Assembly (NCBI GenBank): GCA_027486795.1
Contig: JAIXOI010000012.1
Span: 66,425 to 117,077 of the forward strand
Reading direction: 5' to 3'
Length of the DNA stretch: 50,653 nucleotides
Source of the DNA: Sphingobacteriales bacterium
GTDB taxonomy: Bacteria > Bacteroidota > Bacteroidia > Chitinophagales > CAIOSU01
Shown one piece after another: positions 1-50,653 of this stretch. A model generated the notes under the pieces. That model saw nothing but the letters and a program-made list of their open reading frames with translations, searched no databases and had not been told where the DNA came from. Made by a program: the position numbers and the translations under genes. The stretch's first letter is position 1, and each line of letters opens with the position of its first letter.

Positions 1-524
1 AAAATGAATACTTGCTTTCCGCTTTGGGCCAAGCTCCATACGTCTTGGTTCTGCAAGGTAAGGTCGTACTTCTGCATAAAGGCAGATACCTCGGCAATAC
101 TCACCGATTGGCTTTTGAAACGCACCATAACTTGGTCGTCGATATACACTGGTACATAAGTACCTTTAGCGTAAAGCACCGGCAATACCTCATTGGTATG
201 GTAGGTGCTCAATATCTCGTCAATATGGTTTTGCTTGCTGCTTGCGGGCATAACGGCCGTAAACTCAAACTCCAAAAATTTCTCGGTGGCTGAGGTAACG
301 GGTGCCTTTTTGCTTAAAAACGAGGTAGTAAGCGGTTTGCTTTCCGCATCGGCAGAAACTTGAACGGCAAACTTATCGGGCATCCAATCCCAAGTTTGCT
401 TTTGGCCGTCAACATACCAATAAAGTTCGCTTGTATTTCCTTGTGCCGAGGCAACCTGCCCCATTGACACCCAAAATAATACTGTGAGGGCAGGCTTAAG
501 CCTTACATTGTTCCAAAACCGCAT
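1..524 (-). CDS. Secreted protein, N-terminal part (3' end cut by window)
   Basis: Open frame on the minus strand starting at the ATG at 524 and running off the left edge, so only about 174 N-terminal residues are present. Residues 1-26 form a signal peptide with a hydrophobic core (ALTVLFWVSM) and a likely cleavage after VASA. The remainder is soluble and has no motif I can name firmly. Its end (around FMQKYDLTLQNQDVW) resembles the prodomain that precedes S8 subtilase domains in secreted Bacteroidota proteins, but the catalytic domain, if any, lies outside the window. Other possibilities are any secreted or T9SS cargo protein. The gene is certain, its function is not. Confidence 0.6.
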   Translation of the reverse strand, partial: MRFWNNVRLKPALTVLFWVSMGQVASAQGNTSELYWYVDGQKQTWDWMPDKFAVQVSADAESKPLTTSFLSKKAPVTSATEKFLEFEFTAVMPASSKQNHIDEILSTYHTNEVLPVLYAKGTYVPVYIDDQVMVRFKSQSVSIAEVSAFMQKYDLTLQNQDVWSLAQSGKQVFI

Positions 525-750
525 AAACAACTCTTTTCATCACAAAATCAATCAGCACTATTGCTATACGCTATAGCCCTTTGGGAGCTCGTATCCATAT
601 GTTCTTACGGCTGCGATGTAAAAAAGTTTTGGAAAATGTTCCGGATTATGGTATCAGTGTTGGCAATAAATGGGTAGCAAATAATTAAATAGCGCTGCAC
701 TACCCTTAATTAAGGATATTATAATGGTTGATAATATTGAAATTCTGGAG

Positions 751-2430
751 CTAGAAATAATTGCCCCGCCATGCCATATTGAGGCGCACACCAACCCCAA
801 CATAAGCCTGTGAGCCATCATACCGGGCAAGTGCACTTTTACTGGCCCGATACATAATATTGAGATCGACAAAGAGGTTGTGAAACGCTTGGTAACTAAT
901 CAACAAATCGAGCAAGGCTACTTTCTGTTTGATGCCTTGGGCTATGGTATTGCCAAATTCTTGCTGCACGGTCAATTGCCTATTATCATCAACATTGGAG
1001 ACGAAAATGTTGCCGCCCCAGTTTTGCCCAGTACTATCCAGGCCCTTCTGGTAATACACAAATGTCATTTGGGCGGTAAGTTCTGGGAGCAGTTGGTAAC
1101 GGGCAATGCCTACCAACTCCCAAAAATTGGCCCCTAGCGGGTGTGCCAGAGGCTGGTTGTAATGCGTGTAACTACTAGCGGTGGTGTTGTGCGCGTATGT
1201 AAAAGGCCTAACAATGTTTGCTTCGCCCTGCAAATCAAAATTGGCAATACCGAAAGCATCAATGTACTTTAAGCCCGCTTGTAAGGCAAACTTATTGGCC
1301 CACCATCCATTTAGCTTCACAATTTGACCGAAGTTGAACTCATCCAACAAAAACTGGCCATACAACTGAAACCTACGGGCAATATTTGCCTTAAAATCGA
1401 TACCAAGCATTGAGTTGTCGGGGCTGCCCAAGCTTTGCTCAACCGACCGATAGAAAATTATTGGATTGAGGTATTGAAACTCAAAACCATTTTCGCGCTC
1501 AAAAACCACGCTCTCAAACAAGCCAATATCCAACCAATGCGCAATATGGAAATTGAGGTGATGAAAAGCAGCATATTTTTTAGGCAACAATCTATCGCCA
1601 CCCCTATCGTAGGAAGCAGTCATTTCGGTAAACAAGTTGGTATAACTTATGCGCCAAATAGTAGTTTGCACTTTCAAGAAAAACATGTTATTGCCATAGT
1701 CGCTCAAAAACAAAGAGCGGTAGCCATTGCCCCAGAAGTTTTTGTCGTGCCCAAATTGGATATCAACATGGTCGAGCAGATTAAAATTAATATAGCCCCT
1801 TGCCGAAAAATGGTCGATGCCTGTTACGCGAAATGTTTTCCAATATCCCTCACCGGGTATGGCTTGTTCATCTTGTATATGCCTGCGCACATACTGCATG
1901 CCTCGTGATTGGTTGTCGGTAATAAACGTATAAAAACTCAACCGTTTTTTTATGCTTCCCCTTAATTCAACTCCCCGCGTATTCTTAAATATCAAGGCGT
2001 TGGGGTCGGCACCAAACTCTTTGCCCAACTCAAACTGCAGCACAGGGTTTACTTTTACTACAAAACCCTTGCTATCAACACCTAAAAAAGTTGCTGGGTC
2101 TTGATAGAAAAATTTAAGAATAGGGTTCCGGCTTTTTATTACCGAATCTTCCACCCACTCATTGCTATCCCACAACATATTGCGCACGTTGTACTGGTCG
2201 CGTTTGTTTAGCGTTATGCCATTATCACCGAGCGTATCGGGCAGGTTGGCAACCGTTACTCGCTTGTAAGGCTTAATTACGGTGCGTACAATAGGCAATA
2301 TTTTGCCGTATTTAATATTTAGCCTATCTACGTTGTGGTAGCTAAAGTGATTTAATGGCACGTACTGCGATTGCGCTTGGCTAGCAACCTTACAACACAA
2401 GCATAGCAGCAACAAAGCAAGAAAACGCAT
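751..2430 (-). CDS. RemB/Wzi-like outer-membrane protein (gliding motility / capsule-assembly family)
   Basis: 559 residues with a signal peptide (residues 1-20, MRFLALLLLCLCCKVASQAQ). The body alternates aromatic and polar residues as expected for an outer-membrane beta-barrel and ends in a hydrophobic-aromatic strand (RLNMAWRGNYF), which is typical of barrels. The segment at residues 318-339 (beginning FQYLNPIIFYRSVE, then LGSPDN) is the stretch I associate with proteins annotated as gliding motility protein RemB or capsule assembly Wzi family in Bacteroidota. The length fits that family. It is monocistronic: more than 200 bp separate it from the next gene downstream and the 2998-side operon points the same way with a 140-bp gap. 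The role in gliding or in surface polysaccharide anchoring is inferred from family resemblance only. Confidence 0.65.
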   Translation of the reverse strand: MRFLALLLLCLCCKVASQAQSQYVPLNHFSYHNVDRLNIKYGKILPIVRTVIKPYKRVTVANLPDTLGDNGITLNKRDQYNVRNMLWDSNEWVEDSVIKSRNPILKFFYQDPATFLGVDSKGFVVKVNPVLQFELGKEFGADPNALIFKNTRGVELRGSIKKRLSFYTFITDNQSRGMQYVRRHIQDEQAIPGEGYWKTFRVTGIDHFSARGYINFNLLDHVDIQFGHDKNFWGNGYRSLFLSDYGNNMFFLKVQTTIWRISYTNLFTEMTASYDRGGDRLLPKKYAAFHHLNFHIAHWLDIGLFESVVFERENGFEFQYLNPIIFYRSVEQSLGSPDNSMLGIDFKANIARRFQLYGQFLLDEFNFGQIVKLNGWWANKFALQAGLKYIDAFGIANFDLQGEANIVRPFTYAHNTTASSYTHYNQPLAHPLGANFWELVGIARYQLLPELTAQMTFVYYQKGLDSTGQNWGGNIFVSNVDDNRQLTVQQEFGNTIAQGIKQKVALLDLLISYQAFHNLFVDLNIMYRASKSALARYDGSQAYVGVGVRLNMAWRGNYF

Positions 2431-2571
2431 ATCTACAGGCAGTTAGTTGCCGTAAAAATAGGAATAAGCGTGTAGTATGTGGTAACTAGTAGCGAGTAAT
2501 TAGTAAATAGCAAGTTTTGAGGCTATTTTTTGTGTTGCACTGGCAAAGCCGAAATTGATTTACCCCAAACC

Positions 2572-2997
2572 TTAACCCTCGAAACCGATTTTTTTGTGGG
2601 TGCCATCACAAAATGGCTTGTTGCTAGAGGCACCGCAGCGGCACAGCGCTGTCATTTTGTTCTTGTGCTCTTCCCTACCATCGCTATGCTTAATGCGTAC
2701 ATTGCCAAACACCAACACAGGGCCATTGGGCACTATCTCAACCACCGATTCGCTCTCAATCTGGGGCGCCTCAGTTTCGGCATTGTTCATATAGTAGGTT
2801 AATGCTCCCGAAGGGCATTTGCTCACTTGGGCCTTAATCTCATCGGTAGTGGCACCTTGGGCGTTTATCCAAGGACGCTCCTTGTTGTTAAACACGTTAG
2901 GCAAACCACCTACGCAAAAAGCCGAGTGTATGCACACCTCTGGTTTCCATACAATGGTTACTTCGCCATTGCTATATTCTTTGGTAGTATCGGCCAT
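2572..2997 (-). CDS. Divergent 4Fe-4S domain plus CDGSH iron-sulfur domain protein
   Basis: 141 residues with two metal sites. The N-terminal half matches the divergent 4Fe-4S mono-cluster domain (PF06902 type): Cys22 and Cys28 in VCIHSAFC, then PWI and a third cysteine in CPSGAL. The C-terminal half carries a complete CDGSH (mitoNEET-like) signature, CRCGASSNKPFCDGTH, whose three Cys and one His bind a 2Fe-2S cluster. It is probably a small cytoplasmic electron-transfer or Fe-S sensing protein. It is the third gene after a nitroreductase (3441-4049) and OsmC (3043-3435), with a 45-bp gap from OsmC. This suggests a role in redox stress with the nitroreductase as possible partner, which is an inference from position. 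Confidence 0.88.
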   Translation of the reverse strand: MADTTKEYSNGEVTIVWKPEVCIHSAFCVGGLPNVFNNKERPWINAQGATTDEIKAQVSKCPSGALTYYMNNAETEAPQIESESVVEIVPNGPVLVFGNVRIKHSDGREEHKNKMTALCRCGASSNKPFCDGTHKKIGFEG

Positions 2998-3042
2998 TGG
3001 GTGACGTTGATTAGTTTACGTCAAATTATTAAAAATATAGCA

Positions 3043-3435
3043 TTATACCAACTGCGTAACAATGTCGTTTTGTTGGTTGAGGATTTTGTGAACCGGGCAT
3101 CGGTTGGCTATTGCCAAAAGTCTTTCTCGCTGTGCCTCGTCGAGCTTACCGGTAAGCTTTATTTTGCGAGTGAGCAACAATTTACCGGTGCCAGCCTCTT
3201 GCTCTCCTGATACGGTCACCTCTACTTCGTCTAATGGCCAATCCTTGAGGCGCGCGTACATTTGCACGGTCATGTTGGTGCAAGCAACCAAGGCTCCAAG
3301 CATTGTTTCGGTAGGTTTGGGAGCCAAATCGGTACCCTGTATATCGGTTGGCTCGTCGAATGCCAATTCATGTTGGCCCATACTTACCTTCATAAAATAC
3401 CCAGTGTTGCCCTTTAGGCTGCCTTTAGCTTCCAT
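3043..3435 (-). CDS. OsmC family protein
   Basis: 130 residues of the OsmC/Ohr fold. Visible family features are the central helix start with a cysteine (TMLGALVACTNMTVQMYAR) and the second conserved cysteine near the C-terminus (ANRCPVHKIL). These two cysteines are the peroxidatic pair in OsmC/Ohr proteins that reduce organic hydroperoxides. The protein is cytoplasmic, without a signal peptide. It starts 5 bp after the nitroreductase stop codon (3441), so the two are almost certainly co-transcribed, nitroreductase first. The substrate cannot be read from the sequence; the YhfA-like branch of OsmC is as likely as a true hydroperoxide reductase. Confidence 0.88.
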   Translation of the reverse strand: MEAKGSLKGNTGYFMKVSMGQHELAFDEPTDIQGTDLAPKPTETMLGALVACTNMTVQMYARLKDWPLDEVEVTVSGEQEAGTGKLLLTRKIKLTGKLDEAQRERLLAIANRCPVHKILNQQNDIVTQLV

Positions 3436-3440
3436 GGTGG

Positions 3441-4049
3441 TTACAATAACTTGTCTTGAAAAACGAAAGTGCTTACCGGGTTTCGGTTGCGCGGCGTAAG
3501 CTCCCTGCTGCGGAAAGGTTCCTCTAACTCATCAGCGGAAGCCAAGTGGCCCAATGCTATAAAACACACCAGCTCCATATCTTCTGGAAGTTGAATTAAC
3601 TGTTCGGCATCTGACCTGCGAAAACCACCCATAACATGCCCCAAAATGCCCATTGAAGCTGCTTGCAACAGTAGGTTTTGATTTGCCGAGCCTACATCGT
3701 ACCAATTATATTTATTGGCAGCGCCTGTATTCATATGGTTTTTACGCGAAAGGCTTGCTATCAATACCGCCGCATTTTGCGCCCAAGGCTGGTTGCCTGC
3801 CATAAGGGTATTCCACATTGCATCAAATACAGGTGAGCCCTTGGTAGCGTATACATACATCCATGGCTGCTCGTTCATGCTGCTGGGTGCCCAACTAGCT
3901 GCCTCAAAAATAGTATCCAACTCTTGTTGGGTGATTGGTTGGTTACTAAACGACCTAGCGCTCCATCGCTCACGAATAATTTGATGTACTGGGTTTTCAG
4001 TATTTGCTATCTTCACTTGTTGCGCTTCACTTATGGTTGTCTCTTTCAT
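3441..4049 (-). CDS. Nitroreductase family FMN-dependent oxidoreductase
   Basis: 202 residues, typical of single-domain nitroreductases that use FMN and NAD(P)H. The N-terminal FMN-phosphate motif is present (RERWSARSFSNQPI), as is the family stretch AASWAPSSMNEQPW. A C-terminal basic stretch (RSRELTPRNRNPV) is consistent with cofactor binding. The substrate is unknown (quinone, nitroaromatic or enal are all possible). It is the first gene of a minus-strand operon with OsmC 5 bp downstream and the Fe-S protein after that, which points to a detoxification or oxidative-stress unit. The short spacer upstream (4107-4135) carries a degenerate TTAGT/CTAGT repeat. Confidence 0.88.
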   Translation of the reverse strand: MKETTISEAQQVKIANTENPVHQIIRERWSARSFSNQPITQQELDTIFEAASWAPSSMNEQPWMYVYATKGSPVFDAMWNTLMAGNQPWAQNAAVLIASLSRKNHMNTGAANKYNWYDVGSANQNLLLQAASMGILGHVMGGFRRSDAEQLIQLPEDMELVCFIALGHLASADELEEPFRSRELTPRNRNPVSTFVFQDKLL

Positions 4050-4141
4050 AATACTACTCCAAACACGAAGATGCTAGAAAAAGTTTTATTGTTTCGTTCG
4101 TTGCCAGTAAATGGTGATTAGTTACTAGTTAACAACAACAA

Positions 4142-4987
4142 CTACGCCAGCGCAGTGAGTTTTTCGCTTACCTGCCATAGCTTGAGCGCTACAGTTGCAT
4201 CCAAAGCTTCTTTACTAGCTATTTTTGCCTTGCTCTTATCAAAATACTTGCCTGTTACACCTTCCACTTCGGGGCTAGAAGCCAGATAAATACTGGTGGC
4301 AGCACCTTGCTCGGTAGTAATCATAAATGGCTTTAACAACGTCCAACCCAATCGGTAAATTCCCTTCGATTCTTTGCGGGCAATGTCGGTAGCTACTACT
4401 CCTGGGTGCAGGCTATTTGCGGTTACGCCTGTTCCTGCCAATCGGCGGGCAAGCTCGTTGGTAAACAATACATTGCCTAGCTTAGATTGGCCATAGGCCA
4501 GCCTAAAACCATCGTAATTGTTCTTAAAATGAAGGTTATCGAAATAAATATGGCCACGGTAATGCGCCCTCGAAGCTACATTAACGATTCGTGCCGGCGC
4601 TGAAGCTTTAAGTGTATCTAGCAACAAATTGGTCAATAAAAATGGCCCTAAGTGGTTAATAGCAAATTGCCGCTCTATGCCATCTTCCGTTTCTCCATAC
4701 TCCGAAAAAAATGCCCCCGCATTATTTACCAGCACATCCAATCTATCGTAGTTGCTCTTGAAATCGGCAACCAATTGGCGTATCTGCTTCTGGCTGCCTA
4801 GGTCGCATTTCATAAAGCTTACCTTGTTGTTGCCTGTGGTTTGCTTCACGTCGGCCACCGCCGCTTGGCCTTTGGCAGCATCGCGGGCAACAATAACCAC
4901 GGTTGCGCCTTGCTTGGCAAGTGCTCGGGCAGTTTCAAGGCCAATTCCGGCATTGCCGCCAGTAACGATTACGGTTTTGTTTTGCAT
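4142..4987 (-). CDS. Short-chain dehydrogenase/reductase (retinol-dehydrogenase-like SDR)
   Basis: 281 residues, a classical SDR with a Rossmann fold. The cofactor motif TGGNAGIG is at residues 9-16, NNAG at 88-91, the catalytic serine in VASRAH near 139, and the catalytic YGQSK at 165-169. The arrangement and the C-terminal extension resemble the retinol dehydrogenase / WW-domain oxidoreductase-like group, which reduces carbonyls on lipophilic substrates, usually with NADP(H). The physiological substrate is not known. It is the last gene of an accD (5237) - DUF2905 (5004) - SDR run with spacings of 8 and 16 bp, so it is probably co-transcribed with the fatty-acid synthesis gene accD. A link to lipid metabolism is inference. 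Confidence 0.9.
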   Translation of the reverse strand: MQNKTVIVTGGNAGIGLETARALAKQGATVVIVARDAAKGQAAVADVKQTTGNNKVSFMKCDLGSQKQIRQLVADFKSNYDRLDVLVNNAGAFFSEYGETEDGIERQFAINHLGPFLLTNLLLDTLKASAPARIVNVASRAHYRGHIYFDNLHFKNNYDGFRLAYGQSKLGNVLFTNELARRLAGTGVTANSLHPGVVATDIARKESKGIYRLGWTLLKPFMITTEQGAATSIYLASSPEVEGVTGKYFDKSKAKIASKEALDATVALKLWQVSEKLTALA

Positions 4988-5003
4988 AGTGGTGGTGGTT
5001 GCT

Positions 5004-5228
5004 TTAAAGTAACCGACGTATCAGGTTAACGATTATTGTTAGGCCTAAGCTAAACAATATCATAGTGGAAATGGGGAAATAGAATCGCGAATTTTCACCC
5101 TCGATGCGAATATCGCCAGGCAAACGCCCCACCCAACTGAACTTATCATGGAAAAAATAGAACAGAATACCCAACACTATTAAGGCTATGCCAGCAACTA
5201 TGAGGTACTTACCTGTTTGAGCATTCAT
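5004..5228 (-). CDS. DUF2905 family small membrane protein
   Basis: 74 residues with two predicted membrane helices: residues 8-26 (IVAGIALIVLGILFYFF region) and residues 50-70 (ISTMILFSLGLTIIVNL). Between them is the conserved loop W-VGRLPGDI that marks the DUF2905 family. Function is unknown for the whole family. It starts 8 bp after the accD stop codon and ends 16 bp before the SDR start, so it is part of that operon. The length is normal for the family. Its position with accD is suggestive of envelope lipid functions but does not prove it. Confidence 0.88.
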   Translation of the reverse strand: MNAQTGKYLIVAGIALIVLGILFYFFHDKFSWVGRLPGDIRIEGENSRFYFPISTMILFSLGLTIIVNLIRRLL

Positions 5229-5236
5229 ACGCTTAC

Positions 5237-6088
5237 CTACACCTTCATTAAGCCAAGCAAATCGCTGATGGTTTGTTTTAGGTTTTTGCGGTCAACTATC
5301 AAATCTAAAAAACCGTGCTCCAACAAAAACTCGCTCGATTGAAAGCCTACTGGTATTTCTTTCTTAATGGTCTCTTTAATTACCCTTGGGCCCGCAAAAC
5401 CAATTAAGGCACCCGGCTCGGCAATCAACACATCGCCAAGCATACTAAAACTGGCCGTAACGCCACCTGTAGTTGGGTCGGTAAGCAAGGATATAAAAGG
5501 CAATTTAGCTTCTGATAGTTGGGTAAGTTTAGCAGCGGTTTTGGCCATCTGCATCAGCGAAAATGCAGCCTCCATCATGCGCGCGCCGCCCGACTTGGAG
5601 ATAATAACCAAGGGTAGTTTGTTGGCTATACAATAATCAATGCTTCGGGCTATTTTTTCGCCTACTACCGAGCCCATTGAGCCGCCGATGTAAGCAAAAT
5701 CCATAGCTGCAATTACCACACGCTGCTCGTTCATAGGGCCAACGGCCACTTGCATGGCATCTTTCAAACCGGTCTTTTCGGTTGCTTCCACCATCCGCTC
5801 GGCGTATGGCTTTAAGTCCGTAAAAGTGAGCATATCTTTTGGCAACAAGTTGTCGAAAAGGATTTGCACCTCGTCCTCTTTCTCGTCAAAAAGAAACTCG
5901 AAATATTCGATAGAGCCAATGCGATGATGAAAATTACAATGGTTGCATACATGCAAATTGCTCTTTAACTCAATTTGCGTTAAAGTGGTTTTGCAACCTG
6001 GGCATTTTACCCACATGCCATCAGGAGCTTCTTTCTTCTCCCGAGTGCTTGTAGTTATGCCTTCCTTAATTCGCGTGAACCATCCCAT
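5237..6088 (-). CDS. accD: Acetyl-CoA carboxylase carboxyltransferase subunit beta
   Basis: 283 residues. The beta subunit of carboxyltransferase moves the carboxyl group from carboxybiotin to acetyl-CoA to make malonyl-CoA, the first step of fatty acid synthesis, in complex with AccA. The four-cysteine zinc ribbon is intact (Cys29, Cys32, Cys48, Cys51, in CPGC and CNHC). The crotonase-fold region carries the expected SKSGGARM and GGVTASFSMLGD segments and ends in GFAGPRVIKETI. Start and length are standard for AccD. It is the first gene of an operon with DUF2905 and an SDR; accA is not in the window. Confidence 0.97.
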   Translation of the reverse strand: MGWFTRIKEGITTSTREKKEAPDGMWVKCPGCKTTLTQIELKSNLHVCNHCNFHHRIGSIEYFEFLFDEKEDEVQILFDNLLPKDMLTFTDLKPYAERMVEATEKTGLKDAMQVAVGPMNEQRVVIAAMDFAYIGGSMGSVVGEKIARSIDYCIANKLPLVIISKSGGARMMEAAFSLMQMAKTAAKLTQLSEAKLPFISLLTDPTTGGVTASFSMLGDVLIAEPGALIGFAGPRVIKETIKKEIPVGFQSSEFLLEHGFLDLIVDRKNLKQTISDLLGLMKV

Positions 6089-6214
6089 ACATTATCCTCT
6101 TTGGGCTAATATTATTGCCCGGTAAAGTTAGGACAATTGTTTTCATCCTACCTAAAGATACGGAATGAAATAAGAAAGGTAGCGAAGTAAAATTATCAGA
6201 ACGGGATGTTTTGA

Positions 6215-6670
6215 TTAATTCTTTTCCCAGTGAGCTACCAACACTTTAAGCACGTTGCCCCAAGCATTATCAAAGTATAGGTAGGTTTTGTCCCACTCTT
6301 CCCCTTCGGGCCAACCAGTATGTACTAAGCGCAGGTAGGTGCCTGCAGCAGTTTCACTAAAAAAGAGCGTTACCCAAGTTTTGTACTCATGGTTGCGCAC
6401 ATAAGGTATGGTAGGTGGGGAGTTCCAAGTAAAGCTCAACATTTCGTTTGGCACGTAGCTAATAAAAGTGCAACCTTCAGAGCCTCTTAAGCCTGAAGCC
6501 CCATTGGCATCAAAATACAGCTCAAAAAGTCCACCACGCTCTAGCTTCACGTTTGCAGGCACGCCCATAAAGGCAGTAATGCCTTCCGAAGTGGTCCAGC
6601 TATGCCAAACTTCATTCAATGGTGCATTAATGGTGGCGATTTTAATGATTTGCTTGTCTGTTATTTTCAT
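6215..6670 (-). CDS. SRPBCC / AHSA1-like domain protein
   Basis: 151 residues that form a single START-like SRPBCC domain of the Aha1 (AHSA1) type. The N-terminal strand and helix (INAPLNEVWHSWTTSEGI) and the C-terminal pattern ending in a long helix (NAWGNVLKVLVAHWEKN) are characteristic. Such proteins bind small hydrophobic ligands, but the ligand cannot be predicted. It is cytoplasmic, without a signal peptide. It lies 25 bp downstream of a rhomboid protease gene on the same strand and may be co-transcribed with it, though no functional link between the two families is known. Confidence 0.87.
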   Translation of the reverse strand: MKITDKQIIKIATINAPLNEVWHSWTTSEGITAFMGVPANVKLERGGLFELYFDANGASGLRGSEGCTFISYVPNEMLSFTWNSPPTIPYVRNHEYKTWVTLFFSETAAGTYLRLVHTGWPEGEEWDKTYLYFDNAWGNVLKVLVAHWEKN

Positions 6671-6695
6671 CTAACTTTCCTTTTCTCATATGTAC

Positions 6696-7247
6696 TCACC
6701 TTTTGCCCATAAAGCCGAACATACTACCACAAAGCCCGCCAATAATGTGTGCAAACTGCGAAATATTGTCGGCTTGAAAGCTGCTATAAATCTCCTTGCC
6801 TACAAACAGTAGCAGTATCAAAATAAAGGTGATGGGTATTTTGCCTGCTTGTACGTTTACAAAACTGATGAGCATAACCAACATAAACACTATACCACTG
6901 GCACCCCACAACCCATCATGAAATATAAGGGCATTGAGCAAACCCGTAATAAGCGCAGTAAGTAATATCATTATTAATAATTGACGCCAACCATACTTCT
7001 CCTCCAACACCGGACCTAACAATAAAATAAAAGTAAGATTGCCCAACAGATGCTCAACATTGGCATGCCCAAGGCAATGCGTGAAAAGGGTAAGATAATC
7101 GACCCAATTGTTTAGATTGAACTTGCCACTTAGGCTAACATAAGGCGTTATTGCCCCGCCTGTTGCAAAATTTGCAGTAAAAACCACTACACATACCAAG
7201 CTAAAGGTGAGTATTACAGGGGCGTTGTAATGCAGGCGAATGTTCAT
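6696..7247 (-). CDS. Rhomboid family intramembrane serine protease
   Basis: 183 residues, about five to six hydrophobic membrane segments. The catalytic serine motif GASG is at residues 115-118 (Ser117) and the partner histidine at about 167 (FAHIIGGLCG). The loop-1 signature HANVEHLLGN (61-70) is also present. Together these give a complete rhomboid dyad, so the protein is probably active and cleaves single-pass membrane proteins. Length is at the short end of the family, which is usual for the minimal 6-TM bacterial form. It lies 25 bp upstream of the SRPBCC gene in the same direction. The substrate is unknown. Confidence 0.92.
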   Translation of the reverse strand: MNIRLHYNAPVILTFSLVCVVVFTANFATGGAITPYVSLSGKFNLNNWVDYLTLFTHCLGHANVEHLLGNLTFILLLGPVLEEKYGWRQLLIMILLTALITGLLNALIFHDGLWGASGIVFMLVMLISFVNVQAGKIPITFILILLLFVGKEIYSSFQADNISQFAHIIGGLCGSMFGFMGKR

Positions 7248-7280
7248 ATTACTGCGCAGTTGGGAGGTAGCTTACCACCC

Positions 7281-7316
7281 AAAAATAAAAAAAGGCAACC
7301 ACATAAAGTGATTGCC
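7281..7316 (-). terminator. Rho-independent terminator of the small secreted protein gene
   Basis: A 9-bp stem (arms 7294-7302 and 7308-7316, one G-U pair when read on the minus strand, 5-nt loop) is followed on the minus strand by a T-rich run, the complement of the A-rich stretch at 7281-7293. It sits 32 bp after the stop codon of the gene at 7348-7917. Confidence 0.8.
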
Positions 7317-7347
7317 TCCTTGTATTACTCAGTAATGTATTTCCGTA

Positions 7348-7917
7348 CTAGTTTCTTGGTGTATTTACAACAGTAGTTACCGGGCCGTAGTATTTGTAAG
7401 ATTCAACCAACCCTTTAAAGGCAGGCATGTGCTTATCAAACTCTGCTTGGCTAGAAGCACTGAACACGAAAAAGGGCACAACGTCGCCTTGATCGATATA
7501 TGCTACTGCCTCATAAGTATTGGCTTTTGCATTAATCATGTGCATTACAGTAGCATTGCCTTTGCCACGGTTTACGGTAATACCACCACCATCTTTAATC
7601 TGTATACCCGGCGATGATATTTTGTACATATCAATGTCGTAGCTCATTAGGTCGTAAATATTATCACCGCTGCCAACTAGGCTGGTGGTATTTACAAAAA
7701 TGAAAGCACCGGTGGTTTCCCATACCGTGCCCTCTAAATGGAATGCGGCGCCCAGACCCATTTCACCTGCGACATCTTTGTTGGCTAGCCAACCATCGGG
7801 TGCAGTAATGGCATAGGCACTGCCTTGCTGATTTACTAAAATGCTTCTCTCTTCTTGTGCTTGTGCGTTGGCAAATAGCATACAGCTAGCCATCACGCTT
7901 AAAACCATCGTCCTCAT
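7348..7917 (-). CDS. Small secreted protein of unknown function
   Basis: 189 residues with a clear signal peptide (MRTMVLSVMASCMLFANAQA, cleavage about residue 20). The mature part has the pattern of a compact alpha/beta domain: a strand-rich N-terminus (SAYAITAPDGWLANKD), a central MHMINAKANTYEAVAYID and a final helix EFDKHMPAFKGLVESYKY. The Y-AITAPDGW start and the F--LVESYK end resemble PsbP/DUF1795-like folds seen in small exported proteins, but I would not name a family. Upstream (7920-7928) there is an AG-rich stretch that could act as a ribosome-binding site, unusual in this window. It stands alone with its own terminator. Confidence 0.75.
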   Translation of the reverse strand: MRTMVLSVMASCMLFANAQAQEERSILVNQQGSAYAITAPDGWLANKDVAGEMGLGAAFHLEGTVWETTGAFIFVNTTSLVGSGDNIYDLMSYDIDMYKISSPGIQIKDGGGITVNRGKGNATVMHMINAKANTYEAVAYIDQGDVVPFFVFSASSQAEFDKHMPAFKGLVESYKYYGPVTTVVNTPRN

Positions 7918-8215
7918 ACTCGCTCTCCTCTTTAATCCGTGATTAATATCTAATCGTACGTAGAATGGAGGAAAAAGTTACGGAAACAACTAAGTGTTTT
8001 TCGGTAGCCAGGAAGATGAAATGGTTATAACCGAAGAATGGAAAGAACCTTGGCAAGGGAATTTTTTATTCTTGTCTTACAATTAAAGCTTTGTTTTACA
8101 AGATTATATTATCCTAACGAATAAATGCACTGATTTAGTCAACACGAAATTTGATACACAATAGCAGTAATTATTCTCCTATAGTGGATAAGGAGCTTGC
8201 TTGTTTTGTTTTTCA

Positions 8216-9235
8216 CTAATCATTCAAAAACCGATCCTCCACGTACGCCACACATAGGTCGATGGTGGCTTGTATGCCTTGTTTGTGGGTGCGCTCAACG
8301 CCGTGGCTGGCACTTACGCCCGGGCCTATAAGGCCAACACGTAGGTTTTTGCCTGCACGCAAAGCGGCAGAGCCATCAGAACCATAGTAGGGGTAAACAT
8401 CCAAGGCATAAGGTATTTCGTTGGCCTCGGCCAGTTGCACCAGCTTCTTGCGGAAAGCATAGTCATACGGGCCGCTAGAGTCTTTGGCGCAAATAGAGCA
8501 GTGGGTTTCTTTGCCCGCGCAGCCATCGCCAACCACGCCCATATCAATTACCAGCATTTCGTCGGCAACTTCCGAATAACCGCCCGTGCCGCCGTGGCCT
8601 ACTTCCTCGTAGTTGCTGAAGTATAGCTCAACGGGCACGTCCCAGCCCTTTTCTTTGGCTATGCGTGCCAACTCAAATAGTACTAAGCAGCCGGCCTTAT
8701 TATCCATAAACTTGGATTTGATAAAGCCGCTTTTGTACTCGGTATAGTGCGTCTCAAAACAAACAAAATCGCCCACCCTGATGCCCAATTGCTTGGTTTC
8801 CGATTCGCTGGTTACCACCTCGTCCAACCGAACGTGCATGGTTTCCAGTTCGCGCTTGGTGGTGCTCAGGTCTTTATTTACATGCGATGCAGGGTTGTTC
8901 AAAAGCAACGTGCCATGGTAGGTGTGGTTATCGAGGGTGCGCACCCGCAAGTAACTACCTTCGTAAGCGTTCAACGATACACCTCCAATAGTGGATATGC
9001 GCAAAGTGCCATCACCTTTAATGCCCGTAACTATGCCACCCAAGGTATCAACGTGTGCCGCTATTACCAGTTGGGGTGCTTCGCCAAGGGCGCAGCGCAC
9101 TGCTCCCTTGTTCGTAAACTCCGGATTCCAGCCATAGCTTTTCAATAGGTCGTAAATATATACGCTGGCTTCTTCGGTATAGCCACTTGGCGAATCAATG
9201 TTCACCAGTTCTTCGAGGGTTTTACAATCTAGCAT
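8216..9235 (-). CDS. M42 family metallopeptidase (glutamyl aminopeptidase / FrvX-like)
   Basis: 339 residues from the ATG at 9235. The dinuclear metal site of M42 aminopeptidases is visible: His61 and Asp63 in AAHVDTLGG, bridging Asp178 in FMDNKAG, the catalytic Glu-Glu pair at 210-211 in EEVGHGG, Asp231 in VIDMG, and a final His in SASHGVERTH. These enzymes trim N-terminal residues from peptides in the cytoplasm and often form dodecamers. An in-frame TTG at 9262 would add nine residues. I prefer 9235 because the -7 promoter element (9240-9247) lies between the two, so the upstream codons could not be transcribed from it. Confidence 0.93.
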   Translation of the reverse strand: MLDCKTLEELVNIDSPSGYTEEASVYIYDLLKSYGWNPEFTNKGAVRCALGEAPQLVIAAHVDTLGGIVTGIKGDGTLRISTIGGVSLNAYEGSYLRVRTLDNHTYHGTLLLNNPASHVNKDLSTTKRELETMHVRLDEVVTSESETKQLGIRVGDFVCFETHYTEYKSGFIKSKFMDNKAGCLVLFELARIAKEKGWDVPVELYFSNYEEVGHGGTGGYSEVADEMLVIDMGVVGDGCAGKETHCSICAKDSSGPYDYAFRKKLVQLAEANEIPYALDVYPYYGSDGSAALRAGKNLRVGLIGPGVSASHGVERTHKQGIQATIDLCVAYVEDRFLND

Positions 9236-9239
9236 GGTA

Positions 9240-9247
9240 CAAATGTA
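9240..9247 (-). promoter_or_regulatory. -7 promoter element TACATTTG of the M42 peptidase
   Basis: Exact match on the minus strand to the Bacteroidota -7 consensus TAnnTTTG, only 4 nt before the ATG at 9235. No convincing -33 TTG lies at the usual distance. If used, transcription would begin at or next to the start codon, giving a leaderless or near-leaderless mRNA. Confidence 0.45.
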
Positions 9248-9406
9248 AATAGAATGTACCAATGTGCTGATTACCGATTAATCAGTTAGTTATAAAAATT
9301 AGTACAACCTATAAAACGGCAAAATAGCCAGGAGCCTATACGCAGGAAGGGGGAAAATAGGCGGTCTTAACCTACCTAAAATAAAGGGTATGGCTCAAAA
9401 AAACCA

Positions 9407-9994
9407 CTACTCTTTTAGTACCATATCAATGCACATTACGGCTGCCATAATCAATAGGCGCAAGTCGTTGTTAGCGGGTACTTTCTCTTCTATGCCCAGC
9501 ACGTAGTTGTCGGCAGTGGTAAAAAACTCTTTGCCAAAGCCAGCCCATTTTTTGGTAACGTAGGCAAACTCAACATTGTCGCGAACGAATTTAAAATCCC
9601 AACCACTCCATTTACCTTTAAGGGTACAAAGCACTTGGTCGTTGGTATCATAAATATCAAACTTGCCCCCTATTGAAAAAAACTTTTGCTTAAAACGGCC
9701 CACTACCCTGCCGGTTTCGTCCTTTACCTCTACGGTCGACAAGAAAAAAGTAACGCCACGTTTCACCTCTAGAACCAAATCGCCACTGTTAGTGCGAATT
9801 TCGATATGAAATGGAGTCATACGCTTATAGTCGGTAAAGCGGAACATTTTGGCAAAAATTCCTAGGTTGGGCTCTCTACAAGAAAGCACGTGTTGTTGGG
9901 TTTCGCCATCATAAATGTCGAAGTTGTTGGAGGCCTTGAACATGCCCACTTGCTCTTTTACAAAAAAGAGGTTTTTGTTGAGTATTGGATGCAT
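9407..9994 (-). CDS. Phospholipid scramblase / LURP-one-related family protein
   Basis: 195 residues. The repeated pattern of short strands (FDIYDGETQQHVLSCREP, then FKQKFFSIGGKFDIYD, then LKGKWSGWDFKF) is that of the tubby-like barrel shared by scramblases and LURP-one proteins. The C-terminus is hydrophobic (LRLLIMAAVMCIDMVL), consistent with the buried central helix of that fold. Bacterial members have no proven function; lipid scrambling should not be assumed. It has its own promoter (10018-10025) and no close operon partner. Confidence 0.8.
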   Translation of the reverse strand: MHPILNKNLFFVKEQVGMFKASNNFDIYDGETQQHVLSCREPNLGIFAKMFRFTDYKRMTPFHIEIRTNSGDLVLEVKRGVTFFLSTVEVKDETGRVVGRFKQKFFSIGGKFDIYDTNDQVLCTLKGKWSGWDFKFVRDNVEFAYVTKKWAGFGKEFFTTADNYVLGIEEKVPANNDLRLLIMAAVMCIDMVLKE

Positions 9995-10017
9995 TAGATG
10001 GTGTTTGTTTGTGTTAC

Positions 10018-10025
10018 CAAAGTTA
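10018..10025 (-). promoter_or_regulatory. -7 promoter element TAACTTTG of the scramblase-like gene
   Basis: Exact TAnnTTTG match on the minus strand, 23 nt upstream of the ATG at 9994, a usual leader length for this phylum. Confidence 0.45.
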
Positions 10026-10035
10026 ATAAAACTAT

Positions 10036-10686
10036 CTATACGTTTTCTTGCTTTAGCTGCCTAAATACCCAAAATGAATAAGCAATAGGTATAATGGCAA
10101 TCAAAGCAATATAAACTACAAATATGCGGCTGTATACTTCGGTTGGGGTAAACAAAATAAAAGGTATCATTACAATTGAAGCGAACACCCACAAATAGCC
10201 ACCCAGCCTATGGGTACGTTTCCAAACTTCTTCGCTTTCCAGGGTCCAAGGAGTGCGGATGCCCACAAAGTAGTTAGGTTTTACTTTAAGCAACACATTG
10301 CCAATAAAGGCAAACAGCACTACAATGGCCAATGGCATATAATCCATCGGGATATTGTAACCGGCGTTGCGCAGCACTTCCATACTTATCAACCCCGACA
10401 TAAACAAGGTTATGGCTAATACAATGCCCCGGTATGCACCCATATATTTCTCAATATTCCCTTTCGGATCCAACCTTGGGATGAATAGCAAGAATGCTAC
10501 CATTGCAATGGTAATACTAGGAATAAGCAATAACCCAGTGGCTTTAGGCGCCCAATTATCGGGCTCAAAATTGATGTTGTAATGAATGGGAATCATATCT
10601 GGCAAGACATTCCAAAACCAACCAATCATTACAAATGGCACTACCAGCAAAACGGCCAATAATGGATAAAAAACTTTGTTGTTCAT
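10036..10686 (-). CDS. sdpI: SdpI family membrane protein (DUF1648-SdpI)
   Basis: 216 residues with about six hydrophobic segments. The N-terminal part (LPDMIPIHYNINFEPDNW) is a DUF1648 domain. The C-terminal part contains the SdpI signature GIRTPWTLESEEVWKRTHR. In Bacillus, SdpI is the immunity membrane protein against the SdpC toxin and also sequesters the SdpR repressor at the membrane. The start codon overlaps the stop of the sdpR-like gene by 4 nt (10683-10686), so the two are translationally coupled. No SdpC-like toxin gene is nearby, so here the pair may sense envelope stress or be a standalone immunity function; this is inference. Confidence 0.9.
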   Translation of the reverse strand: MNNKVFYPLLAVLLVVPFVMIGWFWNVLPDMIPIHYNINFEPDNWAPKATGLLLIPSITIAMVAFLLFIPRLDPKGNIEKYMGAYRGIVLAITLFMSGLISMEVLRNAGYNIPMDYMPLAIVVLFAFIGNVLLKVKPNYFVGIRTPWTLESEEVWKRTHRLGGYLWVFASIVMIPFILFTPTEVYSRIFVVYIALIAIIPIAYSFWVFRQLKQENV

Positions 10687-10955
10687 TTCTCTTCGTTTTT
10701 AGGGTTCTTTAAGTCCAACATCCAACCGATAACCTCATCGAATACGGTGGTGTTGAGCGAGTAAAATATATACGGGCCTTTCTTTTCATTGGTAACCAAA
10801 TCGGCCTGCTTCAGCAAATCGAGGTGATAAGAGATGCTGGGTTTACTGATGTTGAACGCATCGGCAATTTCGCCAGCGGTCATGTCGCGCTTGCGCAACA
10901 TTTCCAATATCTTCCTCCTAGTTGGATCGTCCAGTGCCTTAAAAAAGTTCTTCAT
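10683..10955 (-). CDS. sdpR: ArsR-type autorepressor, SdpR-like
   Basis: 90 residues of a winged helix-turn-helix of the ArsR family. The start FKALDDPTRRKILEMLRKRD and the recognition region ISKPSISYHLDLLKQADLV are typical. It lacks the ELCVC metal-binding motif of metalloregulators, which fits the SdpR autorepressor branch. It is directly coupled to the SdpI-like membrane protein by a 4-nt overlap, as in the B. subtilis sdpRI operon. A perfect 16-bp palindrome at 10963-10978, just downstream of its -7 element, is the likely operator for self-repression. Confidence 0.92.
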   Translation of the reverse strand: MKNFFKALDDPTRRKILEMLRKRDMTAGEIADAFNISKPSISYHLDLLKQADLVTNEKKGPYIFYSLNTTVFDEVIGWMLDLKNPKNEEK

Positions 10956-10962
10956 TAGGTAT

Positions 10963-10978
10963 TTAGATAATTATCTAA
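10963..10978. promoter_or_regulatory. Perfect 16-bp palindromic operator of sdpR-sdpI
   Basis: The sequence TTAGATAATTATCTAA is a perfect palindrome located 8 nt before the sdpR start codon (10955) and 8 nt downstream of the -7 element at 10987-10994. It therefore covers the expected transcription start. Its size and dyad symmetry suit a dimeric ArsR-family repressor. Binding is inferred from position. Confidence 0.7.
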
Positions 10979-10986
10979 CTATCGAA

Positions 10987-10994
10987 CAAATATA
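10987..10994 (-). promoter_or_regulatory. -7 promoter element TATATTTG of sdpR-sdpI
   Basis: Exact TAnnTTTG match on the minus strand, 31 nt before the sdpR ATG, directly followed by the operator palindrome. Confidence 0.55.
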
Positions 10995-11376
10995 ATAGGG
11001 GAATTGGTAAATAGCAACTATTTAGGGGGAAATATGAAACAAACGATGAGAGTTGAGAAACTTAAAATAGTTAAAACACCGTCTAGGAACCGCATGAAAT
11101 ATCACTTCTTGGACGACAAAACCCCGATTAAATGAGAAATGAGAAATTTGAAATGAGAAAGTCAAAATAGGGGATTAGTTGGCTAGGATGCGCTTAAAAA
11201 CTCACTTCCTTCACGACAAAACTAGCGTAAATTTGTACCATCCTTGACAGCTCCCCTCCTTCGAATGGCCCAGAGCGCAGGTGAAAGGAGGGGTTGGGGG
11301 TGGTTAATACGCAACACAAGCCGCATGAAATATCACTTCCTTCACGACAAAACCACTACCCCTGTGTTGAATTGGT
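10995..11376. repeat. Repeat-rich intergenic stretch: three 33-nt repeats and a GC-rich hairpin
   Basis: No gene is supported here. Three direct copies of a 33-nt unit lie at 11091-11123, 11191-11223 and 11322-11354. Each begins CGC(A/T)T and ends with ACGACAAAACC or a near variant. Copies 1 and 3 differ at only a few bases; copy 2 has diverged in the first third. Between copies 2 and 3 a 9-bp inverted repeat (arms 11253-11261 CCCCTCCTT and 11285-11293) forms a hairpin resembling dispersed palindromic elements. A third component, 11131-11160, is a degenerate repeat of the word AATGAGAA. Confidence 0.7.
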
Positions 11377-12174
11377 TTACTTGGCAATCTTTTTGTGCGA
11401 TGCCAATATACCCTTTACCAAAGCCGAGCTAAAGCCGTTGTGCTCCATTTCATTTAGTCCTACAATGGTGCAGCCTTGTGGGGTAGTTACTTTATCAATC
11501 TCGCGTTCGGGGTGTTGACCATTCTCCAGCAGCAAAGCTGCAGCGCCTTTAGCCGTTTGTGAGGCTATCAGCAAGGCCGTATTGCTATCAAAACCAATCT
11601 CTATGCCGCCTTGCGTTGCAGCACGAATAAAGCGCAATGCATACGCTATGCCACAGGCGCCTAGTACGGTTGAGGCTTCCATCAGCTCCTCATCTATCAC
11701 CACAGCCTTACCAAGCTGATTGAACAGATTGAGTATTTCATCTTGTTGGGCAGGTGTGGCACCTTTAGCCGATATACAAGTCATGGATTGACGAATGGCG
11801 ATAGCGGTGTTGGGCATGGCGCGCATCACAGTTACACCAGTACCTACTAGTGCTTGTATTTCGGCAACTGTAACACCCGTAACCACCGACACGATGGTTT
11901 GGCCCGGCTGCCACAGCTCTTTTAGCGGCATTAGCACATCGGCTACTTGCTTGGGTTTTACGGCCAATATTACTATCCGGGCATTGTTTACCGCATCTGC
12001 ATTATCGGCTGAGGTAATGGCACCTTGCAATTTCAATGCATCCAAAAGCGACACCTTACGGCGGGTAACTATCAAGTTGGAAGGCGAAATATATTGGGCA
12101 GCTAAAAGGCCCTCGGCTATAGATATGCCAAGGTTTCCGCCGCCAATAATGGCCAATCTATCTGCTTTGCTCAT
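11377..12174 (-). CDS. proC: Pyrroline-5-carboxylate reductase
   Basis: 265 residues. The enzyme reduces 1-pyrroline-5-carboxylate to L-proline with NAD(P)H, the last step of proline synthesis. The N-terminal dinucleotide motif IIGGGNLG lies at about residues 9-16 and the characteristic VMRAMPNTA motif (with AVKPKQV before it) is in the middle. The C-terminal dimerisation domain ends with the P5CR signature region around DKVTTPQGCTIVGLNEME. Length is normal. It appears to be monocistronic; the downstream side is the repeat-rich spacer at 10995-11376. Confidence 0.95.
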   Translation of the reverse strand: MSKADRLAIIGGGNLGISIAEGLLAAQYISPSNLIVTRRKVSLLDALKLQGAITSADNADAVNNARIVILAVKPKQVADVLMPLKELWQPGQTIVSVVTGVTVAEIQALVGTGVTVMRAMPNTAIAIRQSMTCISAKGATPAQQDEILNLFNQLGKAVVIDEELMEASTVLGACGIAYALRFIRAATQGGIEIGFDSNTALLIASQTAKGAAALLLENGQHPEREIDKVTTPQGCTIVGLNEMEHNGFSSALVKGILASHKKIAK

Positions 12175-12261
12175 GGGGTATGTTATAGTTTGTATTGAAT
12201 GCCCACCTAAAAGTAACCAATTGGAATACCAATATAAAAAGATGGACGAGGTAATGGTTCG

Positions 12262-13035
12262 TTACATTTCGGCACCGGGGTCATGCTCTTTCTGCCAGTT
12301 TTGGCCATAGGTTATGGCATCCAAAGCTGCTTTAGAGAGTTTGTTCTCCAACTTACCGAACTTTTTGTTGTAATCCTTAATGCTGGCCTGTATAACCTCA
12401 TAAGCCTCTTCACGGCCATAGGTGTGGGTTATCTCGCAGCGGGCGGGCTGACCGGGCATGTTTTTATAGGTAAGGAAATAGTGTTTCAAGCGTTGTACAA
12501 TACTCTCCGGTACATCGGCAATATCTTTCCACTGGCTGTATACCTCATCGCCCTTCATTATGGCAATAATCTTATCGTCGGCCTCTCCCCCATCAATCAT
12601 CCTAAAACCACCAATGGGCACAGCAGGCACCAACACATCGCCGTGGCGGATGTCGCGCTCCGTAAGCACACAAATATCCAACGGGTCGCCATCGCCCACT
12701 ATACCAGTGCGGCCAGTTTTCTGCATGCAGTATTCTCCTACCTTGGTATCGCAAAAGGTTTGAGGAATAAAGCCATATAGAGCTGGAATGACGTTCGAGA
12801 ACTTCTGTGGGCGATCGACCTTCATGTAGCCCGATACCTTGTCTATTTCATATTTTACGGTATCGCTAGGCACAATTTCGATAAAGCTCGTAACCAGCTC
12901 GGGTGCATGTTCGCCGATATCGACGCCATGCCAAGGGTGCGATTTGTAGCGCAACCCTATCATTTTCCATATTTTCTTAATGGCGTCTTTACCTACCGCC
13001 TTGTTCGGAACCTTGCCTGTTTCTTCGATAGCCAT
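12262..13035 (-). CDS. ppa: Inorganic pyrophosphatase (family I)
   Basis: 257 residues from the ATG at 13035. It hydrolyses pyrophosphate to phosphate and so pulls biosynthetic reactions forward. The family I active-site motif DGDPLDICVL (Asp115, Asp117, Asp120) is intact, as are YGFIPQT (87-93) and a C-terminal LKHYFLTYK segment. It is longer than the 175-residue E. coli enzyme because of an N-terminal extension of about 50 residues, as seen in other Bacteroidota and eukaryotic-like forms. An in-frame TTG at 13056 lies inside the -7 element TATCTTTG and cannot be the true start. Confidence 0.95.
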   Translation of the reverse strand: MAIEETGKVPNKAVGKDAIKKIWKMIGLRYKSHPWHGVDIGEHAPELVTSFIEIVPSDTVKYEIDKVSGYMKVDRPQKFSNVIPALYGFIPQTFCDTKVGEYCMQKTGRTGIVGDGDPLDICVLTERDIRHGDVLVPAVPIGGFRMIDGGEADDKIIAIMKGDEVYSQWKDIADVPESIVQRLKHYFLTYKNMPGQPARCEITHTYGREEAYEVIQASIKDYNKKFGKLENKLSKAALDAITYGQNWQKEHDPGAEM

Positions 13036-13053
13036 GATGCATGAATTGAAATG

Positions 13054-13061
13054 CAAAGATA
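13054..13061 (-). promoter_or_regulatory. -7 promoter element TATCTTTG of the pyrophosphatase gene
   Basis: Exact TAnnTTTG match on the minus strand, 18 nt upstream of the ATG at 13035. The TTG inside it is in frame with the gene and mimics a start codon. Confidence 0.5.
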
Positions 13062-13231
13062 CCCAGAAAGGCGCTCAAATACTACCTTTAGGCGGTTTCT
13101 TTATTCAGCCAATTCTCAGATGGAATGTAGGCGAACAGTTCCTGCGAACGGTCGCTGTGTTTTGGCCTGTTTGGCCCACCCGACAGTTTGAATTTTAGCG
13201 GTGTAACCATCTGCCACAAAACGGGCAGTAG

Positions 13232-13663
13232 TTATAGAATGTAAGACAAAGGTTTTGTATACTCCACCCTAACTGCTTGCCCGTTATGGTAGCCTGGGGT
13301 CCACTTGCGCATCTTCGATACTCGTTTCAGAGCAGCGGCATCCAAATAGGTATTTCCGCTTGATTTTGCCAATGAAATTTCAACTACTTCCCCCACTTCA
13401 TTAACAACGAATCGAATGTAGGCAGTGCCTTCTTTTTGATATACTGCGGCCTTCAATGGATATGGAAGGTTGTTTAGATAGCGATATAGTCTGTCCTCCC
13501 CACCTCGATATACAGGCATTTTTTCAACCTTCTTATAAGTGGGCCCTTTGCCGTCTTGCCCCGGTATAGCAACAATAGCACTATCGGCTATTGAGATATC
13601 GGTTTGAGCTGAAGCCGCCAACGATAGCATGGTTGCTATGGCAATAATCATTACTCTGCCCAT
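13232..13663 (-). CDS. Secreted TonB C-terminal-domain protein (single domain)
   Basis: 143 residues with a signal peptide (MGRVMIIAIATMLSLAASAQ). The mature part is one TonB_C module: MPVYRGGEDRLYRYLNN, then GTAYIRFVVNEVGEVVEI, then DAAALKRVSKMRKWTPGYHNG. It has no membrane anchor beyond the signal peptide and no proline-rich linker, so it is not a complete TonB. Such free-standing periplasmic TonB_C proteins are common in Bacteroidota, with unknown roles. It follows the two-domain paralogue (13695-14537) by 31 bp in the same direction and shares the GG(E/D)-L-YL and W-PG---G-(A/P)VRVEY motifs with it. Confidence 0.85.
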   Translation of the reverse strand: MGRVMIIAIATMLSLAASAQTDISIADSAIVAIPGQDGKGPTYKKVEKMPVYRGGEDRLYRYLNNLPYPLKAAVYQKEGTAYIRFVVNEVGEVVEISLAKSSGNTYLDAAALKRVSKMRKWTPGYHNGQAVRVEYTKPLSYIL

Positions 13664-13694
13664 TTTCGGATTTTAGAACTCAAAATAACAGATT

Positions 13695-14537
13695 CTAGTG
13701 AAAATTACACTTTACTGGCACCACATATTCCACCCGAACTGGCTTGCCATCTAGATAGCCAGGCTTCCATTGGGGCATGGCTTTAACATGCTCCAAAGCT
13801 GCAAGGTCATCTTCTACATGGCCAGAAGTGCGAATAACCATTACCTCACTTACGCTACCATCTTTCTCAATTACGAACTGAATATAAGCTGTTCCCTCCA
13901 CATCATTTTCGTACGTAATAGGCACATGAGGTACTTTCTTCAAGTATTCAATCAATGAGTCATCCCCGCCAGGAAACTCGGGCATTTCCTCCACTATGCT
14001 AAAAACATAATCATCAGGGTAATTTATGGGAGTATCATCCACCATTGTAGTTTCATCATAAGGTAACAATGGCGGAGGGGGCGGTGGCGGTGGGGGATCA
14101 TAGTAGTAAAACTGCACTGCCACTTTCTTTCCCACCCTTACAGGCTTTCCGTTTTGTTTGCCAGGTTTCCAATTAGGCATAGCTTGCACATGCTGCAACG
14201 CAGCCGTATCCAAAGGCCCATAGCCCGTTGAGCCGCTAACGGCGGCATTACTCACGGTGCCATCTTTGTTGATAAAGAACTCTATGTAAACCGTTCCTTC
14301 CCAGTCGCCTTCCTCGGCAAGAACAAGATACTCTATAAAAAAAAGAGGAAACGCTACTTCATCTAAATACTCCAATAGCGCTTCGTCCCCACCATGGTAT
14401 GTGGGCATTACATCTGGTGCATAATATATGGTATCGGCATCGCCATAAACCGTAAATCGGGGCTTATTGTTTTGTGTAAATCCATCTATGCTAATAGCTA
14501 TAATGCTAATGATCAACAACAGTAATTTACCCTGCAT
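13695..14537 (-). CDS. Secreted protein with two TonB C-terminal domains joined by a polyproline linker
   Basis: 280 residues: signal peptide (1-21), a first TonB_C-like module (about 44-145, MPTYHGGDEALLEYL to GKPVRVGKKVAVQFYY), a run of nine prolines at 148-156, then a second module (about 187-280, MPEFPGGDDSLIEYL to GKPVRVEYVVPVKC). It lacks an N-terminal membrane anchor other than the signal peptide. The two modules are homologous to each other and to the neighbour at 13232-13663, so three copies of the module stand in a row over about 1.3 kb. The function is unknown; a periplasmic adaptor role is possible. Confidence 0.85.
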   Translation of the reverse strand: MQGKLLLLIISIIAISIDGFTQNNKPRFTVYGDADTIYYAPDVMPTYHGGDEALLEYLDEVAFPLFFIEYLVLAEEGDWEGTVYIEFFINKDGTVSNAAVSGSTGYGPLDTAALQHVQAMPNWKPGKQNGKPVRVGKKVAVQFYYYDPPPPPPPPPLLPYDETTMVDDTPINYPDDYVFSIVEEMPEFPGGDDSLIEYLKKVPHVPITYENDVEGTAYIQFVIEKDGSVSEVMVIRTSGHVEDDLAALEHVKAMPQWKPGYLDGKPVRVEYVVPVKCNFH

Positions 14538-14686
14538 TCTTTTATTATTAAAGCTTCGTTGCTAAAGATAATGATTAATTGCAATAAACCGAAGGTGCTG
14601 CATTGGGCAAAAGCTATTCGCCCAACAGCATTTGTTAACACAAACTGCATAAAGTGTTAATTGTAAAGTATCTAGCAATAAAAAAC

Positions 14687-14717
14687 TTGGGTTTCTAAGC
14701 ATAACACCGTACTTTTG
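14687..14717 (+). promoter_or_regulatory. Promoter of aceB: -33 TTG and -7 TACTTTTG
   Basis: TTG at 14687-14689 and TACTTTTG at 14710-14717 are separated by 20 nt. Both elements and their spacing fit the Bacteroidota consensus. The -7 element lies 41 nt upstream of the aceB ATG (14759). Confidence 0.6.
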
Positions 14718-14758
14718 CACTTTATTTTAATAGTGCGCACCCAAAAACAACGAAACTG

Positions 14759-16363
14759 ATGTCTGTAAACGAGCAACAACTAGTGAAAGGAGTAGTGATT
14801 AAGGGCGAGATAACCCCGGAGTTTGAAAGCATCTTAACCCCCGAATCTCTAGAGTTTGTTGCGAAGTTGCACCGCAGTTTCAACGGTCGCCGCAAAGAGT
14901 TGCTAGCAGCCCGCCAAGGCCGTCAGGCAAAATTGGATGCTGGCGCAATGCCCGACTTTCTGCCAGAAACCAAGCACATCCGCGAAAGCGATTGGACTGT
15001 GGCCCCGTTGCCTGCCGATTTGCTAGACCGCCGTGTGGAGATTACTGGCCCAGTTGACCGTAAAATGATTATCAATGCCTTGAACTCAGGCGCCAAAATG
15101 TTTATGGCCGACTTTGAGGATAGCAACTCGCCCAACTGGAGCAACAACATTAGTGGTCAGATAAACTTACGCGATGCTATCCGCCGTACCATTTCTTTCG
15201 AGAACCCAGAGAACGGCAAAAGCTATAAACTAAACGATAAAGTTGCCACCCTATTGGTGCGCCCGCGCGGCTGGCACTTGCTTGAGAAGCATGTAGAAAT
15301 TGATGGAGAGGTTGTATCGGGCGGCCTGTTCGATTTTGGTCTGTACTTCTTCCACAATGCCAAGGAATTAATTAGCCGTGGCAGCGGTCCTTACTTCTAT
15401 CTTCCTAAAATGGAGAGCCACTTGGAGGCCCGCCTATGGAACGATGCTTTTGTATTAGCGCAAAATGAATTGAACATACCACAGGGCACTATTAAGGCTA
15501 CTGTATTGGTTGAGACTATATTGGCAACTTTTGAATTGCACGAAATACTTTGGGAACTGAAAGAACACTCTTGCGGCCTTAACTGTGGCCGTTGGGATTA
15601 CATTTTCAGCTACATCAAACGTTTCCGCAACAAGCCTGAGTATATCTTGCCAAACCGCGACCAAGTAACCATGGCCGTGCCGTTTATGAGCGCCTACTCA
15701 CAATTAGTGATACAAACTTGCCACAAGCGCAACGTACACGCCATGGGCGGTATGGCGGCTCAAATCCCGATTAAAGGCGATGATGCGGCCAACACTGTTG
15801 CCATAAACAAAGTAAAAGCCGATAAAGAGCGCGAGGCCAAAAACGGCCACGATGGTACTTGGGTGGCTCACCCAGGCTTGGTGCAGTTGGCTATGGACGT
15901 ATTTAATGAATACATGCCTACCCCGAACCAATTACACGTAAAGCGCGAAGACGTGCATGTAACCGCTGCCGATTTGGTAACCCCACCAGCGGGCACCATT
16001 ACCGAAGAAGGGTTGCGTAAGAATATAAATGTGGGTATCTTATACCTAGAGAGCTGGTTGCGTGGCAACGGTGCCGCTGCCATCTACAACCTAATGGAAG
16101 ATGCTGCTACCGCCGAAATAAGCCGCACGCAAGTTTGGCAGTGGATAAAGCACAAGAGCAAATTGGATGATGGCCGTGAAGTAACTTTGGAGCTATACCG
16201 CTCATTGGTGCCAAGCGAGCTAGAAAAGATTAAAGGATATGTAGGAACCGAAGCTTATGAAAACGGTAAGTTTGAAAAAGCCATCGAGATATTCGACGAA
16301 CTAATTGACAATGATGAGTTTGTGGAGTTTTTGACGCTGCCAGCTTATGATTTGATTGATTGA
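14759..16363 (+). CDS. aceB: Malate synthase A
   Basis: 534 residues, the normal length of the A isoform. It condenses glyoxylate and acetyl-CoA to malate, the second step of the glyoxylate shunt. The signature [16 protein letters not shown] is complete, VRPRGWHL carries the active-site arginine, and [12 protein letters not shown] the metal/substrate loop. The partner isocitrate lyase follows at 16905, separated by an inserted four-helix-bundle gene at 16431. A good promoter lies upstream (14687-14717). The shunt lets the cell grow on acetate or fatty acids. Confidence 0.97.
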
Positions 16364-16383
16364 GTGGTTAATTAAGTACGATT

Positions 16384-16848
16384 TACGAGGTACGAAGTAC
16401 GATTGTAAATTGAAGTAAAAGAGTTCTTTGATGGAAAAGAATAAAAATCAACTCATCATTAGGTACAAAAGATTTACCATTGATGTTGTTCGATTTTGCA
16501 ATACACTGCCAAAAGAGACTGCCTTTTTTGTTTTTGCAAAGCAGGTAATTAGGTGTTCAAGTTCAATGGGCGCCAATTATCGAGCAGCTTGCAGAGCCAA
16601 ATCTACCGCAGACTTTATCAATAAACTTAAAATAGTTGAGGAAGAATCGGATGAATCTGTTTACTTTCTCGAACTGATTGAAGAGCTTTTAACCAGTGAC
16701 AAAACCGAGTGCCAACGATTGGTAAAGGAAGGAGATGAACTTTTAAGAATCGTAGTTGCATCATTAAAAACAGCAAGATTTAACAATTCACAAAACAATT
16801 AGGCATTATACATTTCACACAATCGTAAATCGTACTTCGTACCTCGTA
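16384..16848. repeat. 21-bp perfect inverted repeat flanking the four-helix-bundle gene
   Basis: The left arm at 16384-16404 (begins TACGAGGTACGAAG) and the right arm at 16828-16848 are exact reverse complements over 21 bp. They bracket the gene at 16431-16802. Each arm sits in a longer degenerate stretch built from the word GTACGA (16374-16411 and 16821-16852). A copy of the left arm with one mismatch lies at 50306-50326. Confidence 0.75.
16431..16802 (+). CDS. Four-helix bundle protein (23S rRNA intervening-sequence family)
   Basis: 123 residues, no signal peptide. The N-terminus (MEKNKNQLIIRYKRFTIDVVRF), the conserved VIRCSSSMGANYRAACRAKS and the acidic IVEEESDESVYFLELIEELL are the signature of the IVP / S23 four-helix bundle family (TIGR02436), related to Avd of diversity-generating retroelements. 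The function is unknown; some members are encoded in 23S rRNA insertions. Here it is inserted between aceB and aceA and flanked by a 21-bp inverted repeat, suggesting a mobile or once-mobile unit. The start is the ATG at 16431, not the TTG before it. Confidence 0.9.
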   Translation: MEKNKNQLIIRYKRFTIDVVRFCNTLPKETAFFVFAKQVIRCSSSMGANYRAACRAKSTADFINKLKIVEEESDESVYFLELIEELLTSDKTECQRLVKEGDELLRIVVASLKTARFNNSQNN

Positions 16849-16904
16849 CTTAATAAAGACTTAAAAAATTTACTTTCTTTCCTCCCTAAACTCTTACATA
16901 AACA

Positions 16905-18182
16905 ATGAGCAAGCAAGCACGTATTGATGCATTGAAAAACGATTGGGCTACTAACCCCCGTTGGAAAGGGATCGAGCGCCCTTATACCGCCGAAGATGTA
17001 CTGAAACTACGCGGATCAGTAGAAATTGAATACACCTTGGCCAAATTGGGTGCCGAGCGTCTTTGGCACAAGCTAACCACTCAGCCTTTTATTGCTGGTT
17101 TGGGCGCCCTTACCGGTAACCAGGCTATACAAGAAGTGCAAGCTGGTTTGGAGGCTATTTATTTGAGCGGATGGCAAGTAGCTGCTGATGCTAACTTGGC
17201 TGGCGAAATGTACCCTGACCAGAGCTTGTACCCTGCAAACAGCGTACCGGCTGTAGTAAAGCGCATTAACAATGCATTGTTGCGTGCTGACCAAATCCAA
17301 AGTGTAAACGGCGAAGGCGATATTTACTGGAACGTGCCTATTATTGCCGATGCCGAAGCTGGTTTTGGTGGTAACCTGAATGCTTTTGAATTGATGAAGA
17401 GCCTTATTGAAGCAGGTGCCGCTGGTGCCCACTATGAGGATCAACTTTCATCGGCTAAAAAATGTGGTCACTTAGGTGGTAAAGTATTGGTACCAACCCA
17501 AGAAGGTATCAACAAACTGATTGCTGCCCGTTTGGCTGCCGACGTGATGGGTGTATCTACTTTGGTTATTGCCCGTACCGATGCTGAAGCTGCTAACTTG
17601 ATTACTAGCGACATTGACCCACGCGACCATAAATTTATCACTGGTGAGCGCACCAACGAAGGTTTCTACTACGTAAAAAATGGCTTGGAGCAAGGCATTG
17701 ATCGTGGTTTGGCCTACGCACCGTATGCTGACTTGGTTTGGATGGAAACTGGCAACCCTGATTTGGCTTACGCTAAGGCTTTTGCTGATGCTATCCACGC
17801 AAAATTCCCAGGCAAAATGTTGGCTTACAACTGTTCTCCTTCATTCAACTGGGCTAAGCACTTGAGCGTTGAGACTATGTTGACCTTCCGCGAGGAGTTG
17901 GCTTCTTATGGCTACAAATTCCAGTTCATTACTTTGGCTGGTTTCCATGCTTTGAATACTAGCATGTTTGAATTGAGCAAAGCTTACAAAGAGCGCGGCA
18001 TGGCTGGTTACAGCGAGTTGCAAGAGCGTGAGTTTGCGTTGCAAAGCAGCGGTTTCAAAGCTATCAAGCACCAATCATTTGTGGGTACTGGTTACTTTGA
18101 TGCAGTTCAAAATGCTGTTCAACAAGGTCAATCATCTACCACTGCTATGGCCGGTTCTACCGAAACTGAGCAGTTCCACTAA
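16905..18182 (+). CDS. aceA: Isocitrate lyase
   Basis: 425 residues, similar in length to the E. coli enzyme. It cleaves isocitrate to glyoxylate and succinate, the committed step of the glyoxylate shunt. The catalytic signature KKCGHLGGK is present, as are the [14 protein letters not shown] metal-binding strand and YNCSPSFNW. Downstream of aceB (14759) in the same direction and followed by a strong terminator at 18242-18283. Codon use changes to T-ending codons (GCT, TTG, GGT), which suggests high expression compared with neighbours. Confidence 0.97.
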
Positions 18183-18200
18183 TCGATTTTAGATTTTTGG

Positions 18201-18217
18201 ATTGACGATTGACGATT
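18201..18217 (+). repeat. Degenerate ATTGACG repeat after aceA
   Basis: Two tandem ATTGACG words and a third partial one directly follow the aceA stop codon (18182), within a stretch of related words from 18185 to 18230. Confidence 0.45.
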
Positions 18218-18241
18218 TGCGTTGATTGTTAATTAAATATA

Positions 18242-18283
18242 AAAGCCCCGTCTCGTTTAAAACGAGACGGGGCTTTGTGTTTT
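18242..18283 (+). terminator. Strong rho-independent terminator of aceA
   Basis: A 17-bp perfect stem (arms 18242-18258 and 18260-18276) is followed by GTGTTTTTG. It stands 60 bp after the aceA stop. Confidence 0.92.
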
Positions 18284-18300
18284 TGTGTACGTGTTGTGTG

Positions 18301-18387
18301 GCGAGCTGAAAGCTCGCAGTTATAAAATCCTCGCTGGAAGCGAGGATTAGACAAGAGCAGGTGTTATGTGGCGAGCTGGAAGCGAGG
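18301..18387. repeat. REP units upstream of the RAYT gene, including a deletion chimera
   Basis: Two hairpin types alternate. Type A at 18301-18317 has stem GCGAGCT / AGCTCGC. Type B at 18329-18345 is CCTCGCTGGAAGCGAGG. They are joined by an AGTTATAAAAT spacer. At 18371-18387 a chimera has the left arm of A and the right arm of B (GCGAGCTGGAAGCGAGG), as expected from a deletion between the shared CTGGAAGC cores. Confidence 0.85.
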
Positions 18388-18468
18388 ATTAGGCGTAATA
18401 CGAGAACTAGACAGGTAAACGTGAATATCTATAAAATACATTCTATTTTTGCGAAGCAAAAAACTTGT

Positions 18469-18514
18469 CCTCGCTTTCAGCGAGGATACCATAACGTTGA
18501 GCTTTCAGCTCAAC
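18469..18514. repeat. REP units in inverse orientation just before the RAYT gene
   Basis: Hairpins at 18469-18485 (CCTCGCTTTCAGCGAGG) and 18496-18514 (GTTGAGC-TTTCAG-CTCAAC) have the loop as the complement of the A-type loop (CTTTCAG against CTGAAAG), so they are inverted relative to 18301-18345. A separate small hairpin, TTTTTGCGAAGCAAAAAA, precedes them (near 18447-18463). Confidence 0.75.
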
Positions 18515-18536
18515 ACATAACACAAGCAAACTAACA

Positions 18537-19091
18537 ATGTCGGGCGACAGATACGTAATTAGGGCACAAAATGAATTGCACTTTGTAACTTTTACGGTTA
18601 TCGATTGGATTGATGTATTTACCCGTAAAGAGCACAAGTTCGTTATCGTAGATGCATTGAATTACTGCATCGAACATAAAGGATTAGAGGTATTCGGTTG
18701 GTGCTTGATGAGCAACCATCTTCATTTAATTATCAGAACTAAAGATGGCATCAACCTTTCCAATCTGATAAGGGACTTCAAACGACATACTGCTAAAGCC
18801 ATAATCAAGCAAATAGAAATGGGCGTTGAAAGCAGAAAAGAATGGATACTAAATCGAATGCAATATCGGGGGAGTTATTTAAAACGCATTGAAAAGTATA
18901 AATTCTGGGAAGATAGCAACCATGCAATTTTTCTTGACCCCATAAAGCCTGATATTATCAAACAGAAACTTAACTATATCCATGAAAACCCTGTAAGGGC
19001 TGTAATTGTAGATTCGCAGGAGGAATACATATTTAGCTCGGCAAGGGACTATACAGGTTCAAACGGTCTAGTAAAGGTGATACTTATTTAA
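18537..19091 (+). CDS. REP-associated tyrosine transposase (RAYT, Y1/HUH type)
   Basis: 184 residues. The HUH metal motif is present as SNHLHLIIR and the probable catalytic tyrosine lies in LNYIHENPVRA, followed by YIFSSARDY; these are the marks of IS200/IS605-like REP-associated transposases. The enzyme would nick and rejoin single-stranded REP hairpins. REP hairpins of two types flank it on both sides (18301-18514 and 19106-19269), the normal layout of a RAYT with its cognate REPs. Such genes are usually single copy and do not self-mobilise like an IS. The gene is intact. Confidence 0.93.
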   Translation: MSGDRYVIRAQNELHFVTFTVIDWIDVFTRKEHKFVIVDALNYCIEHKGLEVFGWCLMSNHLHLIIRTKDGINLSNLIRDFKRHTAKAIIKQIEMGVESRKEWILNRMQYRGSYLKRIEKYKFWEDSNHAIFLDPIKPDIIKQKLNYIHENPVRAVIVDSQEEYIFSSARDYTGSNGLVKVILI

Positions 19092-19105
19092 ACAGGTGTT
19101 ATGTG

Positions 19106-19269
19106 GCGAGCTGGAAGCTCGCAGTTACATAATCCTCGCTGGAAGCGAGGACTAGACAAAACGGAGCTTTCCGTTTTGTGCCCGCATTATAGGCGAGCTG
19201 GAAGCTCGCAGTTATAAAGTCCTTGCTGGAAGCGAGGACTAGACAAGAAAATCCTAGCTGGAAGCGAGG
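19106..19269. repeat. REP units downstream of the RAYT gene
   Basis: Type A units at 19106-19122 and 19193-19209; type B at 19134-19150; B variants at 19221-19237 (CCTTGCT arm) and 19253-19269 (CCTAGCT arm). They keep the same orientation as 18301-18345. An unrelated perfect 10-bp hairpin ACAAAACGGA with loop GCTT lies at 19156-19179 between them. The tail ACTAGACAA follows most B units. Confidence 0.87.
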
Positions 19270-19287
19270 ACTGGGCAAAACAATTAT

Positions 19288-19779
19288 CTAACTCAGCTGC
19301 CTTGCCAAATCAGCCATTTTTATGGCGGCAACTGCTACTTCAACGCCTTTGTTGCCATGCTTGCCCCCTGCCCTATCCAAGGCCTGCTGCTCGGTGTTAG
19401 GGGTCAATAAACCAAAAAGAAAAGGGCGCTTACGCTGAATAGACATGGTTGTAAGCGCTTGTGCCACCGAGGTATTGATGTAAATGTCGTGATCGGTTTC
19501 GCCTTTAATAACGCAGCCTAGGCACAGGATGGCATCAAAGGTATCGCTATCGTCAAGCAATTGGGCGCCACTAGGCAACTCATATGCACCGGGCACATAC
19601 ACTACTTTTATATTATCGGCATCGCAACCATGCTTCAACAAGGTTTCCACGGCACCTTCCAACAATGGGAAGGTAATATGCTTATTATATTCTGACACCA
19701 CTATACCGAACGAAAAGTGCCCGGCGTCGGGCACTTTCTCGGTATCGTAAGATGATAGGCTTTTTAAGTGGGTAGCCAT
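19288..19779 (-). CDS. ribH: 6,7-dimethyl-8-ribityllumazine synthase
   Basis: 163 residues from the ATG at 19779. It condenses 5-amino-6-ribitylaminouracil with 3,4-dihydroxy-2-butanone 4-phosphate, the penultimate step of riboflavin synthesis, and forms 60-mer or pentameric shells. The motifs VPGAYELP, CLGCVIKGETDHD (with the catalytic His) and LTPNTEQQALDRAGG are all there. A longer frame reaching 19866 would read through the upstream TPR gene; the start at 19779 lies 7 bp after that gene's stop and matches the usual MATHLK-type N-terminus. It is the last gene of the pdhA-TPR-ribH run. Confidence 0.95.
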   Translation of the reverse strand: MATHLKSLSSYDTEKVPDAGHFSFGIVVSEYNKHITFPLLEGAVETLLKHGCDADNIKVVYVPGAYELPSGAQLLDDSDTFDAILCLGCVIKGETDHDIYINTSVAQALTTMSIQRKRPFLFGLLTPNTEQQALDRAGGKHGNKGVEVAVAAIKMADLARQLS

Positions 19780-19786
19780 ACTAAGT

Positions 19787-20458
19787 TTATTGTTTTTGCT
19801 CCAAACGGGCCAAGTGCGTTTCAACGTCCATTGATGGAGCATTGAAATTTGGGTAGTTCTTGTCAAGCTTGGTCAACTGTTCAAAAGCCTCTTTGTTGTT
19901 GCCTTTTGATTCCAAAGCCAAAGCCGATTTCAACAAAAATGCTGGAGTAGAAAGTTCGTTTTCGCTATGGTTGGCAGCGTCCTTGTAGTATTGGATGGCT
20001 TTATCCATGTCACCTTTCTCAGCAAAAGCATCACCTAATGCACCTAAGGCATATGCACCAATAAGTAAATCGTCGCCATCAAACTGCTGCAGTTGGGCAA
20101 TAGCGTTATCAAAATCGCCAAGGTTTAGGTAGCTCAAACCAGCGTAATAGTGCGCCAATTTACCAGTTTGGGTGCTGCCGTAGTCGTTAGCTACTGATAG
20201 AAAGCCCACATAGTTTGGCACTTCGCCATTCAATGCTTCATTAAATTTGCCAGCCTTAAAAGCCTCTTGAGCGCCAAAAATAGCGTTTTGGGCTTCCAAA
20301 TTTTGGCCAGGCAAATAATACTGCTGATAGCCAACAAATGCAATTACCAAAACAAGCACGGCAGCCAATGCGCCCAATATTACATTTTGATTCTTTGCGA
20401 AATCGAATTTCTTTTCATTTTTTTCCCCTGAAGTTGCTGGGGTTTGTTCAGTTGCCAT
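19787..20458 (-). CDS. Membrane-anchored tetratricopeptide repeat protein (YfgM-like)
   Basis: 223 residues. A charged N-terminal cytoplasmic tail is followed by one membrane helix (residues 27-46, VILGALAAVLVLVIAFVGYQ), then a periplasmic region with three or four TPR units, e.g. YYAGLSYLNLGDFDNAIAQL and DAFAEKGDMDKAIQYYKDAA. This is the topology of YfgM, which in E. coli associates with PpiD and SecYEG as an exported-protein chaperone. It is located between pdhA (32 bp upstream) and ribH (7 bp downstream); a TPR gene next to ribH and recF is a common arrangement in Bacteroidota. The role is inferred from topology. Confidence 0.85.
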   Translation of the reverse strand: MATEQTPATSGEKNEKKFDFAKNQNVILGALAAVLVLVIAFVGYQQYYLPGQNLEAQNAIFGAQEAFKAGKFNEALNGEVPNYVGFLSVANDYGSTQTGKLAHYYAGLSYLNLGDFDNAIAQLQQFDGDDLLIGAYALGALGDAFAEKGDMDKAIQYYKDAANHSENELSTPAFLLKSALALESKGNNKEAFEQLTKLDKNYPNFNAPSMDVETHLARLEQKQ

Positions 20459-20490
20459 GTTGCTTATTGCGTTAAAAAAGTAAAATTGGG

Positions 20491-21486
20491 TTAGTCCTTC
20501 AAAAATGGATAATCTTCTTGCTGATAGATGTGGGTATATAGTTCAGCCGCATCAGGGTAAGGCGATTCCTCCGCAAAATTAACGGCTTCATCAACAATAT
20601 CCTTAATTTTTTCATCTATTTGTTCCAATTGTTTTTCGCTAGCGTATTTTTTGGCTAGGATAGTAGCTTTCACCACTTCAATCGGGTCTTGTTTTTTGTA
20701 TTCCTCCACTTCCTCTTTGCTCCTATACTTGGCTGGGTCGCTCATAGAGTGACCTTTGTAGCGGTAGCTGCGTATTTCAAGAAAAGTTGGGCCGTCACCT
20801 TTACGGGCCCGTTGCACGGCTTCGTCAATTGATTCGTGCACGTCTTCACACTTCATACCGTTTACCTGCTTGCTCGGCATATCGTACGCCAAACCAAGTT
20901 TATAAATATCGGTAACGTTTGATGAACGCGATACCGCAGTACCCATAGCGTAAAAGTTGTTTTCGCAGATAAACACTACGGGCAATTTCCAAAGCATGGC
21001 CATGTTAAAGGTTTCGTGCAAAGCACCTTGACGCACCGCACCATCGCCCATAAAACATATACACACATTATCAGTGCCCTTATATTGCTCGGCAAATGCA
21101 ATCCCTGCACCCAATGCAATTTGGCCACCCACTATACCATGCCCACCAAAAAAGAAATGCTCTTTGCTAAAAAAGTGCATGGAGCCACCTTTACCTTGGC
21201 TGCAACCGGTAGCCTTGCCATACAACTCGGCCATGGCCGCCTTAGCTTCGATACCTTTGGCCAATGCCAATCCGTGGTCGCGGTATGCCGTAATTACTGG
21301 GTCTTGCTTTTTTGTGGCGCTTATGAGGCCAGCGGCAATAGCTTCCTGCCCAATATATAGGTGGCAAAAGCCCCTGATTTTCTGCTGCCCATATAGCATT
21401 CCCGCGCGCTCCTCAAACTTACGCAAGAACACCATCAGCTCATACCACTGCAAGTAGGTGTCTTTTGTTATTTTTGCCTTTGCCAT
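20491..21486 (-). CDS. pdhA: Pyruvate dehydrogenase E1 component subunit alpha
   Basis: 331 residues from the ATG at 21486. It decarboxylates pyruvate with thiamine pyrophosphate as part of the pyruvate dehydrogenase complex, together with a beta subunit not seen in this window. The TPP motif starts at GDGAVRQGALHETFN and ends NNFYAMGT; the loop RYKGHSMSDPAKYRSKEE is also typical. A TTG at 21516 would add ten residues, but the -7 element (21505-21512) lies inside that stretch, so the ATG is the start. It heads a run with a TPR gene and ribH. Confidence 0.95.
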   Translation of the reverse strand: MAKAKITKDTYLQWYELMVFLRKFEERAGMLYGQQKIRGFCHLYIGQEAIAAGLISATKKQDPVITAYRDHGLALAKGIEAKAAMAELYGKATGCSQGKGGSMHFFSKEHFFFGGHGIVGGQIALGAGIAFAEQYKGTDNVCICFMGDGAVRQGALHETFNMAMLWKLPVVFICENNFYAMGTAVSRSSNVTDIYKLGLAYDMPSKQVNGMKCEDVHESIDEAVQRARKGDGPTFLEIRSYRYKGHSMSDPAKYRSKEEVEEYKKQDPIEVVKATILAKKYASEKQLEQIDEKIKDIVDEAVNFAEESPYPDAAELYTHIYQQEDYPFLKD

Positions 21487-21504
21487 CCACGGTTCATTTG
21501 TCGG

Positions 21505-21512
21505 CAAAATTA
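21505..21512 (-). promoter_or_regulatory. -7 promoter element TAATTTTG of pdhA
   Basis: Exact TAnnTTTG on the minus strand, 18 nt upstream of the ATG at 21486. Confidence 0.45.
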
Positions 21513-21561
21513 CCAAAATTCGGCCACTGAAAAAAATATGGTAGCTGGTAAGTACAAATTG

Positions 21562-21724
21562 GTTGCGAGTTACGGGTTAATAGTTGCGAGTTTACTTTTT
21601 TGTTTACCCGTTATATTCATACCGCAAGCTAACTATACCTGGTAAAACGTTTTTTAAGGTATTCATTGGTACATTTGTAATACTACAATTCCAACTCGTA
21701 ACCCGCAACTCGTAACCCGTAACT
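21562..21724. repeat. Degenerate repeats in the pdhA-recF divergent spacer
   Basis: At 21692-21719 the 14-mer CAACTCGTAACCCG occurs twice in tandem, followed by TAACT up to the recF start. At 21562-21593 related words occur on the opposite strand (GTTGCGAG twice, AGTTACGGGTT). An exact 11-bp inverted repeat links them (21568-21578 with 21714-21724). The tandem copies lie within the predicted recF leader. Confidence 0.7.
21670..21677 (+). promoter_or_regulatory. -7 promoter element TACATTTG of recF
   Basis: Exact TAnnTTTG match 51 nt before the recF ATG. No -33 TTG at the usual spacing. The tandem 14-mer falls between this element and the start codon. Confidence 0.45.
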
Positions 21725-21728
21725 AATA

Positions 21729-22826
21729 ATGCACCTTAATTCGCTTGCCATCTTGCAGTTTAAAAACTACGGAAAGCTAAAATTGGCTTTTGGCAAGCAA
21801 GTGGTGTGCTTTACGGGTCACAACGGCGCGGGCAAAACCAACCTTTTGGATGCCATTTACTATTGCTGCATGGGCAAAAGCTATTTTCATAGCACCGACC
21901 AGCACAACATCCAGCATGGGCTCGATTTTTTTAGGTTAGATGCTGTAATCAATCTGGATAATGAGGAATTGAAAATGAAATGTGTGTACCAAACCGGTAA
22001 GCGCAAAGAACTGGAACTGAACGAACTGGCCTACGATAGGCTTAGCGACCATGTAGGCCGTTTTCCGGTAGTGATAGTTACGCCCGATGATAACATATTA
22101 ATAAACGGCCCCAGCGATGAACGCCGCCGCTTTTTGGATATGACTGCTTCCCAAATAGACCATAGCTATTTGAATGCTCTACAAGCCTATACCCGCATAC
22201 TTACCCAACGGAATGCCCTTTTGAAAAAAGCATTGGAAACGGGTAGGCTCGACAAATCAATGTTGCAGGTGTACGACGATGAGCTGGCAGTGCACGCCCA
22301 ATTGATACACCAAAAACGGCAGGCATTTATTACCGAACTTACCCCCGATTTTAATAGTGTTTACGCTGCAATTAGTGGCGACCGCGAACAAGTGGGACTC
22401 GAATATAGCTCGCCTCTGAACGAAAAAACGCTGCCCGAAATACTCAAGCAAAACTTTGAGCGCGATCGTGCCATGGGCCGCACCAGCAGCGGCACCCACC
22501 GCGACGACCTGGAGCTGATAATGGATGGCCACACGGTGCGCCGCTTTGGCTCGCAGGGTCAACAGAAGTCATTCCTGATAGCACTTAAACTCGCCCAATA
22601 CCAATTGCTTTTCCGCCACAAAGGCATCAAGCCGTTTTTGTTATTGGATGATATTTTCGATAAACTGGATGCTGGCCGCAGCGCACGGCTGCTGCATCAT
22701 ATCAGCGATGCATCTTTTGGGCAAATATTCATTACTGATACCCAGCGCGCCCGCATTGAGGCTATCTTTAAAGGCCACCCCAGTCCACCCGAGATTTTTG
22801 AAGTGGAAGGTGGGATGCTGGTGTGA
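21729..22826 (+). CDS. recF: DNA replication and repair protein RecF
   Basis: 365 residues, the normal length. RecF is an SMC-like ATPase that with RecO and RecR loads RecA at single-strand gaps. Walker A is at residues 30-37 (GHNGAGKT), the signature region in FGSQGQQKSFLIALKLAQ, and Walker B in FLLLDDIFDKLD. It is divergent from the pdhA operon. dnaN is not next to it, so this is not the classical dnaA-dnaN-recF origin arrangement. Confidence 0.96.
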   Translation: MHLNSLAILQFKNYGKLKLAFGKQVVCFTGHNGAGKTNLLDAIYYCCMGKSYFHSTDQHNIQHGLDFFRLDAVINLDNEELKMKCVYQTGKRKELELNELAYDRLSDHVGRFPVVIVTPDDNILINGPSDERRRFLDMTASQIDHSYLNALQAYTRILTQRNALLKKALETGRLDKSMLQVYDDELAVHAQLIHQKRQAFITELTPDFNSVYAAISGDREQVGLEYSSPLNEKTLPEILKQNFERDRAMGRTSSGTHRDDLELIMDGHTVRRFGSQGQQKSFLIALKLAQYQLLFRHKGIKPFLLLDDIFDKLDAGRSARLLHHISDASFGQIFITDTQRARIEAIFKGHPSPPEIFEVEGGMLV

Positions 22827-22859
22827 GTAACGCAAATCAATAATTAATATCCCTTTTCC

Positions 22860-22867
22860 TATATTTG
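22860..22867 (+). promoter_or_regulatory. -7 promoter element TATATTTG of the TIGR03032-type gene
   Basis: Exact TAnnTTTG match 24 nt before the ATG at 22892. The TTG within it is in frame and could be mistaken for a start codon. Confidence 0.5.
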
Positions 22868-22891
22868 GGCAACACCCATTTTTGCAACACC

Positions 22892-23962
22892 ATGAACCAA
22901 CCTCCTGCCCCTTTTTCGTGCACCTACAACCCGCAGTTGCCCGAGCTGCTGTTTAACCTGAAATGCACCATTGCCATCAGTACTTACCAAGCTGGCAAGG
23001 TGGTTTTCATTAGTGCCACCGACGACCAGCGACTGGTGCAACTGCCCCGCAACTTCATAGGGGCCATGGGCATAGCCCTAAGCAATGACAAAATGGCCAT
23101 TGCCACCAAAAACGAGGTAGTGGTGCTCAAAAACGTGCCAGCCTTGGCACCTACCTACCCTAAAAAACCTGATACTTACGATGCCCTGTTTATGCCACGG
23201 GCTACTTACTACACAGGTCAAGTAGATGTGCATGACCTGCACTACGGCGATAGGGGTCTGTATGCCGTGAATACCTCGTTTTCGTGCCTGAGCTTGATTA
23301 ACGATGATTATAGCTTTGAGCCCATCTGGAAACCAGGCTTTATTACTGAATACGCCTCAGAAGACCGCTGCCACCTGAATGGGCTAGCCATGGATGGCAA
23401 CAAACCCAAGTACATATCGGGCTTAGGGCGCAGCAACACACCCCAAGGTTGGCGCGAGAACATTACCAATGGCGGCATTGTAATGGATGTTGAAACTGGC
23501 GAGCTGGTGCTAGATAGGGTGCCCATGCCGCATTCGCCGAGGATATATGATGGCAAACTGTACCTGCTACTAAGTGCCACTGGCGAGTTGGTAGAAGCCG
23601 ATGTAAATACAGGAAAATATACTTTAATACACAAACTCAAAGGCTTTGCCCGCGGCATGGCCAAGCATGGCGACTACCTGTTTATCGGTTTATCGAAACT
23701 AAGGCAAAACTCGAGCACCTTTAGGCACTTGCCCATTGCACTTGATGCCAAAGAGGCGGGCATTGTGGTTATACACCTTCCCACGGGCGGCATAGTAGGC
23801 CAAATAACCTACCAAGCATCGGTTGACGAGATATACGACGTGCAGATAATACCCGATACAATTAGACCCGGCATCATCAACACCGAAGGCGTGGAACATA
23901 AACTGGGCCTATCTATACCCGATGCTACCTACTGGGCGGTGCAACCACCTTCTAAGGAATAA
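22892..23962 (+). CDS. TIGR03032 family protein (unknown function)
   Basis: 356 residues from the ATG at 22892. The regular strand pattern and repeated G-L---D / GLS-type turns suggest a beta-propeller. The N-terminus (CTIAISTYQAGKVVFIS), the central LYAVNTSFSCLSL and CHLNGLAMD, and SGLGRSNTPQGWRE are the marks of TIGR03032 (DUF4915-like) proteins. No signal peptide is present. No enzyme activity is established; the conserved Arg, Asp and Trp residues on loops could form a pocket. It follows recF by 65 bp with its own promoter, so it is probably separate. Confidence 0.8.
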   Translation: MNQPPAPFSCTYNPQLPELLFNLKCTIAISTYQAGKVVFISATDDQRLVQLPRNFIGAMGIALSNDKMAIATKNEVVVLKNVPALAPTYPKKPDTYDALFMPRATYYTGQVDVHDLHYGDRGLYAVNTSFSCLSLINDDYSFEPIWKPGFITEYASEDRCHLNGLAMDGNKPKYISGLGRSNTPQGWRENITNGGIVMDVETGELVLDRVPMPHSPRIYDGKLYLLLSATGELVEADVNTGKYTLIHKLKGFARGMAKHGDYLFIGLSKLRQNSSTFRHLPIALDAKEAGIVVIHLPTGGIVGQITYQASVDEIYDVQIIPDTIRPGIINTEGVEHKLGLSIPDATYWAVQPPSKE

Positions 23963-24045
23963 TTTTTCATCATGTTACCTTGTTATTTACCTATTTGTAC
24001 CTATATTGTTATCGATAATCCTACTTAAACTTTACTTGCTTCACT

Positions 24046-26871
24046 ATGAGACACAACCAACTCACTTTTAGGGATTTACTATCCCGTTATCAAAGATACA
24101 CGCGCAAGCTTGCACGCGTGTGGAACAACAAAGAGCGCAGGGAGTTTTTCCTCAAAAAAATTGACCAGCTTAAGTTTAAGCTGGGCGATATGAGGAACGC
24201 GACCCGAACCGCCATTGCCGGAGGTGCTATTGCGGTAGGGTTGCTCGGTGCCACCGATGCCAAGGCCCAACAGTTTGCAACTCAAGGTGTGAATCCATTT
24301 GGTTTAACATCGGTGAACTACCAAAACGCTCCGGAATTTGCCGACTTAGATGGAGATGGTGACTTTGATATTTTGACCACGAATTACGGCGAAGCAACTT
24401 ACTTTCAAAATACTGGCACTGCCTCTAGCCCTGCTTTTGCTGCACCAGTAAATAATCCATTCGGTTTGTCAGGCTATCTAGGCAATAACCCTAAGTTGGC
24501 TTTGGTTGATATTGACGATGACGGCGATTTAGATTTGTTTATAGGCGATTATAACGGCACCATAGGTTTTTATCAAAACACTGGTACTACATCAGCGCCA
24601 GTATTTACTTCAGGTGGCAATTTTCCTTTCGGCCTTCAAGGCACCGGTACTTATTATAGCTACGGTTTGTCGCCAGAGTTTGCCGATTTGGATGACGACG
24701 GAGACTTTGACTTGTTGCTTACCCAAAGTTATCCATCATCAGCTTACTATTATCAAAATACTGGCGACTCTGCTACGGCAGTGTTTGCCGCGCCTATAGC
24801 TGGTTCTAGTTTCGGTGTATACACCAACTATAACGAAAACCCATCGGTGGCAGATGTTGATGCAGACGGGGACTTAGATTTGTTCCTTTTTGGTAGTAAC
24901 AGTCTGCAATTGCTTGAAAATATTGGCACTGTAACTGTACCCGTATTTGCTGCACCGGTTGCCAACCCATTTGGATTAAATCTTGATGGATTAGTAAATA
25001 CCGTTGGTGGCTTTGTTGACCTCAATAATGATGGTAAGCTGGATGCTGGACTTGGGGACAATTCAGGTGCTTTTTACGTTTACTATGGCCATGGTATCAC
25101 TAGCATTGTGCCAGGCAGCATTACCAGAGTGTGCGAAGGCAGCACTGGAACCTTTAGCGTCTCAGCCGATGAAGAAGATGGAGCAGCACTTACCATTACC
25201 GCGGTTTCGTCCAATCAATCGGTGGTAGCCGATGCACAGATTGTAGTTACGGGCACCCAACCCAATTACCAAGTAAGCGTTACGCCTGTAACTGGCTCTA
25301 GCGGTCTTACGGCAACCATTACCCTTAATATTTCTGATGGTAGTGTAACCATACAGAACTCTTTCAAGGTTGCTATAGAGTCGCCTGCGAATTTCAACAT
25401 CACTGCATCCGTTTGCACTGGAGATAGCGCAGTGCTTGGTGCACCTGGCGAGGTGGTTTGGTACGATGCCCCATCGGGCGGCAACTTACTTGCGGCAACC
25501 GATAGCTTTAGCACGGGTGCGCTTACCCAAGATACCACTTTCTATATCGCTACCATTGATAGCGTATTGCAAATTGATAGCTTGGATTTTAGTATCAGCG
25601 CCTTTGCCGATTACTCCGACGAAGGAGGCGACAACCGCGCAGGTATTACTGTTACCAACAACTATGTATACCTTAATGGCGATGATAGTTTGGTGCGCTA
25701 CTCTTTGAACATGGCAAACTTTATTGTTTTGCCTCAGCAAGATGGCTTGTTTAGCGACCTTGCTACTGGTCAATTGTATTCCCTTTGGAATGCAACTGAC
25801 AACCTAGCACCTGAGGGTACCGATATTGATAGTTTCTGGGTTGACGAGCTAGCTTTGCTGAATGATGTGCTCGATACGGTTTCATTTATTACCCTTAGCA
25901 CCCCGGTAAAAGTAGGCGGTGGCTATGCCGATGATGACCAAGGTGGCATTTATGCTGGCGAGGGCTTTGTTGCGCTTTACTCTGGCTCTGTTGATAGCAG
26001 TGTTTATATCATTGAACTACCTTCGGGCCAAGTGACCAACCTTGGGCGTTTAGATTTCTTTGATCGTTCTGAAGCAGAAAACTGGGCCAACTGGGGCTTT
26101 GCGAGCCGATCTGACAATGGGCAGGTTTCTCTGTACAGCTTCAATCGCGATGCCGATGAAGTATACCGTATTGGTGTGCAAACTGGTATTACCGAAACCA
26201 TATACACTTTTGGTGAAGAGCTTACCGATGGTTGCCTTGCTTACTCTCCATGGTTGAACAGGGTGTATTTGGACTGGGAATACGACGTTACCTTCTTTAC
26301 TGGCGACGAAAATGCTGGATATGTTGATGCCATTGGCGGATTAAAAGGTATAGAAGGTGCTTGCCGCGAGGAAGTAACTGTAACGGTAAGTGAAGTATCG
26401 TTTACTGATTTAGTGGTAAACGAAACTGATGGCGATAGCACTGGTTCAGTGATTGTAGATAACGTTTCTGGAGGTACAGCCCCATACACTTACACTTGGA
26501 GCAATGGCGAAAGTACTGCCAGCATAACCGACCTAAACGAAGGAACCTACACTGTAACGGTTACCGATGCCAATGGCTGTAGCAAGTCGGCCACATTTGA
26601 GGTTGATAATATTGTAGGCATTACTACCATCAATACCTTGGCTGCTAGGTTGTACCCTAACCCAACCACTGGCCAGTTTGTTGTAGAAGTAGACCAAGCC
26701 GGCCCAACCCAAGTAAAAGTAATGGACCTTGCTGGTCGTTTGGTAGTTGCCACCCAAAGCAACGATGGCAACACCATCAGCCTTGACTTGGGCAATGCTT
26801 CGGCTGGTGTGTATTTTGTGCACATACAGCAAGACAATGCCAATACCATTAAAAAACTGATTGTTGAGTAA
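24046..26871 (+). CDS. T9SS type A cargo with FG-GAP/VCBS repeats and an SprB-type repeat
   Basis: 941 residues. Residues 1-54 are an unusual basic extension (many Arg/Lys), followed by a hydrophobic segment (TAIAGGAIAVGLLGATDAKA, cleavage about 75). Then come four FG-GAP/VCBS-like units with calcium-loop sequences (ADLDGDGDFDILTTNYG, VDIDDDGDLDLFIGD, ADLDDDGDFDLLLTQ, ADVDADGDLDLFLFG), an Ig-like region, a less clear beta-rich part, one SprB-type repeat (GGTAPYTYTWSNGE) and a Por-secretion tail (LYPNPTTGQFVVEV to IKKLIVE). It is probably secreted to the cell surface by T9SS. The terminator and a decayed copy of the tail follow. ATG at 24190 (Met49) is an alternative start. Confidence 0.87.
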   Translation: MRHNQLTFRDLLSRYQRYTRKLARVWNNKERREFFLKKIDQLKFKLGDMRNATRTAIAGGAIAVGLLGATDAKAQQFATQGVNPFGLTSVNYQNAPEFADLDGDGDFDILTTNYGEATYFQNTGTASSPAFAAPVNNPFGLSGYLGNNPKLALVDIDDDGDLDLFIGDYNGTIGFYQNTGTTSAPVFTSGGNFPFGLQGTGTYYSYGLSPEFADLDDDGDFDLLLTQSYPSSAYYYQNTGDSATAVFAAPIAGSSFGVYTNYNENPSVADVDADGDLDLFLFGSNSLQLLENIGTVTVPVFAAPVANPFGLNLDGLVNTVGGFVDLNNDGKLDAGLGDNSGAFYVYYGHGITSIVPGSITRVCEGSTGTFSVSADEEDGAALTITAVSSNQSVVADAQIVVTGTQPNYQVSVTPVTGSSGLTATITLNISDGSVTIQNSFKVAIESPANFNITASVCTGDSAVLGAPGEVVWYDAPSGGNLLAATDSFSTGALTQDTTFYIATIDSVLQIDSLDFSISAFADYSDEGGDNRAGITVTNNYVYLNGDDSLVRYSLNMANFIVLPQQDGLFSDLATGQLYSLWNATDNLAPEGTDIDSFWVDELALLNDVLDTVSFITLSTPVKVGGGYADDDQGGIYAGEGFVALYSGSVDSSVYIIELPSGQVTNLGRLDFFDRSEAENWANWGFASRSDNGQVSLYSFNRDADEVYRIGVQTGITETIYTFGEELTDGCLAYSPWLNRVYLDWEYDVTFFTGDENAGYVDAIGGLKGIEGACREEVTVTVSEVSFTDLVVNETDGDSTGSVIVDNVSGGTAPYTYTWSNGESTASITDLNEGTYTVTVTDANGCSKSATFEVDNIVGITTINTLAARLYPNPTTGQFVVEVDQAGPTQVKVMDLAGRLVVATQSNDGNTISLDLGNASAGVYFVHIQQDNANTIKKLIVE

Positions 26872-26895
26872 TCCTCGATAATAGTTTAGCGCATA

Positions 26896-26937
26896 AAAAG
26901 CGGCGGTTCCTGGTGGAGCCGCCGCTTTTGTTTTTTG
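26896..26937 (+). terminator. Terminator of the T9SS cargo gene at 24046
   Basis: A 15-bp stem (26896-26910 with 26915-26929, loop TGGT) followed by a T-rich run to 26936. A near-identical copy lies at 27173. Confidence 0.92.
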
Positions 26938-26976
26938 TCCAATCGGTGCCATTAAATTGTAGCGGTATCCTAAGCC

Positions 26977-27147
26977 TGCCCAACCCAAGTAAAAGTAATA
27001 GACCTTGCCGGGCGTTTAGTGGTTGCCACCCAAAGCAACGATGGCAAAACCATCAGTCTTGACTTGGGTAATGCATTGGCTGCTGCATATTTTGTGCACA
27101 TACAGCAAGACAATACCAACAACATTAAAAAACTGATTGTGGAGTAA
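26977..27147 (+). pseudogene. Decayed duplicate of a T9SS type A sorting domain
   Basis: A fragment of 56 codons plus a stop that repeats the end of the gene at 24046-26871 and continues to its terminator. The frame starts near CPTQVKVIDLAGR and ends NNIKKLIVE followed by a stop codon. There are scattered substitutions but no frameshift within the fragment. It has no start codon or upstream coding sequence in frame, so it cannot be made as a protein on its own. It arose by tandem duplication of the 3' end with the terminator, and has since decayed. Confidence 0.85.
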
Positions 27148-27172
27148 TACTCGCTAACAGTTTAGCGCATAA

Positions 27173-27213
27173 AAAAGCGGCGGTTCCTGGTGGAGCCGCC
27201 GCTTTTATTTTTA
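27173..27213. terminator. Duplicated bidirectional terminator
   Basis: Copy of the stem-loop at 26896, again with A-rich flank on the left and T-rich on the right. It lies 16 bp past the stop of the minus-strand gene at 27229, so it can serve both converging transcripts. Confidence 0.88.
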
Positions 27214-27228
27214 CTTAATTGGTGGGGG

Positions 27229-29988
27229 CTATTTGCCCACCACCACTTTATCTTGGTACCATGCTCCGCCGCTTTGGATGCGTACGATATACATTCCGTT
27301 ACTAAGGTCGCTGGCATTAAAATCAGCTTGCAATACATTGTTAAAACTATTACTTAATACTTTACGGCCCATGATGTCGTATAGCTCAACAGCACTTATG
27401 GGCAATCCGCCAACATTAACCGACAATAGGCCAGTAGTTGGGTTCGGGAAAACATTCACTGGCACTGTTACGCGCTCTGCAATGCCCACGGTGCGCTGTG
27501 TAGCAACCGTATTGGTATATATCGGTGGATTAAAATCGAAGTAAATGGCCGCTTGGTTGGTTACTTCTTCCAATTGCGTTTTGTCCAGCACTTCAATATC
27601 AAACTCCACAAAGCCGTGGCTCAATGGCTCATTTACGTTGCTATCGGGCAATAAGATGTTGTTGAACACGAAATGCACGATGCGCTCTTCGTAAAACTCA
27701 ATCTCCACTTTGTGGCTAGCGGCAATAAACCGGAAAGAAGAGATGTTCAAATCGCTATCGAGCGTGTCGCGCACCACAATGTTGAAGGCAGTGTCGGTAC
27801 CCGTATTCTGAAAACGGATTAAATAACGTAACAACGTATCTTCAACCATTGCTGGCCCATCAATGCTCTCGCTGCTGGCATTAAATACTTGTTTGTCGTT
27901 AGGGTCATAAGAGCCCACAATAACTGTGTTGCAGCTAGCGGTGTTGTTGGTCAGGTCTTGGTCGGTAGCGTTTAGCAGATTGATGCTACCCGTGTGCGTA
28001 AGCACTTGGCCCAAACTTACGGTAGGTATTAATGGCAAGGTTACATATACACCAAAGTTGAGGGTTTGTTGTGGCAGCAAACCCGTTACGCTGTAGTATA
28101 TGGTGGTAGGGCCATACGTAACACTATCTATAGTAACGCCCGCCGGAAGAGTGAAAGTAGGCACAGCCGTAACAGCACTACTAAGCACTACGCTACCCGA
28201 AACATTAGCAGCATATATACCATAATTAGAGATGGTAACACTATTGTATTGCACAAAGCCAGGCCTTGCTACACCGCAGTAAACCGTTATGCCCACATTG
28301 TTAGGCGTAATGCTGGTTCTCGGAAAATCCAAGCCACCAATGGTGTTGGTATCTATCACGTTTACCAACAAGGTATCAATGCCACAAGTATCAATCAAAG
28401 TAGCGCCTGTGCCATATTGCGATACCACTGCATTGTAACTGCCCAGAGACACAAAAGCGCTCCAAACACCACTAGCATTGGTGTAGGCATAATAGCCCGG
28501 TTGTATAGATACCAAATAGCCCGAAAGGCCTAAATCGCTGCTAGTGTAGCTGCAGTCGCCATCCAAATCAACATAAACCCTGCCGCCAATGTGGGTGTAA
28601 CAGCCTTGATCAACGGTAACGAAACGGTGCACCACTGCCGAGCAACCATTGGCATCGGTAACGGTTACGGTATGCCCACCTACTGGCAAGCCGGTGGCGG
28701 TATCGGTAGTGCTGCCGTTGCTCCAAAGGTAGGTAAATGGCGCATCCCCATTTTGGGGGGTTGCTACCAAAGTGCCACCACTGCCAATGCAATTTGCAGC
28801 GCTGGTTTGGTCTACGTTAACTTGCAGGCTATTGTTATTTACTACCGTAGTTTGCACCAATATGCAACCTGAGTTGTCGGTAACCGTAACTATGTAAACA
28901 CCAGCCGACAAGCCCGCAATAGTGTTAGAAGTATCGCCATTGCTCCATTGGTAACTAAAAGGAGGGTTGCTGCCGCTTACGGTAATCTGGCTAGAGCCAT
29001 TGCCGGCACCTATGCAGGTTTCGGGGGTGGCCAGCAACGATAGTATGGTAAAACTGCCGCTAGCTACTGTTGCGGTTTCGGTAGCAATACAGCCGTTTGC
29101 ATCAGTTACGGTTACAGTGTAGTTGCCAGCAGGTAAGTTACCCACTTGCGGGGTTGTACTGCCGTTGCTCCATAAATAAGTATATGGCCCTGCGCCACCG
29201 CTTACTGAAAGTACCGCCGTGCCGTCGTTGCCGCAACTAGCCGGGGTGGTAGAGGTTAGCAAGAGAAGGGTTGGCTGGTTGGCCACGGTTACGGATTGTG
29301 TGGCCGTGCATCCAATATTGTCGGTAGCGGTTAAGAAGTAAATGCCATCAGCTAAGCCGCAATTGGTAGGGCCAGTAAATGTGTTGCTCCATACATAGGT
29401 TGCACTAGTGCCTGCAGCGGTAGCCACCGCACAGGCAGTGCCCGCACAACTATCATACACCACAGCTACGCTTATGTTAAGTGTTCCTTGGCCTATAAAA
29501 ACGGTATCGCTTTCGGCGCATCCGTTGGCATCTATTACGCTTACCGCGTACACACCAGGCGCTAAGCCAGATACTTGGGGAAAATTACTTCCGTTGCTCC
29601 ATAAATAAGTGTACGGTAACGTACCACCGGTAGCACTCACCCATGCCGAGCCAAAAGCAGTTGTGCATGAGCCGCCAGTGCCTGAAGCTACGGCAGATAA
29701 TACAGTGGGTTGAGTTACAGTAGTTGAGCTCGCAACCGTGGTGCCTATGTTATCGGTTACGGTAATAGTATAAGTACCAGCAGGCACACTAACTTGGTTT
29801 GCCGTAGTGCTTCCATTGCTCCAAACGTAGGTATAAGGGGCACTACCGCCAGTTACAGTGGTAATGATACTGCCATCGTTACCAAAGGCACAATTAACAT
29901 TGTTGGTAGTAAAGCTAACGGTAGGCTGGGCAAAGACCAGCGCAAATACGCATAGCAGACCCGTAAGAGTAAGTAACAGTTTTTTCAT
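27229..29988 (-). CDS. Large T9SS type A surface protein with six SprB-type repeats
   Basis: 919 residues from the ATG at 29988. A signal peptide (MKKLLLTLTGLLCVFALVFA) is followed by six SprB-type repeats of about 70-80 residues, each with the GG-APYTYLWSNGSTT and AG-YTVTVTDANGC elements. Next come an SdrD-B-like segment (GGRVYVDLDGDCSYTSSD), a region with the SYDPNDKQVF and YLIRFQNTGTDTA motifs common in Bacteroidota surface proteins, and a type A sorting domain (VFPNPTTGLLSVNVGG to YQDKVVVGK). The family includes the gliding adhesin SprB, so a role in adhesion is plausible. A GTG at 30075 would add a 29-residue leader and is rejected: it would put a second hydrophobic stretch before the true signal. 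Confidence 0.9.
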   Translation of the reverse strand: MKKLLLTLTGLLCVFALVFAQPTVSFTTNNVNCAFGNDGSIITTVTGGSAPYTYVWSNGSTTANQVSVPAGTYTITVTDNIGTTVASSTTVTQPTVLSAVASGTGGSCTTAFGSAWVSATGGTLPYTYLWSNGSNFPQVSGLAPGVYAVSVIDANGCAESDTVFIGQGTLNISVAVVYDSCAGTACAVATAAGTSATYVWSNTFTGPTNCGLADGIYFLTATDNIGCTATQSVTVANQPTLLLLTSTTPASCGNDGTAVLSVSGGAGPYTYLWSNGSTTPQVGNLPAGNYTVTVTDANGCIATETATVASGSFTILSLLATPETCIGAGNGSSQITVSGSNPPFSYQWSNGDTSNTIAGLSAGVYIVTVTDNSGCILVQTTVVNNNSLQVNVDQTSAANCIGSGGTLVATPQNGDAPFTYLWSNGSTTDTATGLPVGGHTVTVTDANGCSAVVHRFVTVDQGCYTHIGGRVYVDLDGDCSYTSSDLGLSGYLVSIQPGYYAYTNASGVWSAFVSLGSYNAVVSQYGTGATLIDTCGIDTLLVNVIDTNTIGGLDFPRTSITPNNVGITVYCGVARPGFVQYNSVTISNYGIYAANVSGSVVLSSAVTAVPTFTLPAGVTIDSVTYGPTTIYYSVTGLLPQQTLNFGVYVTLPLIPTVSLGQVLTHTGSINLLNATDQDLTNNTASCNTVIVGSYDPNDKQVFNASSESIDGPAMVEDTLLRYLIRFQNTGTDTAFNIVVRDTLDSDLNISSFRFIAASHKVEIEFYEERIVHFVFNNILLPDSNVNEPLSHGFVEFDIEVLDKTQLEEVTNQAAIYFDFNPPIYTNTVATQRTVGIAERVTVPVNVFPNPTTGLLSVNVGGLPISAVELYDIMGRKVLSNSFNNVLQADFNASDLSNGMYIVRIQSGGAWYQDKVVVGK

Positions 29989-30028
29989 TAGTGTGGTTTT
30001 AAAGGTTAAAAGCAGTACTACAACCAAC

Positions 30029-30046
30029 CAGCAAGTATACTTGCTG
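30029..30046. promoter_or_regulatory. 18-bp perfect palindrome upstream of the SprB-repeat gene
   Basis: CAGCAAGTATACTTGCTG is a perfect palindrome 41 nt before the ATG at 29988. It may be an operator or lie in the 5' leader as a hairpin. No exact TAnnTTTG was found next to it. Confidence 0.5.
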
Positions 30047-30181
30047 AAATAGCGCTCACTTAGAAAAAACCACACGGGCAGTGGCTGGCACTATATTGAT
30101 ATGAACATAAACATAGGATTATTTATGATAACTCACAAGGACTCTTATGAAATAATTTGCTATCTGTAGTTTTACAGAAAT

Positions 30182-30215
30182 AAATAGGCCGAGACATGAG
30201 TGCCTCGGCCTATTT
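30182..30215 (-). terminator. Terminator of the thiol-redox operon
   Basis: A 12-bp perfect stem (30182-30193 with 30204-30215) with a 10-nt loop. On the minus strand it is followed by a T-rich stretch. It lies 35 bp after the stop codon at 30250. Confidence 0.82.
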
Positions 30216-30249
30216 TATATTAGTAGTGGTTTTTTTCAACCAAGTATTA

Positions 30250-30846
30250 CTACTTCCACTTAATGGTGCAACCAATAGCTTTGGTGCTTGCTGGGTCAGG
30301 TTTTTTGCCGCTGTTTAAGGCCGTTACGGCATTTTCGATATACTTGGTTTTGTCGGGGTTGGTGTTTTCGGTATCATTATCGATGGCGCCAATATAAGCA
30401 ACCGAAAACTTGCCACTATTGCCACGGGTAAGCAAAAAGGCGTGTGGTGTGCGGGTGGCACCGTATGCTTTGGCTATAGCTTGGCTCTCGTCGTGCAAGT
30501 ACGGGAAATTGAAACCCTTGTCTTTAGCCCGCTTTACCATACCTTCAAAGTTGTCGTCTGGGTATTTGCTGGCATCGTTTGGGTTGATGGCCACTACCGG
30601 AAAACCAAGGCCTTTCAATTTGCTGTTTAAGGCAACAATGCGGTCTTCGTAAAGCACAGCATATGGGCAATGGTTGCAAGTGAAAATAACGATTACCCCT
30701 TTCACATCCTTATAATCGGCTAGGGAAACCATTTTGCCATCAATGTTCTTTAATTTGAAATCGGGGGCCACATCGCCAACCTCAACCCCTGCAAACGCTA
30801 GAATGCCAATGGTCATAAAAGCGAATAACGAAAGTACTTTTTGCAT
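30250..30846 (-). CDS. Exported thioredoxin-like / redoxin family protein
   Basis: 198 residues with a signal peptide (residues 1-19, ending LAFAG). The thioredoxin-like fold has the domain start GDVAPDFKLKNIDGK, the CxxC site CNHCPY and the cis-proline stretch ATRTPHAF. This matches the AhpC/TSA redoxin relatives that are fused to no other domain. The CNHC pair could act as a disulfide reductase or peroxidase site; which one is not decided. It is the third gene in the operon with TlpA (4 bp upstream) and glutathione peroxidase, all with signal peptides. Confidence 0.88.
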   Translation of the reverse strand: MQKVLSLFAFMTIGILAFAGVEVGDVAPDFKLKNIDGKMVSLADYKDVKGVIVIFTCNHCPYAVLYEDRIVALNSKLKGLGFPVVAINPNDASKYPDDNFEGMVKRAKDKGFNFPYLHDESQAIAKAYGATRTPHAFLLTRGNSGKFSVAYIGAIDNDTENTNPDKTKYIENAVTALNSGKKPDPASTKAIGCTIKWK

Positions 30847-30850
30847 GTGT

Positions 30851-31333
30851 TTATTTTAAGAGTGGTTTTATAAAGCTTACTAATTCTTCGTACGTAAAAG
30901 AGCCTTCGTGAAACTTACTTACCCTGCCCGTCTTTTTCACTACCAATGTAGCAGGTATAGCTCCACTCCATTCTGGGCTTACTTTGTCAATCCAAGCATT
31001 ATAGTCGGGCGCGTTTAATAATACCACCTCGCTTTTCAACTGCTTTTGGCCCACAAACTCTACTACCTTGGCATGCTTGCTTTTAAAATCGATACTCACA
31101 AATACCACCGCAACCCCTTTTGCCTGATAGTCCAATGCCAACTTCTCGAAAACAGGCATCTCCTCAACGCAAGGCTTGCACCACGTTGCCCAAAAATTAT
31201 AAACCACTACTTCTTGCTTTTGGTTGGCCATTCGGGCCTGCAATTGCTCAAAGGTGAGTATCTCCACATTTTGGGCTAGCAGTGCTTGGCCACAGCCAAA
31301 CAACAGCATCAAGCCCAATATCCACTTTGGCAT
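30851..31333 (-). CDS. TlpA family thiol-disulfide reductase
   Basis: 160 residues with a signal peptide (LGLMLLFGCGQALLAQ). The thioredoxin-like active site is ATWCKPCVEEMPVFEKLA, with the CxxC WCKPC typical of TlpA/ResA. It would reduce disulfides in the periplasm or at the outer membrane. It overlaps the glutathione peroxidase stop codon by 1 nt (TAATG) and is followed by another thioredoxin-like gene, so the three are co-transcribed. Confidence 0.92.
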   Translation of the reverse strand: MPKWILGLMLLFGCGQALLAQNVEILTFEQLQARMANQKQEVVVYNFWATWCKPCVEEMPVFEKLALDYQAKGVAVVFVSIDFKSKHAKVVEFVGQKQLKSEVVLLNAPDYNAWIDKVSPEWSGAIPATLVVKKTGRVSKFHEGSFTYEELVSFIKPLLK

Positions 31334-31884
31334 TATTCTTTTATCAGTTTTTGAACCAATGCCACCACTTCGGCATCGTAAACCGATGTTTTCGGACTGA
31401 AAGTAGCCACCACTTCGCCTTTTTTATTGATGACGAATTTCTGGAAATTCCAGCTTACATCACCCTCTACGTTTCCGTTTTTGGCTTTGTGCGTCAAAAA
31501 GTCGTACAGTGGGTTAATATCCTTGCCCTTCACTTCAATCTTCTCGAACATATCAAAGGTTACGCCATAATTCTTCTCGCAAAAGCTTTTGATGTCTTCG
31601 CTAGTACCTGGCTCTTGGTGCATAAAGTTGTTAGCCGGGAAACCCAAAACTGCCACTCCCTTGCCACTATATTGCTTGTAAAACTTCTCCAAATCGGCAT
31701 ACTGTGGCGTAAATCCGCATTTGCTGGCGGTGTTCACTATTATCATTACCTTGCCTTCATATTTTTTCAAAGACACTGGCTTACCTTCAATACTAGTCAT
31801 GGTAAACTGGTAAATGTTGGGGCTAGTTACGTTTGGCGACAAATAGGCCATAATGCTCAGGCAAACAATTGCAATAATTTTCAT
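31333..31884 (-). CDS. Glutathione peroxidase family protein (Cys type), exported
   Basis: 183 residues. The N-terminus (IAIVCLSIMAYLSPNV) is a probable signal peptide. The active site reads NTASKCGFTPQYADLE, with Cys in place of selenocysteine; the Gln-Trp of the tetrad can be seen at PAN-NFMH and VSWNFQKF. Length is typical for the family. It reduces hydroperoxides, and probably takes electrons from the exported thioredoxin-like proteins encoded downstream rather than glutathione. First gene of the three-gene thiol operon ending at 30250. Confidence 0.93.
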   Translation of the reverse strand: MKIIAIVCLSIMAYLSPNVTSPNIYQFTMTSIEGKPVSLKKYEGKVMIIVNTASKCGFTPQYADLEKFYKQYSGKGVAVLGFPANNFMHQEPGTSEDIKSFCEKNYGVTFDMFEKIEVKGKDINPLYDFLTHKAKNGNVEGDVSWNFQKFVINKKGEVVATFSPKTSVYDAEVVALVQKLIKE

Positions 31885-31957
31885 GGTGTGTTTTGGTTTA
31901 GTATCAACCTATAACAAACAAAGATGGAAAAAGATGTCAATAACCTGTTAGAAATAA

Positions 31958-32335
31958 TCAGCCAATAAATGTTAAATCGGCTTCGGAGTAGTTGGGGCCT
32001 TTCAAAACCTTGCCATCGGCGCGATACACGGGCTTGCCATCGGCGCCCAATTTGCTCATGTTGCTGCGGTGCACTTCGTCCATTACTTGGTCCATAACAT
32101 GTTGCAGGCCAAACTCCAAGGCAGCACCGTGCAGCACAATCATCAAATCGGTCATTTCTTTGGCTATATGTTGCAGGTTGCCGCTTTCCATTGCCTCAAT
32201 TACTTCTTGGCTTTCCTCGGCTACCAATCGTGCGCGAAGTTTCACGCGATCTTGATTTGGCACTTGCGGACTATCTAAAATGGGAATATCAAATGCCTTG
32301 TGAAACTCGGCAACTTGTTGGGCGTGGTGGTTCAT
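31958..32335 (-). CDS. MazG-like nucleoside triphosphate pyrophosphohydrolase family protein
   Basis: 125 residues of the all-alpha NTP-PPase superfamily (MazG/HisE). The metal-binding acidic motif is visible as AEESQEVIEAM and the second acidic motif as IAKEMTDLMIVLHG, then a shared C-terminal DEVHRSNMSKLG. It would hydrolyse a nucleotide triphosphate (dNTP, damaged nucleotide or alarmone) to the monophosphate and pyrophosphate. HisE activity is less likely because the sequence lacks the his context. It starts 11 bp after the stop of the RelE/ParE toxin gene in the same direction, so the toxin module and this enzyme form one operon. Confidence 0.9.
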   Translation of the reverse strand: MNHHAQQVAEFHKAFDIPILDSPQVPNQDRVKLRARLVAEESQEVIEAMESGNLQHIAKEMTDLMIVLHGAALEFGLQHVMDQVMDEVHRSNMSKLGADGKPVYRADGKVLKGPNYSEADLTFIG

Positions 32336-32346
32336 TGAACAGGGAA

Positions 32347-32640
32347 TTAATATGGGGTTTTATCAGGGTCTTGGCGCGTATCGAAAACCGAAAGAATAAC
32401 AATGTCTGAATCTGTTACTGTATAGAATAGCTTGTAATACTTAACAATTAGAAATCGAAAATCTGCAGTATTAGTTTGCTTTCCTAAAAATGGATTGTCC
32501 TTCAGTTTATTTGTAGCAGCTTTAAAAGCCTTCCTTAGCTTTATTGTATAACGATTTGAATCCGTACGTGTAAGCCAAAATTCAAAAATCGAAAGCCGCT
32601 GGTTTTTGGCTTTTTTTGACCAAACTACCCTTTTTGCCAT
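32347..32640 (-). CDS. RelE/ParE family toxin
   Basis: 97 residues. The start VVWSKKAKNQRLSIFEFW, the central RYTIKLRKAF---TNKLKDNPFLGK and the C-terminal strand FLIVKYYKLFYTV, IVILSVFDTRQDP are those of RelE/ParE-fold toxins. The RelE catalytic residues are not clearly all present, so gyrase-type (ParE) or mRNase-type activity cannot be decided. It overlaps the antitoxin gene by 16 nt, the usual coupling for such modules. Downstream is a MazG-like gene. Confidence 0.9.
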   Translation of the reverse strand: MAKRVVWSKKAKNQRLSIFEFWLTRTDSNRYTIKLRKAFKAATNKLKDNPFLGKQTNTADFRFLIVKYYKLFYTVTDSDIVILSVFDTRQDPDKTPY

Positions 32641-32861
32641 TCATCCATTTCTTTATCGAGCTCTTCATCTGTAATATAGTCGCCTCTCTTATAATCTTCC
32701 CATCCTTCTTGAACTGACAAAGCCTCCGCCTTAGTCAGTTCATACGGCTCTTCCAAGCCTGTATTGATATCGAGCCAAACGATTACCTTCTTCAATAGCT
32801 CTTCACTATCAACTTCATCAATTCTGCGATGCAAAAACTCTTTTAGTTCTTCTCTGCTCAT
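32625..32861 (-). CDS. Antitoxin of the RelE/ParE module
   Basis: 78 residues, highly acidic (pattern E-LK-FLHRRIDEVDSEELL, ending DEELDKEMDEWQKG). The N-terminal helix pair may dimerise and the acidic C-terminus may wrap the toxin. It is not a recognised HTH family. The start is the ATG at 32861, 10 nt past the -7 element at 32872-32879; an upstream TTG at 32909 would be non-transcribed from it. It overlaps the toxin by 16 nt and is the first gene of antitoxin-toxin-MazG. Confidence 0.85.
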   Translation of the reverse strand: MSREELKEFLHRRIDEVDSEELLKKVIVWLDINTGLEEPYELTKAEALSVQEGWEDYKRGDYITDEELDKEMDEWQKG

Positions 32862-32871
32862 AAGCTTGTAA

Positions 32872-32879
32872 CAAATATA
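32872..32879 (-). promoter_or_regulatory. -7 promoter element TATATTTG of the toxin-antitoxin-MazG operon
   Basis: Exact TAnnTTTG on the minus strand, 10 nt before the ATG at 32861; the leader would be very short. Confidence 0.45.
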
Positions 32880-32974
32880 AAGGTTATTACTGTTCCAAAA
32901 AACATGCAATTAGGCACAAAACAATGAAAAGCGTTGCTAACCTGCCTCGTTAAAGATAACTTAGCATCACCAAA

Positions 32975-33607
32975 ATGAAACACGAAACCATAACTTTCAC
33001 CAAGCCCGTTACCTTTATCCAGGCTTTCCATCATCATTACGATTACTTAAAAGACCAACGGCGCTTTGAGGAAAGGAAAGAAATAGCCGCTTGGCAAAAA
33101 ACGTTTCAATCAACCAGCGGGTATGTTGAGGGTGGAGCGTTGTTTTTACCTGAAAGCATTTTGAATGTTGATAGCTTGAAACTAGCCACCCATATTACAT
33201 TGGAAGATGTCCAAAACCCAAGCCATTATCATTTCAAGCAGTCGCAGCCCAACCATTGCCTGAACCTACAAACAGGTTTAGTGGAATATGATAGTTTTAA
33301 ATTAAAGGACTTAGGCACCGAAAAAGTGGAGATTCAACTCCATTGGTCATTTATAGGCTACTTTGAACCTGAGCAATACAAAATAGCCGAATTGCAACCC
33401 GGCATGGTGCTTGAAATACGCCGAAACCGTGTGGTAAACCATAGCCTTACTGGCCGCAAAGAGCGCATCTATACCGAGGCTTTTACCATACTGCAAATAC
33501 TCGGCACTTTTACCCAAGCTACCTTGCTGAGTGCACCAACACCCATCATGGTTAAGGCCTTACCCCAACCCACCAAAGTGGTTGATTTGATGAAGCATTT
33601 GTATTGA
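32975..33607 (+). CDS. Protein of unknown function
   Basis: 210 residues; I do not recognise a family. It has no signal peptide or membrane segment. Its N-terminus is rich in His, Asp and Arg (FHHHYDYLKDQRRFEERKE), and the C-terminal half alternates strands and turns (VEIQLHWSFIGYF, GMVLEIRRNRVV). It stands between the toxin-antitoxin operon (minus) and the GHMP kinase operon (plus), with its own spacer on either side. The ORF has no strong competing frame and is codon-like its neighbours, so it is real; its function cannot be said. Confidence 0.6.
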   Translation: MKHETITFTKPVTFIQAFHHHYDYLKDQRRFEERKEIAAWQKTFQSTSGYVEGGALFLPESILNVDSLKLATHITLEDVQNPSHYHFKQSQPNHCLNLQTGLVEYDSFKLKDLGTEKVEIQLHWSFIGYFEPEQYKIAELQPGMVLEIRRNRVVNHSLTGRKERIYTEAFTILQILGTFTQATLLSAPTPIMVKALPQPTKVVDLMKHLY

Positions 33608-33685
33608 CCTGATACCATTTTCCGTTCAATGGAAATGCAAAAAAAGTAGCGGTAAATTTTATCGCCCTTTTCTTATCTTTCGGAT

Positions 33686-34687
33686 ATGATTACTGCACAT
33701 GCATATCCTCGCGCCGCACTTATTGGTAACCCCTCTGATGGGTACAACGGCAAAACCATTGCCTTTGTGTTTTCAAATTTTAAGGCCAGCGTTTGGCTGC
33801 AAGAAGCTAAACACATTGAGATAGTGCCCCATGAGCGCGACCTGAAAAAATTCGACAGCCTAAAAGACCTGCACCGAGAGATGAGCCAATATGGCTACTA
33901 TGGAGGGTTACGGATAATTAAAGCTGCCCTTAAACGATTTTACGAGCACATGCAAAAGCATGGGGCTACCCAGCGTGTTGAGAACTTTAAACTAAGCTAC
34001 GATAGCGATATACCGCACCGCCTTGGGCTGGCAGGCAGTAGTGCCATTATTACGGCTACCATGCGAGCCCTGATGCAATTTTATGAGGTGTTTATTCCGC
34101 CAGCCGAACTTGCAAACTTGGTACTATCGGTTGAGTTAGACGAACTGGGCATAGGTGCTGGCCTGCAAGACCGAGTGGCGCAAGCTTACGAACAACCGGT
34201 ATATATGGATTTTAGCCAAAAGCATTTTGAGAAGCAAGGTTATGGCAATTATATACCGTTTAGTAAAAACTTGCTTCCAAATTTGTTTATTGCATACCGC
34301 ACCAATATGTCGGAAGGCTCTGAAGTGGTGCACAATACCCTCAGGGAGCGCTACCGGCTGGGCGACCCGCAGGTGCTAGAGGCCATAGGCCAATGGGCAC
34401 AATATACCGATGACTTTTTTGAGGGGCTTGCCACCCAAAACCTGCCCTTGCTGAACCAATTGATAAACAACAATTTCGATTTGCGGCGCAAGGTTATGGG
34501 GGTGCACGCTGCAAACCTAGAGATGGTTGAAACAGCCCGAAATTGCGGCGCCAGTGCCAAATTCACCGGTTCGGGCGGGGCTATTATTGGCATTTACGAA
34601 AATGAAACTATGTTTGCGCTGCTTAAGGAGCAATTATCCAGTATTGGGGTAGATATTATTAAACCCACCATAGTGGGAAGTTATTAA
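33686..34687 (+). CDS. GHMP family sugar kinase, glucuronokinase-like
   Basis: 333 residues. The GHMP ATP-binding motif is HRLGLAGSSAIITA, and the C-terminal GHMP motif is GASAKFTGSGGAIIG. The N-terminal YPRAALIGNPSDGYNGKTIAF resembles plant glucuronokinase and related heptose or arabinose kinases more than homoserine or mevalonate kinases. It would phosphorylate a sugar or uronic acid at C1 with ATP. It is the first of four plus-strand genes (thioesterase at 34706, SGNH hydrolase at 35131, DinB at 36384) with short spacing. Confidence 0.85.
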   Translation: MITAHAYPRAALIGNPSDGYNGKTIAFVFSNFKASVWLQEAKHIEIVPHERDLKKFDSLKDLHREMSQYGYYGGLRIIKAALKRFYEHMQKHGATQRVENFKLSYDSDIPHRLGLAGSSAIITATMRALMQFYEVFIPPAELANLVLSVELDELGIGAGLQDRVAQAYEQPVYMDFSQKHFEKQGYGNYIPFSKNLLPNLFIAYRTNMSEGSEVVHNTLRERYRLGDPQVLEAIGQWAQYTDDFFEGLATQNLPLLNQLINNNFDLRRKVMGVHAANLEMVETARNCGASAKFTGSGGAIIGIYENETMFALLKEQLSSIGVDIIKPTIVGSY

Positions 34688-34705
34688 TAGCCGTAAATTT
34701 GAGCC

Positions 34706-35134
34706 ATGAGTATTTGGAAAATTAAAGCCACCCCCGAGCAGATAAACCAAGGTGCCCCAGGCAACATGATGGAGCACTTGGGTATGCTAATAACCGAAGT
34801 AGGCGAAAACTATTTGGTAGGTACTATGCCCGTAGATCACCGCACCATACAGCCCATGGGCCTGCTTCACGGTGGCGCATCGGTGGTACTGGCCGAAACA
34901 CTGGGCAGTATAGCCGGTAACCTAAGTTGCAATGCACCCGACGAGTATGTAGTTGGCTTGGAGATAAACGCCAACCATATAAAATCGGCACGCAACGGTT
35001 TGGTAACGGGCATTGCAAGGCCCATACACATAGGTGGCCGCACCCAGGTTTGGGAAATACGCATTACCAACGAGGCTCAAGAGCTGGTGTGCATTAGCCG
35101 CATTACCCTTGCGGTAATTCAAAAAAAGAAATGA
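34706..35134 (+). CDS. Hotdog-fold thioesterase (PaaI/MenI-like)
   Basis: 142 residues of the 4HBT / PaaI hotdog fold. The catalytic region HGGASVVLAETLGSIAG has the Glu typical of PaaI/MenI, before a long strand (EYVVGLEINANHIKSA). The group hydrolyses aromatic acyl-CoAs, including 1,4-dihydroxy-2-naphthoyl-CoA in menaquinone synthesis. The substrate cannot be fixed from the sequence. Starts 18 bp after the GHMP kinase and overlaps the next gene by 4 nt. Confidence 0.9.
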   Translation: MSIWKIKATPEQINQGAPGNMMEHLGMLITEVGENYLVGTMPVDHRTIQPMGLLHGGASVVLAETLGSIAGNLSCNAPDEYVVGLEINANHIKSARNGLVTGIARPIHIGGRTQVWEIRITNEAQELVCISRITLAVIQKKK

Positions 35135-36372
35135 GCGAAAGCAAGCAACCACCAACTAAAAGATGGATAATACTGCTTGTAAAGGCCGTGTTGCTATTTT
35201 TGTTTGGCGGGTTTTGCTACGACTATGTACCAGTGTTGCTCAATTCCAGCTCTTTTGCGGCAACGGTATTTATCTACTTTTTAATAGCATTGTTATTCAT
35301 TGCGTTTAGCTTCGCGCTAAAGCGCTTGGGGGTAGAAAACCACCGCGAAATGCTATTCAGTTCGTTAATACTTGTATGCTTGCTGTTAGGAACCGAAACC
35401 ATTTTACGGTTTGTAGTAAAAACACACCTCGACTATTGCGAAACCAGCGGTAACCCCTACCGAGCGCGCCTATTTGAGCAAAATATAGACACCAAAGAGG
35501 TGCCTTACGCCCCGTTTGATACCGTTTGGACATCCAAAACCGAATTCTCTCACTTCCGAATACCAAACGAACAAGGCATTTTTGAAAAGCAAATTCCTAC
35601 CAAAAGAGCTGGCGAAAAACGATTTCTCTGCCTCGGCGATTCGTTTACCGAAGGGGTAGGCACTACGTACGACTCCACCTGGGTAAAAGGTGTTGAACGG
35701 CTATTGAAAGCTGCCCGGCCACTGAGCGACATAACCTTTATAAACGCCGGACAAAGCGGTAACGACCCTTTTGCCGAATACACTTTACTGAAAACCAAAC
35801 TACTGGGCTACCAGCCCGATTGGGTGATAATGATGGTAAACAACTCCGACATAAACGAATTTATAGAGCGGGGCGGATTGGAGCGATATAAAAGCGATGG
35901 AACCATTGACTACCGAAAAGGTCCTTGGTGGTACCAAGCTTATAGATATAGCTACATTGTTAGGCATATTGCCCACGACGTCTTCCATCTTAAAGACTAT
36001 CTGATATCGGCCGAAGAGCATGACAAACTATTAAATGAAGCTTACACAGCTATTAGCTCCATTTGCCAAAAGATGGAAAAACTAGGTGACGAAAATGGAT
36101 TCAAATTTGTACTGGTGGTGCAGCCCATGCACTATGAAGTAGCAGCTAATGAATATGGATTCCCTAACTTTTCCTCGCTAAAAAACAGTACAACTTACGG
36201 CATTGATTTGATGCCCTATTTGGCAAACCGTATAACAAACCTTGAACACAATACTAGATACTATTGGCCTTTAGACGTGCACTACAATGCCCTGGGGTAC
36301 CAGCTGGTAGCCGATGGCGTACACCATTATTTAGACAGTATTTTACCTCCCGATTATCAGGTTTCCCAATAA
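35131..36372 (+). CDS. Membrane-anchored SGNH/GDSL hydrolase
   Basis: 413 residues. Three hydrophobic segments are in the N-terminal 95 residues (RWIILLVKAVLLFLFGGF, FIYFLIALLFIAFSFAL, LFSSLILVCLLLGTETIL), so it is anchored in the membrane. The GDS block is FLCLGDSFTEGVGTTY, block III has NAGQSGNDPF and MMVNNSDINEF, and the catalytic DxxH is DVHYNALGYQLVADGV. It is an esterase or acyl/acetyl transferase-like hydrolase working on exported lipids or polysaccharides. It overlaps the thioesterase stop codon by 4 nt (35131-35134) and precedes DinB by 11 bp. Confidence 0.88.
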   Translation: MSESKQPPTKRWIILLVKAVLLFLFGGFCYDYVPVLLNSSSFAATVFIYFLIALLFIAFSFALKRLGVENHREMLFSSLILVCLLLGTETILRFVVKTHLDYCETSGNPYRARLFEQNIDTKEVPYAPFDTVWTSKTEFSHFRIPNEQGIFEKQIPTKRAGEKRFLCLGDSFTEGVGTTYDSTWVKGVERLLKAARPLSDITFINAGQSGNDPFAEYTLLKTKLLGYQPDWVIMMVNNSDINEFIERGGLERYKSDGTIDYRKGPWWYQAYRYSYIVRHIAHDVFHLKDYLISAEEHDKLLNEAYTAISSICQKMEKLGDENGFKFVLVVQPMHYEVAANEYGFPNFSSLKNSTTYGIDLMPYLANRITNLEHNTRYYWPLDVHYNALGYQLVADGVHHYLDSILPPDYQVSQ

Positions 36373-36383
36373 AGAAAATTACT

Positions 36384-36896
36384 ATGCCGCGCCCAACACC
36401 ATCCGATTATGCCCCGTTCTATCAACCCTACATTAGCAAAGTAGATGGCGAAAGTTGGCATGCCGCATTGAACCAATACAGCCGTGCAAGCCTATCGTTT
36501 TGGCAAAACATACCCGAAGATAAGGGCAACTATGCCTATGCCCATGGTAAATGGACGATAAAGCAAGTACTAAACCACCTTTGCGATGCGGAGCGCATTT
36601 TTGCCTACCGAGCCCTGCGCATAGCTCGTGGCGATGAAACCCCTTTGCCTGGTTTTGATGAAAACGACTATGCCGAAGCCGCCCAAACAGACCACCGAAC
36701 GCTCAAAGAATTGGTACACGAGTTCCAATCCGTTCGAAGCGCAACGCTTTCGTTGTTCAATAGTTTCGGCGAAACGGAGCTATCTCGGTTTGGCAACGCT
36801 AATGGCGCCAAGGTTAGCGTAAACGCTATTGGGTTTATGATTATAGGTCATACCCTGCACCACGAAACGGTGGTGAAAGAACGGTATGCAGTTTAA
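36384..36896 (+). CDS. DinB family protein
   Basis: 170 residues from the ATG at 36384. The DinB metalloprotein fold has three His ligands, seen as LNHLCDAERIFAYRA and HTLHHETVVKERY. Its relatives act as metal-dependent transferases of small thiols, but no specific activity can be assigned. It starts 11 bp after the SGNH hydrolase stop. A longer frame back to 36264 overlaps the hydrolase and is not supported. Confidence 0.88.
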   Translation: MPRPTPSDYAPFYQPYISKVDGESWHAALNQYSRASLSFWQNIPEDKGNYAYAHGKWTIKQVLNHLCDAERIFAYRALRIARGDETPLPGFDENDYAEAAQTDHRTLKELVHEFQSVRSATLSLFNSFGETELSRFGNANGAKVSVNAIGFMIIGHTLHHETVVKERYAV

Positions 36897-37381
36897 AACC
36901 AATTAACACCAATAAAGCATTCACACTTTAAAATCGCAATCGTCACCCATTATTTGCAACCCCATAAACAGCCACTAGGCTGCATCTGTATTTGAATTCC
37001 CACCAATCCAAATACAGGACCTGCCTACTGACTATCAATTGAGTAACAACCCTAAGTTATAAACCAATTTTATATTTTACAAACTTTAAGATGCAAAATA
37101 GGGTTTTGTCGTGTACAACACATTCATTATCAGGGAATTAAAATTTTAAAATATTGCCTCGCGCTATACCCTTCAATAGAGGAACCAGACAAACGGCAAT
37201 GAAATGGCAATTGACCTTTGGAACCATAAAATAGCCATTAACTATTGGCTGCAAAACACCCAAAACCGCACCAATACTATATAAAAGTACACGACAAAAC
37301 TCTGGTTGGTCCATAGTCAATAGCCCATAGTCGATGGACAAATCAACCAATAACTAGTCAACTAATAACCAATCAACTATC
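36897..37381. repeat. 485-bp spacer with a MITE-like inverted repeat and degenerate repeats
   Basis: No gene is convincing here; a 70-codon frame on the minus strand matches nothing known. A 14-bp inverted repeat (37103-37116 and 37287-37300) surrounds about 170 bp and shares the CACGACAAAAC word with the 33-nt repeats near 11110. A 9-bp hairpin lies at 36986-37017. Degenerate words follow at 37308-37379: CCATAGTC at 37311 and 37325, AATCAAC at 37341 and 37371, and CTAGT/TAATA words. Confidence 0.55.
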
Positions 37382-39793
37382 TTAAAGGCCTTTGAGCGCT
37401 TCTCGCTGCCAGCTGTTCCAGGTTTGGCTGTTGTAGTAATCCTTAATCAGGGCTTGGTAGGCCGTTTGCCCGTTAAAGTGTTTAAGCAAACCCAACGCAG
37501 GGTTTGCCAAGCGGGTGTTAGGGTTTAGGCTGGCATCAAACAAATTAACTACTAAGGTTTTATCGAGGTAATTGAGGCGCCTGAGAACATCCATGGCGTT
37601 GGTGCGCGTGCGAAACTCGTAACTATTGCTAGTAAGCGCTACCAATTGCGGCAGGTACTTGTCGCGTTCGGTGGCAATGGCAATCTCTAGCCAAGCAATG
37701 CGGATGCTCTGGCCCATGCCCACTTCGCCTTTGGTGGCCTCTAAGTAACGCTTCGTGTTGGCCGGGAAATTGGTAGTCAACTTCACCAAGGCCGTTTCTA
37801 GCACCTTGTATGAAGAGTCGGTGAGGAACTGCTCATAGGCCGCCAAATATTTGGGGTGTATGGTGGCCACGTTTTCAATAGCTTTCAGGCGAACTTTGGC
37901 ATCCTTGTCGGCAAGTAAGGTCACATATACCTCATTATCCAGTTCCATATCGTTTATAAGCTGCTCTACCACCTCGGCGCGCACAGCCCAGAAAGGCTCT
38001 TTAGCATACAACTCCACCAGCTTATCGCGCTTTTTTGAAAGGGGTACCGAGCGCAATGATACCAAGGCATCGTAGCGGTCTATCATGTTTTTGGCACCCA
38101 GGGCTTGGGCTAGCAGCATTGGGGGCTCCTTAGAAAATTCGACGCTCTTCACTATCTCCGAGTTCGGGTCGAAGAGCACATAGGCTATTTTCTTGCTGCC
38201 TTCATTGGTAATGGTTACCGTGTGGCTGTGGTTCTCAATCCACTCCGTAACCGAGGCATAAGTGCCGTCGGTGTAGTGCACTTCAAACACTATCGGCATA
38301 CGGAAAAGGCCCACCACATCGTCCATGGCATGCACCTGCTTTACGGTGAATACCGTGGCACCAGCACTTGCTGGGCCAAAAGGTACTTCTAGGTAGCTCA
38401 CTTCATATTTCGGCTCCCCGCCCTTATGTATCCACTGGTCGAAAAACCAATCGAGATTAATACCCAACTTGTCGTTAAAGGCCGCCCATAGGTCAAAGGT
38501 GCTTACATTGCTATAGCCGTGCTTTTGCAGATAGTATTGCAGGGCCACATTAAACTGCTCCTTGCCCACAATGTAACGCATCATATCAATCACTAGCGAG
38601 CCTTTAGGGTAGTGGCGTGCACTGCCGGGGTTGCTGTGGCCTACCGGTAAGTTGTTGCTTTTAGCCGCGCTTAGGGTGCTCCAAAGTTCGGTTCGACAGT
38701 TCCAGCGGTAGTGGTCCTCACCAAAAATAGAGCGCTCAAAGTGTTTCTGATATTGGGTTGCAAAGCTCTCGTGCAACCAGTGGTTCTCTGGCGAGCGGGT
38801 GGTAATGTAGTCGCCAAACCATTGGTGGGTAAGCTCGTGTGCATTAGTACCGATGTAGTACCTATCCAAAAACGCACGCTTATCCACGTTATAAAAGTCG
38901 CCGAAGATAGTGGCCGAGGTATTTTCCATGGCGCCGTACATAAAGTCTTGCACCATTACTTGGCTATACTGCTGCCAAGGATATTTCACACCAAACTCTT
39001 GTTCAAAAAAGTCCATCATTTCGGCGGTGTATCGGTAGGTAGGCTCGGCACGGTCGGCATCTTCGGGGTAGTACCAATTGTTTATCACCACCCCACCCTT
39101 GCTCTTAACGGTTTGCACGGCATATTTGCCAATAGCAATCATTACCAAGTAAGCGCTGTGCGGCTTATCCATGGCATAATGCCAGGTTTTAGTATTGTCC
39201 TTATTCAACTTCTCCGCTACTAGGTTGCCGTTGCTCAGTACTTGGTAGTCCTTGTCAAAAGTCACTTTTACATCGGTCAGCATTTTGTCGCCCATATCGT
39301 CAAAAGTCGGGAACCAATGGCGGTTGTCTATGCCTTGGCCTTGTGTCCAAATCTGTTTACGGCTGAGGTTATTCGGGTCGTTCCAGCCGATGAAGTACAG
39401 GCCCTTGCGCGGGGCAGCTTTGTACTTAATAGCGAGGGTATGGGCTATGCCCCAAGTAAGCGGCTTATCGAAACGTATAGTGATGCCCTTGCTATCAACG
39501 GTGTACTTTACTTTGTTTTTATCGAGGGTAACCTCTAGCACCTCAATGCCAGGTGCATCCAAGAAGAGGGTATCTACCACTTTTCGCAAAGGGGTAAAGG
39601 TATGCACTACGGTGCCATTTACAACACCCTTGGTTGGCTCAAAACTCACATCAATGCTGGTCTTGGTAATGTCCACCACTCGCTCGCGAGCGTGGGCGCC
39701 TTCATCTTGTATATAGCAATCGGTAGTTTGGGCAATTATCGGGGTACCAAAAGCCAACATTGCAGCAAGGAACAGATAAAAAAAGCTTCTCAT
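37382..39793 (-). CDS. M1 family aminopeptidase with HEAT-like C-terminal
   Basis: 803 residues with a signal peptide (RSFFYLFLAAMLAFGTPIIA). The GAMENTSATIF motif binds the peptide N-terminus and the zinc site HELTHQWFGD plus HESFATQ has both His and the distant Glu. The C-terminal 250 residues are helical repeats similar to HEAT/ERAP1 domains (LRSVPLSKK, AIENVATIHPKYLAAYEQF). The enzyme trims N-terminal residues in the periplasm or outside. There is no T9SS tail. A promoter -7 element (39846-39853) precedes it. Confidence 0.95.
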   Translation of the reverse strand: MRSFFYLFLAAMLAFGTPIIAQTTDCYIQDEGAHARERVVDITKTSIDVSFEPTKGVVNGTVVHTFTPLRKVVDTLFLDAPGIEVLEVTLDKNKVKYTVDSKGITIRFDKPLTWGIAHTLAIKYKAAPRKGLYFIGWNDPNNLSRKQIWTQGQGIDNRHWFPTFDDMGDKMLTDVKVTFDKDYQVLSNGNLVAEKLNKDNTKTWHYAMDKPHSAYLVMIAIGKYAVQTVKSKGGVVINNWYYPEDADRAEPTYRYTAEMMDFFEQEFGVKYPWQQYSQVMVQDFMYGAMENTSATIFGDFYNVDKRAFLDRYYIGTNAHELTHQWFGDYITTRSPENHWLHESFATQYQKHFERSIFGEDHYRWNCRTELWSTLSAAKSNNLPVGHSNPGSARHYPKGSLVIDMMRYIVGKEQFNVALQYYLQKHGYSNVSTFDLWAAFNDKLGINLDWFFDQWIHKGGEPKYEVSYLEVPFGPASAGATVFTVKQVHAMDDVVGLFRMPIVFEVHYTDGTYASVTEWIENHSHTVTITNEGSKKIAYVLFDPNSEIVKSVEFSKEPPMLLAQALGAKNMIDRYDALVSLRSVPLSKKRDKLVELYAKEPFWAVRAEVVEQLINDMELDNEVYVTLLADKDAKVRLKAIENVATIHPKYLAAYEQFLTDSSYKVLETALVKLTTNFPANTKRYLEATKGEVGMGQSIRIAWLEIAIATERDKYLPQLVALTSNSYEFRTRTNAMDVLRRLNYLDKTLVVNLFDASLNPNTRLANPALGLLKHFNGQTAYQALIKDYYNSQTWNSWQREALKGL

Positions 39794-39845
39794 AAAGTAT
39801 CTACTAAACTTAGTTATGCACTAGCAATGCTGTATTATATAACCG

Positions 39846-39872
39846 CAAATGTAGCATATTTTGCACACTCAA
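39846..39872 (-). promoter_or_regulatory. Promoter of the M1 aminopeptidase: -7 TACATTTG
   Basis: Exact TAnnTTTG at 39846-39853 on the minus strand, with a TTG at 39870-39872. The spacing of 16 nt is a little shorter than in the consensus. It lies 52 nt before the ATG at 39793. Confidence 0.5.
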
Positions 39873-39918
39873 TTTAACATGTAAGTTTAGGTAACCAAAA
39901 TATTAGGATTTAAATTTT

Positions 39919-39926
39919 TAGTTTTG
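39919..39926 (+). promoter_or_regulatory. -7 promoter element TAGTTTTG of the PKD-repeat protein
   Basis: Exact TAnnTTTG match 48 nt before the ATG at 39975; divergent from the M1 promoter, 65 bp apart. No clear -33 element. Confidence 0.45.
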
Positions 39927-39974
39927 GGGCGTGCTTAATAATGGCAACAAGGCTCAAATACAAAACAAGGTGTT

Positions 39975-42900
39975 ATGAAACTTAAAGGTTTATGTACTAT
40001 TGTGTTTTTTTTGTGTACAGCAATGCTGGGCACTGTGTTAATGGCACAAACACCCGTTATCCAATGGCAAGAAACATACGGTGGCAGTAGTTTGGACAAT
40101 GAGGGGAGGATAGTACCAACTAATGATGGCGGATACATTATGGTTTCTTACGCAGCCTCTTCGGATGGCGATGTGAGCGGTAATAACGGACTATATGATT
40201 TTTGGGTAGTAAAGGTTGATTATACTGGTAATATCGAATGGCAGCAAAGTCTTGGTGGCTCACTCAATGATTATGGGTATGGCGTAATCCAAACCACTGA
40301 TGGCGGTTATGCTGTTGTAGGCCAGAGTAATTCTAATGACGGCGATGTAAGCGGCAACAACGGCGGTGCTGATGTTTGGGTGGTGAAACTAAATGCTACG
40401 GGCGGCATCATTTGGCAAAATTCTTATGGCGGCAGCCTCAATGAAAATGCTACGGGTATCGTTCAAACTTCAGACGGGGGCTATGTAGTAGTAGGTTTCA
40501 CTACTTCTAATGATGGGGATGTAAGCGGCAACAATGGTAGCAGTGATGTTTGGGTTATAAAACTAACTGCCTCTGGTAACCTGCAATGGCAAAATGCGCT
40601 AGGAGGCACTAATGATGAATTTGGCAGCCAAATAAGGCAAACGGCAGATGGAGGATATGTGGCAATAGGCTCAACATACTCTGGCAACGGAGATGTAAGC
40701 GGGAATAATGGCGATGCCGATGTTTGGGTAGTAAAGCTGGATGCATTTGGCAACTTTCAGTGGCAAAATGCGTTTGGTGGTACTGTAAGCGACCAAGGGC
40801 GCGATATTATTCAAACTGTTGATGGACGGTATGCAATAAGCGGTATCGTCTTTTCCAATGACGGCGATGTAAGCGGGTCTAATGGCAATGGTGATGCATG
40901 GCTTGCAAAACTCGACGCCACGGGAAATTTGTTATGGCAGAGCGCTTTTGGTGGAACCTTGCTTGACGATGTCTGGCAAATTACACAAACACAAGATGGC
41001 GGATTTGCAGTAGCGGCCTATACTTACTCAAGCGATGTGGATGTAATTGGCGTAAACCAAGGTAGCGCCGATGCTTGGCTGGTAAAGCTAAACTCAACGG
41101 GCGCAATACAATGGCAAAAACTGGTAGGGGGATCTGGTGATGACAGGTTCTTTAGCATTGTGGAAACAAACGACGGCAGTTTTGCTTTGGCAGGGCACAC
41201 CAGCTCAAATGATGGAGACGTGAGTGGCAACAACGGCAGTTTTGACGCGTGGATGGTAAAGCTCTGGCCTGCATGCAATAGGTATTTGTTGCAAGATGTT
41301 AACCCTTGGGGAACTGCGCACAATACCACAGCTATGAACAGCGTATTTGGCGCATCAGGCTATAGCAGTGTGGGGTATTCAACGCCTGCAGCCAGCATAT
41401 TCAACAGCAATACTTGTTTTGTATTTATGGAGGGTAGCAGAGACAATTGTAGTGCGTTCAATTCCTATATAAACGCTAACCTAACTACCATCCAAAACTG
41501 GGTCGCCGATGGTGGTTCCCTTTATATCAATTATGCTCCATTAGGCTGCGGTTCTGCTGCTCCTATATTTGGCGGAATAACCATATTTTCTGATGTAAGC
41601 GGTGCTGGTACAACATTGATAGCGAGCGGTTTTGGTATTTCAGGGCATCCAGTGTTTGATGGTCCATACACACCAGTAGGATTAAATTACCAAGGTGGTG
41701 CATTTGCGCATAGCTATATCGTAGGCGGTGTTTGGGACACTATCTTTAAAAGCAGCTCAGCTAATAACTTTCTACTGGCTGGATACCAAAGTTATGGAGG
41801 TGGCAGGTTAACCATTTCTGCGCATACTACTCCCGTTTTATGGGTACCAAGCGATGGAACTAATTTAATTCAAAATATCATTTTTTACGCTGGTTCCGCC
41901 TTGCCATTTGTTCCTCCAGTAATTACCACAATTCCTCTGGCAAGCACTAGTTTTTGCCAAGGCAGTAGCTTCTCAGTTAGCTTCTCTGCAACTGATACCA
42001 CCGATATAGGAAACACCTACACTGCTCAATTGAGCGATTCATTAGGTAGTTTTTCTTCCCCAACCGCTATCGGCACCCTATCCAGTAACGACAGTGTAGG
42101 CTCCATAAATGTAACCATTCCCCTTTCGGTTGCACCAGGTAGTGCTTATAGGATAAGAGTTGTATCGAGCAACCCAGGTGTTACAGGCAGCGATAATGGA
42201 ACAAACCTAGCTATCGCAACCGCCCCTTCGGCAGCTTTTACTGCGTCGTTGTCGTGCGAAAGAAGCCTTACCCAATTTACCAATCAATCAACCATTAGTT
42301 CGGGCTCTATTTTTAGTTATCAATACCAATTTGGGGAAGGCAGTACCTCATTACTAAAAGACCCAACCTTCTCATATCCAACCGCAGGCAGCTACAACGT
42401 TACCCTTACCATTACCAGCGACCAAGGCTGTGCGGCAGTAACTTCTCAAAACGTTACAGTGCAAGCTAGCCCTATTGCAGGTTTTACTGCTGCGGCTAAC
42501 GTCTGCCAAGGAGAAAACCTATTGTTTACCAACACGGCTACAGGTGCCAATAACTATGCTTGGAATTTTGGAGACGGAAGTACAAGCGCAGCAACTAGCC
42601 CAACTCACGCTTATGCCTTGGCGGGTACCTACAATGTTACCCTTAATGCATCAAACGCCACAGGATGCGCTGATACCGCTACCCAAACCATAACAGTAAA
42701 CCCTAACCCGACGCCAAACCTTGTTATCACTGGCGATTCATTGGCATGCCAATTCAATACTTTCTCATACAGTGCAAACATAAGCAGCGGGGCCAATATA
42801 CTATGGGAGATAGTGCCGGCTTCGGCTGCGAATATTGTAACTGGCCACGGCACCAACAACATTACTATTGATTGGGATAATACCCCTATCGGAACAAACT

Positions 42901-45900
42901 ATGTAAAAGTAACCGCGACCGACCCTATTACTGGTTGCTTCACTACCGATTCATTGGCAGTTTTGGTAAATGGTTCATTCGTTTTTTCGTTTGCCAATAT
43001 TAGCGATGCCTGCGCTGGCGAGCCTGCCCTATTCCAAAACCCAGCAACTGCCTTTGATCCCAACTACACCTACTTCTGGGATTTTGGCGATAGCAATACC
43101 TCTAATACTTTTAACCCTAGCCACATTTATGCCAATGCAGGCACATATAGTATTAGGCTTCAAATTACCAACGAGTTGAATTGCACGGGTACCAGTATTT
43201 TTTCGCATACCGTACCAGCAAAACCAACCCCTGATTTTACCTTTACTACCCCAACTTGCCCCGGTGGCGATGTAACTTTTACCAATACCAGTACTAATGC
43301 TACTGGCTATATTTGGGATTTTGGTGATGGCGACACCAGCACCGCAACCAACCCTACCCACGCTTACGCTACAGCAGGCACTTACACAGTCACCCTCACT
43401 GCCGCAGCCACAGCCGATTGCGACGCGGTAATAACGAAAAGCGTAACCATCAGCGCCAACCCTGTACCCAACTTCAGTGTAAGTGGCGACACTTTGGCAT
43501 GTACCAACCTCAACGAGATATACACTACCAGCATTGGCAGCGGCAATACCATTACTTGGGCATTGAGCGGCGGTGGAAGCATTGTAAGCGGCCAAGGCAC
43601 TAATGCCATAGAAGTGGATTGGAACACCCCGGGCAGCTACTTTGTAAAAGTAACCGCTACCAGCGGATCCGGCTGTACCACCCTTGATAGCTTGCAGGTT
43701 GACATAAGCAACGTAATTAATGTAGCAGTACCCACCTTTACCCGAGCATGTGCTGGCGAGGTAACGCAGTTTACTGCTAATGCCCCTGCTAGCGGTGGGC
43801 CATACACATTCTTCTGGAACTTTGCCGATGGCGCTACCAGCACCGATCAAAACCCCTCTCACATTTTCGCAATTGCGGGTACTTATGCTGTTACCTTGGC
43901 TATTACTAGCCCCGCCAATTGCACAGGCACCAGCACTACCAATGTAGTAGTACCTGCCAAGCCCGTTGCAAGTTTTGTAGCAACCCCAGCTTGCCCTGGT
44001 GGCAATGTAACCTTTACCAACAACTCATCCAATGCGAATAGCTACGAATGGAGCTTTGGCGATGGTGCTACCAGCATTTTGGCCAACCCAACACACGCCT
44101 ACGCGGTAGCAGGTACTTATACGGTTACCCTTCGGGCCATTTCTACTGCCAATTGCGATGCAGTTATTACCCAAAGCGTAACAGTAAGCCCTCGCCCAGT
44201 GGTTGAGTTTACCGCTACCAATGCTTGCCCCGATAGTTTGGTAACCTTTACCAACCTGAGCACTGTAGTTAGCGGCACTATAACCACTTATAGCTGGAAC
44301 TTTGGCGATGGAAACACCAGCGCAGCTGCCAACCCAACCCATGCTTACACCGCGCCCGGTACTTACCAGGTAACATTGGTGGCTACTAGCAATATTGGCT
44401 GCCAAGACAGTATAAAGCACAGCGTGACCATTTACGACAGGCCTTTTGCCGGATTCAATGCAAATAATGTTTGCGATGGCGAAACCGTAATTTTCACCAA
44501 TATTAGCAGCATAGGTACTGGAACTTTGAGCTTTGTTTGGGGCTTTGGCGATGGAAGCACCAGCACCGACATTAACCCTACACACTTATACCTAGCCGCT
44601 GGCACTTACAACGTAACGCTTACAGCTACTAGCGACAATGGCTGTTCTCGCACTATTACCAAACCAGTAGTTGTTAATGCCACACCAACTGCTAGCTTTA
44701 CTGCCTCGGCCACTGCCATTTGCTTTGGCGATACCATTACTTTTACCAACTCGTCAAGCACTGGTACCAATGTGGTTTATAACTGGGATTTTGGCGATGG
44801 TAACTTTAGCAACTTTGTAACCGATACCCAATACGTGTATGCAGCGGCAGGTAACTATACCGTTACACTAGAGGCAATTGATACCATCACCTTCTGCGCA
44901 ACGGTTACTACTGTGAACATCACCGTTTATGAAGAGCCTGTTGCAGGATTTACCCTTGCCAATGTATGCGATGGTACTTCAGTTACTTTTACCAATACGA
45001 GCACCATACCAACTGGTACTTTGAGCTACTTATGGAGCTTTGGTGATGGCGCAACCAGCACCGACATAAACCCTACCCACTTATACGGCGGCCCAGGTAC
45101 TTACAACGTATTGATCACAGCGACCAGCAACAATGGTTGTGTTGATACCCTTACCCAACAAGTAACTATTCACCCTGAGCCAGTTGCTGCCTTTACGCTG
45201 AGCAATACCACCGCCTGCGACAGGGATACCGTAACGATGACCAACAACTCGATAGTTGTTGGAACTGATATACTTTACACTTGGACTTTTGGCGACGGAA
45301 GCACCAGCAACGATGTAAGTCCTGCTTATGTATATGGTGCACCGGGTACTTACAGCGTAGTACTTACCGTAACCGATACCGTAACTGGCTGCACCAATGT
45401 AGCTAGCGATACGGTTACTATTTTCCACCGTGCAGTGCCGGCCTTTACTACCGCCGATGTTTGCTTAGGCGCTGCGGCAAGTTTCACCAACGGCACCACC
45501 ATTGGGGTAGGCACAGTAAGCTACTTCTGGGATTTTGGCGATAGCACTTTTAGCACCGACATTAACCCAACGCACGGATACGATAGCATCGGTATCAAAA
45601 CCATTACTTTGATAGTAACTACTAACAATGGTTGTACCGATACCGTAACCCGTACCTTGATTGTAAGCCCATTGCCTGAAACCGACTTCTCGGTAGGGCC
45701 TACTTGCTTTGGCAACCCAACCGACTTTACCAACCTTACTACCATTGTATTTGGCACTAACACTTACCTATGGAACTTTGGCGATGGCGTAACCGATACT
45801 GCTGCCAACCCAAGCCACACCTACACGGTGCTTGGCAACTATACAGTAACCCTAACCGCAACCAGCGATGCCGGTTGTGTTGATGTGGCCAGCCAAGTAA

Positions 45901-47120
45901 TTACCGTTCACCCGAACCCAACGGCTAGTTTCACTGCTGCTAATGTTTGCGAAGATGATAACGTGGTGTTCGATAACAACTCCACCATACCTTACGGAAC
46001 CCTCACTAGCTTCTGGGATTTTGGCGATACGTTTACTTCAATTGACCAAAACCCAACTTACACTTACACTGGCTTCGGCACCTTCACGGTTACTTTGGTG
46101 AGCACCAGCAACAACGGCTGCGCCGATACCACCACAAGGACCATTACCGTTTATCCTAAGCCTATTGTGGCTTTCGATGTGGAGGATGTTTGTATTGGCG
46201 AGTTGGTAGTGTTTGACAACATTTCGGAAGTGCCAAACAACGGCACTATTGCCGATTTGAGGTGGTTCTTTGGCGATGGCTCAGTTTCGTTGGAAGTGAG
46301 CCCTACCCACTTGTATGCTGCTCCTGGCATTTATGAGCCCTACTTGGTAGTTACATCTACCCAAGGTTGTACAGATACGCTTAGAAAGACGGTTGTAGTG
46401 CACGAGTTGCCACCTGCCACTATTCAAGCACTTGGCCCATTGGCCTTCTGTGATGGCGGTAGCGTTGATTTGAGAGCCCCTGCTGGCCAAGCTGGCTACG
46501 AGTGGAGCACGGGAGAAACTACCCAAACCATAACTGTTACCACTTCGGGTACTTACTATGTTACGGTTACTAGCACTTTCAATTGCACCAATACCGATAG
46601 CATTGAGGTAATTGTATGGACATTGCCGATTGCGAATGCCGGAAACGACACAACCATAAGCAAAGGTTACACCGCACAACTAAACGGTAGCGGTGGTGCC
46701 GACTATGAGTGGACACCAACGGAAAGCTTGAGCAACCCGAGCATAGCCAATCCGGTAGCCAAGCCTTTGGAAACTACCACTTATACCCTATTGGTAACTG
46801 ATACCAATGGTTGCCAAGACACGGACGAGGTTACGGTATTTGTAAACGAAGACTATCTGGTGCAAGCTACCAACACCCTTACCCCTAACGGTGATGGCAA
46901 GAACGACTTCTGGTACATCATAAACATTGAAACATACCCCGACGTGGAGGTGCTGATATTTGATAGATGGGGAACCGAGGTATATACCAGCAAAGCTTAC
47001 AACAACGATTGGGGAGGTACTTATAAGGACAATAAGCTACCAGAAGGAACGTACTATTATGTTATCCGCTTTGAAGGCTCCGATCGCCTATACAAAGGAG
47101 CTGTAAATATTCTTCGCTAA
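39975..47120 (+). CDS. Giant PKD-repeat T9SS type B (gliding-motility-associated C-terminal) surface protein
   Basis: 2381 residues. Signal peptide (residues 1-24, ending VLMA). Residues about 30-430 hold seven repeats of about 60 residues with GDVSGNNG--DVWVVKL, a beta-propeller-like array. Residues about 440-640 form a separate domain (YLLQDVNPWGTAHNTTAM, FVFMEGSRDNC, GGSLYINYAPLG) similar in outline to glutamine-amidotransferase-like folds. Then about fifteen PKD domains (WDFGDG--S---NPTH-Y---GTY-VTL) and a type B sorting domain (TLTPNGDGKNDFW, FDRWGTEVYTS, PEGTYYYVIRF, YKGAVNILR). The next gene is the cognate PorP/SprF protein. The protein is probably exported and anchored by T9SS, perhaps an adhesin. 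Confidence 0.93.
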   Translation: MKLKGLCTIVFFLCTAMLGTVLMAQTPVIQWQETYGGSSLDNEGRIVPTNDGGYIMVSYAASSDGDVSGNNGLYDFWVVKVDYTGNIEWQQSLGGSLNDYGYGVIQTTDGGYAVVGQSNSNDGDVSGNNGGADVWVVKLNATGGIIWQNSYGGSLNENATGIVQTSDGGYVVVGFTTSNDGDVSGNNGSSDVWVIKLTASGNLQWQNALGGTNDEFGSQIRQTADGGYVAIGSTYSGNGDVSGNNGDADVWVVKLDAFGNFQWQNAFGGTVSDQGRDIIQTVDGRYAISGIVFSNDGDVSGSNGNGDAWLAKLDATGNLLWQSAFGGTLLDDVWQITQTQDGGFAVAAYTYSSDVDVIGVNQGSADAWLVKLNSTGAIQWQKLVGGSGDDRFFSIVETNDGSFALAGHTSSNDGDVSGNNGSFDAWMVKLWPACNRYLLQDVNPWGTAHNTTAMNSVFGASGYSSVGYSTPAASIFNSNTCFVFMEGSRDNCSAFNSYINANLTTIQNWVADGGSLYINYAPLGCGSAAPIFGGITIFSDVSGAGTTLIASGFGISGHPVFDGPYTPVGLNYQGGAFAHSYIVGGVWDTIFKSSSANNFLLAGYQSYGGGRLTISAHTTPVLWVPSDGTNLIQNIIFYAGSALPFVPPVITTIPLASTSFCQGSSFSVSFSATDTTDIGNTYTAQLSDSLGSFSSPTAIGTLSSNDSVGSINVTIPLSVAPGSAYRIRVVSSNPGVTGSDNGTNLAIATAPSAAFTASLSCERSLTQFTNQSTISSGSIFSYQYQFGEGSTSLLKDPTFSYPTAGSYNVTLTITSDQGCAAVTSQNVTVQASPIAGFTAAANVCQGENLLFTNTATGANNYAWNFGDGSTSAATSPTHAYALAGTYNVTLNASNATGCADTATQTITVNPNPTPNLVITGDSLACQFNTFSYSANISSGANILWEIVPASAANIVTGHGTNNITIDWDNTPIGTNYVKVTATDPITGCFTTDSLAVLVNGSFVFSFANISDACAGEPALFQNPATAFDPNYTYFWDFGDSNTSNTFNPSHIYANAGTYSIRLQITNELNCTGTSIFSHTVPAKPTPDFTFTTPTCPGGDVTFTNTSTNATGYIWDFGDGDTSTATNPTHAYATAGTYTVTLTAAATADCDAVITKSVTISANPVPNFSVSGDTLACTNLNEIYTTSIGSGNTITWALSGGGSIVSGQGTNAIEVDWNTPGSYFVKVTATSGSGCTTLDSLQVDISNVINVAVPTFTRACAGEVTQFTANAPASGGPYTFFWNFADGATSTDQNPSHIFAIAGTYAVTLAITSPANCTGTSTTNVVVPAKPVASFVATPACPGGNVTFTNNSSNANSYEWSFGDGATSILANPTHAYAVAGTYTVTLRAISTANCDAVITQSVTVSPRPVVEFTATNACPDSLVTFTNLSTVVSGTITTYSWNFGDGNTSAAANPTHAYTAPGTYQVTLVATSNIGCQDSIKHSVTIYDRPFAGFNANNVCDGETVIFTNISSIGTGTLSFVWGFGDGSTSTDINPTHLYLAAGTYNVTLTATSDNGCSRTITKPVVVNATPTASFTASATAICFGDTITFTNSSSTGTNVVYNWDFGDGNFSNFVTDTQYVYAAAGNYTVTLEAIDTITFCATVTTVNITVYEEPVAGFTLANVCDGTSVTFTNTSTIPTGTLSYLWSFGDGATSTDINPTHLYGGPGTYNVLITATSNNGCVDTLTQQVTIHPEPVAAFTLSNTTACDRDTVTMTNNSIVVGTDILYTWTFGDGSTSNDVSPAYVYGAPGTYSVVLTVTDTVTGCTNVASDTVTIFHRAVPAFTTADVCLGAAASFTNGTTIGVGTVSYFWDFGDSTFSTDINPTHGYDSIGIKTITLIVTTNNGCTDTVTRTLIVSPLPETDFSVGPTCFGNPTDFTNLTTIVFGTNTYLWNFGDGVTDTAANPSHTYTVLGNYTVTLTATSDAGCVDVASQVITVHPNPTASFTAANVCEDDNVVFDNNSTIPYGTLTSFWDFGDTFTSIDQNPTYTYTGFGTFTVTLVSTSNNGCADTTTRTITVYPKPIVAFDVEDVCIGELVVFDNISEVPNNGTIADLRWFFGDGSVSLEVSPTHLYAAPGIYEPYLVVTSTQGCTDTLRKTVVVHELPPATIQALGPLAFCDGGSVDLRAPAGQAGYEWSTGETTQTITVTTSGTYYVTVTSTFNCTNTDSIEVIVWTLPIANAGNDTTISKGYTAQLNGSGGADYEWTPTESLSNPSIANPVAKPLETTTYTLLVTDTNGCQDTDEVTVFVNEDYLVQATNTLTPNGDGKNDFWYIINIETYPDVEVLIFDRWGTEVYTSKAYNNDWGGTYKDNKLPEGTYYYVIRFEGSDRLYKGAVNILR

Positions 47121-47141
47121 ACCATCTGAAACGGACTAACC

Positions 47142-48650
47142 ATGAAAAAGCTAATCATCATCATAGCATTTGCCGCGGCCGCTTTCACAGGCTTACAGGC
47201 TCAACAAATACCTTTGTATTCTCAATACTGGTATCACCCATTTTTGTACAACCCCGCGCTTACCGGCTCCACTGGTTCGCCTCAGTTGTTCTTTATCTAC
47301 CGCAGGCAGTGGGCAGGCTTTGATCAAGCACCTGAAACCAGAGCAGCAACGTTTGACATGCCCGTAATGAGCAACAAAGCGGGCTTTGGTGGCTATGTTT
47401 ATAACGACCAGAGCAGCATTTTCCGCCGCTGGGGAGGCAGTTTTTCTTATGCTTATCACATCAACTTTGCCGAAAATCACCGCTTGTCTTTAGGATTATC
47501 TGCTGGAGCCCAATCGGTTCGCATTAACTACAACGATGTGTTTGTGCTTGACCCTACCGATGAATTGATAACCAACGGTATACAGCGCAACTCATATTTC
47601 GAGGCGGGTTTTGGTATTAATTACATGCTGAAAGACTGGAGTTTGGGCTTATCCGTACCTAGTTTGTTCGGAACCGATTTGAGCTATCTTAGCCAAAACG
47701 GTAGAACCGGCTACGAAACCGCCAGGCACTATGTAGCCCAAACAAGTTATAAGCTACGTTTGGCGCAGGATAAGTTTACCATACAGCCAACGGTAATGTT
47801 CCGTACTACCGAGGCCCTCAACTTCCAATTGGATGCAGGTGCCTCGTTTATGTACAAAGACTGGGTTTGGATTAACGGTATGTACCGTTACGACTATGCC
47901 GTATCTGTTGGCGGTGGTTTCAAAGTGCACAACATGATTACTGTTGGCTATTCTTACGATTTGCCTATTAATAACCTAAACGGCTATACTACCGGTAGCC
48001 ACGAGATTTTATTGGGTATTACTTTCGGTAAGAAGAAGAAAGGTGAAGAAACTGATAATCAAGAATTGGTTGACAAACTTGCGGAAGTAACCGCTAAAAA
48101 TGACAGCATCCTTAGCGAATTGCTAGGTAAAGTGGATTCGCTAGGCGGCGAAGTGGACTCATTGAAAGGCATACTTGCCAATGGACTTGAAGTGGAAGGT
48201 GACGGAGAAGGCACCGCTGCCGACCAAGCAGAATTGGATAGCTTAAACAAGCGTGTGACCGACCTAGAACAACAACTGCAGAACAAGCTAGACTCGCTGC
48301 AAAAACAAGTGAACAAAACCTCTGACAAGGTAAATGACCAAAACGAAGAACGCACCCGTATTGTAGACGAGAACGACTTGGAGTACAAACGTGGTGCTGA
48401 GTTGGGCAATTACTTCATGGTAGTTGGTTCGTTCCGTATTGAGCAGAACTCTTACAATTTCCAAGAGCAATTAACCAAAGAAGGCTTTAAAGCTGGTGTG
48501 GTATACGACAAGAAACGCAAGTGGTATTACGTTTACCTATCGCAGCCAGACAACTGGGAGAAAGGCTTGGAGCAATTGTTCAAGCTTCGCGAAGAGAACG
48601 AACGTTTCCACGATGCTTGGATTCACATCATGGAGAAATCGTTTAAATAG
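47142..48650 (+). CDS. PorP/SprF family T9SS protein fused to a coiled coil and SPOR-like tail
   Basis: 502 residues. Residues 1-20 are a signal peptide. Residues about 20-305 are the PorP/SprF barrel (QIPLYSQYWYHPFLYNPALTGS, and YNDQSSIFRRWGGSFSYAYH). Such proteins anchor or receive type B cargo; 21 bp separate it from the giant type B gene, as expected. Unusual is the extension: about 310-420 is a heptad-rich coiled coil (NDSILSELLGKVDSLGGEVD, and RVTDLEQQLQNKLDSLQKQ), and 425-502 resembles a SPOR/peptidoglycan-binding fold (YFMVVGSFRIEQNSYNFQEQ, YYVYLSQPDNWEKG). A terminator follows at 48705-48740. Confidence 0.92.
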   Translation: MKKLIIIIAFAAAAFTGLQAQQIPLYSQYWYHPFLYNPALTGSTGSPQLFFIYRRQWAGFDQAPETRAATFDMPVMSNKAGFGGYVYNDQSSIFRRWGGSFSYAYHINFAENHRLSLGLSAGAQSVRINYNDVFVLDPTDELITNGIQRNSYFEAGFGINYMLKDWSLGLSVPSLFGTDLSYLSQNGRTGYETARHYVAQTSYKLRLAQDKFTIQPTVMFRTTEALNFQLDAGASFMYKDWVWINGMYRYDYAVSVGGGFKVHNMITVGYSYDLPINNLNGYTTGSHEILLGITFGKKKKGEETDNQELVDKLAEVTAKNDSILSELLGKVDSLGGEVDSLKGILANGLEVEGDGEGTAADQAELDSLNKRVTDLEQQLQNKLDSLQKQVNKTSDKVNDQNEERTRIVDENDLEYKRGAELGNYFMVVGSFRIEQNSYNFQEQLTKEGFKAGVVYDKKRKWYYVYLSQPDNWEKGLEQLFKLREENERFHDAWIHIMEKSFK

Positions 48651-48704
48651 TTTTCGCGTGACTAGTGACTGATTACTAGCTGAAAATAGCATAACCACCT
48701 ACAT

Positions 48705-48740
48705 AAGTGGGCCGCTCGAAAGGGTGGCCCACTTTTTTTA
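48705..48740 (+). terminator. Terminator of the PKD protein - PorP/SprF operon
   Basis: A 9-bp stem (48705-48713 with 48726-48734) followed by a T-rich run, 55 bp after the stop codon at 48650. Confidence 0.85.
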
Positions 48741-48822
48741 ATCTATTACTGGTCGCTGAAGAAAATGTAGCCTTGGTTAAGTGCATCATCACTCATCGCC
48801 CTAATTCATTAACTTAGCCAAT

Positions 48823-50289
48823 ATGAAAGCTGATTTTCAAGTTGGTATTATCGGTGCCGGTTTTGGTGGCTTGGTGGCTGCCCTACGTTTGCAAAAGGAA
48901 GGCCGAAACTCGTTTGTTATATTTGAAAGGGCCAGCGAAGTAGGCGGCACTTGGCGCGATAATATATACCCCGGCTGTGCTTGCGACGTACCCTCGCACT
49001 TGTACTCGTTTGCCGATGAACTGAACCCCAACTGGAGCCGTGCTTTTAGCAAGCAACCCGAGATATTGGAGTATATAAAAGAGGTGGTGAACAAGCACAA
49101 CCTTCGTAATCTAATTCGCTTCACTACTGACATTGTTGGCCTTAAGTTTATTGAGGACCACGGCCTATGGGAAATAACCGACCAACACGGCACCATCACC
49201 CGAGTGAAGTTGGTTATCTCGGCCACAGGCCCCTTGAATAGACCCAATACGCCCAAATTTAAAGGCATGGAGCTTTTCCATGGCAAAGTGTTTCATAGCG
49301 CCGAGTGGGACAAAAGCTACGACCTGAATGGTAAACGGGTGGCCGTTATTGGCACCGGTGCCAGCAGCATACAAATAGTGCCCAACATTGCACCTATTGT
49401 GGGGCAACTGACCGTTTTTCAGCGCACGGCTGCTTGGGTGCAAATGCGCCCCGACCATGCATTCTCGGGCTTTGCAAAAGGGCTGTTCAAGACAGCCCCT
49501 GCCATTAACAAGTTATATCGAGAGATGATTTATTGGCGAAACGAGTTTTTCGGGAAAGCCTTTGTGGGCAACGAAACCGTCAATCGCATCGGGTCAAAAC
49601 TATCGCTTAGGCATTTGAGTAAACAAGTGCATGACACCGAAACCCGCAGAAAGCTAACACCTAACTACAAAATGGGCTGCAAGCGGGTGCTGGTCAGCAA
49701 CGACTACTACCCTGCCTTCAATAGGCCAAATGTAACCCTCGAAACCTCCAACATACAAGAGTGGAATGCTAAAGGCATAATAACCGGGGATGGCAGACAA
49801 CATGACTTTGATGCCATAGTGCTGGCTACAGGCTTTGTGGCTGCCGAAATTGAGCTATACACCACCATTTCTGGTCTCAACAACCGTGACTTGCTGAGCG
49901 AATGGTGCCAAACTGGCGCACAAGCGTACCGTGGCACTACGGTCTCTGGGTTCCCGAACCTAGCCTTTATTCTGGGGCCCAATACCGGGCTAGGCCATAA
50001 CTCAGTAGTGCACATGATGGAAAGCCAGATGAACTACCTAGTAGATTATCTAAAACTTTTAGAGAACCAGGGACCCAATGGCTACTTGGATGTTAAAGCC
50101 GATGTGCAAGCCCAACACAACCAACAACTGCAAACCCAATTTGAAGGCACCGTTTGGCAATCAGGGTGCCAAAGTTGGTACTTGAACCGTGAGGGCAAAA
50201 ACACCACACTATACCCGCGGCTAACAGCGCAGTTTAGGAAAGAGTTGAAGCATTTGGATGAGGGTGCGTATGAGGTGGTGGTGGGTTAA
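48823..50289 (+). CDS. Baeyer-Villiger-type flavin monooxygenase (NAD(P)/FAD-dependent)
   Basis: 488 residues, cytoplasmic. The FAD motif GIIGAGFGGLVAA is at residues 8-20, then the conserved ERASEVGGTWRDNIYPGCACDVPSHLY. The NADP motif is AVIGTGASSIQIVP. The family fingerprint FxGxxxHxxxW is seen as FHGKVFHSAEWD, with D after W in place of the P of many BVMOs. It oxidises ketones to esters or, less likely, heteroatoms; the substrate is unknown. Length is typical. It stands alone; its spacer to the window end holds a GTACGA-type repeat and the end of an IS. Confidence 0.92.
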   Translation: MKADFQVGIIGAGFGGLVAALRLQKEGRNSFVIFERASEVGGTWRDNIYPGCACDVPSHLYSFADELNPNWSRAFSKQPEILEYIKEVVNKHNLRNLIRFTTDIVGLKFIEDHGLWEITDQHGTITRVKLVISATGPLNRPNTPKFKGMELFHGKVFHSAEWDKSYDLNGKRVAVIGTGASSIQIVPNIAPIVGQLTVFQRTAAWVQMRPDHAFSGFAKGLFKTAPAINKLYREMIYWRNEFFGKAFVGNETVNRIGSKLSLRHLSKQVHDTETRRKLTPNYKMGCKRVLVSNDYYPAFNRPNVTLETSNIQEWNAKGIITGDGRQHDFDAIVLATGFVAAEIELYTTISGLNNRDLLSEWCQTGAQAYRGTTVSGFPNLAFILGPNTGLGHNSVVHMMESQMNYLVDYLKLLENQGPNGYLDVKADVQAQHNQQLQTQFEGTVWQSGCQSWYLNREGKNTTLYPRLTAQFRKELKHLDEGAYEVVVG

Positions 50290-50305
50290 GTGATTAGGTG
50301 CGATT

Positions 50306-50326
50306 TACGAGGTATGAAGTACGATT
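50306..50326 (+). repeat. Copy of the GTACGA-type repeat arm
   Basis: Matches the left arm of the inverted repeat at 16384-16404 with one mismatch. It lies 16 bp after the stop of the monooxygenase gene. Confidence 0.75.
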
Positions 50327-50361
50327 ACAATCTGCCTCATTTTCAAATTAGCACATTTTCT

Positions 50362-50376
50362 CTCGTCTGAGACGAG
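50362..50376. repeat. Short palindrome CTCGTCTGAGACGAG
   Basis: A 6-bp arm palindrome with a TGA centre that resembles REP stems and the core of the aceA terminator stem. It has no T-run, so it is not a terminator. Confidence 0.5.
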
Positions 50377-50419
50377 TGACTTGTCCTAAAATAGTTTTAC
50401 ATTTTTATGGATATTTTGT

Positions 50420-50461
50420 TTATTGGTTTACGTTTTTGTGGTAATCCTGTTATTGGTTTAC
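50420..50461. repeat. Two direct TTATTGGTTTAC repeats at the end of the transposase gene
   Basis: The 12-mer is found at 50420-50431 and 50450-50461, a period of 30 nt. The second copy contains the transposase stop codon. They may be part of the IS end. Confidence 0.6.
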
Positions 50462-50653
50462 AAAGGTAATTTTCTTGGGGTAATAATTTTTCCATTTACG
50501 CTCCACTTTCAGGCTTTCCGCATGGACTTTTTCGGGCGTGTGCATCGCACAGCTCATATGCGGCCTTAAGGTGTTATAGGTGGTTACCGATTCTCGGAGC
50601 ACGCTTGCCACATCCGATAGGCCTTCAAGCCTGTGATGGTCGAGGAACTCTGC
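50450..50653 (-). CDS. IS3-family (IS150-like) transposase, C-terminal fragment cut by window
   Basis: 67 codons on the minus strand entering from the right edge. The sequence has the end of an rve integrase core: VTTYNTLRPHMSCAMHTPEK is the YN--RPH----TP motif of IS3-family transposases. It ends KKITFVNQ and a stop at 50450-50452. The remaining catalytic core is outside the window, so intactness cannot be judged. The element's terminal inverted repeat is not certain; the stretch from about 50382 (TGTCCTAAAATAG) is a candidate end. Confidence 0.85.
   Translation of the reverse strand, partial: AEFLDHHRLEGLSDVASVLRESVTTYNTLRPHMSCAMHTPEKVHAESLKVERKWKNYYPKKITFVNQ

What the first reader, a model, noticed from the sequence alone, without database searches (positions are those of the whole stretch)
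26697..27213. Tandem duplication of a T9SS sorting domain with its terminator
The end of the cargo gene (about 26697-26871) and its terminator (26896-26937) are repeated at 26977-27147 and 27173-27213. The copy lacks the start of the gene and carries substitutions but no frameshift, ending in the same IKKLIVE and stop. Unlike a normal gene duplication, only the exported tail and terminator were copied. The copy is a ready source of a sorting domain for a new cargo gene by recombination, and the second terminator now serves the converging gene at 27229.
Basis: partly seen in the sequence, partly recalled or inferred. Interest (0 to 1): 0.52.

Follow-up and report, generated by a model that had tools for sequence, protein, structure and literature searches.

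The report
Decayed duplicate of a secretion tail
The end of one exported-protein gene and its stop signal were copied side by side long ago and the copy is now most likely a decaying relic, but elsewhere in the same genome such export tails are shared between unrelated genes, as if cargo bodies were swapped over a constant tail.

Summary
The duplication is real: 26672-26936 recurs at 26948-27213 (about 90% identical), covering positions 22-75 of a T9SS sorting domain, the stop and the terminator. It is old and local. Sister G002 has the same junction, but its copy 2 holds two in-frame stops; the closer sister G003 has one tail and one terminator before the same converging gene. Copy 2 has no start, no signal peptide and no promoter above chance, and none of the other 148 scored tails shares its DNA. 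I read it as a relic; a donor role here is unsupported. The idea behind the finding does gain support elsewhere in this genome. Eleven genes of two unrelated body families share the last 240 nt at 83-96%; similarity starts about 250 nt before the stop, and a tail tree rejects grouping by body, AU p 1.3e-6. At one site G000 and G003 carry bodies 24-25% alike, over a tail 91.5% identical and between flanks 95-97% identical. So sorting tails seem to act as constant recombination segments in this genus, but the window's copy is not evidence for that.

The parts
24046..26871 (+). T9SS cargo gene, 941 aa: FG-GAP repeats, Ig_7, SprB repeat, C-terminal Por_Secre_tail
   Evidence: ORF; Pfam; NCBIfam TIGR04183
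26650..26865 (+). live sorting domain of the cargo gene (residues 869-940)
   Evidence: PF18962 E 1.3e-18, profile 1-75 of 75
26672..26936 (+). copy 1 of the duplicated unit (sorting domain part, stop, terminator 1)
26896..26929 (+). terminator 1 hairpin, 15 pairs, followed by a T run
26937..26973 (+). spacer and duplication junction, shared with G002
   Evidence: alignments; no BLAST match over 9 nt to the cargo gene; likeness of its first part to the flank behind terminator 2 is by eye only
26948..27213 (+). copy 2 of the unit; weak similarity at its 5' edge (20 of 29 bases)
26974..27147 (+). 57-aa orphan frame, Por_Secre_tail positions 22-75; follows a stop directly, no ATG/GTG/TTG before one inside the domain, no signal peptide
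   Evidence: two stops in the G002 ortholog
27173..27206 (+). terminator 2 hairpin; it also folds on the minus strand, beyond the stop of the converging gene
   Evidence: the pattern scan lists it on the + strand only
27229..30075 (-). converging T9SS cargo gene (SprB repeats, DUF7619, Por_Secre_tail); the ORF is listed from a GTG, a more likely start is an internal ATG near 29988

Best explanation
A stretch of about 276 bp, running from inside the sorting domain of a T9SS cargo gene through its stop codon and terminator, was duplicated in tandem before the split of G000, G002 and G003. The copy lies behind terminator 1, has no start and no signal peptide, and so is most likely neither made as an exported protein nor selected as one. 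It has drifted: two stops in G002, loss of conserved residues in G000, absence in G003, most simply by recombination between the direct repeats. While it lasted it may have exchanged short tracts with the live tail. Shown: the duplication, the shared junction, the stops in G002, the single copy in G003. Inferred: the order of events, loss by repeat recombination, lack of expression, exchange of tracts.
For: Repeat and register. Both copies and the same junction in G002, on a contig that ends just behind copy 2; one copy and one terminator before the same converging gene in G003. G003 is nearer to G000 than G002 is: 71 informative sites against 43 and 40, ultrafast bootstrap 98, and the long matches of a second region are mostly 92-94% for G003 and 86-91% for G002. 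Two TAG stops in the G002 copy; in G000 the copy reads ALAAAYF where the live tail reads ASAGVYF. No further copy of this tail among the 150 scored. Five of 7 informative sites conflict with simple descent, P 0.002-0.0035 in a plain simulation.
Against: Codon-position counts do not separate copy 2 (5, 6, 17) from the live tails (0, 1, 7), Fisher p 0.22, so decay in G000 itself is not proven, and the copy is still open there. Only three genomes inform the history, the site counts conflict, and G003 could be ancestral if copy 2 moved between lineages by recombination. The exchange signal weakens once uneven rates are allowed: P 0.04-0.05 for five conflicts and 0.07-0.08 for the three sites that unite copies within a genome. 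No expression data were at hand.
Confidence: 0.82

Rival explanations
1. Copy 2 is a spare sorting domain kept as donor material for building new cargo genes by recombination.
For: Tail exchange between unrelated cargo genes is indicated in this genome; orphan tails of that family exist, e.g. C26:58609-58914; possible exchange between the window's two copies.
Against: None of the other 148 scored tails shares this tail DNA. The copy has stops in G002 and is absent in G003. It lacks the first 21 of 75 profile positions, so it could supply only part of a tail.
Confidence: 0.06
2. Copy 2 is what remains of a complete second cargo gene whose body was deleted.
For: A whole-gene tandem duplication followed by one deletion would leave a similar end product; whole-gene tandem arrays of cargo genes exist in this genome (C42, C14).
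Against: G000 and G002 share the same short spacer, and no piece of it over 9 nt matches the cargo gene's body or 5' flank (best E 0.47); but a clean deletion could leave no such trace. G003 and G001 have a single gene here.
Confidence: 0.1
3. Copy 2 is a short expressed peptide or an RNA with a role of its own, such as insulating the converging gene.
For: The 3' part with the hairpin is less changed (4 of 64) than the coding part (18 of 172), and the hairpin folds on both strands.
Against: Promoter-like sites are at chance level (2 found, 1.5 expected in shuffles, neither between the copies; other promoter types of Bacteroidota are not covered by that scan), terminator 1 lies upstream, and G003 has only one terminator.
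Confidence: 0.05
4. Assembly artefact of a metagenome-assembled genome.
For: G002's contig breaks right behind copy 2.
Against: The copies differ by about 10%, and the same junction is in two separate assemblies.
Confidence: 0.02

Closest known systems
Tandem partial gene duplication leaving a 3' pseudogene fragment (general knowledge, no paper seen)
   Same: Direct repeat of a gene end in head-to-tail order, decay, and absence in a sister: ordinary bacterial repeat dynamics.
   Different: The unit happens to hold most of a secretion signal and a complete terminator.
T9SS type A sorting domain (PF18962 / TIGR04183)
   Same: Live tail and copy 2 both score above the curated cut-offs. The review PMC10202324 (passages seen) calls the CTD necessary and sufficient for secretion, also when fused to heterologous proteins.
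   Different: Copy 2 lacks profile positions 1-21 and any signal peptide.
Porphyromonas gingivalis domain rearrangement and allelic exchange in surface proteins (PMC5266723, passages seen)
   Same: Recombination among surface-protein genes, T9SS cargoes included; gene conversion invoked.
   Different: The passages describe shuffled adhesin modules and alleles between strains; here (other loci of G000) the constant piece is the sorting domain with stop and 3' flank, and whole bodies differ.
Recombination between tandem paralogues of T7SS immunity genes in Firmicutes (PMC9484751, title and start of abstract in a search listing)
   Same: Homologous recombination between neighbouring copies as a source of diversity.
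   Different: Different secretion system; immunity genes rather than a shared terminal domain of cargoes.

Membership tests
T9SS type A sorting domain (Por_Secre_tail) | Full-length match to the domain profile at the protein's C terminus (live tail) | tested here: met
   Profile 1-75 of 75, E 1.3e-18
T9SS type A sorting domain (Por_Secre_tail) | Same, for copy 2 | tested here: not met
   Only 22-75 of 75, although 35.7 bits is above the cut-off of 27; two stops in the G002 ortholog
T9SS cargo (copy 2 as a gene) | N-terminal signal peptide plus C-terminal sorting domain in one gene | tested here: not met
   The frame begins behind a stop at 26971-26973 inside the domain; signal peptides judged by eye, no predictor was available
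Intrinsic terminator | GC-rich stem followed by a T run, more stable than shuffles | tested here: met
   Both hairpins on the + strand, z -5.7 and -6.8; activity not testable here
Tandem duplication | Head-to-tail copies, shared junction in a relative, single copy in others | tested here: met
Recombination cassette / donor copy (window locus) | Sequence of the copy found at the end of another gene | tested here: not met
   0 of the other 148 scored tails of G000 at 80% over 110 nt; 92 of the 242 candidates were not scored
Tail exchange between cargo genes (other loci of G000) | Tail phylogeny independent of body family, sharp junction at the domain start, flank moving along | tested here: met
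Tail exchange between cargo genes (other loci of G000) | Exchange observed within a population or in the laboratory | not testable with these tools
   One genome per species is held

The most novel reading that the evidence does not exclude
In this genus the T9SS sorting domain, with its stop codon and 3' flank, serves as a constant recombination anchor: cargo bodies are replaced over a fixed tail, the tail-plus-flank spreads between unrelated cargo genes, and tail copies sit at genome rearrangement breakpoints. Orphan tails, such as C26:58609 and those of the C17 and C56 arrays, are footprints of that traffic, and the window's duplicate would be one more tail copy open to exchange with its live partner.
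Probability: 0.5. Interest if true: 0.7.

Novelty: new variant of a known kind. Interest (0 to 1): 0.45.

Why it matters
The window's duplication is ordinary. A constant tail that stays while the body is exchanged would explain how new surface and secreted proteins are acquired ready for export, and it can be tested by comparing strains.

Tried and rejected
Whole second gene with deleted body: no spacer match over 9 nt to the gene or its 5' flank; not excluded. Selection on copy 2 by codon positions: inconclusive, p 0.22. Orphan tails as a general feature after cargo genes: 1 of 150 tails has a DNA-level partial copy behind it; the other hits are whole tandem genes (C42, C14) or short repeats and hairpin arms of 16-84 nt. 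Of 8 tails (of 150) in frames under 200 aa, C33, C38 and C41 are small complete genes with a signal-peptide-like start, judged by eye; the rest are C56 (three), C26 and the window's own. A decayed tail frame at C17:2667-2879 turned up in the downstream scan, as did a weak one at C28:4414-4611 in a 162-aa frame, not followed. A reversed-sequence control gave one hit, at E 0.058. Rfam at gathering scores on three loci: nothing. Tail peptide in viral contigs: 8 pattern matches, none a relative. The chance product printed is not used: the loci had been picked by their tails, and the third interval's far end was assumed. The identity of the cargo bodies is meaningless (free end gaps left 7 aligned bases), and its downstream figure had 100 gaps; I use BLASTN and BLASTP instead. 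The orientation of minus-strand loci was wrong for 7 tails and was corrected.

Literature: the searches listed no paper that describes sorting-domain exchange between T9SS cargoes by title or start of abstract; that covers only those terms and that open library. PMC7323717 holds 'concerted evolution' only in a reference title (passages); the passages seen of PMC11285876 concern domain structure and methods.

Full report
Observation. The end of the cargo gene 24046-26871 and its terminator recur head to tail: 26672-26936 and 26948-27213. In the coding part 18 of 172 bases differ, in the 3' part 4 of 64. The copy's frame is open for 57 aa and ends like the original; it scores as Por_Secre_tail over profile positions 22-75 of 75 (E 1.1e-8), while the live tail covers 1-75. 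Both hairpins fold far better than shuffles. Similarity continues weakly to 26672 (20 of 29 bases; P 5e-6 in the register that the repeat finder chose, hence optimistic).

Relatives. The search returned five genomes of the genus. G001 has one tail, the cargo gene at about 75%, and another neighbour downstream. In G004 (78% complete) only short repeat matches to the cargo gene were listed. Over 5 kb of neighbouring sequence G000 groups with G003 (71 sites against 43 and 40; ultrafast bootstrap 98), and the long matches of a second region are mostly 92-94% for G003 and 86-91% for G002. The simplest history is a duplication before the three split and a loss in G003. G003's single tail differs from G000's copy 1 at 13 of 237 sites and from copy 2 at 23 of 236.

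State of the copy. In G002 copy 2 carries two in-frame TAG stops, and in G000 the segment ASAGVYF has become ALAAAYF. Codon positions of the differences are 5, 6, 17 between the two copies 2 and 0, 1, 7 between the live tails of G000 and G002; the contrast is not significant (Fisher p 0.22), so decay in G000 rests on structure (no start, no signal peptide, behind a terminator) and on the G002 ortholog. Of 7 informative sites among the four sequences, 2 fit simple descent, 3 unite the copies within a genome and 2 are crossed. Simulation without exchange gives five or more conflicts with P 0.002-0.0035, or 0.04-0.05 if rates are uneven; for the three uniting sites alone P is 0.01, or 0.07-0.08. 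Differences fixed in both genomes are 8 of 29 at the 5' edge and 2 of 235 elsewhere (p 3e-7), which fits homogenisation of the inner part or an edge that is not homologous. Exchange between the copies is therefore plausible, not shown.

Is the tail a donor? Of 150 Por_Secre_tail matches scored in G000 (150 of 242 candidates; the window's orphan ranks last, so weaker ones may be missing), this tail's DNA cluster has two members: the live tail and the copy. A scan of up to 1300 nt behind each of the 150 tails (6 had under 600 nt because of contig ends) found one DNA-level partial copy, ours; the other longer hits are whole tandem genes at C42 and C14. So the window does not support a donor role.

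What the test uncovered. Another tail does behave like a cassette. Thirteen of the 150 tails form one DNA cluster, and a further gene, C9:918, was found by BLAST, giving 14 places; one 29-aa chance match was dropped. In 11 of the 14 the match runs on into the 3' flank. Eleven genes share the last 240 nt at 83-96%; the other three (C17:2505, C53:99109 and the orphan at C26:58914) share mainly the last 75 nt with them and have a different tail front. The bodies fall into two families. Three genes (C9:4529, C45:108, C26:100870) show no BLASTP similarity (none at E 1, or E 0.22 and above) to eight genes of the ~500-aa family with the same tail type, yet in all 24 such pairs the last 240 nt are 84-96% identical. 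In the nine such cross-family pairs examined, similarity begins 248-260 nt before the stop, about 12-15 residues before the YPNP motif, and in 8 of 9 it runs 46-146 nt past the stop; in one it ends at the stop. That flank is non-coding as far as seen, except for the pair C56:266 and C45:108, where a next reading frame starts at once. In C9:4529 against C56:2334 identity rises from 0.45 to 0.92 from one 25-nt step to the next. Of 67 tail pairs at 80% or more over 110 nt, 31 show no similarity in the 300 nt upstream of the last 240; 25 of these 31 are cross-family, 5 involve the C26 orphan. A tree of 12 tails (11 of G000, 1 of G003; the three with another front left out) rejects the three genes as one clade, log-likelihood 87 lower, AU p 1.3e-6.

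Body replacement. At C28:285960 the upstream side (95.0% over 2187 nt), the tail (91.5% over 248 nt) and the downstream side (97.5% over 1148 nt) agree between G000 and G003, while in the cargo body BLASTN finds nothing beyond 21 nt (E 0.2 at best) and the proteins are 24-26% identical (best E 4e-15, so distantly related). G004 has behind the same upstream gene a cargo gene of the other body family (44% to C9:4529, nothing to the G000 and G003 bodies), up to its contig end inside the tail, so its downstream side is unknown. G001 has the upstream gene but no match to the tail in the 1.1 kb fetched behind it, and G002's contig ends in the upstream gene. Just before the G000 start codon lie 41 bases at 88% to the end of a different tail in the C56 array, as if the body came in from such an array. 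The tail plus flank has one full-length match in G003, none in G001 and G002, and in G004 a match cut by the contig end; G000 has 10 over the full query and more in part (one of the 10, C8:34922, only at 67%). Its spread most simply belongs to G000's lineage.

Rearrangements. Of four such loci compared with G003, one is colinear (C28) and three, all on C26, lie where synteny breaks: the gene at C26:41568, the orphan tail at C26:58609-58914 and the gene at C26:100870. The orientations (+, +, -) fit two inversions between oppositely oriented tails; that is inference, and the loci were picked for their tails. A hairpin repeat follows several of these tails; it has matches in all five genomes of the genus and none in the two others of the family that were searched, and no Rfam family reached its gathering score on three loci.

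Verdict. The window feature is most likely a decaying tandem fragment. Body-family labels are mine; the depositor's name 'Chitinophaga pinensis' for G003's record was not checked. Most of the tail family lies on short contigs (C9, C45, C56, C32), so misassembly there is possible; C28, C26, C17 and G003's C7 are long contigs (54 kb and above).

Noticed in passing
L221, L222, L231 (G003 C7:116.5-118.2 kb, G004 C132:97-98.7 kb, G000 C28:285.9-287.5 kb): Behind the same upstream gene and over similar sorting-tail DNA, three species carry different cargo bodies: 24-26% protein identity between G000 and G003, an unrelated family in G004 (whose contig ends inside the tail).
   Followed up: yes
G000 contigs C9, C17, C26, C28, C32, C45, C53, C56 (L066, L082, L167-L173): Fourteen places share sorting-tail DNA (11 of them over the last 240 nt, 11 with 3' flank) across two unrelated body families; one full-length match in G003, none in G001 and G002, one cut by a contig end in G004.
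   Followed up: yes
L067, G000 C26:58609-58914: Orphan sorting tail without signal peptide (by eye) between a ComM-like gene (name recalled) and another gene, at a synteny break relative to G003.
   Followed up: partly
L066 and L082, near C56:5942, 4119, 2209 and C17:2738: Tail fragments of a second type begin right behind a hairpin repeat ending in a G run and overlap the start of the next cargo gene.
   Followed up: partly
L068, C41:50950-51312: Small gene of 116 aa that is little more than a signal-peptide-like start and a sorting domain: a nearly cargo-less T9SS protein.
   Followed up: no
L075, C14:120867-122008: Neighbouring cargo genes share 80 bases at 98.75% inside their tails, which suggests recent local gene conversion.
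   Followed up: no
window about 37252-37388: Short dispersed repeats of about 50 bases with many partial matches at 80-100% in all four sister genomes searched.
   Followed up: no
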